Shown: piece by piece, positions 1 to 53,086 of the stretch
How the letters are laid out: each line of letters begins with the position of its first letter
How positions within the stretch are numbered: position 1 is the first letter of the stretch
DNA from: Candidatus Giovannonibacteria bacterium RIFCSPHIGHO2_01_FULL_45_24
GTDB lineage: Bacteria > Patescibacteriota > Minisyncoccia > UBA11713 > 2-01-FULL-45-33
DNA length: 53,086 bases
Assembly: GCA_001778495.1 (NCBI GenBank)
Contig: MFHE01000006.1
Coordinates: forward strand, 1 to 53,086
Reading direction: 5' to 3'
The notes under the pieces: generated by a model
The model's database searches: none
What the model was told of the DNA's origin: nothing
The model's input: the letters and a program-made list of their open reading frames with translations, nothing else
Translations under genes and position numbers: made by a program

Positions 1-1
1 C

Positions 2-1894
2 AGAAAAGCGCGCAAGGGGTCGCCGTCGCAAGAAGCATCCCAGACCACAACCCCAACGCCATCAACGTTTATTCTGGGGCCGGGCGACTACACCAGAGAA
101 GTCCCGGGCTGGAAAGACCGTCCCTATGACCTGCATGTCCCTACAGGTTATGATGGCTCCAAGTTCACTCCAGTTGTTTTGGCTATTCATGGCGGAGGGG
201 GTAATAGCGAGGCGCAGAAAAAATTAACCTGCCCTAATGGCGATGTTAGCAATTCAAAGTGCCTTGACAAATTAGCTGACCGAGAAGGATTTATTGTTGT
301 TTATCCAAACGGAACCGGCTTTCGTCTAAAAAATGTTCGGGGCTGGAATGCGGGAGGGGGCAAAGACGGGTACGCCTGTATAAGCGCCAAGGCCTGCGAG
401 GAGAATATAGACGATGTCGGCTATTTCAGAACCCTTCTTGATGATCTTGAAAAAGCAGTTAATGTTGACTCTTCGCGGGTATATGCAACAGGTATCTCTA
501 ACGGAGGCGCGATGAGTTATCGATTGGCGTGCGAACTTTCAGACAGAATTGCGGCGATTGCTCCGGTGGGCGGCGGCTATCAATTTCCTGCCGTTGCGTC
601 TTGCGCGCCGAAACGGCCGATCCCAATGCTTCAAATCCACGGCACGGAAGATCCATTATGGCCTTATCAGGGTGGCGAATCCGCGTCTCCGCTCATGGAG
701 GACAGAGGAATAATGTATTCAATTACGGACACCATCGCCAAATGGGGCTCAATAAACGGATGCGCCAAAGGAGCGCCTATTCAGATTGAGAATTTGCCGG
801 ATACCGATACAGCTGACGGCACTACAGTGACCATGTTTACTTATCAAGGATGCAAAGCCGGGGTAGCGCACTACAGAGTCAATGGCGGCGGGCATACCTG
901 GCCGCAAGGATTCCAGTATTTTGGCGAAAAGGTTATAGGAAAAACAAGCCAAGACATCAATGCCAATGAAGTCATTTGGGAATTTTTCAAGAAGCATGCA
1001 ATTTCTGGTGAGGTATTGTCTCCATCAACTCTTGGCCCTGGCGATTACGAATTTTCCTTGGAGCATGACGGGCTAACACGAACCTACAAAGTTCACGTGC
1101 CACCGCAATACGATAGCAGGTCCCCGGCATCGGCAGTGATTTACGTTCATGGCGGCGGAGGCAATGCGAGGTCCGCGTATTTGGACAAGATGGACAAAAC
1201 TGCAGATAAATTCGGTTTTATCTTGGTTATTCCGGAAGGGACAGGCGAGGTGAAATTTGGCGAACTGCGCGCCAGCTGGAACGGCGGGAAATGGGATATG
1301 GGAGAATGTTGCGGCAATGCCGATGACGTTGGCTTTATATCTGCCATGATCAGTGATATCAAAAAGAATTTTAATGTGGACAGTAAACGCATCTACGCCA
1401 CAGGAATTTCAAACGGTGGATTGATGGTTAATCGTCTTGGCTGTGAGCTGGCGGATAAAATCGCGGCAATTGCCACGGTGGCGCCGGCGGGGATAGAATC
1501 TAGCTGCAGCCCCTCGCGGTCGATTCCGGTAATGGACATCCACGGCACGGCCGATACTTGCAATCCTTATAACGGCGGCGAGCCGTCCAATTCGTTTTGC
1601 CGCAACGTGGGCTACACGCGTATGGCCCCTGACCAGGTGGTAAATAGGTGGCTATCAATCAACGGATGCGCGGCTGATCCCAAAAAATCCAAATTAAACG
1701 AGAAGGTTTCTTATACTACGTACTCTAATTGCAAAGAAGGTGCAGAGGTAGTGTTTGTGAAAGTGGGAGGAATGGGTCATGCCTGGCCGAGCGGTTTTGA
1801 GTCAAAATTGCTTGGCATCTATCCAGTGTCATATGATATTTCGGCTGACCAGATTTGGGAATTTTTCAAAGAAAATCGCCCATCAAAATTTTAA
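2..1894 (+). CDS. Tandem two-domain secreted esterase (PHB depolymerase / LpqC / feruloyl-esterase-like), 5' truncated by window edge
   Basis: Frame of ORF 179..1894 is open back to base 2 (encodes ..ILGPGDYTREVPGWKDRPYDLHVPTGYDGSKFTPVVLAIHGGGG); two homologous halves each with HGGGGN, GISNGG nucleophile elbow and GGGHTWP / GMGHAWP histidine motif. Confidence 0.85.
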   Translation, partial: RKARKGSPSQEASQTTTPTPSTFILGPGDYTREVPGWKDRPYDLHVPTGYDGSKFTPVVLAIHGGGGNSEAQKKLTCPNGDVSNSKCLDKLADREGFIVVYPNGTGFRLKNVRGWNAGGGKDGYACISAKACEENIDDVGYFRTLLDDLEKAVNVDSSRVYATGISNGGAMSYRLACELSDRIAAIAPVGGGYQFPAVASCAPKRPIPMLQIHGTEDPLWPYQGGESASPLMEDRGIMYSITDTIAKWGSINGCAKGAPIQIENLPDTDTADGTTVTMFTYQGCKAGVAHYRVNGGGHTWPQGFQYFGEKVIGKTSQDINANEVIWEFFKKHAISGEVLSPSTLGPGDYEFSLEHDGLTRTYKVHVPPQYDSRSPASAVIYVHGGGGNARSAYLDKMDKTADKFGFILVIPEGTGEVKFGELRASWNGGKWDMGECCGNADDVGFISAMISDIKKNFNVDSKRIYATGISNGGLMVNRLGCELADKIAAIATVAPAGIESSCSPSRSIPVMDIHGTADTCNPYNGGEPSNSFCRNVGYTRMAPDQVVNRWLSINGCAADPKKSKLNEKVSYTTYSNCKEGAEVVFVKVGGMGHAWPSGFESKLLGIYPVSYDISADQIWEFFKENRPSKF

Positions 1895-1955
1895 AACTCC
1901 TGCACCCTGTGGATAAAACTCTTTGAGAATGTGTGTTATATGCTAATCTAAAATC

Positions 1956-3599
1956 ATGGAAAATCACAAAGAAGAATTAGCCCAAAAGGGCCTTAAGGCA
2001 TTTCAAAAGGAATTTTTGGTCATCGGCAGGACTCACATCAAGGCCTGGCACGCCTGGCTTGTTTTAGGGTTAGTTGCCGGCATTACGGCCGGCGTTTTGT
2101 TTGTGGCGAACCGTTCCGGGAAATTTAGTTTTGGCTTGGCGGAAGGAAACGCCAAACCGGTCATAAGCCAGCCCGTACTTCCTTCCGGCAAGACCCCTGC
2201 CGAGGAAAGCGCTTCATTTACTTTTACCGCAAGCGATGCGGATAACGACGATTTGGCATGGTTTGTTGAATGGGGGGACGACTCTGTGACCTACTGGGAC
2301 GGCGAGAGAGAAGTTGCAAGCGAATCTGAACTTTGCCTCAATCCCGGGCAAAACCAAAAGGGCTGGACATTCAACGCTTCGCACAGCTGGCGGGCGGAGC
2401 AAATATATCGTATCGGCGCAGCTGCCTGGGATTGCAAGAGCGACGGAGTAGCCGATATCGTTTTTCAATTTTTCGTGGGCGTAGGAGCGGGCACGCCCCA
2501 AATTTCTTCCCCCAACTTATCCGGCCCATATACCGTGGGCGGAAGCTACAATTTTACTCTCCGTGGGAGCGGCGGATATCCTCCGGATTATACATGGCGC
2601 CTCGATGCCGGTTCGCCCGGTCCGCTCCCCCCAAATTTCACGCTCCAAAAAAGCGCAACTAACATGGGTAGCGCCGAACTCAAAGGCTCTTTTGCCACTC
2701 CGGGAAGCTATGCCTACACCATTACTTTGAGTGACGGCCAGAAACAGTCCTCCAAGCAATTTACCACGATAGTCAGGCCCCGCCCCAGCGTTGACATAAA
2801 AGCCAACGACCAGGACGGCGACATAACTATCCAGCAGGGCTCTCATCTTGGTATTTCCTGGACCTCCAGCAACAGCGATTCTTGCGCGGCATCGCCTGAA
2901 GTGCCCGCTCTTTGGTCCGGCGCCAAGCCGGCGAGCGGCTCCCAGAATATCGGCCCATTCAGCGGAACGGTGCGGTTTGGATTAACTTGTAAAACAAGCC
3001 AGGCCTCGGCTTCCGACAGCGTTACGGTAACGTCCGTACCACTGCCCAGCGTTGATCTTAAGGGCAACGGTTCGGACGGTCCGATAACTATTCCATATAA
3101 TACCTCTCTCGCTCTTTCCTGGACTTCCAGCAACGCTACCTCTTGCAACGGGGAAGGACATTCTTCTTGGTCGGGTGCGAAAGCCATAAGCGGCTCCCAA
3201 ACCATCGCTCCATTGACCAATGGTGGCACAAATAGATTTAGTTTAACGTGCACCGGATCCGGGGGTTCTAGGTCGGACGGTGTTACGGTGACGGTTGCTT
3301 CGCAACCAACTCAACAATCTTCTTTTAATGTGACATCTCCCAACGGAGGCGAAAGCTGGAAGCAGAAAAGCACTCACAAAATCAAGTGGACCTCAACCAG
3401 CAAATCAAAGAAGGTGAGCATTTCTCTTGAGAACCCTTCTTATACTCTCATCATCAACAGCAATACCGACAACGACGGGCTTTTTGAGTGGACGATTCCC
3501 AAGAACGTTCCGCCGGGGCAATATCAGATCACGATAGCGGATGCTTCCAAGCCAAGCGATTTTGACCGCAGCGACGCGCCGTTTAGTATTGTTCCCTGA
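1956..3599 (+). CDS. Membrane-anchored surface protein with PKD/Ig-like repeats and C-terminal Kre9/KNH-like (Ser-Thr-rich GPI-anchored family) domain
   Basis: N-terminal TM (AWLVLGLVAGITAGVLFVA); two repeats SVDxK.NxxDGxITI..LxxSWTSSN..SC; C-terminal VTSPNGGESWKQKSTHKIKWTS.. Confidence 0.75.
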   Translation: MENHKEELAQKGLKAFQKEFLVIGRTHIKAWHAWLVLGLVAGITAGVLFVANRSGKFSFGLAEGNAKPVISQPVLPSGKTPAEESASFTFTASDADNDDLAWFVEWGDDSVTYWDGEREVASESELCLNPGQNQKGWTFNASHSWRAEQIYRIGAAAWDCKSDGVADIVFQFFVGVGAGTPQISSPNLSGPYTVGGSYNFTLRGSGGYPPDYTWRLDAGSPGPLPPNFTLQKSATNMGSAELKGSFATPGSYAYTITLSDGQKQSSKQFTTIVRPRPSVDIKANDQDGDITIQQGSHLGISWTSSNSDSCAASPEVPALWSGAKPASGSQNIGPFSGTVRFGLTCKTSQASASDSVTVTSVPLPSVDLKGNGSDGPITIPYNTSLALSWTSSNATSCNGEGHSSWSGAKAISGSQTIAPLTNGGTNRFSLTCTGSGGSRSDGVTVTVASQPTQQSSFNVTSPNGGESWKQKSTHKIKWTSTSKSKKVSISLENPSYTLIINSNTDNDGLFEWTIPKNVPPGQYQITIADASKPSDFDRSDAPFSIVP

Positions 3600-3655
3600 A
3601 ATTAGTATTGTGGCGGCTCCGAGCGGTGGTGGCCTGTAATACTTTAAAAAATAAC

Positions 3656-3689
3656 CCCAACCCGCGCTGGAAGACCGGCGCGGGTTGGG
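3656..3689 (+). repeat. GC-rich inverted repeat CCCAACCCGCGC-TGGAAGACCG-GCGCGGGTTGGG immediately upstream of a TATAAT box
   Basis: Perfect 12-bp arms read from sequence; not followed by a T-run. Confidence 0.9.
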
Positions 3690-3701
3690 TATAATTAAAC
3701 A

Positions 3702-4703
3702 ATGGAGAAATTTCGCGAATATGATTTCATCGCCATCGGTGATACGGTAACGGACGCCTTCATTGACCTTAAAGAAGGAGGGGCGGCGCATCTGGACATA
3801 GACAAGGGAGCGCGGGAGCTTTGCCTGCGCTTTGCCGACAAAATTCCCTATGACGAGGTCTACGTCGTGCCGGCGGTGGGGAACAGCGCCAACGCCGCGG
3901 TGGCGGCCTCGCGATTGGGACTCAAAAGCGCTTTGGTTTCAAATATCGGAGACGATTACTTCGGCAAAGAGTGTCTTGACGCACTCAAAAAAGAGAAGGT
4001 GGCGACGAATTTTATAAAAGTTCACAAAGGCATTAAGACCAACTACCATTATGTTTTGTGGTATGAAGACGACCGGACGATTCTGATAAAGCACGAAAGT
4101 TTTCCTTATGAACTGCCGGATATCAATGAGCCCAAGTGGGTTTATTGCTCTTCTCTTGCCGGCAATTCGGAAGAATTTCACAAAGATATCGAAAATTATT
4201 TAAATATACATTCCCAAATCAAGTTTGCCTTCCAGCCCGGCACTTTTCAGATGAAAATGGGGAAAGAAAAGCTCGCCGGGATTTATCGGCGCTCCGATGT
4301 TTTTATCTGCAATAGAGAGGAAGCGCAGAGAATTTTAGGGACTTCGGAAGAAGACATAAAAAAACTTATGGACTGGCTTCACAAATTAGGCCCCAAAATT
4401 GTGGTTGTGACCGATGGGCCAAAAGGCGCTTACGCTTCAGACGGGAAGGAAGCGTGGTTTATGCCGCCTTATCCCGACCCCAAACCGCCCTACGAGAGAA
4501 CCGGCGCGGGCGATGCGTTTTCTTCCACTTTCGTGGCGGCTTTATGTTTGGGTAAAAGCGTTCCGGAGGCGTTGTTGTGGGCGCCCGTAAATTCCATGTC
4601 GGTGGTGCAGTATGTCGGGGCGCGGGAAGGGCTTTTGACGCGCGAAAAACTTGAAGAATATCTCGCCAAGGCCCCGAAAGATTACGAACCAAAGAGGATA
4701 TGA
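3702..4703 (+). CDS. PfkB-family carbohydrate kinase
   Basis: C-terminal GAGDAFSSTFVAAL signature, N-terminal sugar-kinase fold motifs. Confidence 0.85.
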   Translation: MEKFREYDFIAIGDTVTDAFIDLKEGGAAHLDIDKGARELCLRFADKIPYDEVYVVPAVGNSANAAVAASRLGLKSALVSNIGDDYFGKECLDALKKEKVATNFIKVHKGIKTNYHYVLWYEDDRTILIKHESFPYELPDINEPKWVYCSSLAGNSEEFHKDIENYLNIHSQIKFAFQPGTFQMKMGKEKLAGIYRRSDVFICNREEAQRILGTSEEDIKKLMDWLHKLGPKIVVVTDGPKGAYASDGKEAWFMPPYPDPKPPYERTGAGDAFSSTFVAALCLGKSVPEALLWAPVNSMSVVQYVGAREGLLTREKLEEYLAKAPKDYEPKRI

Positions 4704-5566
4704 GTCTTAAAGAAATTCTAGCTCAAGCTTCCAGCGAAAAATGGGCCGTCCCACATTTTAATTTTTCCAATTTGGAAATTTTGAAAGCCGTGGTCGAGGC
4801 CGCGCGCGAGACCAAAAGCCCGGTTTTGGTGGGGACTTCAGAAGGGGAGAGAAATTTTGTCGGGCTTCCCGAGGCGGTCTCAATGGTTAAAGCCTTTCGC
4901 GAATCTTCCGGGCTTCCGATTTTTTTGAACGCCGACCACACTAAGTCGGTTGAGGCCGCCAAACAAGCGATGGACGCCGGATATGACTCCGTGCACATTG
5001 ACCTCTCGGCCCTCTCTTTTGAAGAAAATGTCCGCGGGACTACAGAGGTGGTAAAATATGCGCGCGACAAATCTTCTGAAATTTCCGCGGAAGGAGAATT
5101 GGGCTATCTTCGCGGCGAGTCAAAAATAGAAAAGAAAAAAATTGAGATAAGGCCGGAAGATTATACTGACCCCGAAGAGGCGGCGGATTTTGTCAAAAAA
5201 ACCGGCGTGGATAGATTGGCGATTGCAGTCGGGAATGTTCACGGGATTACTCTGGATGAACCGAAGCTGGATGTCGAACGCATAAAAAAAATCCGCGCTG
5301 TTGTTTCGCCTGAAGTGGCGCTCGTTTTACACGCGGGTTCGGGCATTCCGGACGAGGATATCAAGACCGCGATTTCGGCCGGGATTTCCAACATCCACAT
5401 TTCCACCGAACTTCGCGCCGAATTTCGCGAGGAACTTGAAAAATCTTTGCACAAAAAAGGCGAAGCCGAATACGCACCGTATAAAATTTTGGAGCCCGTG
5501 GTCGAAGCCATAAAACAAAAAGCCGTTGAAAAAATAGAATTGTTCAGCTCGGCTAACAGGATGTAG
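4700..5566 (+). CDS. Class II fructose-bisphosphate aldolase family protein
   Basis: NADHTKSVEAAKQAMDAGYDSVHID, GNVHGI, LVLHAGSGIPDEDI, GISNIHISTELR; 4-nt overlap with upstream kinase. Confidence 0.9.
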   Translation: MSLKEILAQASSEKWAVPHFNFSNLEILKAVVEAARETKSPVLVGTSEGERNFVGLPEAVSMVKAFRESSGLPIFLNADHTKSVEAAKQAMDAGYDSVHIDLSALSFEENVRGTTEVVKYARDKSSEISAEGELGYLRGESKIEKKKIEIRPEDYTDPEEAADFVKKTGVDRLAIAVGNVHGITLDEPKLDVERIKKIRAVVSPEVALVLHAGSGIPDEDIKTAISAGISNIHISTELRAEFREELEKSLHKKGEAEYAPYKILEPVVEAIKQKAVEKIELFSSANRM

Positions 5567-5600
5567 GTCGGCAAGGATGAAGTTGGTTATTTAGTTGACT

Positions 5601-5624
5601 AACTTTTCGCGATCGCGTAAAGTT
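5601..5624. promoter_or_regulatory. 24-bp palindrome AACTTTTCGCGATCGCGTAAAGTT (candidate operator or terminal repeat, copy 1)
   Basis: Shares core AACTTTNNNCGATCGNNNAAAGTT with 6216..6239; 6 nt upstream of ATG at 5631. Confidence 0.8.
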
Positions 5625-5630
5625 GAACCA

Positions 5631-6194
5631 ATGGCAAAGTATCTGTATAGTCCGATAAAACAACGAGTGGTGTTACTCCTTGCGGCGGGTTTAACCTTGG
5701 GGTTTTCTCCCTCGCCGCGCGTGCACGCCAGGATTTGGAAAAGTTTGCCAAAGGCCTGGAAAGAAATAGGACGGACAACGCTTCGAAGAATTATTAAGGA
5801 GTTTAAATATAAGCGACTCGTGGATTTGAAAGAAGAAAAAGATGGAACGGTTACGGTTGTTCTGACAAAATTGGGAGAGTTACATGCCTTAAGATATAAT
5901 CCCGAAAATATCAAAATAGCTGTACCGGCTAGGTGGGACAAGAAATGGCGGATTGTAATATTTGATATTCCCGAGAAGAAAAAGAAAGCAAGAAACGCTC
6001 TTAGATGGGAGCTCAAAAAACTAGGGTTTTTTGAGCTCCAAAAAAGCGTTTGGGTTTTTCCGTACGAATGCGGCGACGCCATTGATTTTCTGATGGAGTT
6101 TTTTGAAATCCGCAGCCATGTTCGTCTTTTGGAAGTTTCTGATATGAGTCACGATGCCGATTTGCGGTTGCATTTTAAATTGGGTGTGAATTAG
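5631..6194 (+). CDS. PaaX-like / Cas2-fold winged-helix transcriptional regulator
   Basis: WRIVIFDIPEKKKKARNALRWELKKLGFFELQKSVWVFPYEC Cas2/PaaX-C-like motif; start chosen at MAKYLYSPIKQ after the palindrome (ORF track starts at 5595). Confidence 0.75.
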   Translation: MAKYLYSPIKQRVVLLLAAGLTLGFSPSPRVHARIWKSLPKAWKEIGRTTLRRIIKEFKYKRLVDLKEEKDGTVTVVLTKLGELHALRYNPENIKIAVPARWDKKWRIVIFDIPEKKKKARNALRWELKKLGFFELQKSVWVFPYECGDAIDFLMEFFEIRSHVRLLEVSDMSHDADLRLHFKLGVN

Positions 6195-6215
6195 CGCGGG
6201 CAAGTTCATTGGTAT

Positions 6216-6239
6216 AACTTTCAACGATCGCTGAAAGTT
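6216..6239. promoter_or_regulatory. 24-bp palindrome AACTTTCAACGATCGCTGAAAGTT (copy 2)
   Basis: Same core as 5601..5624; extended similarity in inverted orientation (AAAGTTnnACCAATG). Confidence 0.8.
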
Positions 6240-6294
6240 GAATAAAATAATTTGAGGATAGCCATTACGTCCTTTTTTGAGTATAATGTGAAAT

Positions 6295-7263
6295 ATGCCC
6301 AAGATTTTTGTAACCAGAAAGATTCTAGAGGCGGGGATTAAAAAACTCCAGAACGCCGGATATGAAGTGGAAGTAAATCCTGAAGACAGGGTTCTTACTA
6401 AAGATGAGTTGATTAAGCAAGTTAAGCAAGTTAAGCCGGATGCGGTTTTGGCGCTTTTGACGGACAAGCTGGACGCGGAGGTTTTTGAAGCGGCTGCCGG
6501 AGTGAAAATTTTTGCGAATATGGCCGTGGGGTTTGATAATGTTGATGTCGCGGCCGCAAAGAAAGCCGGGATTATGGTCGCCAATACCCCGGGAGTTCTT
6601 ACTGACACTGTCGCCGAGCATACTTTTGCCTTGATGCTCGCGATAGCGCATCGGGTTTCGGAAGGGGACAGATTCGCGCGCGCCGGGAAATACCACGGCT
6701 GGGAGCCGATGATGCTCTTGGGCACGGACTTGTCGCAAAAAGTAGTGGGAATTTTAGGGCTTGGGCGGATCGGCTCGCGCGTGGTGCATCACGCGGCCAA
6801 AGGATTTGACGCCCGCGTGATTTATTACGACGTCAAACGAAACGAGGATTTTGAAAAAGAGATTGGAGCGGAGTTTCGCGCAACCCCGGAAGAGGTTTTG
6901 AAAGAAGCGGATTTTGTTTCTATTCATGTGCCACTTTTATCCCAGACACGCCATCTGATAAACGCCGAGCGCTTGAAGCTTATGAAACCCACCGCTTATT
7001 TAATTAATACTTCCCGCGGCCCGGTGGTGGACGAGAAAGCGCTCGCCGAGGCCTTGAAAAACGGAATTATCAAAGGAGCGGCTTTGGACGTTTTTGAAAA
7101 CGAGCCCGCCATAGAACCAGAGCTTTTAAAATTGGAAAATATAATTTTAACTCCGCACATTGCCTCGGCCACCGAAGAAACCCGCGCCAAAATGGCCGAA
7201 CTCGCGGCTGAAAACATAATCGCGGCCCTTTCCGGCAAAGAACCTCCTAATCTTGTAAAATAG
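6295..7263 (+). CDS. D-isomer 2-hydroxyacid dehydrogenase (glyoxylate/hydroxypyruvate reductase-like)
   Basis: GILGLGRIGSRV NAD-binding motif, LINTSRGPVVDEKAL, TPHIASATEETR. Confidence 0.9.
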   Translation: MPKIFVTRKILEAGIKKLQNAGYEVEVNPEDRVLTKDELIKQVKQVKPDAVLALLTDKLDAEVFEAAAGVKIFANMAVGFDNVDVAAAKKAGIMVANTPGVLTDTVAEHTFALMLAIAHRVSEGDRFARAGKYHGWEPMMLLGTDLSQKVVGILGLGRIGSRVVHHAAKGFDARVIYYDVKRNEDFEKEIGAEFRATPEEVLKEADFVSIHVPLLSQTRHLINAERLKLMKPTAYLINTSRGPVVDEKALAEALKNGIIKGAALDVFENEPAIEPELLKLENIILTPHIASATEETRAKMAELAAENIIAALSGKEPPNLVK

Positions 7264-7288
7264 CCAATTCGGGTGTAGCATATGCTTT

Positions 7289-7969
7289 ATGCAGTCAATA
7301 ATCGCGGAAAAGCGCGATATTTTAGGCAAACAAGTAAAAACCTTGCGCAGCAAGGGTTTTTTGCCCGCGGTGGTCTATAGCGGTGGCAAGGCGGCGGAGC
7401 CGATCTCGGTAAAAGAGTCGGATTTCAACAAGCTTTGGCAATCGGCTGGAGAGTCCACCGTTATTGAGCTGGTTTTAGGCGGGCAGAAAAGAAACGTACT
7501 GATACACGACGTTGCAGTTGATCCTTTGAAAGACAAACCCGTCCACGCGGATTTTTACGCGGTGGATATGCATAAGAAAATCCGTGTTGACGTGCCTTTG
7601 GAATTTTCCGGAGAGTCGGAAGCCGTGAACGCCGGTGGAATTTTGATTAAGGTTCTGCACTCGCTTAAAATTGAGGCCTTGCCGAAGAACCTGCCTCACT
7701 CAATTTCCGTTTACATATCCGCCATCAAAACCATAGGAGATTCTATTTTAATAAGCGATTTAAAAATTCCGGCAGGCGTTTCCTTATTGGACGCCGAGTC
7801 GGAAACCGTTGCCGTGGTTGAAGCCCCGAGGACAGAGAAGGAGCTAAAAGCGGCTGAAACCGCTGTGGCGGAAGAGCCGCCTTTAGAGTCCATTGAGGTT
7901 TTGAGCAAAAAGCCCAAAGCCGAAGCCGAAGAGGGCGGGGAAAGCAAGGCCGCTCTAAAAAATGAGTAA
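7289..7969 (+). CDS. rplY: 50S ribosomal protein L25 / general stress protein Ctc
   Basis: GFLPAVVYSGGKAAEPISV, HDVAVDPLKDKPVHADFYAVD, VDVPLEFSGESEAV. Confidence 0.9.
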   Translation: MQSIIAEKRDILGKQVKTLRSKGFLPAVVYSGGKAAEPISVKESDFNKLWQSAGESTVIELVLGGQKRNVLIHDVAVDPLKDKPVHADFYAVDMHKKIRVDVPLEFSGESEAVNAGGILIKVLHSLKIEALPKNLPHSISVYISAIKTIGDSILISDLKIPAGVSLLDAESETVAVVEAPRTEKELKAAETAVAEEPPLESIEVLSKKPKAEAEEGGESKAALKNE

Positions 7970-9299
7970 TCTAATAAATTTAATAAGCGTTTTTTCGCTG
8001 GCCGTGTCTTTTGCCAACGCCCAGATTGACCCCGTTAGAGGCATTGCCTCTAACGGGGTTGACCCGGCGCTGGTTAATTCGCGCCGGACGGAGCTGGAAG
8101 CGCAGCTCCGCGAATACGAAGCGCAAATAGACCAATATCAGAATCTTATCCGGGGCAAGCAGGCGGAAGCAAATTCGCTGAAGCGGGAGATAGATATACT
8201 AAACGCCGAAATATCCAAAGCTAAGCTGGAAATCAAAACCAGAACTTTAAACATTCAAAAATTAATCGGGGACATAAATCAAAAATCAAAAAATATTGAA
8301 GAGCTGGCTGCCGAGATAAACGCGTCCCGGCAGTCGCTTACGGAATTTTTGCGCAAAGTCAGGCAAAACGACAATTTTTCCGCTTTGGAGCTCGCACTGA
8401 TTTACGACAACGCGTCGGAATTCTTCGGAGAATTGCAGTCAATTGACAATCTGCAGGTGTCTTTGCAGCAGGCGCTCGCGAAATTCAGCAATTTAAAAAT
8501 AGAAGAAGAAAAAGCCAGGGACGAACTGGAAGAGCAGAGAGGGGAAGAGCTGGAGTTGCGGGCCTTGCAGGAACTCCAGAAAAAGGTTTTAGAGAAAAAC
8601 GAAAAAGAAAAGCAAAAACTGCTGAAAGACACTAAAGGAAAAGAATCAGAATACCAGAAAATTCTCAAAGACAAGCAAAAAAACGCGGCAAGCATCCGAA
8701 GCCAGCTTTTCCTTTTGGTTGGGTCGCCTTCCATCCCGTTTGAAAAAGCTTTGGAATACGCCAATTTAGCGGAAAAAGCCACGGGCGTGCGGCCGGCGTT
8801 TCTTTTGGGGCTGATTACCGAAGAATCAAATCTGGGGCAGAACGTAGGCAAGGGAAATTGGAAAATAGATTTATCGCACGCGAGGTGCGCCAAACAAAGG
8901 GAAGCATTTTTGCAAATAACTTCGGAGCTCGGCTTGGACCCAGACCTGACGCCGGTTTCAAAAAAATCCTGGTATGGGTATTGCGGCGGCGCCATGGGCC
9001 CGGCGCAATTTATCCCGACAACCTGGCAGCTTTATAAAGACGCTGTCGCCAGGCGCACCGGAAACAACCCGTCCTCGCCATGGAACCCCAAAGACGCGTT
9101 TATGGCCGCGGCTTTGCTGTTAAAAGACAACGGCGCGCGCGCGGGCAACTACGACGCCGAATGGACCGCGGCGATGAAATATCTGGCCGGTTCCAATTGG
9201 AAGAAAAAGGCCTATCGCTTCTACGGCGACGATGTTATGGCAATCGCCAAAAAATATCAAGAGCAGATTGATTTGCTCCAGGGCCTAGCGCAGAGATAA
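7962..9299 (+). CDS. Secreted coiled-coil protein with C-terminal lytic transglycosylase-like domain
   Basis: Signal-like N-terminus, long coiled coil, LGLITEESNLGQNVG ... YCGGAMGPAQFIPTTWQLYKD. Confidence 0.8.
   Translation: MSNLINLISVFSLAVSFANAQIDPVRGIASNGVDPALVNSRRTELEAQLREYEAQIDQYQNLIRGKQAEANSLKREIDILNAEISKAKLEIKTRTLNIQKLIGDINQKSKNIEELAAEINASRQSLTEFLRKVRQNDNFSALELALIYDNASEFFGELQSIDNLQVSLQQALAKFSNLKIEEEKARDELEEQRGEELELRALQELQKKVLEKNEKEKQKLLKDTKGKESEYQKILKDKQKNAASIRSQLFLLVGSPSIPFEKALEYANLAEKATGVRPAFLLGLITEESNLGQNVGKGNWKIDLSHARCAKQREAFLQITSELGLDPDLTPVSKKSWYGYCGGAMGPAQFIPTTWQLYKDAVARRTGNNPSSPWNPKDAFMAAALLLKDNGARAGNYDAEWTAAMKYLAGSNWKKKAYRFYGDDVMAIAKKYQEQIDLLQGLAQR
8029..8059. repeat. Palindromic repeat ACCCCGTTAGAGGCA-T-TGCCTCTAACGGGGT inserted in frame
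   Basis: 15-bp perfect arms with 1-nt centre; encodes PVRGIASNGV just after signal peptide. Confidence 0.9.
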
Positions 9300-9300
9300 A

Positions 9301-10254
9301 TTATTTTCTGAACGATTCTGTAATCTGGTCAATGTTGCCGGACATTATGTTTTGGATGTTGTGCCAGGATTTTTTGAGGCGGTGGTCGGTGACGCGGTCC
9401 TGCAGAAAATTGTAGGTGCGGATTTTTTCGCTTCTCTCGGCTGTGCCGATTTGCTCTTTTCTTTCTTTACGGAGCGCTTCCTCTTCTTTTCTCAATTTTT
9501 CATCCAAAAGTTTGGCGCGCAAAATCTCCATAGCGCGCTCGCGGTTTGCCTGCTGGGACCTTTCCGTTCGTGAAGATATTATAATTCCAGTCGGCTTATG
9601 AAGCAGGCGCACTGCTGTTTCCACTTTGTTCACGTTTTGCCCGCCCGGGCCGCCGGCTCTTGAAAAACTAACTTCCAATTCTGACTCTTTTATTTCTATT
9701 TCTTTTTCTTCCGCCGCGGGCAAAACGGCCACGGACGCGGTTGAGGTGTGGATTCTGCCGGATTTTTCGGTCGCCGGCACGCGCTGGATTCTGTGCACGC
9801 CGGATTCGTAGCGCAGGGTGCCATAGACGTTCTTGCCTTTTATCTCGGCGACCGCTTCTTTGTACCCGCCCAAATCATTTTTTGACTCGTCCAAAACGGA
9901 AAAGCCCCAGCCCCGTTTTTGGGCGTAATTTTTATACATGTTAAAAAGGTCAGACGCGAAAAGCGCGGCCTCGTCTCCGCCGACGCCGGCGCGTATTTCC
10001 AAAATGGCTTTGTTCCTCTCTTCACCGTCTTCGCCGGTCGCCGGACCCAGCATGCCTTTCAGTTGTTCTTCAATATCTTTTTTGCCGGCCTCGTCCGCTT
10101 TTTCGTATTCGTCAGCCATGACTTTCAATTTTGAGAGCTCTCCGAACTTCACCACTTTATTTCTGGGCCATTTAAAGCTCTCGGCGACGTCCATTTCCAA
10201 GGCATCGTATTCCTTGAGGGCATCCCCAAGTTTTTTTTGCAGTTCGGGGTTCAT
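9301..10254 (-). CDS. prfA: Peptide chain release factor 1
   Basis: GGQ motif ([19 protein letters not shown]) and PAT tripeptide ([13 protein letters not shown]). Confidence 0.95.
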
Positions 10255-10257
10255 GCG

Positions 10258-10479
10258 TTATTTTTTAGATTTTTTCGGCGCGCTTTTAGCCGCTCTCGCC
10301 CTGAATTTTTCCACTCTGCCGGCCGCGTCAACCAATTTTTCCTTCCCGGTGTAGAACGGGTGGCAACTTGAGCAGATTTCAACGGATATTTTCTCTTTCG
10401 CGGAGCCGACTGGAAAAACCGCGCCGCAGGCGCACTCTATTTTTGCTTTGTGGTATTTCGGATGTATATCGGTTTTCAT
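10258..10479 (-). CDS. rpmE: 50S ribosomal protein L31
   Basis: [49 protein letters not shown]; start trimmed from ORF track. Confidence 0.95.
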
Positions 10480-10542
10480 AAAAATCATTTTAACATGCCG
10501 CGCTTGCCCTTGCAACGTTTTTCGCATACACTTGATTGTATT

Positions 10543-11262
10543 ATGGAAATTACGGAAAATACCGAAATTGAGGCGCTTTTTGGCGCAGGCGCGCATATAG
10601 GATACACAAAATCGCGCCGCCATCCCAAGATGTCCGAATTTGTTTTTGGGACCAGAAATAACGTGGAGGTTTTTGATTTGGTTAAAACCGAGTCAAGGAT
10701 TAAGGAGGCGGAAGAATTTTTGAAGGCGCTTGGCAGGGCCGGCGCGGCGGTTTTATGGGTCGGCACAAAACCCCCGGCCAGGGCGCATATTGAAAGTGTT
10801 GGTAAAAAAACAAAATCGCCCTATGTTTTTGAAAGATGGCTTGGCGGGACATTGACTAATTTCAAAATTTTTGAGGGCCGGCTGGGATATCTGGCAAAAC
10901 TTGAGGCGGAAGAAGCGTCCGGCGAATTTGAGAAATATTCCAAGAAAGAAAGAATGATGAAGATGCTGGAAATCAGAAAACTTGCTAGAATGTTCGGAGG
11001 GCTAAGACTGCTCAAGGCTCTCCCCGCGGCGCTGGTAATCGTTGACCCGGGCGAGGAAAAAACTGCTCTGGCGGAAGCCGAAAGAAAAAATATTCCGGTT
11101 GCGGCTTTGCTCAATGTTGATTGCGACCCGAGGGGCGTAAATTACCTCATACCGTTAAACGACAACTCTTCGGCCGCAATCGCCTTGGTTTTGGCTCGCC
11201 TTGGCTCGGCTTACGAGGCTGGAGCCCGAGAGAAAGAAAAAGAACAAACAGCACAATCATGA
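10543..11262 (+). CDS. rpsB: 30S ribosomal protein S2
   Basis: [26 protein letters not shown]..; ATG at 10543. Confidence 0.95.
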
Positions 11263-11711
11263 ACATATCTGCGGATTCAGTCAAGCGCCTAAGGGAGCTT
11301 ACCGGCGCCTCCGTGGCGCTTTGTAAAAAGGCGTTGGAAGACGCGGAAGGGGACGCGGACAAAGCAATGGCGCTGCTCCAAAAATCTTCCGAAGCGCTGG
11401 CCATGAAAAAAACGGAGCGCAAAACCGGCGCCGGCGTTGTTGATTCTTACATCCACGTAAATAAGCGCGTGGGGGTTTTGTTGGAGCTCCGGTGCGAAAC
11501 GGATTTTGTCGCCAGAAACGCGGAGTTCCAAGCCCTGGCGCACGATTTGGCTTTGCACATTGCTGGAGTGGCTCCGGAGGACGTCCCGTCGCTTATGGGG
11601 CAGCCATATGTTAAAGACCCTGGCGCGAGCATTGAAGAATTAATCAAGCGCGCCGTCGGGCGTTTTGGAGAAAAAATAGAGGTCGCGCGATTTACAAGGT
11701 ACGAGGTGTAA
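11259..11711 (+). CDS. tsf: Short translation elongation factor Ts
   Basis: VKRLRELTGASVALCKKALEDAEGDADKAMALLQ; ELRCETDFVARN; ATG at 11259 overlaps rpsB stop. Confidence 0.95.
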   Translation: MNISADSVKRLRELTGASVALCKKALEDAEGDADKAMALLQKSSEALAMKKTERKTGAGVVDSYIHVNKRVGVLLELRCETDFVARNAEFQALAHDLALHIAGVAPEDVPSLMGQPYVKDPGASIEELIKRAVGRFGEKIEVARFTRYEV

Positions 11712-11720
11712 ATTAGTATT

Positions 11721-12038
11721 ATGTTGTTTTATTTAATAATTTTTCTTTTGAGCGTCGGCGGGATAATAATGATTATCCGGCGCAACCGCGAAGAGTTCGT
11801 TTCTTTCAACTTTGCCGAGTTTATGGATGGGCTCGTGGATGACGCCGCGGAGGCGTGGCATTCGCACTTGCGCGAAAGGTCACTCACTTTTTTGGAGAAG
11901 CGTTTGCGCGAGGCGAGAATCTGGGTTTTGAAGACCGAAAGCATGCTTTTCCGCACGGCCAGCAAAATCCGCGGGATAAAAGAGAGAAACGGGAACCCAG
12001 AAAACGGGAACGGCGCTTCAGACGAAATATTAAAATAA
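11721..12038 (+). CDS. Small single-TM hypothetical protein
   Basis: MLFYLIIFLLSVGGIIMIIRR N-terminal TM; follows tsf. Confidence 0.55.
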   Translation: MLFYLIIFLLSVGGIIMIIRRNREEFVSFNFAEFMDGLVDDAAEAWHSHLRERSLTFLEKRLREARIWVLKTESMLFRTASKIRGIKERNGNPENGNGASDEILK

Positions 12039-12041
12039 TTT

Positions 12042-12120
12042 GCCACCCTAGCTCAACGGCACCGCGCCTGCAACGCTTCGCGTAGCGATGCGGGCGGGGG
12101 GCAACGGTTTTGTAAATTTT
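12042..12120 (+). pseudogene. Candidate tRNA-Thr(UGU) 5'-half remnant interrupted in the D-loop by a palindromic repeat
   Basis: GCCACCCTAGCTCAACGG ... GCAACGGTTTTGTAAA resembles the 5' half of a tRNA through the anticodon loop; interrupted by CGCCTGCAACGCTTCGCGTAGCGATGCGGGCG (imperfect palindrome). Confidence 0.5.
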
Positions 12121-12129
12121 CTATAAAAT

Positions 12130-12378
12130 ATGTTTTACTATACTTATGTTTTGAAGAGTAAAAAAGACGGTAAGTTATATATTGGTTTTTATGAGAATTT
12201 GAAACGAAGATTTGAAGAACACCAAAAAGGGTTAGTAGAAGCAACAAAAAATCGTAGGCCGCTAGAATTGATTTATTACGAAGCTTGTAGAAAAAAGGTA
12301 GATGCCATTGATCGTGAAAAACAATTTAAAACAGGTTTTGGCCGAGCTTACTTGAAACACAGAATTTCAGATTTATAA
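12130..12378 (+). CDS. GIY-YIG nuclease domain protein
   Basis: YYTYVLKSKKDGKLYIGFYENLKRRFEEHQKG...EAIDREKQFK-like GIY-YIG motif. Confidence 0.9.
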   Translation: MFYYTYVLKSKKDGKLYIGFYENLKRRFEEHQKGLVEATKNRRPLELIYYEACRKKVDAIDREKQFKTGFGRAYLKHRISDL

Positions 12379-12382
12379 ATTC

Positions 12383-12454
12383 GCCGGCGTAGCTCAGCGG
12401 TAGAGCAGCTGTTTTGTAAACAGCAGGTCGTCAGTTCAAATCTGACCGCCGGCT
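12383..12454 (+). tRNA. tRNA-Thr(TGT)
   Basis: Cloverleaf GCCGGCG..CGCCGGC; anticodon stem GCTGT-TTTGTAA-ACAGC; T-arm GTTCAAATC. Confidence 0.95.
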
Positions 12455-12499
12455 CAAAGTTGTAAAAAAAGCAACAAATCGCGTATTATAATTAAGCCA

Positions 12500-14407
12500 A
12501 TGAAAAAGCTTGTTTTTGTTGCCTCCTTTTTACTTTTGACGGCTGTTTTTACAGCCCCTCTTTCTGTTTCTGCTGCCGAAAACGCCGGAATTAAGCCTGG
12601 CAGTTTTTTCTACGGCTTTGTCACGACTTTTGAGAAAGTAAATCTATTTTTTACTTTCAACCCCGAGAAAAAAGCGGAGAAAGCTCTTAAATACGCCGAA
12701 AAGCATCTCGCCGAAGCAGAGGCGGTTGCCGGAGATAAAAATTCAAACGCGGTTAAAACCGCGATTTCCGGCTATGAAGAAAACATCGCCCTCGCGGCCG
12801 AGGCCTCAAAAAAAGTTAAAGATGAAACAAAAGTCGAAAACTTGCTTAATTTAATCGCGGAAAACACATCAAAACACCAAACAATTCTGTCGGATGTCTT
12901 ATCTAAAGTCCCCGACGAAGCCAGAGAAGCCATAACGAAAGCAATTGAAGCCAGCAAAAAAGGCCAAGAGGAAGCTCTAAAACAAATTCAAGAGTTAAAC
13001 AAAACAATAACCGGACAAAGCGCAGAAATCGAAGCCTTACGAAAAGAAGTTGAGGCATTAAAATCTCGCCCCTCGCAAACACCGCTCGTTATCTCATCAC
13101 CAAAAATCACACAAAAACTTTCTAACGCTGAAATAATAAGAAAAATCAAACCTACTATTGTTTATGTTGAAACCAATAACAGTGTTGGTAGCGGAATGAT
13201 TTTGAGTGTTGACGGATTTATTTTAACCAATGCCCACGTTATTAGTGGCGTCTCGTCTGTTCAAATTAAATTATTTAACAGCAAAACATTTTCTGGAGTT
13301 GTGGTTGGAAGAGACGAAAATATAGATTTAGCTTTGTTAAAAATCAACACAGATAATGTTTCTGCGATTGAATTGGGCAACTCTGACGATGTCCAACAAG
13401 GAGATGAAGTATTCGCTTTGGGTTACCCATTTGGTTTAGAGGGGGATGTTAGTTTTAAAGAGGGCACAATTTCGAGAAGAATAGAAAATTATCTTGAAAC
13501 ATCAGCAGAAATGCATCCCGGCAACAGTGGCGGACCATTGGTAAATAGATACGGCCAAGTTATTGGCGTAAATACTAAAAAAATCGGCAAGGGCGTTTCA
13601 GGTGTTCAAATTGGCGAAACAATTAAACTGGCAATACCTATTAATATAGCAAAAGACTATATTCCAAAATTAAAATCAGGAATAAATGTGATTAACGTGG
13701 TGGATGGTACCAAAAACTCAACGCACATCCAACTATCATGCGAAAAAATTAGTGATGCGGTAATTGCGTTCGATACGGAATATAATATATTGTCAAAATC
13801 ATATCTAGACATATCTAAAATATTTTCTGATGCATTGTCATCAACCAGTTTAAAAGGATTAGCCGCTTTCAAGTATTGGTACAATAACTGGGTTGCCATG
13901 CACGATCAGATAAGTCTTAAAACCAAGGCCTTACAGGAAAAAGCGCGGCGAAATTATGTTCTATATATAGAGCAAGATAATTTGATAAGCTTGAATACGG
14001 CTTTCGCACAAACAGCAATTTATTCTAAGGGGTATTATGATGCTCGCCTAGAGACTTTAAATTTTATTGTAAATAACGATTATTGGGATGATTATTTTAT
14101 TATAAAAATAAAAGATTTATTGGCTAAAGACAATGAAATAAAACAAAAAGCCGATGACTCGTACGAAGTTGCAAAATTATGGTATAAAAATATTCAAAAT
14201 GATTACATTAGGTTCAAGACAGATAATGGGTGTTCGTTAAAGATGGCGCAGACAATTAGGAGAAGTGTTCTTGATGCAATGACACTAAATCCACAGTTAA
14301 GGTGTTCTGATCTTGGCTTTTCTCAATCAGATATTAATTCATGTAGTTTGTATAGAAACTACTCATCTTATTACGATTGGAAAATTATAGAGGATAATCA
14401 GCAATAA
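12500..14407 (+). CDS. Secreted protein: DUF5667-like helical domain fused to trypsin-like (HtrA/S1C) serine protease plus C-terminal extension
   Basis: PGSFFYGFVTTFEKVNLFFTFNPEKKAEKALKYAEKHLAEAEA; catalytic NAHVIS, DLALLK, HPGNSGGP. Confidence 0.85.
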   Translation: MKKLVFVASFLLLTAVFTAPLSVSAAENAGIKPGSFFYGFVTTFEKVNLFFTFNPEKKAEKALKYAEKHLAEAEAVAGDKNSNAVKTAISGYEENIALAAEASKKVKDETKVENLLNLIAENTSKHQTILSDVLSKVPDEAREAITKAIEASKKGQEEALKQIQELNKTITGQSAEIEALRKEVEALKSRPSQTPLVISSPKITQKLSNAEIIRKIKPTIVYVETNNSVGSGMILSVDGFILTNAHVISGVSSVQIKLFNSKTFSGVVVGRDENIDLALLKINTDNVSAIELGNSDDVQQGDEVFALGYPFGLEGDVSFKEGTISRRIENYLETSAEMHPGNSGGPLVNRYGQVIGVNTKKIGKGVSGVQIGETIKLAIPINIAKDYIPKLKSGINVINVVDGTKNSTHIQLSCEKISDAVIAFDTEYNILSKSYLDISKIFSDALSSTSLKGLAAFKYWYNNWVAMHDQISLKTKALQEKARRNYVLYIEQDNLISLNTAFAQTAIYSKGYYDARLETLNFIVNNDYWDDYFIIKIKDLLAKDNEIKQKADDSYEVAKLWYKNIQNDYIRFKTDNGCSLKMAQTIRRSVLDAMTLNPQLRCSDLGFSQSDINSCSLYRNYSSYYDWKIIEDNQQ

Positions 14408-14415
14408 ATATTCGT

Positions 14416-14691
14416 ATGAATTTGATAAAAAGTTTCTTTGAAAAGAAAAGGGCAAAAAAAATCGAACAGAAAGTTTTGAATCATTACAAAGAATTGGCTG
14501 GCGCATTTGGAAGTAGCGGCGAGATGTTAAATAAAGACAAAGAAGGTCGCGCAAGAGTTCGGGTTAAAGAGCAAGAGAAACTTGCACCCAAACTCGAACC
14601 CTTTTGGAATAGTCGGACAATACAAGCGGCGTTTATCGGTGGCGGTTTTGTTGTATTGGCTACCCTGCTTACGCTCTATTTATCAAATTAA
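14416..14691 (+). CDS. Small C-terminally membrane-anchored hypothetical protein
   Basis: C-terminal TM AAFIGGGFVVLATLLTLYLSN. Confidence 0.55.
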   Translation: MNLIKSFFEKKRAKKIEQKVLNHYKELAGAFGSSGEMLNKDKEGRARVRVKEQEKLAPKLEPFWNSRTIQAAFIGGGFVVLATLLTLYLSN

Positions 14692-14791
14692 CTTAGTCTA
14701 CGTCAAAAATCCGCTGGCCCGAGCGATGTGCGAGACGGAAATGAGATTTACGCAACTATTTTTCCGGCGGGCGGGCGGGGGAAAATGCTTG

Positions 14792-14807
14792 CCTGCCGGT
14801 AGGCAGG
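14792..14807. repeat. Palindromic repeat CCTGCCGGTAGGCAGG
   Basis: Near-perfect 16-bp palindrome (CTGCC-GGTA-GGCAG) in intergenic space. Confidence 0.8.
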
Positions 14808-14845
14808 GAGGGATTTGAGTTATCCACAAAGCCCGCTAGCGTGGG

Positions 14846-14874
14846 TTGACAGTAATTTTTACTTTTGCTACACT
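14846..14874 (+). promoter_or_regulatory. Sigma70-like promoter TTGACA-N17-TACACT
   Basis: Consensus -35, 17-nt spacer, near-consensus -10. Confidence 0.7.
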
Positions 14875-14889
14875 ATGATTATTAACCAC

Positions 14890-14926
14890 CCCCGCGCCGT
14901 CTTCGGATCGTGCGGGGTTTTGTTTT
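14890..14926 (+). terminator. Terminator-like hairpin CCCCGCGCCGTC-TTCG-GATCGTGCGGGG + TTTTGTTTT
   Basis: GC-rich stem with TTCG loop followed by T-run, about 10 nt downstream of predicted TSS. Confidence 0.75.
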
Positions 14927-14942
14927 GTGCTAAAATAGCCTT

Positions 14943-15476
14943 ATGAATGAGAAAGAAAGAATTTTTATACTAATTGATGGGAATAATTTCTATCATCGTC
15001 TCAAGGAGTTAAAACTTAATAATTTATTGTCGTTTCATTATGAAAAACTGTCTGACTTTCTGACAGGCCAAAGGCTTTTAATATTCAAACATTATTATAT
15101 AGGAGCTATTCGCGAAGAGCAGGGCAACCCGAAAAGTAAAGAATTGATGCGCGGGCAAAGAAAATTGACTAGCATACTTCAAAGAGACGGCTGGATAGTT
15201 AAATTTGGTCATATGCTTAAAACCGATGGTTATCACGAAAAAGGGGTTGATGTTCAAATCGCCGTTGATTTACTGATTGGAGCTTACGAAAATCTTTATG
15301 ATACAGCAATTTTGGTCAGCTCCGATACCGATTTGATTCCCGCATTAGCTAAAGTGCGCTTTATGAAAAAGAAAGTTGAATATATGGGGTTTAGTCATAA
15401 ACCATCTTATGGCTTGATTACACATTCGGATATAAGAAGGCTTTTGACAAAAGAAGATATTAATCAATTTCTATGA
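14943..15476 (+). CDS. Stand-alone NYN-domain (LabA/PIN-like) protein
   Basis: FILIDGNNFYHRL; KGVDVQIAVDLL; AILVSSDTDLIPAL acidic triad motifs. Confidence 0.85.
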   Translation: MNEKERIFILIDGNNFYHRLKELKLNNLLSFHYEKLSDFLTGQRLLIFKHYYIGAIREEQGNPKSKELMRGQRKLTSILQRDGWIVKFGHMLKTDGYHEKGVDVQIAVDLLIGAYENLYDTAILVSSDTDLIPALAKVRFMKKKVEYMGFSHKPSYGLITHSDIRRLLTKEDINQFL

Positions 15477-16717
15477 TTCATGAAATTATAATTGTCGGAG
15501 GGGGGTTTGGGGGAGCGAGGGTGGCGAAATTGCTGGCGGAGGAACCGAATTTCCATATCACGCTGGTAGACAAAAGCCGATACCATACTTTTTATCCCAA
15601 TCTTTATGAAGTGGCTACTGCCTATTTGCCGGAAGCCTTCGGCCATCTGCCGATTGATTTTGTTGATTTGAAATCTTCCGCCATCTATCCCTTGGAGGAT
15701 ATTTTTTTGGACGACATAAATGTCTCCGTATTAGAAGACGAATTTTTGGGCGCGGATTTTAAAAAGCATTTTGTGAATTTGCGAAAAACAGGGAAACTGC
15801 GCTACGATTTTTTGGCGCTTGCGATGGGCAGCGAGACGAATTATTTCGGCATCCCCGGCATGGCGGAAAAGGCCCTGCCGCTTAAAAACTTTTTTGACGC
15901 GCTCGGGCTTCGGAACGCCATTGACGAGCTTTTTTTCAGAGCTCCGAAAAACCAGCTCATAAAAATCGTGATAGGCGGAGGAGGGTTCACCGGGTGCGAG
16001 CTGGCCGGAGAGCTTATGGGATATATGGATAAACTTTCCCGGATTCACGGCAGGCCGCGCTATTACGCGGAATGTTTGATTGTTGAGGCGGCGGAAACTC
16101 TTTTGGGGAGCGCAAGCCCATGGGTTCAGAAAAAAGCCAAAGCGCGGCTGGAAAAACTCGACGTGAAATTTATGTTCAAAAGCGCCATAAAAGAAATCCG
16201 GCAGAATGAAATCATTTTGGGTGTCGGTTCCAAAGTTCCATACGATTTGCTTATCTGGACGGCCGGAGTAAAAGCAAGCGAATCAGTCAAAACGCTGGAG
16301 AGCGTGAAATTAGAAAAGGCCTCGTGCGTGCCGGTTGATAAAAATTTGAGAATCGCGCCGCATGAAAACGTTTTCGGGGTGGGGGATATTACTTACTCTG
16401 TTGACGAAGCAACTGGCAAATCTCTTCCTATGACCGCCTCCGTCGCTTTAAGGGAAGCGAAATGCGTCGCGGAAAATATAAAAAGGATGGCTGCCAAAAA
16501 ACCGCTTCTCTACTACCGCGCGAGCCACCCCGGCTTTATAATCCCGCTTGGGGGCAGATACGCGCTTTTGGAGCTTTACGGCGTCCGTCTTTCTGGCCTT
16601 TTACCGTGGCTTTTAAAAGAATTTATCGCACTTAAGTATTGGGCCGGACTTTTGGGCTGGCGGAGGGCGTTTGGCTTGTGGAAAAAGGGACTTGAAATCC
16701 ACTCGTGGAATGACTAA
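15473..16717 (+). CDS. Type II NADH dehydrogenase-like FAD/NAD(P)-dependent oxidoreductase
   Basis: IIVGGGFGGARVAKLL; IVIGGGGFTGCELAGEL; FGVGDITY. Confidence 0.88.
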   Translation: MIHEIIIVGGGFGGARVAKLLAEEPNFHITLVDKSRYHTFYPNLYEVATAYLPEAFGHLPIDFVDLKSSAIYPLEDIFLDDINVSVLEDEFLGADFKKHFVNLRKTGKLRYDFLALAMGSETNYFGIPGMAEKALPLKNFFDALGLRNAIDELFFRAPKNQLIKIVIGGGGFTGCELAGELMGYMDKLSRIHGRPRYYAECLIVEAAETLLGSASPWVQKKAKARLEKLDVKFMFKSAIKEIRQNEIILGVGSKVPYDLLIWTAGVKASESVKTLESVKLEKASCVPVDKNLRIAPHENVFGVGDITYSVDEATGKSLPMTASVALREAKCVAENIKRMAAKKPLLYYRASHPGFIIPLGGRYALLELYGVRLSGLLPWLLKEFIALKYWAGLLGWRRAFGLWKKGLEIHSWND

Positions 16718-16741
16718 AATCGGACTATAAGTGTCCGATTT
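16717..16741. promoter_or_regulatory. Candidate Rrf2 operator AAATCGGAC-TATAAGT-GTCCGATTT
   Basis: Perfect 9-bp inverted arms abutting ATG 16742 of the Rrf2 gene; a TATAAG -10-like box lies in the spacer. Confidence 0.85.
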
Positions 16742-17017
16742 ATGAAAAAGTTTGATTATGGGGTTATTTTGATTGAGCGCCTGAAAGTCGCGGAAAGGGC
16801 TTATTTGGACGCGAAAAGCGTGGCAAAAGAGCATGGCTTACCCACTGCTTACATGGAAAAGGTGGCGCAGGAGCTTCGGCGCGCAGGGTGGCTTGAGGCG
16901 CGCCGGGGCATCGGCGGAGGGTATAAGCTTATAAAAAAAGACTTGGAAATTTCTGAGCTGATTAATTTTTTTGAAAGGCCTTATAATATTTGTCCGATAA
17001 CAAGAATGCAAAAATGA
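16742..17017 (+). CDS. Rrf2-family (IscR-like) transcriptional regulator
   Basis: AKEHGLPTAYMEKVAQELRRAGWLEARRGIGGGYKL winged-helix motif; first gene of Fe-S block. Confidence 0.88.
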   Translation: MKKFDYGVILIERLKVAERAYLDAKSVAKEHGLPTAYMEKVAQELRRAGWLEARRGIGGGYKLIKKDLEISELINFFERPYNICPITRMQK

Positions 17018-18267
17018 AGAGAATCTATTTGGATTACGCGGCGACGACCCCAACGGACCAGCGCGTGAAAGACGCGATGGGGCGTTTTTGGACGGAAGAG
17101 TTTGGCAATGCCGGAGGGCTTTATGAAGAGGGCAGGCGCGCCAAAGAAAATTTGCGCGCTTCGCGCGAGCAGATTGCCAGAGCAATCGGCGCGCGCCCGG
17201 ACGAAATTATTTTTACTTCCGGCGGCACCGAGTCGGACAATCTGGCGATTTTCGGCGTTTCTGGAGCGGCGAAGCACGGGCATATAATTACCACCGAATT
17301 TGAACATCACGCGGTTTTGGAGCCCTGCCAACGTTTGAAAAAGGAGGGGTTCGATGTAACTTTTTTGGACGTCGGCGAGGACGGAATTGTAAAGCCGGAG
17401 AACGTCAAACGTTCTTTACGGCCGGAAACGATTTTGGTTTCCATAATGTATGCCAACAACGAAATCGGAACTATTCAGCCGATCGCGGAGATTGGAAAGA
17501 TTATTAAAGAATTTAAGGGGGGTGGGGCGGGTTATCCATATTTCCATACCGACGCCTGCCAGGCGGCGGGGTATTTGGATTTGAACGTAAATAAGTTGGG
17601 CGTTGATTTGATGACGGTCAACGGCTCTAAAATTTATGGTCCGAAAGGAATCGGATTTTTATATAAGCGCGCTGGGGTGAAAATAAAACCGCAAATCATC
17701 GGCGGCGGGCAGGAGATGCGGATGAGGTCGGGCACGGAGCCAGTGGCTCTAATCGTTGGTTTAGCAAAAGCGTTAGAGATTGCCCAAGCCGAGCGCGTTG
17801 CCGAATCGGCGCGGCTTGCTCCACTTCGCGACTATTTCGTTTCCGAAATACAAAGGCGCGTTCCAAAAGTCATTTTAAACGGGCATCCGGCGAAGCGGCT
17901 CCCAAACAATATAAATATTTCCATTTTGGACATTGAAGGCGAGGCGTTGGTGCTTTATCTGGACGCCAAAAGAATTTCTTTTTCTACCGGCTCGGCTTGC
18001 ACATCGGAGTCGCTGGAGCCGTCACATGTTATTTTGGCATTGGGCAAGCCCTACGAATTCGCGCATGCGTCTATGCGTTTTACAATGGGCAGGAGCACGA
18101 CTAAAGAGGACTTGGATTATGTTTTAAACGAACTGCCGAATGCCGTTCTGTGGCTCCGCAAAGTTTCTCCTTTAAATCTTGAAGCCGGCGCAAAATCAAT
18201 GAGTCACCCCGAAGCGTTTGCCGGAGAAAATTTAAAGGTTAAAGCGAAAAGTAAGAGTTATAAATAA
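17014..18267 (+). CDS. Cysteine desulfurase (IscS/NifS-like)
   Basis: MKRIYLDYAATTPTDQRV, HTDACQAAGYLDLNV, NGSKIYGPKGIGFLY, STGSACTSESLEPSHV. Confidence 0.93.
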   Translation: MKRIYLDYAATTPTDQRVKDAMGRFWTEEFGNAGGLYEEGRRAKENLRASREQIARAIGARPDEIIFTSGGTESDNLAIFGVSGAAKHGHIITTEFEHHAVLEPCQRLKKEGFDVTFLDVGEDGIVKPENVKRSLRPETILVSIMYANNEIGTIQPIAEIGKIIKEFKGGGAGYPYFHTDACQAAGYLDLNVNKLGVDLMTVNGSKIYGPKGIGFLYKRAGVKIKPQIIGGGQEMRMRSGTEPVALIVGLAKALEIAQAERVAESARLAPLRDYFVSEIQRRVPKVILNGHPAKRLPNNINISILDIEGEALVLYLDAKRISFSTGSACTSESLEPSHVILALGKPYEFAHASMRFTMGRSTTKEDLDYVLNELPNAVLWLRKVSPLNLEAGAKSMSHPEAFAGENLKVKAKSKSYK

Positions 18268-18268
18268 T

Positions 18269-18928
18269 ATGAATAACAAACAAGATATAGACGTCATTAA
18301 CCAGTATACCGGAGAGAAGTGGTATTATTCGGATATCGTTAAAGACCACTTTTTTCATCCGAGAAATTTATTGTGGGAACGGCCGAAGGATGAGTCGGAA
18401 TACGACGCGCATGGGATGGTTGGCTCGCCGGCCTGCGGAGATATGATGGAGATGTGGATGAAAATTGACCCGGCAACGGCACGGGTAAAAGATTTAAAAT
18501 GGAAAACGTTCGGATGCGCGTCGGCGATCGCGGCGACCTCAATGTTTTCGGTGATGGTGACTGAAAACGGCGGCTTGTCGGTTGAGGAAGCGCTGAAAGT
18601 CCGTCCCCAGGACGTGATGCTGCGCTTGGGAGGGCTGCCTAACCGCAAAATCCACTGCTCTGTCTTGGCGGATAAGGCGTTCCAGAAGATCGCTAATGAC
18701 TATTTCAGAAAAACCGGCCGATTTGATAAAATAGTTGTGGAGGGCGCGCGGGTGATTGACCCGCGGCTCAATATCACGGACAAAGATATAGAGGAAGCCG
18801 TTTTGGAAGGTGCGCAAAATTTGGAGGACGTACAAAAAAAGCTCAAGGTCGGCGTCGGCGCCTCGGAAGAAGTCAAAACCGAAGTTGAGCAGTTAGTCAG
18901 ATTTTATAAGGATAAATATTATGGATAA
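18269..18928 (+). CDS. Iron-sulfur scaffold IscU/NifU-like protein
   Basis: HFFHPRNL, GSPACGDMMEMWMKI, TFGCASAIAATS, KIHCSVLADKAFQKI. Confidence 0.92.
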   Translation: MNNKQDIDVINQYTGEKWYYSDIVKDHFFHPRNLLWERPKDESEYDAHGMVGSPACGDMMEMWMKIDPATARVKDLKWKTFGCASAIAATSMFSVMVTENGGLSVEEALKVRPQDVMLRLGGLPNRKIHCSVLADKAFQKIANDYFRKTGRFDKIVVEGARVIDPRLNITDKDIEEAVLEGAQNLEDVQKKLKVGVGASEEVKTEVEQLVRFYKDKYYG

Positions 18929-19148
18929 AAAAATCGCGAAAATCTATGTTGACCGGGAGCTTTGCATTGGGGCGGCGAGTTGCGTAGCCATCGCGCCGGG
19001 GGTTTTCCAGTTGGACGAAGAAAATAAGGCCTACGTGGTAAACCCAGAAGGCGCGGATGAGGAAACCATACTTTTGGCGGCGCAGAGCTGCCCCACGCGC
19101 GCGATTTCGCTTTACGACAAAGACGGAAACAAAATTTATCCGGAATGA
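18921..19148 (+). CDS. Small ferredoxin with three Cys ligands (CIGAASC ... CP)
   Basis: Ferredoxin fold VDRELCIGAASCVAIAPGVFQL ... AQSCPTRAISL. Confidence 0.85.
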   Translation: MDKKIAKIYVDRELCIGAASCVAIAPGVFQLDEENKAYVVNPEGADEETILLAAQSCPTRAISLYDKDGNKIYPE

Positions 19149-19158
19149 TTATAAATTT

Positions 19159-19761
19159 ATGGCACGCGAAATAAAAAAATTAAAATACACGGAACTGGAC
19201 GGGCTTTCGGAGAAGCAGTTAAAAGAGCACCACAATGTGCTATACGCCGGCTACGTCAAAAAAATAGGGGAGATTGAGGAGAAGTTGAAAAGTGTTGATT
19301 TGTCTTCCGCCAACGCGACTTATTCCGACCTCCGCGAGCTTAAAATAGAAGAAACCTTTGCCCTAAACGGCGTAAAACTGCACGAAGGATATTTTGATAA
19401 TATGGTAAGCGCGGGCAGTCCGACGTCAGGGAAAATTCTTGAAATGATTAATCGCGACTTCGGCTCTTATGAAAACTGGGAGAAGGAGTTTAAAGCACTC
19501 GGGCTTGCGGCGCGCGGCTGGGTCGTTTTGGGGTATGATTTGGACGAAAAAAAACTAAAAAACATCCTCTGCGACTCGCACCATCAAGGCGCGCCGTGGA
19601 ATATGTTCGCGCTTCTTATTATGGACGTCTACGAGCATGCTTATTTTATTGATTACGCCACGGGCCGCAAGGCCTACATTGAGGCATTCTTTAAAAATAT
19701 AGATTGGAAATACGTTGATATGCGCATTTCCGAATACAGCCTGTTTTTCTTAAAGAAATAA
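19159..19761 (+). CDS. Fe/Mn superoxide dismutase family protein
   Basis: KEHHNVLYAGYVKKI, FDNMVSAGSPTSGKI, GLAARGWVVLGYD, MDVYEHAYFIDYATGRKAYIEAF. Confidence 0.92.
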   Translation: MAREIKKLKYTELDGLSEKQLKEHHNVLYAGYVKKIGEIEEKLKSVDLSSANATYSDLRELKIEETFALNGVKLHEGYFDNMVSAGSPTSGKILEMINRDFGSYENWEKEFKALGLAARGWVVLGYDLDEKKLKNILCDSHHQGAPWNMFALLIMDVYEHAYFIDYATGRKAYIEAFFKNIDWKYVDMRISEYSLFFLKK

Positions 19762-19985
19762 TGGAGGCGGCAATCAAAGAAATTCTGGAAAAAGAGGTAA
19801 AGCCGATGCTGAAGATGCATTTGGGAGCTTTGGATTTCATCGGTTTTGAAAACGGCGTGGTTTCAGTGCGTTTTCAGGGCACATGCAAGGGGTGCCCGCT
19901 TTCTAATTTGACCCTAAAAACAGGAATTGAATCCCTGCTTAAGGAAAAAGTTAAGGGAGTTGAAAAAGTGGAGGCAGTTGACTAA
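19761..19985 (+). CDS. NifU C-terminal-domain (Nfu-like) protein
   Basis: VRFQGTCKGCPLSNLTLKTGIESLLKEKV. Confidence 0.92.
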   Translation: MEAAIKEILEKEVKPMLKMHLGALDFIGFENGVVSVRFQGTCKGCPLSNLTLKTGIESLLKEKVKGVEKVEAVD

Positions 19986-19994
19986 AATAAATCT

Positions 19995-21245
19995 ATGAAC
20001 GACATGAATAAGCAACAGCTTGTCCTTTTGGTGCTTTTGGTGAGCTTCGTAACCGCCTTGGTTACGGGCATCGTCGCCGTAACTTTGCTGAATCAGGCGC
20101 CGCAGCCCATCACCCAGACTGTCCAGCGCGTCATTGAAAAAACCATCGGCTCCTTGCCGGAGCCCTTAAAGAGAGACGAGAAAAAAGAGCTGGAGGCGAG
20201 CGCCATAGCCCGCGATATTTTAATTGAAGACATCGTGCAAAGAGTTTCTCCATCGGTAGTGAGCATTGTCGCCTCAAAGGATATACCGGTAATTGAACAG
20301 TATTTTATAAACCCTTTCCCAAACGATGATTTTTTCGGCGATATCAGGATACCGCAGTACCGCCAGCGTGGCACGGAGAGGCGCCAGGTTTCCTCCGGCA
20401 GCGGATTTTTTGTTTCTTCGGACGGATATATCCTGACCAACAGGCACGTTGTTGAAGACGCCGAGGCGGAATATTCGGTTATCATGAACGACGGGAGAAA
20501 ATTAAAAGCGAAAGTTTTAGCGCGCGACGTTTTGAACGACACGGCCGTGCTTAGGATGGACGGAACGTATATCCCCATTGATTTGGGCGATTCCGAATCT
20601 TTGCGGATAGGCCAGACGGCGATAGCCATCGGGAACGCTTTGGGTGAATTTCAAAACACGGTTTCCATAGGCGTGATCTCCGGGCTCCGCCGGACCATTG
20701 TCGCTTCCGGCGCGCTTTCCGGGCCGGAGGAGCTTTCACAGTTGATTCAAACGGACGCCGCAATTAATCTAGGCAACTCCGGCGGGCCGCTTTTGAATTT
20801 AAGAGGTGAGGCAGTCGGCTTAAACACGGCCAAAGCCCAAAACGCGGAAAATGTAGGGTTTGCGATTCCCATAAACCAAATCAAGCGCGCGCTCCGCGAC
20901 GTCCAGACAAAAGGTAGAATAGTAAATCCGTACGTCGGCGTGAGATATGTGCTTGTTGCGCCCCAGCTTAAGGAAAAAAATAAATTGTCCGTTGATTATG
21001 GCGCGCTGATTACCAAAGGTGCAGGGGGCGAGGATGCAGTGCTTTTAAATTCGCCGGCGTCCACGGCAGGAATAAAAGAGGGCGACATTATTTTGGAATT
21101 CGGCGGGATTAAGGTGAATATGGATAATCCATTAAACAAGCTTATCCAGCTTCACAGCGTCGGCGATAAGGTCACAATCAAAATTTTACGCGACGGTCGC
21201 GAGATAAAGCTGGAGCTGACTCTTGAAGAGCGCAAGAATTTTTAG
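19995..21245 (+). CDS. HtrA/DegP-like serine protease with TM and PDZ
   Basis: SGSGFFVSSDGYILTNRHVV, NDTAVLRM, AAINLGNSGGPLLN; C-terminal PDZ (SPASTAGIKEGDIIL). Confidence 0.93.
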   Translation: MNDMNKQQLVLLVLLVSFVTALVTGIVAVTLLNQAPQPITQTVQRVIEKTIGSLPEPLKRDEKKELEASAIARDILIEDIVQRVSPSVVSIVASKDIPVIEQYFINPFPNDDFFGDIRIPQYRQRGTERRQVSSGSGFFVSSDGYILTNRHVVEDAEAEYSVIMNDGRKLKAKVLARDVLNDTAVLRMDGTYIPIDLGDSESLRIGQTAIAIGNALGEFQNTVSIGVISGLRRTIVASGALSGPEELSQLIQTDAAINLGNSGGPLLNLRGEAVGLNTAKAQNAENVGFAIPINQIKRALRDVQTKGRIVNPYVGVRYVLVAPQLKEKNKLSVDYGALITKGAGGEDAVLLNSPASTAGIKEGDIILEFGGIKVNMDNPLNKLIQLHSVGDKVTIKILRDGREIKLELTLEERKNF

Positions 21246-21258
21246 TATAATATCAATT

Positions 21259-23976
21259 ATGCCTCCATTAGGACAATTTACGATAAAGGCCCAGGAGGCC
21301 TTGAAAAAGGCGCATGAGCTGGCGATAGAGCGCGGCTCAAGCCAGATAGACGGCTCGCATCTTTTGGCCGCGCTGATTTTGCAGGAAGAAGGCGTTGTGC
21401 CATCTTTGCTGGACAAACTGGAAATAGACAACGCCGGCCTTTTGGATTTGGTGACGGGCGAGCTTGAGAGCCCCATCCGCTCCAGCGTCCTTTCCCCGGC
21501 GCATCAGATTTACCTGACGCCGGAGCTGGCCAGAATTTTGGAAGAAGCCCACAAGTCAGCCATCTTTTTAAAAGACGAATTCATTTCAACCGAGCACCTG
21601 TTTTTGGGCATTTTGGAAGCGCCGTCGCGGGCGAAAGATTTACTCTCCAGATTTTCTTTAAACCGCGAAATGGTTTTGCGAGCGCTTGCCGACATACGCG
21701 GAACCCAGAGGGTTACGGACGCCGAGCCGGAGAATAAATATCGCGCGCTTGAAAGATACGCCAGAAATCTGACCCGGCTCGCGCGCGAAGACAAGCTTGA
21801 CCCGGTTATCGGCAGGGATGGCGAAATCAGGCGGGTAATGCAGGTGCTTTCCCGCCGGACGAAAAACAACCCGGTTTTAATAGGCGAGGCCGGCGTGGGA
21901 AAAACCGCCATCGTTGAGGGTTTAGCTCTGCGCGTTTCTTCCGGGGACGTTCCGGAAGGCCTGAAAGACAGGGAATTGATTTCTCTTGATTTGGGGGCTT
22001 TGGTGGCCGGGACAAAATATAGGGGAGAATTTGAGGAGCGCTTAAAAGCTGTAATGAAAGAGCTTGAGCGCGCTTCCGGCAAATTCATATTGTTCATAGA
22101 CGAACTCCATACGCTCGTTGGCGCCGGAGCCGCCGAAGGGTCAATGGACGCTTCCAATATGCTGAAACCCGCTTTGGCCAGAGGGGAGTTGCACGCGATC
22201 GGCGCCACAACTTTGAAGGAATACCAAAAATACATAGAAAAGGATGCAGCGCTGGCCAGACGCTTCCAGCCGGTTTACGTTGAGGAGCCCTCAACGGAAG
22301 ATACAGTTTCAATCCTTCGCGGCATAAAAAGCAAATATGAACTGCACCACGGCATAAAAATTACCGATTCGGCGATAACCACGGCCGTAAATCTTTCCGC
22401 GCGCTACATCACTGACCGCTTTTTGCCGGACAAAGCCATTGACCTTATAGACGAAGCAGCTTCTTCACTGCGCCTCCAGATGGATAGCATGCCAAATGAA
22501 CTTGAGGAAGCCAGAAGGGAAACGATGCGGCTGGAGATTGAAAAGGAGGCGCTGAAAAAAGAGGAAAATGCCCCGGAGAACAAGCAAAAAGTGAGAAAAC
22601 TGCAAAAACAGCTGGGCGAGCTCAAAGAAAAAACCGGAGGGCTGGAGTTTCGCTGGAAGCACGAGAAAGAAACCATAGATTCCATCCGCCAGCTTAAAAA
22701 AGATTTGGACGCTTTGCGCCAGGAGTCAGAGGCGGCGGAGCGGAAAGGCGATTTGGCGAAGGTCGCCGAAATACGCTACGGGCGCGTTCCGGAATTCCAA
22801 AAAAAGCTGTTTGCCGAGGAGGGCAAGCTCCGGAAACTGCAGGGGTCAAGGCGCATTTTGCGCGAGGAAATTATTGAAGAAGACATCGCAGACATTGTTT
22901 CTAAGTGGACGGGCATACCCGTGCGCCGGATGCTTGAATCTGAAGCCAAGAAACTTTTGAGAATGGAAGGCGAGCTTAAAAAGCGCGTCGTGGGCCAGGA
23001 AGAAGTTATTGAAAAAATATCCCAAGCCATCCGCCGCTCGCGCGCCGGGATTGCGGATGAGAAGCGGCCCATAGGGTCCTTTATGTTTTTGGGGCCGACC
23101 GGGGTAGGCAAGACAGAACTCGCTCTGGCTTTGGCGGAGTTTCTTTTCAACGACGAAAAAGCGCTGGTGCGGGTGGATATGTCGGAATACATGGAGCGGC
23201 ACGCCGTCTCCAAATTTATCGGCTCGCCGCCGGGATACGTCGGCTATGAAGAAAGCGGGCACCTTACCGAGGCCATTCGCCACAGGCCTTACGCCGTTTT
23301 GCTTTTTGATGAAATTGAGAAAGCGCACCCGGAAGTTTTCAACATAATGCTCCAGATTTTGGACAACGGCACCCTCACCGACGCTAAGGGTAGGCATGTG
23401 AATTTCAAAAACACGGTTATCATTATGACCTCCAACATAGGCGGGGAATTTACCCGTGAGATGGGGAGTTTGGGATTCGTTTCGGAGAGCAGCGGTAAAA
23501 TTGCCAAGCGCGAAGACGAGCTTAAAGCCAAAATCCAGCGCGCGCTGGAGAACCATTTCCGCCCGGAATTTTTAAACCGGCTGGACGATATAATCATATT
23601 TAATTCTCTGACGCCGGAGATGTTGAGGCAAATCGCCAAAATACAGATTATGAAGCTTGCCCGGCGCGTCAGCGGCAGAGGCATTGAGATTTTGGTAAAT
23701 AAATCCGCCGAGGACGCTCTGGCAAAAGATGGCTACGACCCCAATTACGGCGCGCGGCCTCTGCGCCGGCTTATCCAAAACAAAATTTTGAACCTGCTTG
23801 CTGAAAAAATAATTTCAAAGCAGATAAAAGAAGGCGACACGGCTTTGGTGGATTACAAAGACGGCGAGTTTGTAATCTCCGTAAAGAAGTCATCCGCCCC
23901 TTTGCCAGAGAAGCCGAAAAAGGTTAAAATAGTTGCGGGCGCAGGTGGCGGAGTGGTCAATCGCACGCGGCTGTAA
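21259..23976 (+). CDS. clpB: Clp ATPase, ClpB-type (two AAA+ domains and long middle coiled coil)
   Basis: [57 protein letters not shown] middle domain; ATG at 21259. Confidence 0.88.
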
Positions 23977-24023
23977 ACCGCGCGCCCGGAAGGGCTACGA
24001 AGGTTCGAATCCTTCCCTGCGCA
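23939..24023 (+). tRNA. tRNA-Tyr(GTA), overlapping the clpB 3' end
   Basis: Acceptor GCGCAGG/CCTGCGC; anticodon arm CGCGG-CTGTAAA-CCGCG; long variable arm; T-arm GAAGGTTCGAATCCTTC. Confidence 0.93.
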
Positions 24024-24033
24024 AAATTTTTTT

Positions 24034-24106
24034 GCCGAGGTAGCTCAGTTGGCAGAGCACGCCCTTGGTAAGGGCGAGGTCGGGAGTTCAATCCTCCCCC
24101 TCGGCT
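24034..24106 (+). tRNA. tRNA-Thr(GGT)
   Basis: Acceptor GCCGAGG/CCTCGGC; anticodon loop TTGGTAA. Confidence 0.95.
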
Positions 24107-24186
24107 TAAATTTCAGCAATTGATTTTCTTGGCACGGCCTGTTAAACTTGTTTCAGTATTTGTTCGTTTGATATGTCGCCCAATTT

Positions 24187-25167
24187 TTATTTTATCTCGC
24201 AGAGCGTCTTCAGTGCCGCGAGGTCGTCAGGAGTCGCGGTTTCGTTCATTCCGCTGTTTAGGCGGTACATTATCGCTTTGTGATTTTCCAGATGCTCCAG
24301 CCCAAGCGCGTGCCCAAGCTCGTGCGCCAGCACCCTTACCAATTTTTGGCGACTGTCAAACTGGTAAATGTCTATTTGCTCGCCCCCTGGGCCGCTCCGG
24401 TAGGTTCCCTCTTCAAACTCTCTTCCCGCGGCGCCACCGATTTCGTTGTATTTTGTGACGTTGAGGTTGAGCGTCTCTACCAATCTATTCAGAACAATCA
24501 CAAACGCGTTTATGTCGTCAACTTTTGCGTTGAGCTCGGCTTCCAGCGCTTTTATTTTTGAAAATTCCTGGTCAAGCGCTTTTTTTTCCGCCGTTAGGCG
24601 GTCGTAGATATCTTTAGGCGCGCCGCCCTTCCGGTTCCAGCTCCCCACCTCGGCGTTGTAACTATCTTGGCGGACTTCAAATTCGGCAACGAGCTTTTCG
24701 TAATTCGCTTTAAGAACGCCGTAAGAAACTTTCATCGCTTCATACTGCGCTTTTAACGTTTCGTAGGAGGATTTTGTGTCCTTTACGGCAATCCCCAGTT
24801 TTTGGAGTTTAAGCGTCGCATCTTGGCGGTAGTCGTAAATCAGGTTTATTTTAAGCGCCCCGCCAGGCTTGTAAGAAAACAGCTCCAGACCCATCGGGCG
24901 CTCCCAGACATCTTCGGCCTTGGATACAGCATCCAAGAAATCTTTTTGTGAGAGGCCAAATTTTTCGTCAAAAGAACCCAAGCCGTAGGCGATCGGCTTT
25001 TGACAAGGGGAGAGTGGTAATTCAAAATTCGCCAGCGGAAGCTCAAAGTTTTCGCCCGCTTCGCCGAATCGAGGCGAGCCGTTTTTTTCCTGAATCTGCC
25101 CCCAAAAGATATAAAAAACCGCCGCAACCGCGGCAAGCAAAAGCGCAATTTTTACCGCCTTATTCAT
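24187..25167 (-). CDS. Membrane-anchored coiled-coil matrixin-like zinc metalloprotease
   Basis: HELGHALGLEHLENHKAIM metzincin HExxHxxGxxH; N-terminal TM (start MNKAVKIALLLA). Confidence 0.85.
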   Translation of the reverse strand: MNKAVKIALLLAAVAAVFYIFWGQIQEKNGSPRFGEAGENFELPLANFELPLSPCQKPIAYGLGSFDEKFGLSQKDFLDAVSKAEDVWERPMGLELFSYKPGGALKINLIYDYRQDATLKLQKLGIAVKDTKSSYETLKAQYEAMKVSYGVLKANYEKLVAEFEVRQDSYNAEVGSWNRKGGAPKDIYDRLTAEKKALDQEFSKIKALEAELNAKVDDINAFVIVLNRLVETLNLNVTKYNEIGGAAGREFEEGTYRSGPGGEQIDIYQFDSRQKLVRVLAHELGHALGLEHLENHKAIMYRLNSGMNETATPDDLAALKTLCEIK

Positions 25168-25254
25168 AAATACTAATTTTAACCGATATTCAATCAAATA
25201 AAAAATCCCCGGCCTCTAGCCGAGCTTCTTATTTTTTGTTATAATCTTTTTGAT

Positions 25255-25325
25255 GGGAGATTAGTTAAGTGGCATAACTGCGGTCTCCAAAACCGCTATC
25301 GGGGGTTCGATTCCCTCATCTCCCG
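25255..25325 (+). tRNA. tRNA-Trp(CCA)
   Basis: Acceptor GGGAGAT/ATCTCCC; anticodon stem GCGGT-CTCCAAA-ACCGC. Confidence 0.95.
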
Positions 25326-25328
25326 AAT

Positions 25329-25487
25329 TTATTTTTTCCCTTCTTTATGCGTAGTGTGCTTGCGGCACCACTTGCAAAATTTGGAAAGCTCAATTTTCCG
25401 TTCCATCTTTTTCTTATTTTTGCGGCTCCAATAGCCGATTCTTTTGCAGGATTGGCACTGCAGTTTTATCAGGTTGTCTTGAGACAT
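25329..25487 (-). CDS. rpmG: 50S ribosomal protein L33 (absent from supplied ORF track)
   Basis: Reverse-strand translation MSQDNLIKLQCQSCKRIGYWSRKNKKKMERKIELSKFCKWCRKHTTHKEGKK*; two Cys pairs typical of L33. Confidence 0.9.
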   Translation of the reverse strand: MSQDNLIKLQCQSCKRIGYWSRKNKKKMERKIELSKFCKWCRKHTTHKEGKK

Positions 25488-25504
25488 TTAGATATTTTAG
25501 CAGA

Positions 25505-27454
25505 TTATCTGACGAGCCGCAAGAAGGCGTCGTATACCGAACCGGGAGAAAATTCCGCAGGCTGCTGGAAATTCGTGGGGGCTTTGCATTGGGCGCCGTC
25601 CCAAACTCCGCCTTGGGATTCGCATTGCCTCTGAAATTCTTCCTGATACTGCTGCTGGTACTGCTGTTGATATTGTTGTTGTGACGGCGGCTGTTGTGGT
25701 TGCTGTAAATGTAAATTAGAAAAATTACATTGGTTTCCGTCCCAGCTGCCTCCCTGTTTGACACATTCCTCGCCGCCACGCTCAATGTGGGGGTAATTAC
25801 AATTTGTTCCGTCCCAGGCGCCTCCCTGCTTGGCGCATTCTTCCGTGCCGCGATCACTGCCGGGGAAATTACAAGTTTCGCCGTTCCAACTGCCCCCTTG
25901 TTTTACGCATTCCTCGCCGCCATGGTCTCCACCGCCAAATCCGCATGCTTCCGGATTTGATGTGCAGTATGCCTCGCATTCCTCGCGCGACCTGCAACCT
26001 CCCAGACCGTTAAATTGCCCGTTTTCGCCAAACTCAAATTGGCCTTCCATGCCCTCCGGAATCATTTTTTCAAAACACTCTTTCATTTTTTCTCCCAGCT
26101 CCGGCCCGCCGGCGAATCCTCCCTGTTCCAATTTATCTATGTCTATCACGGATTTAAGGCATTCCTGAACCTCGGGCGGCCCGCTTTCAATCTGCCCGCG
26201 CAAAATGCGCTTGCCTTCTTCCATTCTGCTTAAATCTTCTTCGGAGATAAGGCCATATTGTTTGCCGAACTCAAAACAAGCTGTTTGATTTGCCGGGTTC
26301 TCGCAGAACGTCTGGCAGGCCCTCCCACGGCAACCGCCGGGACCCTTGCCGCCGGTTTTCCGCATTATCTCAAGGTCTTTTTCGGACACAAGCCCCGCTT
26401 TTTCCGCGAAAGCAACGCATTCGTCAAAATGCCCCTCGTCTTCGCAAAAAACTTCGCATTCTTCTTTGGATTTGCACCCTCCGGGCATCTGGCCGCTTCT
26501 CATAAGCGGAAGAATCTTTTCCATCTCTTTTAATTCCTCTTCGCTTATAAACCCGGCTTCTTTGGCAAAAGCCACGCATTCGTCCGCGTGCTCGGGAGTT
26601 TTGCAGTAAAGCTCGCAGGCGGCGCGGTTTGTGCAGTTGCCGGGGAATTTAGTTCCGCGTTTGACCGCGTTTTGAATTTTTTTCATCTCTTCCAGCTCCG
26701 CGCCGGAAACCAAGCCGCTATTTTCCGCGAAAACGACGCATTCTTCAAGCCGCCCGACATCGTTGCAGTAATCCTTACAAGAGGCCTCGGTTTTGCAGCC
26801 CCCTGGCCCGCCGCCCGTTTTTACTATCGCGGCGAATTTTTTGCCGCGTTCAATTTCGCCTTTTGTTAAAAGCCCGTTTGTCTCGGCAAAAGCGATACAG
26901 CGCTCAAGGTTCGCCGGCGTGTCGCAATAAGTTTTGCAGGCCTCTTGGCTCTCGCATCCGCCCAATTCTTTAATCGGATATTCTAAAACCGCGGGCGTTG
27001 CTTGAGTAGTCGCTGCGCCCGCCGAAGTCTCTGACGAAGGCTGGGAGGCCTCTGTCGGAACTGCTGGCGCTGATACTGGCTCAGGAAGAGGCGGCTCAAC
27101 TTTTTTCACTTGGGCAACTCCGCCAACCGGCGCGGTTATTTCAAATTCCGTTTCCTCTCCGCGGCAGTCAACGATTACCGCCTTCATCATCGGCTTAAAA
27201 TCGGAGATTTCGTTTATCAAAACATTGTCTATTTTGCGGTTTTGGGGGCACCCGTTCAAATCGCCGCTGTAAGGAAGCTTATCGGTTGGGAAAACCAGAG
27301 CGAAACTCCGGATGCCTTGGGAGTCGCGCATATTCAATATAAAAAGGTCGGTGCTTTTGTCTTTTTGAAGCGAAAAGGAAGCGTTGCCGCCGGAAGTGGC
27401 GTTTACCTGCAACGCGGCGATTAATAACCCTGCCAAAATTATCGCTTTTTTCAT
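25505..27454 (-). CDS. Secreted Cys-rich tandem-repeat protein
   Basis: Signal peptide; about 7 repeats of the type GGCKSKEECEVFCEDEGHFDECVAFAEKAGLVSEKDLE; then EECVKQGGSWDGxxCNF repeats and Gln-rich linker. Confidence 0.75.
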   Translation of the reverse strand: MKKAIILAGLLIAALQVNATSGGNASFSLQKDKSTDLFILNMRDSQGIRSFALVFPTDKLPYSGDLNGCPQNRKIDNVLINEISDFKPMMKAVIVDCRGEETEFEITAPVGGVAQVKKVEPPLPEPVSAPAVPTEASQPSSETSAGAATTQATPAVLEYPIKELGGCESQEACKTYCDTPANLERCIAFAETNGLLTKGEIERGKKFAAIVKTGGGPGGCKTEASCKDYCNDVGRLEECVVFAENSGLVSGAELEEMKKIQNAVKRGTKFPGNCTNRAACELYCKTPEHADECVAFAKEAGFISEEELKEMEKILPLMRSGQMPGGCKSKEECEVFCEDEGHFDECVAFAEKAGLVSEKDLEIMRKTGGKGPGGCRGRACQTFCENPANQTACFEFGKQYGLISEEDLSRMEEGKRILRGQIESGPPEVQECLKSVIDIDKLEQGGFAGGPELGEKMKECFEKMIPEGMEGQFEFGENGQFNGLGGCRSREECEAYCTSNPEACGFGGGDHGGEECVKQGGSWNGETCNFPGSDRGTEECAKQGGAWDGTNCNYPHIERGGEECVKQGGSWDGNQCNFSNLHLQQPQQPPSQQQYQQQYQQQYQEEFQRQCESQGGVWDGAQCKAPTNFQQPAEFSPGSVYDAFLRLVR

Positions 27455-27457
27455 TTT

Positions 27458-27715
27458 TTATTGTTCAAAAGGGTTCTTATAAGCGTCTTTAAAAGGATTC
27501 GCCCGGTCAATCGGGTTCAGTTCTGGCACTTTATTTTGAATCGGGTTTGAGGGCACCTCCAGATTGGGCGTCGTCACGGCCTCCACAACGTCTTCGGCGG
27601 TTTTTATGGGTTCGGACTTTCCCGCAAACCAATACCAGTACCAAGCCCCGGCCGCGATTGCTATAAGCGCGATACCCGCCAGAATCAGTTTGGTCTTAAT
27701 ATCTTGAATCTCCAC
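27458..27715 (-). CDS. Small single-TM hypothetical protein
   Basis: LILAGIALIAIAAGAWYWYWFAG TM helix. Confidence 0.55.
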   Translation of the reverse strand: MEIQDIKTKLILAGIALIAIAAGAWYWYWFAGKSEPIKTAEDVVEAVTTPNLEVPSNPIQNKVPELNPIDRANPFKDAYKNPFEQ

Positions 27716-27754
27716 GTTATTTTAATTTTACCATAGGATGCTAACATTGAAAAT

Positions 27755-28378
27755 ATGGCGCTTGTGGATGATTTAGTTGAAAAGGGTGCGTTAAAAAACC
27801 CGAATCTAATCAGGGCTTTCCGCGCCGTTGACCGCTGGGATTTTGTTCCGGAGCCAATGAAAGATTTCGCTTACGTTGACGAGCCGCTTGCGATAGGTGA
27901 GGGGCAGACCATCTCCCAGCCGTGGACGGTGGCTTTTATGCTTGAGCTTTTAAGTCCTAGCCCCGGGGATAATATTATGGAGGTCGGCTACGGCTCCGGC
28001 TGGCAGACGGCGCTTTTGGCCTATGTAGGTGCGAATGTCTACGCAGTTGAGCGGATTCCAAAATTGTGTGAATGGGGGAAGAGGAATGTTGAGAAATGCG
28101 GGTTTCGAGGCGTGAAATTTTTCTGTCAGGACGGAACCATGGGTTTGCCGGACATTGCCAAGCGCGTCGGAGGTTTTGATAAAATCATCGCCGCCGCCTC
28201 CGGCAGAGAACTGCCTCCGGCTTGGAAGAACCAGCTTAAAACCGGCGGGAAAATCATTGCCCCAATAGGGCACAGCATTTTTGAATTTACGAAACGGACT
28301 AAAGCCGCGTTTGACGCGTTTCCGCACCACAGCTTTGCGTTTGTGCCTTTAATTTCTGACAATGATTCAAAATGGTGA
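27755..28378 (+). CDS. pcm: Protein-L-isoaspartate O-methyltransferase
   Basis: GQTISQPWTVAFMLELL, NIMEVGYGSGWQTALLAYVG. Confidence 0.9.
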   Translation: MALVDDLVEKGALKNPNLIRAFRAVDRWDFVPEPMKDFAYVDEPLAIGEGQTISQPWTVAFMLELLSPSPGDNIMEVGYGSGWQTALLAYVGANVYAVERIPKLCEWGKRNVEKCGFRGVKFFCQDGTMGLPDIAKRVGGFDKIIAAASGRELPPAWKNQLKTGGKIIAPIGHSIFEFTKRTKAAFDAFPHHSFAFVPLISDNDSKW

Positions 28379-29129
28379 CATCAAAAAACTTTTAATCGCG
28401 GCCTTTGCGCTAGTCCTTCTTCTTTTTAGCATTTTCTTTTTGGGAAAATTTCCGGCGTACATAAAATATAAAGAAGAAGAAAAAATAGTTTCCAATGAGG
28501 TGGCCGTGACCATTCCGGAAGGATACAACGTCCGCCAGATGGGGGAGACGTTTGAGAAAGCGGGGCTTTTCCCAAAAGACGAATTTGTTTTGGAGGCCCG
28601 GAAACACGAAGGATATTTGTTCCCCGACACTTACAGATTTTACAAAACTGCGAAGCCGGAGCAGGTGATAGGCCGGATGAGAGATAATTTCAACAAGAAG
28701 ATAACTCCCGAGATTTTGGCGGAAGCAAAAAACTCCGGCAAAACTCTGGAGCAGATTATAATAATGGCGTCTATCTTGGAAGAAGAAGTTAAAAGCGCTG
28801 CGGACATGAAAATCGTAGCGGGGATTTTATGGAAGCGGCTCCAGCTTGGCATGGGGCTCAATGTTGACGCGTCGCTCACTTACGTTTTGGGCAAACCCAG
28901 CAGCGAGTTGACGGAGGAAGATTTGAAATACGATTCTCCTTACAATACCTACCGCTATCGCGGTTTGCCGCAGGGACCGATTTCCAACCCGGGGATGGAC
29001 GCGATTTTGGCGGCTTTGCGGCCGATGGTCTCCGAATATTTTTATTACCTTACGGATAAAGGCGGCGTTGCGCGCTACGCCTGGACGCTGGAGGAACACG
29101 GCTCAAATAAATTTAAATATCTAAAGTAA
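28362..29129 (+). CDS. mltG: Endolytic murein transglycosylase MltG (YceG-like)
   Basis: EGYLFPDTYRFYK, IIMASILEEEVKSAADMKIVAGILWKRLQLGMGLNVDASLTY, SPYNTYRYRGLPQGPISNPGMDAILAA. Confidence 0.92.
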   Translation: MIQNGDIKKLLIAAFALVLLLFSIFFLGKFPAYIKYKEEEKIVSNEVAVTIPEGYNVRQMGETFEKAGLFPKDEFVLEARKHEGYLFPDTYRFYKTAKPEQVIGRMRDNFNKKITPEILAEAKNSGKTLEQIIIMASILEEEVKSAADMKIVAGILWKRLQLGMGLNVDASLTYVLGKPSSELTEEDLKYDSPYNTYRYRGLPQGPISNPGMDAILAALRPMVSEYFYYLTDKGGVARYAWTLEEHGSNKFKYLK

Positions 29130-29168
29130 GAGTTGACCTAATTTCTTTTATAATATATACTTCCATTT

Positions 29169-29411
29169 ATGTTAATTATCCGCTTACAGCGCGTTGGCCG
29201 GAGAAACGACCTGAACTTCCGGCTGGTGGTTACGGATTCTAAAAGGGGGCCCAAGAGCGGCGGCTATTTAGAGGCGCTCGGCTCCTACAGCCCGAAAACG
29301 AAGAAAGCAATTTTCAAAAACGAACGCATTAAGCGCTGGGTGGCGAACGGTGCCCGGATCTCTGCTACGGCGCGCAGTTTGCTGGTTAAGGGTGGTATAA
29401 TTATCAAGTAA
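29169..29411 (+). CDS. rpsP: 30S ribosomal protein S16
   Basis: MLIIRLQRVGRRNDLNFRLVVTDSKRGPKSGGYLEALGSYSP. Confidence 0.95.
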   Translation: MLIIRLQRVGRRNDLNFRLVVTDSKRGPKSGGYLEALGSYSPKTKKAIFKNERIKRWVANGARISATARSLLVKGGIIIK

Positions 29412-29469
29412 CGCCGAAAATGGTCGAAAATTCGGATATTACAGGGGCTAAAGAACGGAATTTGCTATA

Positions 29470-29796
29470 ATGGTTGCAAAAGCATCTAGCACGTATTCTG
29501 ACGAGGAATTTTTGGAGTATGTGGTCAAAGCGCTTGTTGATAATCCCAGCGCCGTCAAGGTTGCGAGGAAAGTTGATGAGATGGGTGTCCTTTTGTCCGT
29601 GCAAGTGGACAAGGAAGACGTCGGCAAGCTCATCGGCCGCCAAGGCAACACCGCTAAAGCGCTCCGCACGCTTCTGCGCGTGGTCGGCATAAAGAACCAC
29701 GCGCGGGTGAACCTCAAGATTGAGGAACCGGAAGGAGGAACTCACGTTCCAAGAAGCCGGGAAGTGGACGACATGGTTGACGACCTCAAGTTATAA
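29470..29796 (+). CDS. khpA: KH-domain RNA-binding protein (KhpA/YlqC-like)
   Basis: VDKEDVGKLIGRQGNTAKALRTLLRVVGIKNHARVNLKIEEPE. Confidence 0.85.
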   Translation: MVAKASSTYSDEEFLEYVVKALVDNPSAVKVARKVDEMGVLLSVQVDKEDVGKLIGRQGNTAKALRTLLRVVGIKNHARVNLKIEEPEGGTHVPRSREVDDMVDDLKL

Positions 29797-29811
29797 TTTT
29801 GTTTAAGCAAA

Positions 29812-29843
29812 ATAGAAAAACCCTCAATTGAGGGTTTTTCTAT
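29812..29843 (+). terminator. Intrinsic terminator ATAGAAAAACCCTCAATTGAGGGTTTTTCTAT
   Basis: 32-bp perfect palindrome with A/T tracts 3' of khpA. Confidence 0.85.
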
Positions 29844-29845
29844 TG

Positions 29846-29945
29846 ACTTAGCAACTGGATTGCTAAGTTGGATTAAATAAGGCATTATCTCAATAATGAG
29901 AAAATTTAAGTTTATCAGATGTACTTAGCAATCCAATTGCTAAGT
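29846..29945. repeat. BIME/MITE-like unit: two 23-bp palindromes in inverted orientation
   Basis: 29846..29868 ACTTAGCAACTGGATTGCTAAGT; 29923..29945 ACTTAGCAATCCAATTGCTAAGT; the reverse complement of copy 2 differs from copy 1 at one base. Confidence 0.85.
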
Positions 29946-29975
29946 GATAAGTGAAGAGAATAAGACACTCAAAAT

Positions 29976-30680
29976 ATGAGATTTGATATAATCACAATTT
30001 TTCCGAAAGTTTTTAGGAGCTACTTTAATGAGTCCATAATTTCGCGCGCCCAAAAAAGGGGACTTGCAAAAATAAAAATTTGGGATTTGAAAAAGTTTTT
30101 GCGCGAAGGAGAGAGGGTTGATGACCGGCCCTATGGCGGCGGCCCAGGGATGGTGCTTAAAATTGAACCGATTGCTAAAGCGCTTGATTCAATTCTTCAA
30201 CTTAGACGTCCGACGTCTAAGTCGGGGAAGACGTCGGACGTCTTGATAACTTTCCTCTCTGCTTCCGGAAAACAATTTAATTCTAAAATGGCTGGCGATT
30301 TCGCCAAGAAATATAAATGGATTATTTTTATCTGCGGTCACTACGAGGGCGTTGATGAGCGCGTTAAATCAATGATTGAAAATTTGAAATTGAAAATTGA
30401 AAATTTGAGCATAGGCCCTTATGTTCTCACCGGCGGGGAACTTCCCGCGATGGTTGTTGTTGACGCCGTTTTAAGAAAAATTCCCGGGGTTTTGGGCAAG
30501 TACGAATCGCTTGAAGAAAAAAGGCACGGCATCGGCGTGCCGGTCTACACCAGGCCAGAAATATTCAAATGGAAGGGGGGAACATACAAAGTTACCAAAA
30601 TCCTTCTTTCCGGTAACCATAAAAAAATAGGAAATTGGCGGATTAAACATAAGATAAAAAATAAAGCTCTGCAGTATTAA
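29976..30680 (+). CDS. trmD: tRNA (guanine-N1)-methyltransferase TrmD
   Basis: MRFDIITIFPKVFRSYF, DDRPYGGGPGMVLK, CGHYEGVDERV, YVLTGGELPAMVVVDAVLR. Confidence 0.93.
   Translation: MRFDIITIFPKVFRSYFNESIISRAQKRGLAKIKIWDLKKFLREGERVDDRPYGGGPGMVLKIEPIAKALDSILQLRRPTSKSGKTSDVLITFLSASGKQFNSKMAGDFAKKYKWIIFICGHYEGVDERVKSMIENLKLKIENLSIGPYVLTGGELPAMVVVDAVLRKIPGVLGKYESLEEKRHGIGVPVYTRPEIFKWKGGTYKVTKILLSGNHKKIGNWRIKHKIKNKALQY
30202..30244. repeat. Inverted pair of palindromes inside trmD
   Basis: TTAGACGTC-C-GACGTCTAA (30202..30220) and AAGACGTC-G-GACGTCTT (30228..30244), in frame. Confidence 0.85.
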
Positions 30681-30759
30681 GGTTTAGTAATATTTATTAA
30701 ACTTAATTTTTTAGCGTCTCTGACGTTTCAGCCGGAGCGCCGACCGTAGCGTCGGGGTT

Positions 30760-30801
30760 ATCCACAGAAAATTGTGGATTTTTTATTTAAATAAAAAATC
30801 C
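30760..30801. repeat. Overlapping hairpins upstream of the giant fibre gene
   Basis: ATCCACA-GAAAAT-TGTGGAT (30760..30779) and 26-bp perfect palindrome GGATTTTTTATTTAAATAAAAAATCC (30776..30801). Confidence 0.85.
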
Positions 30802-30865
30802 GCTGATTTATACTGAAAGATATAGAAGACCTAAAAAAAAGAATATTTCTTACGAAAGCTTCTTT

Positions 30866-33800
30866 ATGAAAGATTCTCGCGAAATTATCTTAGAAGGAGA
30901 AAGATATATCACGGCTTCCGAGGCCGCGGCTGTTTGCGGTTATACGCGCATCTATGTTGGGCAGCTTTGCCGCGAGGAAAAAATCAAAGGAAAAAAAATC
31001 GGCACCGACTGGGTGGTTTCCGAAAAATCTATTTTGGATTACAAAAAATCCATCTTGCGGACGCAAGAGAAAATGGAGCCGCAAATTATCCTTACAAAGC
31101 AAGCAATCTTTCATACAACAGATGAATGGGATAAGGAGATTTTAGGCGAGCAACAAAAAGCTCCGAAATTTTCTCTGAAGCAATGGTCGCTGGGAGCGGC
31201 TTCTCTCTCGTCAGTGCTGATTGCCGCGCTGATTTTTTATAACGCTGGCGCAATTGGAAGGAGTATTGCGGGCGCGGTTGAAAGTGTTAACGTCTCCGCG
31301 ATGAAAACAGCAGACACTATTTCACAAAACGCATTTGCCATTGCCGATGCAACTGTAAACAATATTGTCTTTGCGAAGGACGGAATAATCAGTGCTGTTG
31401 AAAGTGTTAACGTCTCCGCGAAAAAATTCGCGAACAATGTTTCGAATTTTGGAAATTCTAGTTTGAAGCTTGCGCAAAACGGCAAAAATCGGGTTTCGGA
31501 AACCGCATTTGCTGTCGCGGACGAAATCAACAATAATGTTGTCTTTGCGAAAGAAAAAATCTTTAACCTTGCTTACGCCGCGAGTCAATCGGTTTTAGAT
31601 TTTGGAAGTTCGGGCTTGGGATTTGCTTGGAATTTAGAGCTTGGCGCTCGGGATTTTGCTCAAGACGCCGCAAGGGCAACTTTAGGCAATATCATCTCCG
31701 TGAAAAAACTTACTGCCGAATTTTTTGAGGTTTTCACTTCACCCTCTTCCCCAACTCTCCTTACTAAGGAGGGAGGGTTGGGAGGCGAGGTTAATGTTAA
31801 AGCAGTGCTCGGGAACGTTTTCCAAAGCATCAAAGACCGGGCTTCGCTGGCTCTTGCTTTGCCCGAATTCTCGCTTCCGTCTTTGCCTTTTACTTTGGAG
31901 GACGTCAAATTCTCCATCACCGACCTAAGAGACAGATTTATAAACAACGTCCTCGGCTGGCGGGGATACATAGCGTCTTTGGGGAGCGACCTGAAACTGG
32001 CGGCAAGAGACTTCTTCTCGGTTAAGCCGCCTGAAGTTGCGGAAGCCCCATCTCCCACAACCCCTCCTTCTAAAGGAGGGGAAAATGAAGGCAGCAAAAT
32101 CATAACTTTCGGAGAGGCGACTTCCACACTTCCCCAAAATCCCCTCCTTACCAAGGAGGGGAAAGGGGAGGTTAGAACAGTAATTGAAAAAATTATCTCC
32201 GGCATCTCTCAAGCCGATTTAGACCAGCGCCTCTCTTCTCTCAACCAAGTCATCCTGGCCCAAGTCCAGCTTTCTCTGGCGGCTTTAGAAAAACGGCTTC
32301 CTTCCAATCAAGTCCAAAACCCCGTTGTCTTTCTCACGACTTCAATCCCCGGGCCTTACTCTTCCTCTCCTTCCCAAACCGGCTCCGGCGTTTCTGCTTC
32401 TTTCGGAGATTTTTCCAACGGGATTTCCACCGGCGGCAACTTAAGAGCTTCAGGAAACGTGACTCTCGGGGCTGAAGGCAAAGACGTATCCGTTACTTCC
32501 AATGTTTGGAATATCACTTCAGCGGGAGCGGCATCGGGGCTGACCTCCCTTACCTCTACTTCAATCAACTCCACTTCTTTAACCACGGGGACGCTTACGG
32601 CATCTTCCGGGAACATATCGAGTGGCTTAGCCGCCTCCTCAACCCTTCAGGTTACGGGGGACATGACTCTTTACGGCAATCTCGCTTTCTTCAACCAAGC
32701 CACCACGACCATTCCGGCTTCTTTAATGAATGCCCTGACCTTCGCCACCTCATCGGCTTCAGTCCCTTTTTTCACCTTTGACACAAAAAACTACAGAATC
32801 GGCATAGGAACAACTTCTCCCGGCGCGACTTTTTCGGTAAGCGGGGACATACTTGCCAGCGGAGGGCTTAACGTCTCCGGCGCTTCAATGAACGTAAACG
32901 CCACCACAACTCTCACCGAACAGCTTTTGGTCACAAAAAGCCCGACAGTTTCTCACACTTTCGGCACTTGGGCTGTTGGCGTTGCCAACTCCGCGGTCAC
33001 GGACTCGGTTGTGGTCATCAACCCGGCTTCGGCGGCGGCGGATACCAACCTTTTCGGCGCCGCGGTTGGAGGAGCGGTCCGCTTTCTGGTTGACGCTGAC
33101 GGGGATGTTTTCGCCAACGGGCTAACCACGGTAGGCGGCACGACTTTGGCTTCAACCACCGCCTCCAACTTCACTGTTGAAAATCAATTTACAATGGGAG
33201 ACGCCCCCAATGCCGACAGCCATATTTTTAATGGAAGAATCACTCATTTAGCCACCACTACCGGAGCCGCGTATACAATGTGGAATTCAACCGTTTCGGG
33301 CGACCTTCTGCGCCTTCAGGACGGAGACACCTCTCCCACCACCAGATTCGTTTTCTCGGCCGCGGGGCAAGCCGCTTTTGGAACCACTACTCACTCTGGG
33401 CTCTCGGTGCTCACTATAGGGGCTACCACAACTACCGCTATTCCTCTTACATTAAAAGGAGTCACGAGCCAATCCGCCGACCTTTTCCGCGTCCTCTCCT
33501 CGTCCGACTCCTCGCTTTTCAACGTGACCGGAGCAGGCAATGTCGGCATCGGGACGACGAGTCCGGCGCAGCTTCTGTCGGTTCAGGGGAATAGTTATAT
33601 TTCAGGAACTTCATTTTTCGGAGGGGCGATTACGGCAACCTCAACTCTCGCCATCTCTGGAGCCATCACTTCCACCGCCTCGGGCGCCAACACTTTTCCT
33701 TACGCTTCCACGACTGCTTTAACTGTTTCAGGAACCGCAAGCACTACCAATTTCACGGCTTCCGCCATGACTTCCGGCTCCGTTCTTTTCGCGGGCGCGG

Positions 33801-36800
33801 GAGGACTTTTATCGCAGGACAATTCAAACCTCTTTTGGGATGATACGAATAACAGACTCGGCATCGGGACGACGAGCCCGTGGGGGCTTCTTTCGGTAAA
33901 TCCCAACGGCATCGCCGGTCCCGCGTTCGTGGTCGGCTCTTCAACCAAGTGCGTTACCGGGGACACCAAGCTTAAACGCCGCCGCAAGAGACGCCGCAAA
34001 AACGGCAAAGGCGAGTGGGAAGAGGAAGAATATTTTGAAGATACGCGGATTGATGAGATTAAAGAAGGAGACGAAATCCTCACGCTGGACGAAAAAACCG
34101 GCAAGCTTAAGGTCTCCCGCGTCAACAAACTTATGGATATGGGCGTTAAAGAAATCTACACTCTGACCACCGCCACCGGCAAAAAAATCCGCACCACCGC
34201 TAACCATCCTTATCTTCTCGCGCCGGAATTTCCGAAAGAGCGCGTCGCGATATTCATTGACGGGGCGAATGTAGAAGCAAGTTTGCGGCATATGAGCGCG
34301 AGGATTGACTACCAAGAGCTTCTTTCGGCGTTCGGCGGGAAAGAAGCGGTTTCGCGCGCGGGATTTTATAAAGTTGATTTCCAGCACAAAGGACAAGGCC
34401 AATTCTTTACCCGGCTCAAGAAACTTGGCTATCGGCTTATTACTAAACCCCTTAAAATCATTGAACAGCGCCATCTCGCCGACGAGCATAAGGGAAATTT
34501 TGACGTTGAGATCGCCGTTGACGCCGTAGAGCGCAAAAACGCTTTTGATACTGCGGTGCTCTTCTCCGGCGATTCGGATTTTGCTTATCTTGCCGAGCGG
34601 CTCCAGCAAAATGGTAAACGTTTATTAGTTATTGCTCCTTATCGGGCCACCGGCAGAGAGCTGCGCAAACAGGCGGACGTGTTTTTAAGCCTCGCCGATA
34701 TGCCCTTCGTTGATTTCGGAGCAACTAAAAAAGCCCCGCAAAGGGGGCATCACAACCGGCTTTCACCGGCACTTCCCATCCTAGCGCAGGCGCATCCCTA
34801 TGTCAACGGGGGGGTGTGGACAAAGGTTTCCGAAATTAAGGAAGGGCAGATGATTGCGACTTCCGGCGCGAACGGCAAACCGGTCTTTGAAAGAATTATG
34901 TCAATTGAAAAAACCGCCGCCGAGCAGGTCTACGACATAGAAGTGGAAGGCACGCACAATTTCATCGGCAACGACATCGTGGCGCACAATACCTATCTCA
35001 CTGTAACCAACGGCGGCAACGTCGGCATCGGGACGACAAATCCCGGGGCAAATCTGGATGTAGATGTGCCGTCAGGTCAAGGTACTATAAGATTGAGTGA
35101 TACTAACGTTAATGTTATTAAATTATCGGACGCTTCCAGTGGTGCTACTACAAACGGGATAATATCAGTATATTCAGGTGGAACTGAAAATATCAAATTG
35201 TTTGCTAGTAGTAATGATTCATCTTGGATTAATGCTGGCAACGTCGGCATCGGGACGACGAGTCCGGCGACAAGATTGTCAGTGCAGGGAAATGGTTTGT
35301 TTTCAGGAAACCTTACAATCGCCGGGCTGACCGCTACCGGAACGGCTTCGTTCAATGCTGACGCAAGAACAAGCGGCTCATCGGCCCTTTGGAGTTTTGC
35401 CGGAGGAGCAGACACCGGTCTTACGGCTTCCACCGAGGCCACTGACGCGCAATTCAATCTGGCCAGAACAAAAACCCACGCCAACGGAACAATCACGCTT
35501 CAGCGGGACGCGTTAATCAATGCCGCGACCCATGCTTTCACCAATTTCGCTTCAGGCAACATAACCGACCTCGCGACTCTCGGGATTACCGGAGCTCCTT
35601 TGGCGGGAACTAATGCCACAACCACCAACGCCCATACCATATATCTGGGCGCCTCTGCCCTTAACGCCTCCACCACCAATTCATACGGCCTTACGGTCAA
35701 CGCCAACACGGGAGCGACAAACAATTATGCCGCGGCTTTTCTTGGCGGCAACGTCGGAATAGGGACGACCTCACCTTGGGGGCTTCTTTCCGTAAATCCC
35801 AACGGCATCACCGGCCCGGCGTTCGTGGTCGGGTCTTCAACCCAGTGCGTTACTGGGGACACTCGCCTTCGTCGAAGACGAAGGAAATCCAAAGGCAAAA
35901 GCTCAAATGCCAAATCAAGCTCAAAGTTCAAAATCCAAAAATTGGGAGAAGACGAGGAATTCATCTATGAAGAAGTCGCGATTGTGGATGTCCAGTCCGG
36001 AGACGAAATCGCCTCCTTGGACGAGACAACCGGAAAAATTGTCTGGTCAAAAGTGAGAGCGCTTATGCATATGGGCCGAAAACCGATTATTGAGCTGGAA
36101 ACGGCGCTCGGCAGGAAAATCAGGACAACGGAAAATCATCCTTATTTTGTTCGCGAACGCGCGTCGGAACCGATTCGAGCGGTGGCGTTTATTGATTACG
36201 CGAATATAAAATCATGGCTTATTGATAAAAAGCTGCGGATTGATCTCGATTTGCTCCACAGGGAGCTAAAAACCTCCGGTGTAAAAGAAGTCAGGTTTTA
36301 CTACGGTTCTGACGAGCTGGGCAAAAATACCTCTTTTTTCGCGGCACTGCGCCGAATGGGCTACGCAGTTATCACCAAGCCAGTTCAGTACTTTGCAGTA
36401 CGGCTTTTGGATATTTTACAAAAGTCTCGGAATCGTCGATGGCTTGATGCGCTTTCACAAAATATCCGCGAGACGCTTCTTAAAGAGTCGAGCCAACTTG
36501 ATACTAAAGGCATTCGCTTGTTTGAGCCGAAAGCAAACTTTGACGTTGAGATTGCGGCAGACGCGCTGGAAATGGCTAATTCTTTTGATGCTGTTTTGCT
36601 TTTCTCCGGCGACGGGGATTTTGCGGATCTCGCGCGACGCCTTTCTGCCAAAGGCAAACAGGTAATCGTAATTTCCGGCAGGAAGTTCATGTCAGGGGTT
36701 TTGATGGGCGAAGCGGACGGGTTTGTGTTTATGGAGCAATTGGCAAAAATGATCCCCGGCCTGGTTTCTTCAGGTGAAAAGGCAAAACCTGCCTTGCGGC

Positions 36801-39202
36801 AGGTCTTGAAGAATAGTAACTCTATTGTAGCAAGGCCGCCGTCCTTGTCAAGCGGGGGGGTGTGGACAAAAGTGGCGAAGCTGAAAGAAGGACAGGAAAT
36901 CGCGGTTTTGGGCAAAAACGGGAAGCCGGTATGGGATAAAATTACAAGCATGCGCGAACTTCCTTCCGAGGATGTCTTTGACATAGAAGTTGAAGGCACG
37001 CACAACTTCATCGGCAACGACATCGTGGCGCACAACACCTATCTCACCGTCACCAACGGCGGCAACGTCGGGATAGGGACGACGAGTCCAGCGAGTTTGC
37101 TCTCGGTTCAGGGCAATGCTCTTTTTTCCGGCAACCTTTCTTTGGCTAATCTCACGGCGACCGGAACAGTTAACTTCACCGGCACCGGAGCGACTACTAC
37201 GATTTCGGGCGGGCTGGTCGCGGGTAATAACGCCGCTTTGGTGGTCAACCAAGCGGCGACGGCAAATAGTCTCTATATTACAAATGCGGGCAACGTCGGC
37301 ATAGGGACGGCTGCGCCGAAAACCCTGCTCCATATAAAAGAAGGCGCCGGCACTGGCTTGACGCCGGACAGCTCGACCTGGCTTTTCATAGACTCGGGCA
37401 CGAACAGCGACATAACGCTGGGTTCGCCCAACGGCAATCTTGGCAGAATCCTTTTCGCGGACCCCCAGAACAACGCCATAGGAATAATCTCCTACAACCA
37501 CGCTTTGGATGCAATGACTTTTACAGTCAACAACGCAACAAGGCTGTCAATAGATGCAGCCGGCAACGTCGGCATCGGGACGACGAGTCCAGCGACAACG
37601 CTAAGCGTCGCGGGCAATACTTATCTTGATTCCAATCTCATCACTTATTCTTCCTCCACCGCCGCCAATCTTACTTTTTCCTATCAGAGCTCCGCGACCT
37701 CAACTTTGCCGCAAAGCGTCAACGCTTTCTCTTTCGCCACTTCAACGACCGCGACGCCGATACTTTCAATAAACGGGCTTAACGGCAAAGTCGGCATCGG
37801 GAGAACGGCAGCAGTAGAACTTGATGTAATTGGACATTTTAGAGTTAGTAATGCTGGAGCTACTAGTATCTACATACAAAATACTGCTTCTGCCCAACAA
37901 TGGGATATACAAAATAAAGTAACAACTAGCAATTTAGCATTTCTTAATCAAGCCGGGACAGAGGTTTTGACAATTCTAAATACTAACGGCAACGTTGGGA
38001 TTGGGACGACGAGTCCGCAGACCAAACTGGAAATCGTGAATACTTCTTCCGGCGCAACCGCAGATCAGCTTTTTATTTCAAATCTTGATTCGGCAACCTC
38101 AACCGCGTCGCGTCTGACTTTCAGAGCAAATGACATTACCAATGGAACTTCAACTGCCGCCATCACTTCAATACTCCAGCAGAACTTTAACACCGGAAAA
38201 GGCGACCTTGCGTTCTCCACGCTGCGCTCCGGCGCCCTCACCGAAGCGATGCGCATCACAAACACCGGCAAAGTCGGCATCGCAAGCACGACGCCATGGA
38301 GAACATTCGGTGTTACCGGCACGGTGGGCTTTGACGGGCTTACGGCCGGAGCCGGAGCCGGAGCTCTCTGCCTCTCCGCGAACAAGGAAGTCACATATAG
38401 CGATGGCGCGGCCTGCACGGGTTCTTCGCAACGTTTCAAACACGACATTAATTCGCTTGGCGCCGGAGCGCTTGAAACGGTATTAAGTTTGCGCCCCGTA
38501 TCGTTCCTTTATAATGACGACATTGGAGTTCGGGGAGAACAGGTCGGTTTAATCGCGGAAGAAGTTTTCAGTATTGACCCGCGGCTTGTCACGCTTGACG
38601 CGTCGTCTACGCCAACCAACGTTAAGTACGCGAATTTGACCGCGGTTCTCGCCAAGGCGATACAGGAACTGAACGCGAAAGTAGAAGCTTTGATGGGGGG
38701 CGCCAGCTTGTCGCTTGATGCCAACGGAAAACTGGTTGTAAGTGAGATTGAAACAGGGAAGCTCACCGTCACCGGCCCGCAAGGAATTACGATTTATGAC
38801 AAAAAAGGACAGGCGGGGTGTTTGAGCGTTGAAGACGTGGCGACGGGAGCAATTTCGGTCACGGCGGGCGCTTGCGGGACCGCCACAAATGTTCAAAGCT
38901 CGGTTTTCAACACTTCGACAACTACAACCGACACCATTCCTCCCACCATCACAATTTTGGGCAACAATCCTGCAACGATTGAAGTCGGCGCGAGCTACGC
39001 GGATTTGGGAGTTAGCGTGACCGACAATGTTGACCAGAATCTTGGCTACACTGCCTCGCTTGACGGCGGGCCGGAGCTTTCGCAAGGCGCTGGGCTTTCG
39101 CTGGATACTTCAACTACCACAACACACACAATTTTATACAAAGCCGTTGACCAGGCGGGGAACGTCGAAACGGCCCAAAGAACGGTGGAGGTGGTTGAAT
39201 AA
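30866..39202 (+). CDS. Giant HTH-TM-fibre protein with two inteins, Peptidase_S74 chaperone domain and C-terminal DUF5011-like domain
   Basis: N-terminal YITASEAAAVCGYTRIYVGQLCREEKIKGKKIGTDWVV (excisionase-like HTH); TM LGAASLSSVLIAALIFYNAG; many GNVGIGTTSP repeats; SSQRFKHDINSLG..LRPVSFLYND..GLIAEEV (S74); PTITILGNNPATIEVGASYADLGVSVTDN (DUF5011-like). Confidence 0.88.
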   Translation: MKDSREIILEGERYITASEAAAVCGYTRIYVGQLCREEKIKGKKIGTDWVVSEKSILDYKKSILRTQEKMEPQIILTKQAIFHTTDEWDKEILGEQQKAPKFSLKQWSLGAASLSSVLIAALIFYNAGAIGRSIAGAVESVNVSAMKTADTISQNAFAIADATVNNIVFAKDGIISAVESVNVSAKKFANNVSNFGNSSLKLAQNGKNRVSETAFAVADEINNNVVFAKEKIFNLAYAASQSVLDFGSSGLGFAWNLELGARDFAQDAARATLGNIISVKKLTAEFFEVFTSPSSPTLLTKEGGLGGEVNVKAVLGNVFQSIKDRASLALALPEFSLPSLPFTLEDVKFSITDLRDRFINNVLGWRGYIASLGSDLKLAARDFFSVKPPEVAEAPSPTTPPSKGGENEGSKIITFGEATSTLPQNPLLTKEGKGEVRTVIEKIISGISQADLDQRLSSLNQVILAQVQLSLAALEKRLPSNQVQNPVVFLTTSIPGPYSSSPSQTGSGVSASFGDFSNGISTGGNLRASGNVTLGAEGKDVSVTSNVWNITSAGAASGLTSLTSTSINSTSLTTGTLTASSGNISSGLAASSTLQVTGDMTLYGNLAFFNQATTTIPASLMNALTFATSSASVPFFTFDTKNYRIGIGTTSPGATFSVSGDILASGGLNVSGASMNVNATTTLTEQLLVTKSPTVSHTFGTWAVGVANSAVTDSVVVINPASAAADTNLFGAAVGGAVRFLVDADGDVFANGLTTVGGTTLASTTASNFTVENQFTMGDAPNADSHIFNGRITHLATTTGAAYTMWNSTVSGDLLRLQDGDTSPTTRFVFSAAGQAAFGTTTHSGLSVLTIGATTTTAIPLTLKGVTSQSADLFRVLSSSDSSLFNVTGAGNVGIGTTSPAQLLSVQGNSYISGTSFFGGAITATSTLAISGAITSTASGANTFPYASTTALTVSGTASTTNFTASAMTSGSVLFAGAGGLLSQDNSNLFWDDTNNRLGIGTTSPWGLLSVNPNGIAGPAFVVGSSTKCVTGDTKLKRRRKRRRKNGKGEWEEEEYFEDTRIDEIKEGDEILTLDEKTGKLKVSRVNKLMDMGVKEIYTLTTATGKKIRTTANHPYLLAPEFPKERVAIFIDGANVEASLRHMSARIDYQELLSAFGGKEAVSRAGFYKVDFQHKGQGQFFTRLKKLGYRLITKPLKIIEQRHLADEHKGNFDVEIAVDAVERKNAFDTAVLFSGDSDFAYLAERLQQNGKRLLVIAPYRATGRELRKQADVFLSLADMPFVDFGATKKAPQRGHHNRLSPALPILAQAHPYVNGGVWTKVSEIKEGQMIATSGANGKPVFERIMSIEKTAAEQVYDIEVEGTHNFIGNDIVAHNTYLTVTNGGNVGIGTTNPGANLDVDVPSGQGTIRLSDTNVNVIKLSDASSGATTNGIISVYSGGTENIKLFASSNDSSWINAGNVGIGTTSPATRLSVQGNGLFSGNLTIAGLTATGTASFNADARTSGSSALWSFAGGADTGLTASTEATDAQFNLARTKTHANGTITLQRDALINAATHAFTNFASGNITDLATLGITGAPLAGTNATTTNAHTIYLGASALNASTTNSYGLTVNANTGATNNYAAAFLGGNVGIGTTSPWGLLSVNPNGITGPAFVVGSSTQCVTGDTRLRRRRRKSKGKSSNAKSSSKFKIQKLGEDEEFIYEEVAIVDVQSGDEIASLDETTGKIVWSKVRALMHMGRKPIIELETALGRKIRTTENHPYFVRERASEPIRAVAFIDYANIKSWLIDKKLRIDLDLLHRELKTSGVKEVRFYYGSDELGKNTSFFAALRRMGYAVITKPVQYFAVRLLDILQKSRNRRWLDALSQNIRETLLKESSQLDTKGIRLFEPKANFDVEIAADALEMANSFDAVLLFSGDGDFADLARRLSAKGKQVIVISGRKFMSGVLMGEADGFVFMEQLAKMIPGLVSSGEKAKPALRQVLKNSNSIVARPPSLSSGGVWTKVAKLKEGQEIAVLGKNGKPVWDKITSMRELPSEDVFDIEVEGTHNFIGNDIVAHNTYLTVTNGGNVGIGTTSPASLLSVQGNALFSGNLSLANLTATGTVNFTGTGATTTISGGLVAGNNAALVVNQAATANSLYITNAGNVGIGTAAPKTLLHIKEGAGTGLTPDSSTWLFIDSGTNSDITLGSPNGNLGRILFADPQNNAIGIISYNHALDAMTFTVNNATRLSIDAAGNVGIGTTSPATTLSVAGNTYLDSNLITYSSSTAANLTFSYQSSATSTLPQSVNAFSFATSTTATPILSINGLNGKVGIGRTAAVELDVIGHFRVSNAGATSIYIQNTASAQQWDIQNKVTTSNLAFLNQAGTEVLTILNTNGNVGIGTTSPQTKLEIVNTSSGATADQLFISNLDSATSTASRLTFRANDITNGTSTAAITSILQQNFNTGKGDLAFSTLRSGALTEAMRITNTGKVGIASTTPWRTFGVTGTVGFDGLTAGAGAGALCLSANKEVTYSDGAACTGSSQRFKHDINSLGAGALETVLSLRPVSFLYNDDIGVRGEQVGLIAEEVFSIDPRLVTLDASSTPTNVKYANLTAVLAKAIQELNAKVEALMGGASLSLDANGKLVVSEIETGKLTVTGPQGITIYDKKGQAGCLSVEDVATGAISVTAGACGTATNVQSSVFNTSTTTTDTIPPTITILGNNPATIEVGASYADLGVSVTDNVDQNLGYTASLDGGPELSQGAGLSLDTSTTTTHTILYKAVDQAGNVETAQRTVEVVE
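31757..31771. repeat. In-frame palindrome CTCCTTA-C-TAAGGAG, copy 1 (encodes LLTKEG)
   Basis: 7-bp perfect arms inside the fibre gene. Confidence 0.85.
32061..32081. repeat. In-frame palindrome CCCCTCCTT-CTA-AAGGAGGGG, copy 2
   Basis: 9-bp perfect arms. Confidence 0.9.
32141..32161. repeat. In-frame palindrome CCCCTCCTT-ACC-AAGGAGGGG, copy 3
   Basis: 9-bp perfect arms. Confidence 0.9.
33950..34990 (+). mobile_element. Intein 1 (347 aa): Hint splicing domain with embedded NYN domain
   Basis: Block A CVTGDTKL, block B TTANHPYLL, blocks F/G VYDIEVEGTHNFIGNDIVAHN followed by Thr+1; NYN about 34241..34720 (VAIFIDGANVEAS, GNFDVEIAVDAVE, AVLFSGDSDFAYLAERL). Confidence 0.9.
35846..37036 (+). mobile_element. 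Intein 2 (397 aa): Hint splicing domain with embedded NYN domain
   Basis: Block A CVTGDTRL, block B TTENHPYFV, blocks F/G VFDIEVEGTHNFIGNDIVAHN followed by Thr+1; NYN about 36175..36762 (AVAFIDYANIKSW, ANFDVEIAADALE, AVLLFSGDGDFADLARRL). Confidence 0.9.
36787..36804. repeat. Palindrome ACCTGCC-TTGC-GGCAGGT inside intein 2
   Basis: 7-bp perfect arms, in frame (PALRQV). Confidence 0.85.
38423..38690 (+). other. Peptidase_S74 intramolecular chaperone domain
   Basis: SSQRFKHDINSLGAGALETVLSLRPVSFLYNDDIGVRGEQVGLIAEEVFSIDPRLV. Confidence 0.85.
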
Positions 39203-39229
39203 CCCCCTCCCAAGGGTGGGGTATACAAC

Positions 39230-39454
39230 TTAATCCTCCAAAACCCGGATTACCAGTTTTTTGGGGGGGGGCGGCAAGCCAATTTTTTTCATCAGCCCTT
39301 CTATTTGTTCGAGGGTATACATTCTATAATTATTTATCGGGTGGCGCGCGGCGCGGAATTTGCGTGCATTGTCCCAGTTGCGCAGCGTAAGCGGGGTTAC
39401 GCCGACCAGCTTTGCGGTTTGATTGATGGTTAAATACTTTTTAGCCAACTCCAT
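39230..39454 (-). CDS. MerR-like HTH DNA-binding protein
   Basis: YLTINQTAKLVGVTPLTLRNWDNARKFRAARHPINNYRMYTLEQIEGLMKKIG. Confidence 0.85.
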   Translation of the reverse strand: MELAKKYLTINQTAKLVGVTPLTLRNWDNARKFRAARHPINNYRMYTLEQIEGLMKKIGLPPPPKKLVIRVLED

Positions 39455-39533
39455 GTTTTTTAGTTTAAAAAGTAAAAAACCGGCTGTCGAGCGAAAGCTT
39501 GTTTACAAGCTGTGGATAATTTATTAAGGTTTA

Positions 39534-40442
39534 TTAAAGTTTTATTCGGATGTATTGTCCGGAGTCAAAAATGACCAGAGCCGGTATTTCTTTATCCATA
39601 AACACTATTTTTGGTTTTTCGCCTTTGTAAAGCGGAGCGATGTTCTGCCCGCCGGATGCGTCCATTTCCAGGGTGTATATTCCGTCGCCGCTTACGACTA
39701 TGAGATAATCCTCCCAGCCGGGGTAGAATCTTGCGTCCGCAAGCTCCGAATCCGAATAAAACACGTGCAGTTCCCGCGCTTTTTGCCACTTGGGCGCGAG
39801 CCCAAAGTCGCCGAACCAATAAGCGTCAATCGAGTGAGCGTCCCAATAAATGATTCTTAAAAAATTTTCGTCAAAAAAGCTGCTTTTGTTGCTTTTTAAA
39901 ATATTATAGGTCGTCGCGCCCCAGAGCCCTGATATGTCCAAATTGTCGCGATTTTTGTAAAAATTGCCGTCCTCCCCCAAAACTATAAAATCTCTGGTTG
40001 TTGGTATTTCCCAGAATTTTTTAATTGAAGGATACGGTGGTTTTGGGATTTCAATCCGCGGCGAGGTTGTCCCAAGGTTTTCCATGTTTGGACTCTTGGG
40101 CACCAAAAGGGCATTGCGCTCCGCTACTATCTCCGGCAAAACCTCAATCCTTTTTGACCACGGCCAAAAACCCTCCTTTTCCGCGCTGATCTGATAATCT
40201 CCCGGGAGAAGATTTTTAACGAGGGCGGATTTGTTGATTAAAGAAGTTTGCTTGTTTTTTTTATCCGCCCTCACCAAAGCCCCGGATTCGGAGGTCCTTA
40301 TAAAAACCCCGCCGGTTTTATGCAGCGCGAAATCTTCTCCCAATCTGTATCCTTGGCTGTAAAAAATTATGGGAAGGGCGGCAAACAAAAAAACGAAAAT
40401 AGATATGTAGAAAAATACTCTGCGCTTTCTTTTGGTTAACAT
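39534..40442 (-). CDS. Membrane protein with PEGA-like domain
   Basis: TM FFYISIFVFLFAALPIIFY; GALVRADKK..LVKNLLPGDYQISAEKEGFWPWSKRIEV. Confidence 0.7.
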   Translation of the reverse strand: MLTKRKRRVFFYISIFVFLFAALPIIFYSQGYRLGEDFALHKTGGVFIRTSESGALVRADKKNKQTSLINKSALVKNLLPGDYQISAEKEGFWPWSKRIEVLPEIVAERNALLVPKSPNMENLGTTSPRIEIPKPPYPSIKKFWEIPTTRDFIVLGEDGNFYKNRDNLDISGLWGATTYNILKSNKSSFFDENFLRIIYWDAHSIDAYWFGDFGLAPKWQKARELHVFYSDSELADARFYPGWEDYLIVVSGDGIYTLEMDASGGQNIAPLYKGEKPKIVFMDKEIPALVIFDSGQYIRIKL

Positions 40443-40477
40443 TGCCTTTTGGTTTAATGTATCATAAATTTAAGCCA

Positions 40478-41773
40478 ATGGCAAAATTTTTAGTTGAAGG
40501 CGGAAGCCAATTAAACGGGGAAATTTGTCTCTCCGGCTCCAAGAACGCGGCGACGAAAATGATGGTTGCGTCCCTGCTTACGGACGACGAATGCGTTTTG
40601 GAAAATTTTCCGGAAATCGGAGACACTGCGATTACATCCGAACTCCTCTTGGGCATCGGCAGCAAAATCGCAACTTCAAAAAATGTCTGCAGGATAAAAA
40701 CCGCCGACATCTCTCGTAATCAAATTTTATCTTTGACCAGGAAAAACCGCATACCTATTTTGGTTTTGGGCCCCCTCTTGGCGCGGACCGGCAAAGCCGA
40801 GGTGCCGATTTTGGGCGGCGATAAAATCGGTCCGCGCCCGGTTGACATTCATCTCTCCGCGCTCGGGAGCTTGGGAGCGAAAATAGAAGCAAGCTCCTCG
40901 GGCTACAGGGCCGAAGCGCCCGGCGGCCTTCACGGAGCCAAAATCAGCTTCAGGTATCCCAGCGTGGGGGCGACGGAAAACACCATTTTGGCCGCGGTTT
41001 TGGCAAAGGGCCGCACAATTGTGGAAAATGCCGCGGTTGAGCCGGAAATCATTGACCTTATAAAGATGCTGCAAAAAATGGGCGCGATAATTGAGCTCGG
41101 CACCCACAGGACGATTTACATAGACGGCGTCCAGAAACTTCATGGGACGAAACACAAAATAATGCCGGACAGAAACGAGGCTGCGTCTTTTGCCTGCCTG
41201 GCCGCGGCCTCCGGCGGCAGAGTCAGGGTGAACGGAATTTCGCAGGACCACCTGATTACTTTTTTAAACGCCATCCGCCGGATCGGAGGGCAATACCTTG
41301 TTGAAGAGGGCGGAATAATTTTTTGGAGAGATGCAGAACTCATGCCCGCGGAGATTGAAACGGACGCCCATCCGGGGTTTATGACCGACTGGCAGCAGCC
41401 CTTCGCCGTTTTGCTCACGGCCGCCAACGGCATTTCTTTCATCCACGAAACCGTCTACGAGGACCGGTTCGGCTACGCCGGCGACTTGAACTTGATGGGC
41501 GCAAATATTAAAATACTTACGAAGTGCATCGGCGAGCTTAATTGCCGCTTTGCCGGAAAAAATTTTTATCACAGCGCCATAATTGAGGGCTCCAGGAAGC
41601 TCAAAGCCCAAAATTTGAAAGTAAGGGATATTCGCGCCGGAATGGCGCATCTGATCGCGGCGCTCGTCGCCGAGGGGACGTCGGAGATAGACGGCGCTGA
41701 GGAGATTGACAGGGGATATGAAAATATAGACGAGCGGCTTCGCTCAATCGGCGCAAAAATTAAGAGAGTATAA
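40478..41773 (+). CDS. murA: UDP-N-acetylglucosamine 1-carboxyvinyltransferase
   Basis: FLVEGGSQLNGEICLSGSKNAATKMMVASLLTDDECVLENFPEI; PSVGATENTILAAVLAKG; RAGMAHLIAALVAEGTSEI. Confidence 0.92.
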   Translation: MAKFLVEGGSQLNGEICLSGSKNAATKMMVASLLTDDECVLENFPEIGDTAITSELLLGIGSKIATSKNVCRIKTADISRNQILSLTRKNRIPILVLGPLLARTGKAEVPILGGDKIGPRPVDIHLSALGSLGAKIEASSSGYRAEAPGGLHGAKISFRYPSVGATENTILAAVLAKGRTIVENAAVEPEIIDLIKMLQKMGAIIELGTHRTIYIDGVQKLHGTKHKIMPDRNEAASFACLAAASGGRVRVNGISQDHLITFLNAIRRIGGQYLVEEGGIIFWRDAELMPAEIETDAHPGFMTDWQQPFAVLLTAANGISFIHETVYEDRFGYAGDLNLMGANIKILTKCIGELNCRFAGKNFYHSAIIEGSRKLKAQNLKVRDIRAGMAHLIAALVAEGTSEIDGAEEIDRGYENIDERLRSIGAKIKRV

Positions 41774-41775
41774 AA

Positions 41776-42786
41776 ATGTTTTTCATAAAAAAAATCGGAA
41801 TAGATTTGGGAACGGCCAACACGTTGGTTTATATTCCCGGGAAAGGAATAGTGTTAAACGAGCCCTCGGTTGTGGCGGTGACGCTCCCGGAAAACCGCGT
41901 CTTGGCCGTGGGGAATGAAGCCAAGGTGATGATTGGCCGCACGCCGGAGACGATTGTCGCTTACCGGCCGATGAAAGACGGGGTGATCGCGGATTACCGC
42001 GTGACGGAAGCGATGCTGCGCTATTTTATCTCCAAGACGACCGGCAGGTGGAATCTCGTCAAGCCGGAGGTTTTGGTTTCCGTGCCCGCGGGCGTGACTT
42101 CAACGGAGCGCAGGTCCGTGGTTGAGGCGGCGGTCAAAGCCGGAGCCAAGTCGGCGTATGTCGTAAAAGAGCCGGTACTCGCGGCAATAGGCGCAGGCAT
42201 TCCGATACACGAACCACAGGGGCATATGGTGGTTGATATCGGCGGAGGGACGGCGGACGCGGCGGTGATTTCCTTGGGCGGGATAGTAAGCTCAATTTCG
42301 GTAAAAGTCGCCGGCAATAAAATAGACCAGGCAATCGCCGATTACATTAAAAAGCAATTTAATCTGGCGATAGGAGATTCAACCGCCGAGCAGATAAAAA
42401 TCGGCATCGGCTCCGCGATTCCGATTGAGGAAGAGCTTACGATGGCCATAAAAGGACGGGATTTTCTCACCGGGCTTCCGAGGTCCATTGACATCCGCAC
42501 GAACGAAGTGGTTAAGGCGATAGACGGCGAGCTCCGGGATATAGTGAAAGCCATAAAACAGGTTTTGCACAACACTCCTCCCGAACTCGCTTCCGATATC
42601 ATTGAGAACGGGATAGTAATGACCGGCGGAGGGTCGCTTCTCCGGAACCTGAACGTTTTGGTTTCAAGGTCAACCGGCGTGCCGGCGGCGGTAGCCAAGG
42701 ACGCGCTTTACTGCGTGGCCAAAGGAACCGGCATCGCTATGGAGCATCTTGAATCTTATAAAAAAAGCATAATTGCCAAAAGATGA
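41776..42786 (+). CDS. mreB: Rod-shape protein MreB (paralogue 1)
   Basis: IGIDLGTANTLVYIPGKGIVLNEPSVVAV; VDIGGGTADAAVISLGGIV. Confidence 0.93.
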   Translation: MFFIKKIGIDLGTANTLVYIPGKGIVLNEPSVVAVTLPENRVLAVGNEAKVMIGRTPETIVAYRPMKDGVIADYRVTEAMLRYFISKTTGRWNLVKPEVLVSVPAGVTSTERRSVVEAAVKAGAKSAYVVKEPVLAAIGAGIPIHEPQGHMVVDIGGGTADAAVISLGGIVSSISVKVAGNKIDQAIADYIKKQFNLAIGDSTAEQIKIGIGSAIPIEEELTMAIKGRDFLTGLPRSIDIRTNEVVKAIDGELRDIVKAIKQVLHNTPPELASDIIENGIVMTGGGSLLRNLNVLVSRSTGVPAAVAKDALYCVAKGTGIAMEHLESYKKSIIAKR

Positions 42787-43364
42787 TCTGGTCGCACGCG
42801 TATCTCTTTTACGGCAACGACGAGAGGGCGAAAGACGAAGCAATAAACTTTTTACTCGGCCGCTTTTTGGGAGAAAGAGCCGAGAAGAGTCCGGATTTCT
42901 TTAGAATTGAATCCGCTCCAATTACTATAGAAGATGTGCGCTCCCTTAAATCCATGGCGTCGCAAAGCCCGATTGCGGGAGCCAAAAACGTTTTTTTGGT
43001 AAAAGAGATTGAAAATTTAAGCCGCGAAGCCGCTCCGGCCATGCTGAAAATTCTTGAAGAGCCGCCAGCCGGTTCCATTATCATTGCGACCACCAAAAAC
43101 ACGCGGGCAATCCCTCCCACGATTAAGTCGCGCTTTTCGGCTTTCAGATTTTTTTCAAAATCTGCCTCCAGAGAGCCGGGCGGAGGGGATGAGTTTGAGC
43201 TGAAACTCAAAAAATCGCTCTGGGGTAAGGAGGCGGCCATGCGCGCCGGGTTAAGCCAAGATAATATTTTAAAATTGGAGAAAGCGCTCCGGGCCTACGC
43301 TCTTTCGGCCGACCCTACGGCGAACAAACGTTTAATCGAAGAATATTTGAATATTCTTGGCTAA
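42783..43364 (+). CDS. DNA polymerase III delta'-like subunit
   Basis: HAYLFYGNDERAKDEAINFLLG; APAMLKILEEPPAGSIIIATTKNTRAIPPTIKSRFSAFRF. Confidence 0.85.
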   Translation: MIWSHAYLFYGNDERAKDEAINFLLGRFLGERAEKSPDFFRIESAPITIEDVRSLKSMASQSPIAGAKNVFLVKEIENLSREAAPAMLKILEEPPAGSIIIATTKNTRAIPPTIKSRFSAFRFFSKSASREPGGGDEFELKLKKSLWGKEAAMRAGLSQDNILKLEKALRAYALSADPTANKRLIEEYLNILG

Positions 43365-43370
43365 TTTTCA

Positions 43371-43922
43371 ATGATAAATTTTCAGGAGGAAGAGAAAGAA
43401 TTTAAAAAAATTTTAGCGGACTTTGAGGAAGCGCTCAAAAAAATCCGCATAGGAAGAGCATCCGCCGCCATACTGGAAGGAATTATTGCGGATTCTTACG
43501 GAGCGCCGACGCCGCTTGCGCATTTGGCCGCTTTGTCCTCACCGGACCCAAAAAGCGTAATCATTAAGCCGTGGGATAAAAATTTGCTCCCGGCGATAGA
43601 GGCCGCTTTGGGGAAAGCCGATTTAGGACTTTCCATAATTTCTGAAGGAGACCAAGTGAGAGCGGTTTTTCCGGCGCTTACGGAGGAGCGCCGGAAGGAA
43701 TTTGTTAAACATTTAAGCAAAAAAGCGGAAGAAACGAGAATAGAAGTTAGAAAAAGAAGGGACGACATTTGGAAAACGATTCAGGAGGAGGAGCGGGCAA
43801 AATTGATTTCCGAAACCCAAAAATATTTGCAAAAAGAAAAAATGGAAAAAATGGTTGAAGATATAAACAAAAAAATAAAAGAGCTTTCTGTAAAAAAAGA
43901 AAAAGAGATAATGGAAATCTGA
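43371..43922 (+). CDS. frr: Ribosome recycling factor
   Basis: FEEALKKIRIGRASAAILEGI; ALTEERRKEFVKHLSKKAEETRIEVRKRRDDIWKTIQ. Confidence 0.93.
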   Translation: MINFQEEEKEFKKILADFEEALKKIRIGRASAAILEGIIADSYGAPTPLAHLAALSSPDPKSVIIKPWDKNLLPAIEAALGKADLGLSIISEGDQVRAVFPALTEERRKEFVKHLSKKAEETRIEVRKRRDDIWKTIQEEERAKLISETQKYLQKEKMEKMVEDINKKIKELSVKKEKEIMEI

Positions 43923-43923
43923 C

Positions 43924-44985
43924 ATGGCAATCGCGTTTTTGATATTTTTGGCGGCGCTGCTACTTTTGGTCATTTCTCACGAGGCGGGGCATTTTTTCGC
44001 GGCGCGTGCTTTTGGGATAAAAGTTGAAGAGTTCGGTTTTGGAATTCCGCCGCGCATTTTTGGGTTGTGGCGGGATAAGCGCGGCACGCTTTTTTCTTTG
44101 AACCTTCTGCCTTTCGGCGGGTTTGTGAAAATTTTTGGAGAGGAGGGAAAAGAAGTTTCCAACCCGCAAAGTTTCGGTTCCAAACCGGCTTGGGCGCGCG
44201 CCTCGGTGCTTATAAGCGGCGTTTTGGCGAATGTATTTTTGGCGTATATTTTATTTGTTTTTGTAAGTGGTTTGGGTGTTATGGAAGCGGTTTCCGAAGA
44301 CGGGGCGGCGCTTTATCCGGACGCAAAGATAACGATTTTGGAAGTTGCCCCGAACTCGCCGGCGGAGAGTGCGGGCATACAAATAGGCGACAAAGTAGGC
44401 GGCTTTAAAAAAATAGAAGGATTGCAAAAATTTTTAAAAGAAAATGCCGGCAAAAGCGTCGTTTTAAATATTTCTCGCGGCGGAAAAGAGCTGTTTATTG
44501 AAGCATCTCCGAGAAAAACGCCTCCGGAAGGGGAAGGCGCTTTGGGAGTGGCTTTGGGATGGACAAGAATAAAAAAAGCTCCGTGGATGCTTGCTCCTCT
44601 GGAAGGGGCCAAACTCACGGGGCGGGCGGTTTGGGGAACCATATCGGGATTTTACTGGCTCGCAAAGGATTTTTTGGCGCAAAGACCGCCCGAAGTTGAG
44701 GTGGCCGGCCCGGTGGGAATTTTTAACATCACCGCCTCCGCCATCGGCGCCGGGTGGGGGTTTCTGCTCACTCTTTTGGGGCTGCTTTCAATAAATCTCG
44801 CTATTATAAATATAATTCCTTTCCCGGGCCTGGACGGCGGCCGGCTATTTTTTGTGCTTTTGGAAGTCGTTCGCGGCAAGCGCATTTCTCCAAAAACCAG
44901 CGCTTTGGCCCACAGCTTGGGACTTATGATTTTAATCGCCCTCATGCTTGCCGTAACCTACCGCGATATTGCAAAAATTTTCTGA
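43924..44985 (+). CDS. rseP: Site-2 protease RseP (M50) with PDZ
   Basis: VISHEAGHFFAARAFGIKVEEFGFGIPPR; NIIPFPGLDGGRLFFV. Confidence 0.92.
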   Translation: MAIAFLIFLAALLLLVISHEAGHFFAARAFGIKVEEFGFGIPPRIFGLWRDKRGTLFSLNLLPFGGFVKIFGEEGKEVSNPQSFGSKPAWARASVLISGVLANVFLAYILFVFVSGLGVMEAVSEDGAALYPDAKITILEVAPNSPAESAGIQIGDKVGGFKKIEGLQKFLKENAGKSVVLNISRGGKELFIEASPRKTPPEGEGALGVALGWTRIKKAPWMLAPLEGAKLTGRAVWGTISGFYWLAKDFLAQRPPEVEVAGPVGIFNITASAIGAGWGFLLTLLGLLSINLAIINIIPFPGLDGGRLFFVLLEVVRGKRISPKTSALAHSLGLMILIALMLAVTYRDIAKIF

Positions 44986-44991
44986 CCAACT

Positions 44992-45012
44992 GGTCAACCT
45001 GGCAGGTTGACC
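44992..45012. repeat. REP-like palindrome GGTCAACCTGGCAGGTTGACC upstream of transposase
   Basis: Perfect inverted arms (GGTCAACCTG/CAGGTTGACC). Confidence 0.9.
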
Positions 45013-45042
45013 AAAGAGTGCCCGCGGGTATAATATAACGAC

Positions 45043-45714
45043 ATGAACAAGGAAATAACTTTTGAGGGCGAGCATTCGGTATACCATATTTTTAGCAGAG
45101 GCGTAGAAAAACGTGATATTTTTTCTGATGACGACGACAGAAATAGATTTTTATTTTTGCTCTGCGCGCTTCAGGGTAATGTATTTTTCAATCACATTTC
45201 CAGCTTAGCGAAAAAATTTGGTCAACGTGGCACGTCGGCGCTTCAGGAAATTGAGCGAGACATTTTTAATGCGCAGATTGTTGAGCTTATCGGGTTTGTT
45301 TTGATGCCAAATCACTATCATTTGATGCTTCTGGAGTTACAAGAAAATGGAATTAGTAAGTTTATGAGCAGATTAGGAAATAGCTACACTAAATATTTTA
45401 ACCTTAAACACAAGCGCAATGGCTATTTGTTCAGCAGCCACTGCAATAAAATATTGGTTGATACTAATGAATATCTTTTGCATTTATCTGCGTATATTCA
45501 TCGCAATCCTAGAGAGTTGATTGGCTGGCGCAATAAAGAATCTAAGTATCCATGGTCTAGTTATCAAGATTATATCGGTTCGAATAGATTCGGAAATTTT
45601 ATAAACAGGTCTATTTTGTTAGATCAATTTTCTAGTCCTGAAGAGTACGGCGCGTTTGTAAGCAGCAGTAAAGCAAAGGATTACGAAGATTTTTTGGCCA
45701 ACCTGCCAGATTGA
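45043..45714 (+). CDS. REP-associated tyrosine transposase (RAYT / Y1_Tnp, IS200-like)
   Basis: HSVYHIFSRGVEKRDIFSDDDDRNRFL; GFVLMPNHYHLMLLE (HxH); SAYIHRNPRELIGWRNKESKYPWSSYQDYIG. Confidence 0.9.
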   Translation: MNKEITFEGEHSVYHIFSRGVEKRDIFSDDDDRNRFLFLLCALQGNVFFNHISSLAKKFGQRGTSALQEIERDIFNAQIVELIGFVLMPNHYHLMLLELQENGISKFMSRLGNSYTKYFNLKHKRNGYLFSSHCNKILVDTNEYLLHLSAYIHRNPRELIGWRNKESKYPWSSYQDYIGSNRFGNFINRSILLDQFSSPEEYGAFVSSSKAKDYEDFLANLPD

Positions 45715-45716
45715 CC
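45696..45716. repeat. REP-like imperfect palindrome GGCCAACCTGCCAGATTGACC at transposase 3' end
   Basis: Degenerate match to 44992..45012, overlapping the ORF C-terminus. Confidence 0.75.
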
Positions 45717-45772
45717 AAAGTTGTGGAGTTTTATTTTTTGATTTTTTATTGAAATACGGCTAACATATTCTC

Positions 45773-46984
45773 ATGCGTTTAAGCGAGCTTTTTACTAAAA
45801 CCCGAAGGACTCCGCCCAAAGACGAGGAGAGCGCGAACGCCATTTTTTTGGAGCAGGGAGGATTTATTAAAAAAGAAGCGGCCGGAGTTTATACTTTTCT
45901 GCCCTTGGGGTTGAGAGTTTTAAATAAGGTAGAAAATATTGTCCGGGAGGAAATGGACAGAGTCGGGGGCGCAGAGATTTTGATGCCCGCGCTGCATCCA
46001 GCTGAAAATTGGGAGGCGACAGGCAGGTGGAATAAGTTTGACGCGCTTTTTAAAACCGAAAGCCGTTTCGGCGGCAGGTACGCTTTGGGTCCGACGCACG
46101 AAGAGATAATTTATCCTTTGCTTAAGCATTTCTTGAGCTCGTATAAAGACCTGCCGATTAAGGTTTACCAGATTCAGACTAAGTTTAGGGACGAAAAAAG
46201 GGCAAAGGCCGGGCTTTTGCGCTCGCGCGAGTTTCGGATGAAGGATTTTTACAGCTTTCACGCAGGCGACAAGGAGCGCGATAAGTTTTACGAAGAGATG
46301 AAAAAGGCCTATCTTAAAACTTTCAGGCGTATTGGGCTTAAAGTGATAGTGGCGGAGGCATCCGGCGGAACTTTTTCGGAGCTTTCGCTGGAGTTTCAGG
46401 TCGCCTCGCTTGCGGGAGAAGACACTTTGTTTTTGTGCAAAAAGTGCGGTTCTGCGCGAAATAAAGAAATCGCCGCCAGCGGCGAAGAATGCCAAAAGTG
46501 CGGCGGAGAAACGGAGGAAATTAAAACAATAGAAGTGGGCAACATTTTCCCGTTAAAAGAGAAATTCGCCGAGGATTTTGGCTTGAAATTCAAAGACACC
46601 AAAGGCAAAGAGCACCTGGTCTCCGCCGGATGCTACGGGCTGGGAACGACGCGCGTAATGGGCACGGCAGTGGAGGTAGGGCACGATGAGCGCGGAATAA
46701 TTTGGCCGAAAGAAATTGCCCCGTTTCAAATACATCTCGTAGGACTGGATAAAGACGCCTCAAAAATTTACTCCATGATGATTGCGGAAGGAAGGGAAGT
46801 GTTGTATGATGACCGCCGGGGCGCGACGGCAGGAGAAAAATTCGCTGACGCCGACTTCATTGGCGCACCCGTAAGAGTTATCCTAAGCGCCCGGACAATG
46901 CAAGACGGCTCGGTTGAAATTAAAAAACGTTCGGCGAAAAATGCAATCATGGTTAAAATTAAAGATTTGCTCAAATATGTTTAA
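45773..46984 (+). CDS. proS: Prolyl-tRNA synthetase
   Basis: RLSELFTKTRRTPPKDEESANAIFLEQGGFIKKEAAGVYTFLPLGLRVLNKVENIVREEMD; ALGPTHEEIIYPLLKHF. Confidence 0.94.
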   Translation: MRLSELFTKTRRTPPKDEESANAIFLEQGGFIKKEAAGVYTFLPLGLRVLNKVENIVREEMDRVGGAEILMPALHPAENWEATGRWNKFDALFKTESRFGGRYALGPTHEEIIYPLLKHFLSSYKDLPIKVYQIQTKFRDEKRAKAGLLRSREFRMKDFYSFHAGDKERDKFYEEMKKAYLKTFRRIGLKVIVAEASGGTFSELSLEFQVASLAGEDTLFLCKKCGSARNKEIAASGEECQKCGGETEEIKTIEVGNIFPLKEKFAEDFGLKFKDTKGKEHLVSAGCYGLGTTRVMGTAVEVGHDERGIIWPKEIAPFQIHLVGLDKDASKIYSMMIAEGREVLYDDRRGATAGEKFADADFIGAPVRVILSARTMQDGSVEIKKRSAKNAIMVKIKDLLKYV

Positions 46985-48029
46985 TAAACTCTTCGGAGCA
47001 TTTTCAAAAGACCTGGGGATTGATTTGGGCACGGCCAACACGCTGGTTTACGTAAAAGGCGAGGGGATTGTGATAAACGAGCCGTCCGTCGTCGCGCTTA
47101 ACCAAAAAACCGGGCAGGTGGTGGCCATCGGCAATGAGGCGAAGAAAATGGTCGGCCGCACGCCGGGGCATATCGTGGCCATGCGCCCTTTGGTGGAGGG
47201 CGTGATTTCCGACTTTGAAGTAACGGCGGAGATGCTTACTTATTTTATAAAAAGCGTGCACAGCGCGACTTCCCAGCTTTTCGCGCGTCCCAGGGTAGTT
47301 ATCGGCATTCCTTCAAGCATTACTGAAGTGGAGCGGAGGGCCGTACGAGACGCGGCGCATAGCGCCGGAGCGAGGGAAGTTTATTTGGTGGAAGAGCCCA
47401 TGGCCGCGGCTATCGGCGCGCGCCTGCCCATACAGGAAGCGGTCGGAAGCATGATTATAGATTTGGGCGGAGGGACTACGGATATAGCGGTGATTTCCTT
47501 GGGCGGGATAGTCGCTTCGCGCAATCTCCGTATCGCCGGCGACAGATTCAACGAAGATATCGCCAATTACGCCAGGGACGAATTTAAGCTTCTCATCGGC
47601 GAGCGCACCGCGGAGGACGTTAAAATTTCAATCGGCTCCGTCTGGAAAACAAACGAGGTTTTGGAAGGGACTTTGCGCGGCAGGGATTTGGTTACCGGTT
47701 TGCCGAGGGAAGTTTTAATCACGGATGGCGATGTGCGAGCGGCTCTCTCTAAATCCACGAAGGCAATCGTGGAAGCGGTGAAAGCGACCATTGAAGACAC
47801 CCCTCCGGAACTTGTGGCGGATATTATGCGCCGCGGGATACTGCTTGTGGGCGGAGGGGGCCTGATAAGAGGCTTGGACCGGCTCTTGGAAAGGGAAACC
47901 AAAATGCCGGTTTATCTGGTTGAGGATCCGCTTACTGCTGTCGTCCGCGGCACGGGAATAATTTTGGAGGACTTGGACGGACTCCGCGAAGTTTTCATTG
48001 AAGACGACTATGACATTCCGCCAAAATAA
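46977..48029 (+). CDS. mreB: Rod-shape protein MreB (paralogue 2)
   Basis: LGIDLGTANTLVYVKGEGIVINEPSVVALNQKTGQVVAIGNEAKKMVGRTPGHI; ATG at 46977 overlaps proS end. Confidence 0.94.
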   Translation: MFNKLFGAFSKDLGIDLGTANTLVYVKGEGIVINEPSVVALNQKTGQVVAIGNEAKKMVGRTPGHIVAMRPLVEGVISDFEVTAEMLTYFIKSVHSATSQLFARPRVVIGIPSSITEVERRAVRDAAHSAGAREVYLVEEPMAAAIGARLPIQEAVGSMIIDLGGGTTDIAVISLGGIVASRNLRIAGDRFNEDIANYARDEFKLLIGERTAEDVKISIGSVWKTNEVLEGTLRGRDLVTGLPREVLITDGDVRAALSKSTKAIVEAVKATIEDTPPELVADIMRRGILLVGGGGLIRGLDRLLERETKMPVYLVEDPLTAVVRGTGIILEDLDGLREVFIEDDYDIPPK

Positions 48030-48726
48030 TAAAGCGCCAGGACTTAAATTTTACGCGGGGGCACTTTTCTGGCTGGCGCTTCTGGCGCTCATTTTTTTTA
48101 ACGCGCCCAAGGTGTTTTTAAAAAATATTACCACGAAAGCCGTTTTATTTTTCGCTCCGGAGCTGGCAGGATTGCGCGCGAGCCGCCAAAATCTCGCCTT
48201 GCTTTTGAGAATAGCGGACCTTGAGCACGAAAATGAGCTTCTTAGAAAATCTTTGGGTCTACGGCCGGCGCAGACTATTTCGGCGAAGGTTATTTTCGGC
48301 GGCGGGTATTTTTTTATGGACGCGGTTTTTATTAACGTAGGGAATGAGGCGGGGGCAAGGCCAGGAGACTTAGTAACTTCGGAGGACGGCGTTTTGGTTG
48401 GTAAAATTGTCGAAAGCTCAAGCGGCTGGAGCAAGGTTTTGCTTTTCGGCGGAGTGGGCGAGGAGGCGGCGCTCCGCTTGGGCAAGGAGCCCGGCGCCCC
48501 CGTAGGAGCAATGGGGCGAGGAGGCGGCGAGTTTATCGCCGAGCTCCCGGCCGGCGCGGATGTTGAAGTCGGGGATGCGGCGCGCTTTTCTGATTTGCCA
48601 GATTACATAGCCGGGCTTGTGGATAAAATCGCGGTTGAAGAGGGGAGCAAATTAAAAAGAGTTTTTATTAAAACGCCGTTTTCCCCAAGCGCGCTTTACG
48701 AAGTTAGAGTGCTTCTGAAAAAATGA
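47998..48726 (+). CDS. mreC: Rod-shape-determining protein MreC
   Basis: N-terminal TM, coiled coil, VFINVGNEAGARPGDLVTSEDGVLVGKIVESSSGWSKVLL; start may be 48010. Confidence 0.88.
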   Translation: MKTTMTFRQNNKAPGLKFYAGALFWLALLALIFFNAPKVFLKNITTKAVLFFAPELAGLRASRQNLALLLRIADLEHENELLRKSLGLRPAQTISAKVIFGGGYFFMDAVFINVGNEAGARPGDLVTSEDGVLVGKIVESSSGWSKVLLFGGVGEEAALRLGKEPGAPVGAMGRGGGEFIAELPAGADVEVGDAARFSDLPDYIAGLVDKIAVEEGSKLKRVFIKTPFSPSALYEVRVLLKK

Positions 48727-49031
48727 TTGATTACAGGATTTTACTCCCGGCGTTTTTGTACGGCATTATATTTGAAAGTTTCGGAGCGGCCCATTTTGGG
48801 TTTTATTTGGCTCCTTTGATGGTCGCCGCGTTTTTGCTTGCGGCGCTCCCTTTTACGATTAGGATCGCAAATCTGGCTATCGCTTGGATTTTGGGCACGT
48901 CACTTATGTTGTTTTTAGCGGTTTTTTGGGGCGGCGGCGCTTTGCCGTCAACCAAGGTATTGATTCATATCGCGGCTTACTTATCGCCGTTTTTAATAAT
49001 TGCAAGCGCATTTTATGATACGAAGAGATAA
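48723..49031 (+). CDS. MreD-like small membrane protein
   Basis: Multi-TM, position between mreC and PBP2. Confidence 0.6.
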   Translation: MIDYRILLPAFLYGIIFESFGAAHFGFYLAPLMVAAFLLAALPFTIRIANLAIAWILGTSLMLFLAVFWGGGALPSTKVLIHIAAYLSPFLIIASAFYDTKR

Positions 49032-50697
49032 AAGAGAAATAGAAATAGACGAAATTTTTCTGGACCAAAAAAACGCGCCCGGTTTCCATAAAGAAAATCT
49101 TGAGGGCGTAATAGAAAATCCGGTAAAAAAAGAATTATTTTGGTTTTTGGGCACGGCTATCTTCGTCGTATTTTTGGGTTTCGGATTGCGCGCCTATTTT
49201 CTTCAAATTGTAAATGGAGACGCGTTTTTGGCGCGCGCGGAGAAAAATTTTTTAAGAGCGGTGAGTCAGCGCGTTGAGCGGGGGATAATTTACGACAGGG
49301 ATTTGCTCCCCCTTGCTTACAACGAAACTGTAGCCATAGGCAGCATCAGAAAATATCCGCCGCGCGGACTCCTCCATATTTTGGGTTTTTTAAGCTATTC
49401 CGGCAAAGAGCAGGGCGAACTTGCTTACGGAGCGAGCGGCCTTGAATCGGCTTACGACGAGGTACTCCGGGGAGAACCCGCCAAGGGGATTGAAGAAATT
49501 GACGCGAAGGGGAATATAATCAGCGAAGGGATTTCGGAAAAAGGCAAGCCGGGCGAAAATATTTTAACGAGCATCTCTTACGACCTTCAGCAAAAGCTTG
49601 CGGAAGCGCTGGGCAGGACAATGCTCTCCCGCGGATTTCGGGGCGGAGCCGGAGTGATTATGGACGTAGAGAGCGGCGAAATTCTGGCTCTCGTAAGCGC
49701 GCCGGAGTTTGACCCTAATCTGCTAGCCGGGAAAAATGAACCAGAGGAAGTAAACAAGCTTCTCAATGACGCGAGCAAGCCGTTTTTGAACAGGGCTGTC
49801 TCCGGACTTTACGCGCCTGGGTCAATAGTCAAGCCAGCGCTGGCGGCTGGCGCGCTTTTTGAAAATATTATAACCCCCGAGGAGAAAATACTGAGCACCG
49901 GGAGCATAAGCTTGCCGAATCCTTACAACCCGTCCCGCCCCAATGTATTTCTGGACTGGAAAGCCCACGGGTGGGTTGATATGCGAGAAGCCCTTGCCCA
50001 ATCCAGCGACGTTTATTTTTATGAAATTGGCGGAGGATACCAGGGCCGGAAAGGGCTGGGGCCGTGGAACATAAAAAAATATTTATCCATGTTCGGGATG
50101 AATTCAAAAAGCGGGATTGATTTGCCCGGAGAAGCGGCCGGGCATTTGCCTGACCCTTCAGAAAAACAGGGCGGAAGAGCATGGACCATCGGCGATACTT
50201 ATCACGTCTCCATCGGCCAGGGGGATATTTATATTACGCCGATTGAGGCCGCCGTTTACGCTTCGGTCCTCGCGTCGGAGGGAGCGGTGGTTTACCCACA
50301 TTTAGTTACCGCGATTTTGGACCAAAATAAAAAACCGGTTCAGATTTTAAGCTACCCACAAAAAGAAAAACTTGCTTTGCCGCCGGAAATTTTTAAAGTT
50401 ATACGCGAGGGAATGAGAGCGTCGGTGCTGCGCGGCACAGCAAGCGGGCTTAGCGACATTCCTTTGGAAATCGCGGCCAAAACGGGGACGGCGGAAATAG
50501 GCCAAAAAGACAGGGTGAATTCCTGGTCAATAGGATTTTTGCCGGCAGGAGCTCCCCGGCTGGCATTCGCGATATTGCTTGAATCCGGGCCGCGGCAGAA
50601 CACGATTGGCGCGACGTACGTCGCTTCGGAAGTTTTCCGGTGGGCGGCGGACACAGATTTTCTTTCCGGGATGGATGGTGCTATACTACGGAGATAA
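49015..50697 (+). CDS. mrdA: Penicillin-binding protein 2-like transpeptidase
   Basis: SIVK (SxxK), ALAQSSDVYFYEIGGGYQ, AAKTGTAEIG; mre operon context. Confidence 0.88.
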   Translation: MIRRDKREIEIDEIFLDQKNAPGFHKENLEGVIENPVKKELFWFLGTAIFVVFLGFGLRAYFLQIVNGDAFLARAEKNFLRAVSQRVERGIIYDRDLLPLAYNETVAIGSIRKYPPRGLLHILGFLSYSGKEQGELAYGASGLESAYDEVLRGEPAKGIEEIDAKGNIISEGISEKGKPGENILTSISYDLQQKLAEALGRTMLSRGFRGGAGVIMDVESGEILALVSAPEFDPNLLAGKNEPEEVNKLLNDASKPFLNRAVSGLYAPGSIVKPALAAGALFENIITPEEKILSTGSISLPNPYNPSRPNVFLDWKAHGWVDMREALAQSSDVYFYEIGGGYQGRKGLGPWNIKKYLSMFGMNSKSGIDLPGEAAGHLPDPSEKQGGRAWTIGDTYHVSIGQGDIYITPIEAAVYASVLASEGAVVYPHLVTAILDQNKKPVQILSYPQKEKLALPPEIFKVIREGMRASVLRGTASGLSDIPLEIAAKTGTAEIGQKDRVNSWSIGFLPAGAPRLAFAILLESGPRQNTIGATYVASEVFRWAADTDFLSGMDGAILRR

Positions 50698-50705
50698 TAA
50701 ATTTT

Positions 50706-51176
50706 ATGAACGACCTAGATTCAGCGTATTTTTCAAAAGAGGGTTTGGCCAAGCTTAAAAACGAACTTGGAACTCTTAAGACTAAAAAGCGGAAAGAAAT
50801 AGCCGACCGGCTTGAGTTCGCGAAAAGCTTGGGAGATTTGTCCGAGAACTCGGAATATCAAGAGGCGAAAGAGTCGCAGATATTAAACGAGGCCAAAATA
50901 GCCGAGCTGGAAGATATGCTTCGCCGCGCCGTGGTTGTTGAAGGCGGCGCCAAAGGGGGCGCGGCGAACATTGGATCAAGAATTACGGTTGAGGATTCCT
51001 CCGGCCAGCGGCTCAATTTCACCATCGTGGGTTCCAATGAGGCCTCTCCGGCCGAAAACAAAATTTCAAACGAATCCCCGCTTGGCAAGGCGCTCTTGGG
51101 ACGGAAAAAATACGATTCCGTTTCGGTTCAAACGCCAAAAGGCGCGGCTTTGTATAAAATCGTTGATATAATATAA
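50706..51176 (+). CDS. greA: Transcription elongation factor GreA
   Basis: YFSKEGLAKLKNELGTLKTKKRKEIADRLEFAKSLGDLSENSEYQEAKESQ. Confidence 0.92.
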   Translation: MNDLDSAYFSKEGLAKLKNELGTLKTKKRKEIADRLEFAKSLGDLSENSEYQEAKESQILNEAKIAELEDMLRRAVVVEGGAKGGAANIGSRITVEDSSGQRLNFTIVGSNEASPAENKISNESPLGKALLGRKKYDSVSVQTPKGAALYKIVDII

Positions 51177-51178
51177 GT

Positions 51179-52606
51179 ATGCCTTCTCCGGGGGAAGAAA
51201 TAAGAAAACATCGCGTTGGGAAAATCGGCCTTTTGCGCTCATTTGGAATTGACCCTTATCCCGCCATCGCGCAGTTCGCGCTTACGGAAATAAGCGCCGT
51301 GAAAGAAAATTTCAAAAGGCGCAGGGCTGCGGGAAAACCCGTGTGCGTTGCGGGGAGAATTATGGCCAAGCGCGGACACGGCGGTTCCGTTTTTTTTGAT
51401 ATTTTTGATGGTTCGACTTCGCTCACCACAAGCGGGAAGCTTCAGATTTTTATGGGAGAAGATAAAGTAGGCGCCGAGGCGTATAAATTATTTACGGACA
51501 CGGCCGACATCGGCGATTTCGTTGCCGTCTGCGGCAAACCATTTTATACAAAAAAGAAAGAACCGACCATAGAAGTTTTGAAATGGAATATGCTTGCGAA
51601 ATCTTTGCTGCCGCTTCCAGAAAAATGGCATGGACTTCAGGACGTAGAAGAAAGGTTTAGGAAAAGATATTTGGACGCCCTGATGAACCCGGAGGTGCGG
51701 GAGCGTTTTTTGTTGAGGTCCAACATCGCGCGGAATTTGCGGAATATTTTGGACAAGGAAAATTACGTGGAAGTGGAAACCCCGATGCTCCAGCCGATAT
51801 ACGGCGGGGCGCTGGCGGAGCCGTTTAAGACCCGCCACCGCATGCTGGATATGGATATGTATTTAAGAATCGCCCCGGAGCTTTATTTAAAAAGATTGCT
51901 CGCGGCGGGATTTAATAAAATTTACGAAATCGGAAAAAATTTCAGGAATGAGGGCTTGGACGCGACGCACAATCCGGAATTCACCACCATAGAGCTCTAC
52001 GCCGCTTACAAAGACGCGGCGTATCTTAGAGATTTTATGTCCGCTGTTTTAGAACGGCTGATTAAAATTGTTTTGGGCGCGTCATCGTTTGAATTTGGCG
52101 GGAAAACAATAAAATTTCCTAAAAAGATCCCCACGATAAAATTTTGGCAGGTTTTGGAAAAGCACGCCGGTCTTGCGGACACGAAGAAGTTAAACCCAAA
52201 CGATGCGGATGAAATTTTTAAAAAAATATGCCGCCCCAAAATTATAAACCCTGTCTATGTCGTGGATTATCCGATAGAAATGTCTCCTTTGGCGAAAAAT
52301 CGCGCAGGGAACCTGAAAATTGTTGACCGCTTCCAGCTTATCGTCGGCGGGATTGAACTTATTAACGGTTTCTCTGAACTTAACGATCCGGAAGAGCAAA
52401 GAAAGCGCTTGGAAGCCCAAGAAAAATTAAGAGCCGCAGAAAACAAAGAGGCCCATCCGATGGACGAAGATTTTATAGAGATGCTTGAATACGGCATGCC
52501 GCCCGCCGCCGGATTAGCCGTAAGCATAGACCGGCTAGCCATGCTTTTAACGGATATGCACAATATTAAAGAAGTCATTATTTTCCCCACAATGAAGCCG
52601 AAATGA
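51179..52606 (+). CDS. lysS: Lysyl-tRNA synthetase class II
   Basis: RYLDALMNPEVRERFLLRSNIARNLRNIL..VEVETPMLQPIYGGALAEPFKTRH; FRNEGLDATHNPEFTTIELY. Confidence 0.94.
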   Translation: MPSPGEEIRKHRVGKIGLLRSFGIDPYPAIAQFALTEISAVKENFKRRRAAGKPVCVAGRIMAKRGHGGSVFFDIFDGSTSLTTSGKLQIFMGEDKVGAEAYKLFTDTADIGDFVAVCGKPFYTKKKEPTIEVLKWNMLAKSLLPLPEKWHGLQDVEERFRKRYLDALMNPEVRERFLLRSNIARNLRNILDKENYVEVETPMLQPIYGGALAEPFKTRHRMLDMDMYLRIAPELYLKRLLAAGFNKIYEIGKNFRNEGLDATHNPEFTTIELYAAYKDAAYLRDFMSAVLERLIKIVLGASSFEFGGKTIKFPKKIPTIKFWQVLEKHAGLADTKKLNPNDADEIFKKICRPKIINPVYVVDYPIEMSPLAKNRAGNLKIVDRFQLIVGGIELINGFSELNDPEEQRKRLEAQEKLRAAENKEAHPMDEDFIEMLEYGMPPAAGLAVSIDRLAMLLTDMHNIKEVIIFPTMKPK

Positions 52607-52618
52607 TATAATTGGTTT

Positions 52619-52732
52619 ATGGCCCAACTGACAAAACAACAAATCAAACGGCAAGATTTCGTGGATAACGAAGTTTTTGAGTTGGTTCAACGGCTTGCGC
52701 AATCCGCAAAAATTAAATGGGATTATGAGTGA
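52619..52732 (+). CDS. Possible 37-aa small protein preceding methyltransferase
   Basis: MAQLTKQQIKRQDFVDNEVFELVQRLAQSAKIKWDYE*; TATAAT box 6 nt upstream. Confidence 0.45.
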   Translation: MAQLTKQQIKRQDFVDNEVFELVQRLAQSAKIKWDYE

Positions 52733-52766
52733 GATGCGGTTTTATCCTTATCTAAAAATATGAAAT

Positions 52767-53086
52767 ATGACAATTAGTACCATAGAAAAAATTGATTTAT
52801 TTAATAAGAAGACAAAAACCAAAGTAAAAGCAAACGTCATTCTTGGTAATTGTCTGGATGTCTTAAAAAACATGCCAAACAATTCTATTGATCTTATAGT
52901 CACATCACCGCCGTATGCCGATCAAAGAAAAAGCACTTACGGTGGAATTAGCCCTAATAAATATGTAGACTGGTTTTTGCCTATCGCTGAAGAGTTATTG
53001 CGTGTTTTACATCCAAAAGGAACTTTTATTTTAAATATCAAAGAGAAGGTTGTTAATAGTGAACGACACACTTATGTCATGGAATT
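52767..53086 (+). CDS. DNA methyltransferase (TSPPY, N4/N6 class), 3' truncated by window edge
   Basis: NVILGNCLDVLKNMPNNSIDLIVTSPPYADQRKSTYGGI...EELLRVLHPKGTFILNIKEKV. Confidence 0.88.
   Translation, partial: MTISTIEKIDLFNKKTKTKVKANVILGNCLDVLKNMPNNSIDLIVTSPPYADQRKSTYGGISPNKYVDWFLPIAEELLRVLHPKGTFILNIKEKVVNSERHTYVME

What the first reader, a model, noticed from the sequence alone, without database searches (positions are those of the whole stretch)
33950..34990. Intein 1: a NYN (PIN-like) nuclease domain replaces the homing endonuclease
Seen in sequence: an in-frame 347-aa insertion begins Cys (CVTGDTKL) and ends HN|T (DIEVEGTHNFIGNDIVAHN|TYLTV), with block B TTANHPYLL, so it has all canonical class 1 splicing motifs. 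Between the N- and C-Hint halves sits VAIFIDGANVEAS...GNFDVEIAVDAVE...AVLFSGDSDFAYLAERL, with NYN-family acidic motifs and no LAGLIDADG, HNH or GIY-YIG motif. Established knowledge: large inteins usually carry LAGLIDADG or HNH endonucleases. A NYN/LabA-type RNase-fold insert is not a configuration I know of. Inference: the NYN may be a new homing nuclease, or splicing may release a free RNase or toxin as a by-product of fibre maturation.
Basis: partly seen in the sequence, partly recalled or inferred. Interest (0 to 1): 0.93.

Follow-up and report, generated by a model that had tools for sequence, protein, structure and literature searches.

The report
Intein carrying a NYN ribonuclease domain
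A self-splicing protein insert in a tiny bacterium carries an RNA-cutting (NYN) domain where such inserts usually carry a DNA-cutting one, and relatives of the insert carry other swappable cargoes, including complete toxin-antitoxin gene pairs on the opposite DNA strand.

Summary
Window 33950-34990 encodes a 347-aa class-1 intein, and a second one lies at 35846-37036. Each has a NYN domain between its Hint halves (Pfam NYN 1e-28 and 2e-22). AlphaFold (pLDDT 90, pTM 0.82) matches a DnaB intein and the NYN structure 2qip. It is not a one-off: I recovered 29 NYN inteins, nearly all in CPR-type bacteria. The NYN acidic residues are invariant in all 29, and NYN dN/dS is about 0.15. One interrupts the Walker A motif of the only SMC gene found in its genome. 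Empty sites exist in sister species.

The 'new homing nuclease' reading is not supported. The same Hint shell carries exchangeable cargo: NYN (29 of 84), antisense toxin-antitoxin operons (15), a FEVDQS domain (12), an LPD3-like domain (7), tRNA-like RNAs (6), others (15). Only one, in an unrelated host gene, has LAGLIDADG. Intein NYNs are not one clade (AU p = 0.02), so capture was repeated.

Best reading: a functional intein whose homing endonuclease was replaced by interchangeable selfish or stress-type cargo. Splicing would release a cytoplasmic intein bearing an active RNase; its biological role is inferred, not shown. No earlier report was found.

The parts
30866..39202 (+). Host gene: 2778-aa fibre-like surface protein (HTH-like N-terminus, hydrophobic segment, many GIGTTSP repeats, S74 chaperone, Ig-like C-terminus) with two inteins
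   Evidence: Open frame; Pfam HTH_17 weak (0.0028), Peptidase_S74 1e-9, Bact_surface_Ig-like 1.6e-10; hydrophobic segment read by eye
33950..34990 (+). Intein 1 (347 aa), class 1: Cys1, T-x-x-H block B, HN end, +1 Thr
   Evidence: AlphaFold and Foldseek
33950..34225 (+). Intein 1 Hint N-half (CVTGDTKL...RTTANHPYLL)
   Evidence: Alignments A1, A5
34241..34699 (+). Intein 1 NYN domain (residues 98-250), clade A; catalytic-type residues D104, N107, D185, D208, D210
   Evidence: Pfam NYN 1.1e-28; residues invariant in 29 of 29; 2qip match
34808..34990 (+). Intein 1 Hint C-half (GGVWTKV...DIEVEGTHNFIGNDIVAHN)
35846..37036 (+). Intein 2 (397 aa), same shell, at the equivalent extein site of a later repeat
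36179..36745 (+). Intein 2 NYN domain, a different clade (D) with a long insertion shared with some stand-alone NYN proteins
   Evidence: Pfam NYN 1.7e-22; NYN tree
36863..37036 (+). Intein 2 Hint C-half
33896..33949 (+). N-extein flank of intein 1 (VNPNGIAGPAFVVGSSTK); uninterrupted GPAFVVGSST-A-TNFIVTNGG in sister species
34991..35035 (+). C-extein flank of intein 1 (TYLTVTNGGNVGIGT)
38423..38590 (+). Peptidase_S74 chaperone domain of the host protein

Best explanation
This is a genuine, splicing-competent (by sequence) class-1 intein in which the homing endonuclease has been replaced by a catalytically intact NYN ribonuclease domain. It belongs to an intein family of CPR and a few neighbouring bacteria whose Hint shell is a carrier for exchangeable cargo: NYN RNase, other in-frame domains (FEVDQS, LPD3-like, possibly DUF3800-like), antisense toxin-antitoxin operons, or antisense tRNA-like RNA. 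Shown: architecture, model, conservation, empty sites, cargo exchange, repeated NYN capture, insertion into SMC. Inferred: after translation the intein splices itself out, leaving an intact host protein and a free cytoplasmic intein of about 39 kDa with an active metal-dependent RNase. Inferred and less certain: the RNase helps keep the element in the lineage (toxin-like maintenance or an anti-invader/stress RNase) rather than cutting DNA for homing. Spread and shuffling would then use recombination between the many similar repeats and Hint shells.
For: Hint and NYN by Pfam, NCBIfam, PDB sequences, AlphaFold and Foldseek. 29 NYN inteins with all five NYN polar residues invariant, and T-x-x-H and HN invariant. 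NYN dN/dS 0.09-0.19 where dS is measurable, 0.13-0.19 for the closer pairs. Empty homologous sites in G003, G004 and G007, same family. A NYN intein splits the Walker A motif GPNGSGK|SN of the only SMC gene found over the Pfam cut-off in that genome, so splicing is presumably required. Same shell, other cargo: antisense DUF433 (9), DUF5615 (8), ParE (4), PemK (1) in the non-NYN inteins, against none in the 65 antisense ORFs of the NYN inteins. The sense frame of the 15 TA-bearing cargoes has 0 stops, against 158 and 300 in the other two sense frames. One ORF carries up to four inteins with different cargoes. Intein NYNs are not one clade (AU p 0.020).
Against: No splicing, RNase or expression data exist. 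No antitoxin or immunity gene for the NYN was identified, which weakens a strict toxin reading. Cargo type is clustered on the shell tree (28 changes against 46 for shuffled labels), so exchange is occasional, and shell support is modest. One NYN intein (L090) has Asn at +1 and may cleave rather than splice. The Walker A site in SMC is the sort of site that homing inteins favour.
Confidence: 0.62

Rival explanations
1. The NYN is a new type of homing endonuclease: a PIN-like-fold enzyme that nicks or cuts the empty extein DNA and so copies the intein into intein-free alleles.
For: It sits exactly where homing endonucleases sit. Empty sites exist in sister species. NYN is under purifying selection. 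Sites are alike across genomes (GQ|TY type), and one copy reached the SMC Walker A motif. From general knowledge, the wider PIN-like superfamily includes the DNA nucleases FEN1/XPG.
Against: Cargo that cannot home (antisense TA genes, tRNA-like RNA) sits in the same shell at the same kind of site, so a nuclease is not needed to occupy it. Four NYN clades share the site while one clade (B) uses several sites. The closest folds are the NYN proteins 2qip and MARF1. No DNA-recognition module is visible between NYN and Hint.
Confidence: 0.2
2. A polymorphic-toxin-like system: the fibre carries RNase effector cassettes that the Hint domain frees during export or on contact with other cells.
For: Hint next to RNase toxins and tail-fibre repeats is a known theme (PMC3482391). 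The host proteins are surface-fibre-like. Cargo is polymorphic and includes an LPD3-like domain.
Against: Both Hint halves plus a long C-extein are present, so the protein is rejoined, unlike the C-terminal toxin layout of that system. No immunity gene was identified. One copy is in cytoplasmic SMC. Antisense TA genes and RNAs cannot be delivered as part of the fibre.
Confidence: 0.1
3. The intein loop is merely a permissive landing pad: any DNA that keeps the frame open survives there, and NYN has no role for the intein.
For: Cargo is very diverse and includes many sequences without a recognisable domain. Short-cargo forms of the same shell exist (L106, L147, L073).
Against: The NYN active-site residues are invariant in 29 of 29 and dN/dS is about 0.15. 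Recognised cargo is enriched in RNase, toxin and TA-type functions.
Confidence: 0.15

Closest known systems
Bacterial class-1 inteins such as Npu/Ssp DnaB inteins (4o1r, 1mi8)
   Same: Cys1, T-x-x-H block B, HN end, +1 Thr/Ser, Hint fold (TMt 0.86 to 4o1r)
   Different: Linker/endonuclease position filled by a NYN domain; fibre host with several inteins per gene
LAGLIDADG/HNH homing-endonuclease inteins (PMC5784728)
   Same: A nuclease domain inserted between Hint halves; patchy distribution with empty sites
   Different: No LAGLIDADG, HNH or GIY-YIG motif; NYN is an RNase-type PIN-like fold; same shell also carries non-nuclease cargo
Stand-alone NYN/LabA-type nucleases (PF01936; 2qip; MARF1 NYN)
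   Same: Fold and acidic residues
   Different: Embedded in an intein, without an own start codon in most
Polymorphic toxins with pretoxin Hint and tail-fibre repeats (PMC3482391)
   Same: Hint, fibre repeats, swappable nuclease domains
   Different: Complete intein with rejoined C-extein, several per protein, antisense TA cargo, also in SMC
Type II TA modules: PIN-DUF433 (PMC2701414), RelE/ParE, MazF/PemK
   Same: Such gene pairs are cargo in sister inteins; NYN and DUF5615 are both PIN-like
   Different: The NYN intein itself has no identified antitoxin gene

Membership tests
Class-1 intein | In-frame insert with nucleophile at position 1, block B T-x-x-H, terminal HN, +1 Cys/Ser/Thr | tested here: met
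   C1, TTANH, HN|T; +1 Asn in one relative (L090)
Class-1 intein | Hint fold made by both halves | tested here: met
   AlphaFold pLDDT 89.8 and match to 4o1r
Class-1 intein | Homologous host sites without the insert | tested here: met
   G003, G004, G007
Class-1 intein | Protein splicing activity | not testable with these tools
   Only indirect: sits in the only SMC Walker A found in one genome
NYN nuclease family (PF01936) | Profile match over the gathering score | tested here: met
   100.9 bits, cut-off 24.2
NYN nuclease family (PF01936) | Conserved acidic active-site residues | tested here: met
   D104, N107, D185, D208, D210 in 29 of 29
NYN nuclease family (PF01936) | RNase activity | not testable with these tools
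   Inferred from the family
Homing-endonuclease intein | Known homing nuclease motif (LAGLIDADG, HNH, GIY-YIG) | tested here: not met
   No match in inteins 1 and 2; 1 LAGLIDADG in 84 inteins of the set
Homing-endonuclease intein | Cleavage of the empty-site DNA | not testable with these tools
   Needs a biochemical assay
Type II toxin-antitoxin module | Adjacent antitoxin gene for the NYN | tested here: not met
   No TA family in 65 antisense ORFs of NYN inteins; in-frame or distant antitoxins not excluded
Polymorphic toxin (Hint-toxin) | Toxin domain C-terminal to a single Hint domain, with immunity gene | tested here: not met
   NYN lies between Hint halves and a long C-extein follows; immunity gene not searched systematically

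The most novel reading that the evidence does not exclude
A family of inteins has given up homing by DNA cutting and persists by carrying addiction-type cargo: complete antisense toxin-antitoxin operons or embedded RNases such as NYN whose release is coupled to protein splicing, so that losing the intein or its proper splicing is punished.
Probability: 0.35. Interest if true: 0.93.

Novelty: new variant of a known kind. Interest (0 to 1): 0.82.

Why it matters
Inteins are usually thought to survive by homing with a DNA endonuclease or by becoming mini-inteins. A family that swaps in RNases, whole toxin-antitoxin operons on the opposite strand, and structured RNAs would be a third way, and would make protein splicing a delivery route for an embedded RNase. 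It also gives a directly testable set of natural, compact, cargo-carrying inteins.

Tried and rejected
Viral contigs: no Hint-NYN in three scans; the three weak hits are other inteins. Phages and plasmids: only Hint pieces or stand-alone NYN. Own start codon for NYN: none consistent. Intact tRNA genes inside cargo: ARAGORN found none in the first seven relatives scanned, but a tRNA-like family with covariation was then found. Structure of the FEVDQS cargo: model pLDDT 82.7; its strand/helix order resembles RNase H-like folds, but the Foldseek list holds only Hint-type matches among the best 50, so the fold is not established. PADLOC: NYN, HEC-09, PDC-M04A and generic HEase matches only, no complete defence system named. 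One search failed because the handle type was wrong. Automatic delimitation mis-cut two of the 84 inteins (L142 second, L152), which are counted as 'other'; a few listed inteins start at a contig edge or are truncated at the N-half.

Full report
Observation. The 2778-aa frame 30866-39202 contains two in-frame inserts, 33950-34990 (347 aa) and 35846-37036 (397 aa). Both match Pfam Intein_splicing and NYN and the C-terminal intein model of NCBIfam. The sequence shows Cys1, TTANHPYLL, and DIEVEGTHNFIGNDIVAHN|T for intein 1. phmmer against PDB sequences gives 2qip (a NYN-type protein) for the centre and DnaB inteins for the two ends. An AlphaFold model built with 29 natural homologues has mean pLDDT 89.8 and pTM 0.82. 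Foldseek returns 2qip (TMt 0.82), NpuDnaB intein 4o1r (TMt 0.86) and MARF1 NYN domains.

Host and site. The host is fibre-like: many GIGTTSP repeats, a Peptidase_S74 chaperone and an Ig-like end. Three genomes of the same family have an uninterrupted sequence such as GPAFVVGSST-A-TNFIVTNGGNVGIGTTSP where the window has GPAFVVGSST[K/Q]-intein-TYLTVTNGGNVGIGTT. These are empty sites.

Relatives. Almost every related genome has a stand-alone NYN protein, but full Hint-NYN-Hint is rare: two of 191 genomes besides the window, and a few of 384 genomes across the phylum. One scan of GTDB genomes gave 78 loci, mostly CPR lineages (Zambryskibacteria, Daviesbacteria, Kerfeldbacteria, Kaiserbacteria, Sungiibacteriota, Taylorbacteria, WWE3), with a few records titled Omnitrophota, Elusimicrobia, Deltaproteobacteria and Nitrospinota. 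Parsing these and earlier loci gave 84 different inteins. Pfam finds NYN in 29 and LAGLIDADG in one; that one is judged from its sequence and unrelated host to be L080. In the 29 NYN inteins D104, N107, D185, D208 and D210 are invariant, as are T82, T83, H86, H346 and N347; C1 is nearly so. NYN dN/dS is 0.09-0.19 where dS is measurable. The domain is therefore kept active by selection, which is unlike a decaying passenger.

A second host. In L087 (Kaiserbacteria) the NYN intein splits SMC inside Walker A...IVGPNGSGK|C...HN|SNVADGFRFV. The flanks match SMC_N positions 1-37 and 38-219. That genome shows no other SMC gene over the cut-off. This argues that the family can move between genes and that splicing works there (inference).

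Exchangeable cargo. The other 55 inteins carry different things. Twelve carry an unassigned FEVDQS domain and seven a SREGW domain; three inteins match LPD3, which I assign to the SREGW group from its sequences (one search gives counts, not members). One (L096) resembles DUF3800 weakly, 0.03. Fifteen carry toxin-antitoxin genes on the antisense strand: DUF433 with DUF5615, ParE/RelE-like with a neighbour, or a PemK/MazF. Two of these toxin assignments (L112, L151) rest on gene layout and similarity to the ParE-type members rather than a Pfam match. PIN-DUF433 pairs are a described TA type (PMC2701414). The control set, 65 antisense ORFs of the NYN inteins, has no TA match. The sense frame of the TA-bearing cargoes has no stop, against 158 and 300 stops in the other two sense frames. 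So two coding strands overlap and the intein frame is preserved. Single ORFs carry up to four inteins with different cargoes.

tRNA-like RNA. Six inteins of the set, and further loci, carry on the antisense strand a 74-nt tRNA-like element. It has a 9-bp acceptor-like helix, a middle stem-loop, a T-arm and no D-arm. Acceptor and T-arm are 100% paired with compensatory changes (covariation score 0.507 against 0.209 shuffled, 0 of 500). One copy matches tmRNA below the gathering score. Strong copies also occur elsewhere in relatives; weaker hits there are probably ordinary tRNAs. Its function is open; a tmRNA-derived acceptor/T-arm module is the simplest description.

Origin of NYN cargo. On a tree of 29 intein and 76 stand-alone NYNs the intein ones fall into four groups, and a single clade is rejected (p-AU 0.020). 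Window inteins 1 and 2 belong to different groups, so intein 2 is not a simple copy of intein 1. On the shell tree the labels need 28 changes, where 5 would be the least possible and shuffled labels need 46. Cargo is thus inherited for a while and exchanged at times. Support on both trees is modest.

Mechanism. Shown: architecture, conservation, empty sites, second host, cargo exchange. Inferred: splicing in the cytoplasm gives mature fibre plus a free intein with RNase activity. The role of that RNase is the weakest step. I prefer a maintenance or defence role to homing, because non-nuclease cargo occupies the same sites and because much recognised cargo is of toxin, RNase or TA type. The absence of a recognisable antitoxin for NYN is the main gap.

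Novelty. Searches of the open-access library found no NYN intein and no natural TA-carrying intein. Toxin-intein papers found there are engineered combinations. Homing in CPR rRNA genes by LAGLIDADG enzymes is described (PMC11270868). Polymorphic toxins combine Hint with tail-fibre repeats (PMC3482391) but with a terminal toxin. Subscription papers and preprints were not searchable, so prior description cannot be excluded.

Noticed in passing
L111:4185-4863, L142:468-1041, L116:773-2147, L154:4351-4996, L144:4336-5083, L117:4333-5140, L121:703-1377, L135:1838-2394, L112:5780-6396, L075:4717-5219, L159:836-1606: Toxin-antitoxin operons encoded antisense inside inteins whose sense frame stays open (DUF433-DUF5615, ParE/RelE-like, PemK).
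   Followed up: partly
L064:3536-3610, L070:3205-3279, L123, L148, L155 (four), L156, L157, L158, L072, L084: Family of 74-nt tRNA-like RNAs lacking a D-arm, several within intein cargo on the antisense strand, also free-standing in other CPR genomes; one copy resembles the tmRNA tRNA-like domain.
   Followed up: partly
L087:3848-7240: NYN intein in the Walker A motif of the only SMC gene found in a Kaiserbacteria genome.
   Followed up: yes
L098:452-1474, L145:4001-5026, L153:3893-4957: Cargo family with motif FEVDQS..RIE and a second conserved acidic motif; strand order suggests RNase H-like, fold not confirmed.
   Followed up: partly
L077:7879-8073, L124:6178-6396, L151:4375-4581, L074:1720-1908: Small antisense ORFs (63-73 aa) with hydrophobic segments inside inteins without other recognisable cargo; possible membrane proteins.
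   Followed up: no
window 14943-15476 and L004: Stand-alone NYN proteins of the same genome; a roughly 175-aa NYN gene is found in nearly all relatives and seems a core gene of the group.
   Followed up: partly
L090:3175-4434: NYN intein with Asn instead of Thr/Ser/Cys at +1; may cleave rather than splice.
   Followed up: no

What the first reader, a model, noticed from the sequence alone, without database searches (positions are those of the whole stretch)
35846..37036. Intein 2: second, diverged NYN-intein in the same ORF at a paralogous site
Both inteins follow GPAFVVGSST(K/Q) and precede TYLTVTNGGNVGIGTT. Removing each gives ..FVVGSST[K/Q]TYLTVTNGGNVGIGTT.., continuous with the fibre repeat. 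Intein 2 is 397 aa with a larger NYN insert (YYGSDELGKNTSFF...) but keeps all acidic motifs. In the shared 3' junction (gaaggcacgcacaa...gggacgac) the six differences I count are all third-position and synonymous, implying purifying selection on splicing and extein sequence. Two inteins in paralogous repeats suggest intragenic homing or duplication.
Basis: partly seen in the sequence, partly recalled or inferred. Interest (0 to 1): 0.85.

Follow-up and report, generated by a model that had tools for sequence, protein, structure and literature searches.

The report
Inteins carrying swappable nuclease cargo
A surface-fibre gene of an ultra-small (CPR) bacterium holds two self-splicing protein inserts (inteins) that carry an RNase-type NYN nuclease, instead of the usual homing endonuclease, at an unusual spot in the splicing domain; they belong to a scattered intein family that trades nuclease and toxin-antitoxin genes in and out.

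Summary
Confirmed. Window 35846-37036 encodes a 397-aa intein (Pfam Intein_splicing plus NYN, both above cut-off) in frame in a 2778-aa fibre-like protein. A 40%-identical sister (33950-34990) sits at a paralogous repeat. All splicing motifs are present. The AlphaFold model superposes on the NpuDnaB intein (Z 21.5, 1.2 Å over 136 residues) with an NYN fold inside (Z 20.4). Same-family genomes hold the same extein without the intein, so these are genuine insertions. The simple 'duplication' reading fails. Extein and Hint ends are near-identical, but the two NYN domains come from different lineages (sisterhood rejected, AU p=2.5e-5). A relative's intein at the same site is a mosaic of both Hint frames with a third NYN. 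In 77 loci from public genomes (mostly CPR, some Omnitrophota and others) this intein family carries NYN, RNase-H-like, DUF3800, LPD3-like, or antisense toxin-antitoxin genes, or is split around PD-(D/E)XK genes. NYN active-site residues are invariant in all 25 copies examined. Both window NYNs lie ~60 residues from the C-terminus, not at the 'C35' slot said to hold all homing endonucleases. Splicing and nuclease activity are inferred. What the nuclease does (spread, addiction or defence) is open.

The parts
30866..39202 (+). Host ORF, 2778 aa: N-terminal HTH-like stretch and hydrophobic segment, GNVGIGTT repeats, Peptidase_S74 chaperone and Ig-like C-terminus; interrupted by both inteins
   Evidence: PF13884 39 bits, PF16403 41.3 bits, both over cut-off; HTH_17 below cut-off
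35846..37036 (+). Intein 2 (397 aa), the finding
   Evidence: PF14890 65.9 bits (cut-off 35.8), PF01936 81 bits (cut-off 24.2); AF2 pLDDT 85.2; NpuDnaB intein Z 21.5
35846..36148 (+). Intein 2 Hint N-part, block A (Cys1) to block B (TENH-P-Y)
36167..36757 (+). Intein 2 NYN nuclease domain (residues ~108-304) with a helical insert shared with L040
   Evidence: Z 20.4 to 2qip, 16.1 to MARF1 NYN
36857..37036 (+). Intein 2 Hint C-part (~60 residues, WTKV...HN); the canonical C35 slot would lie near 36931/36932, so the NYN is upstream of it
   Evidence: C35 rule from PMC6801210
33950..34990 (+). Intein 1 (347 aa), NYN at residues 98-248
   Evidence: PF14890 78 bits, PF01936 100.9 bits
33858..33966 (+). 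5' junction block of intein 1, 87% identical to 35754-35862
   Evidence: family D5
35754..35862 (+). 5' junction block of intein 2
   Evidence: family D5
34920..35043 (+). 3' junction block of intein 1, 90% identical to 36966-37089
   Evidence: family D4
36966..37089 (+). 3' junction block of intein 2
   Evidence: family D4
37562..37741 (+). Uninterrupted repeat in the same ORF (GNVGIGTTSPATTLSVAGN-TYLDSN), resembling an empty insertion site

Best explanation
Both segments are class-1 cis-splicing inteins (Cys1, TxxH, HN, +1 Thr) inserted at paralogous repeat sites of a fibre-like protein. Each carries a catalytically intact NYN (PIN-like) nuclease, inserted between block B and the WTKV strand instead of at the canonical homing-endonuclease slot. 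Splicing would restore the fibre and release the Hint-NYN protein. The pair arose by recombination of shared extein/Hint frames plus exchange of the nuclease cargo, not by copying one complete intein. The nuclease most likely serves the intein itself: it makes the element spread or hard to lose, as a stand-in for a homing endonuclease or as an addiction-type nuclease. Shown by computation: anatomy, fold, motifs, empty alleles, cargo exchange, conserved active sites. Inferred: that splicing happens, that the NYN cuts nucleic acid, and what it is for.
For: Intein_splicing and NYN above curated cut-offs in both. Model matches NpuDnaB intein at Z 21.5, 1.2 Å over 136 residues, and NYN structures at Z 20.4 and 16.1. 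27 positions invariant among 25 relatives, including C1, T95, H98, H396, N397. Empty-site alleles align without a gap across the junction in G003 (two loci), G004 and G007 of the same family, three of them read residue by residue. Active-site D, N, D and GDxD invariant in all 25 intein-associated NYNs examined. W1 NYN groups with L032 (96/83), W2 with L040 (99/93); W1+W2 rejected, p-AU 2.5e-5. L002 mosaic: first ~200 nt W1-like (84-88% in most of it), Hint-C W2-like (73-86%), NYN like neither. Cargo swaps: L041 has two inteins with 89% identical N-halves but RNase-H-like versus NYN cargo; L066/L079 (same genome) 89%, RelE versus DUF433-DUF5615. Sporadic: 10 of 379 phylum genomes. Three split loci carry a separate NYN gene beside PD-(D/E)XK genes.
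Against: No experiment. Characterised NYN nucleases are mostly RNases (background knowledge), so a DNA-homing role is unproven. The flanks are conserved as protein (G(Q/H)^TY); codon use is near background except for CAG at -1 and GGG at -2, so no long shared DNA target is visible. In 17 of 22 fused cases the NYN is not where homing endonucleases sit. Relatives carry toxin-antitoxin genes that cannot drive homing.
Confidence: 0.62

Rival explanations
1. NYN is a true homing nuclease: after splicing, Hint-NYN cuts inteinless repeats and repair copies the intein in, with the Arg-rich tract after block A binding DNA.
For: Empty alleles in close relatives; mosaic inteins and shared flanks that look like repair tracts; Arg/Lys-rich tract in all 32 fused NYN/RNase-H-like inteins tested (median 9 K+R in 18 residues, versus 3.5 with antisense TA cargo); NYN genes beside an IS1-type-zinc-finger PD-(D/E)XK gene in split loci.
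Against: NYN family is RNase-like with no known DNA site specificity; weak DNA-level conservation of the insertion site; the basic tract is confounded with phylogeny, and some TA-carrying CPR inteins have it too.
Confidence: 0.3
2. The cargo slot is a safe harbour: any gene is tolerated because splicing removes it. NYN and TA genes persist as addiction or anti-phage modules and keep the intein from being lost, without homing.
For: Cargo includes antisense DUF433-DUF5615, ParE/RelE-like, PemK/MazF, HicB-like and PIN genes; frequent cargo exchange; sense frame kept open through antisense genes.
Against: No antitoxin partner seen for the fused NYN; NYN and RNase-H-like cargos are always sense and mostly in one particular slot, which suggests a closer tie to the intein than hitch-hiking.
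Confidence: 0.35
3. The fibre delivers nuclease effectors: Hint releases NYN outside the cell against neighbours or hosts, like polymorphic toxins.
For: Host protein looks like a membrane-anchored surface fibre; several cargos resemble toxin-type nucleases.
Against: Complete class-1 splicing motifs with +1 Thr, and intact exteins in inteinless relatives; PT-HINT below cut-off; no immunity gene identified; intein lies mid-protein, not at the C-terminus.
Confidence: 0.08
4. Hint-NYN is a permanent structural domain of the fibre, not excised.
For: None beyond the open frame.
Against: Empty alleles and invariant splicing residues.
Confidence: 0.04

Closest known systems
DnaB-type class-1 inteins (NpuDnaB 4o1r, SspDnaB 1mi8)
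   Same: Hint fold, splicing residues, order of blocks
   Different: Carry an NYN between NpuDnaB-equivalent residues 79 and 84, about 25 residues before the C35 slot; host is a fibre-like protein, not a replication enzyme
Homing-endonuclease inteins (PI-PfuI, PI-SceI, VMA inteins; LAGLIDADG at the C35 site)
   Same: Nuclease nested in a Hint domain; empty alleles exist
   Different: Nuclease is NYN, not LAGLIDADG/HNH; different slot; homing not shown
Stand-alone NYN proteins (VPA0982 2qip, MARF1 NYN, LabA-like proteins)
   Same: Fold and acidic active site
   Different: Embedded in an intein and, by inference, freed by splicing
'Fractured genes': split inteins around free-standing endonucleases (Dassa et al. 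2009; from memory, text not held)
   Same: Some relatives are split, with nuclease genes between the halves
   Different: Break lies in the post-block-B slot; intervening genes are zinc-ribbon PD-(D/E)XK plus a helical-bundle-like protein, sometimes NYN

Membership tests
Class-1 intein | Cys/Ser at position 1, block B TxxH, C-terminal HN, +1 C/S/T | tested here: met
   C1, T95..H98, H396 N397, +1 Thr in both
Class-1 intein | Hint splicing fold | tested here: met
   PF14890 above cut-off; Z 21.5 to NpuDnaB
Class-1 intein | Uninterrupted homologous extein (empty allele) | tested here: met
   GPAFVVGSSTA-TNFIVTNGG in G003 and G007; similar in G004
Class-1 intein | Actual excision and ligation | not testable with these tools
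   needs expression and mass spectrometry
NYN domain | Profile match and PIN-like fold | tested here: met
NYN domain | Acidic active site (D, N, D, D, D) | tested here: met
   invariant in all 25 intein-associated copies examined
Homing-endonuclease intein | Known homing-endonuclease family nested in Hint | tested here: not met
   NYN only
Homing-endonuclease intein | Insertion at the C35 site | tested here: not met
   insertion ~60 residues from the C-terminus; rule in PMC6801210
Homing-endonuclease intein | Site-specific DNA cleavage and homing | not testable with these tools
   only weak DNA-level flank conservation
Bacterial intein-like (BIL) domain | Departure from intein motifs, commonly no +1 nucleophile | tested here: not met
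   canonical HN^T in both inteins and nearly all relatives
Polymorphic-toxin PT-HINT | PF07591 above cut-off, C-terminal toxin with immunity gene | tested here: not met
   13.5 and 22.2 bits versus cut-off 27.7; intein lies mid-protein

The most novel reading that the evidence does not exclude
A family of inteins in CPR and other little-known bacteria uses a second insertion slot in the Hint fold, and keeps itself in genomes with exchangeable RNase-type nucleases and toxin-antitoxin genes (addiction or defence) in place of classical homing: protein splicing as a general carrier for small selfish nuclease genes.
Probability: 0.35. Interest if true: 0.88.

Novelty: new variant of a known kind. 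Interest (0 to 1): 0.76.

Why it matters
A published account says every intein endonuclease sits at one site (C35) and asks why inteins with endonucleases elsewhere are not found (PMC6801210). Here 17 of 22 fused NYNs, 13 of 13 RNase-H-like cargos, 2 of 2 DUF3800s and 11 of 11 split points lie elsewhere, so that question becomes directly testable. Exchangeable nuclease and toxin-antitoxin cargo would widen the idea of what an intein carries, and would give protein engineers a natural second slot for large insertions.

Tried and rejected
Plain duplication of one Hint-NYN unit: rejected by tree and AU test. Permanent structural domain: rejected by empty alleles. Deltaproteobacterial host (L031): not counted as cross-phylum transfer, because its flanks equal those of L036, a Sungiibacteriota contig whose name shows the same sample, so mis-binning is likely. 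Long conserved DNA target at the insertion site: not seen. tRNA genes in cargo-less inteins: ARAGORN found none, but Rfam found tmRNA-like pieces in some, none in the window. Rfam on seven further loci gave nothing. Viral contigs gave only four distant loci. No paper in the library holds both 'intein' and 'NYN domain'; other paper searches found no report of this arrangement, but subscription papers are not held. Dassa et al. 2009 not held.

Full report
Observation. The segment 35846-37036 is one open frame of 397 codons within a 2778-aa ORF, and intein 1 is 33950-34990. Both score above curated cut-offs for Intein_splicing and NYN and for the C-terminal intein motif; intein 2 also passes for the N-terminal motif, where intein 1 scores 22.8 bits against a cut-off of 24.5. 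They are 40% identical. These are the only two inteins found in the 531-kb assembly. In the shared 31-codon junction there are seven differences, all silent.

Host protein. It has an HTH-like N-terminus (below cut-off), a hydrophobic segment, GNVGIGTT repeats, a Peptidase_S74 domain and an Ig-like C-terminus. That a membrane-anchored surface fibre is meant is inference.

Fold. AlphaFold2 with 25 family sequences gives pLDDT 85. The Hint part superposes on the NpuDnaB intein over 136 residues (Z 21.5, 1.2 Å) and the insert on VPA0982 and the MARF1 NYN domain (Z 20.4 and 16.1). The insertion lies between residues equivalent to NpuDnaB 79 and 84, after block B and before the WTKV strand, leaving ~60 residues to the C-terminus. 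The published rule puts all nested homing endonucleases at C35 (PMC6801210).

Empty alleles. A query joining the two extein flanks of intein 1 finds gap-free homologues in G003, G004 and G007 of the same family, for example GPAFVVGSSTA-TNFIVTNGGNVGIGT. The intein therefore adds nothing to and removes nothing from the extein. In the intein-bearing copies the flank reads (K/Q)^TYL, like the flanks of most relatives, which fits short co-inherited or co-converted exteins (inference).

Family. One scan of public genomes gave 77 loci: mostly CPR, also Omnitrophota, Elusimicrobia, Chlamydiae and Nitrospinota bins. These are metagenome-assembled genomes, and mis-binning is possible. Among 102 paired N- and C-halves (some duplicated between collections) the cargo is NYN (about two dozen, sense), an unnamed 'EVDQS' domain (sense; weak Foldseek matches to RNase-H-like integrases and RNase HII, best E 0.0036), DUF3800 (2), a weakly LPD3-like domain, antisense DUF433-DUF5615, ParE/RelE-like, PemK/MazF and HicB-like genes, or nothing recognisable. 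In 11 loci the intein is split, with a zinc-ribbon PD-(D/E)XK gene and a helical-bundle-like gene between the halves, three of them also with NYN. The family is sporadic: 10 of 379 genomes of the phylum. All fused NYN and EVDQS cargos are sense by necessity, and in-frame survival favours antisense orientation for separate genes, so the orientation contrast is partly ascertainment.

Slots, read by eye. Post-block-B: NYN 17 of 22, EVDQS 13 of 13, DUF3800 2 of 2, split points 11 of 11. C35: NYN 5; antisense TA 12 of 19, with 5 post-B and 2 unclear.

Origin of the pair. NYN active-site residues are invariant in 25 copies examined. In the NYN tree W1 pairs with L032, W2 with L040, and a W1+W2 clade is rejected (p-AU 2.5e-5). 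The same-site intein of G001 (L002) is W1-like over its first ~200 nt and W2-like in Hint-C, with a third NYN. L041 and L066/L079 show cargo exchange behind nearly identical N-halves. So Hint frames recombine and cargo is replaced.

Function. Conserved active sites across divergent copies indicate selection for nuclease activity. Whether this supports homing, addiction or defence is unresolved. The Arg-rich tract after block A goes with sense nuclease cargo but is confounded with phylogeny. Flank codons show no long DNA target. I favour a role in spread or persistence of the intein, with experiments listed under next steps.

Noticed in passing
L061 6389-6459 (-), L062 6515-6585 (-), L005 1258-1328, L094 11035-11105 (-), L081 3609-3678 (-): Matches of about 71 nt to the tRNA-like part of tmRNA (RF00023, E 1e-6 to 1e-12, below the gathering score because the messenger part is missing) lie antisense in the cargo slot of inteins with no recognised protein cargo.
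   Followed up: partly
L053, L058, L059, L060, L063, L068, L075, L080, L085, L096, L101: Split inteins with the break after block B and zinc-ribbon PD-(D/E)XK plus helical-bundle-like genes between the halves.
   Followed up: partly
L051, L057, L069, L070, L072, L079, L082, L083, L084, L087, L089, L092: Toxin-antitoxin-type genes encoded antisense inside inteins whose sense frame stays open.
   Followed up: partly
L050, L033, L039, L041, L046, L052, L078, L094, L095, L100: An unnamed ~120-residue 'EVDQS' nuclease-like domain with no Pfam or NCBIfam match; stand-alone copies of about 150 aa in three of 285 relatives.
   Followed up: partly
window 36787-36804: Small palindrome ACCTGCC-TTGC-GGCAGGT inside intein 2, in the linker after the NYN.
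   Followed up: no
window 12383-12454, 23939-24023, 24034-24106, 25255-25325: Four ordinary tRNA genes.
   Followed up: no
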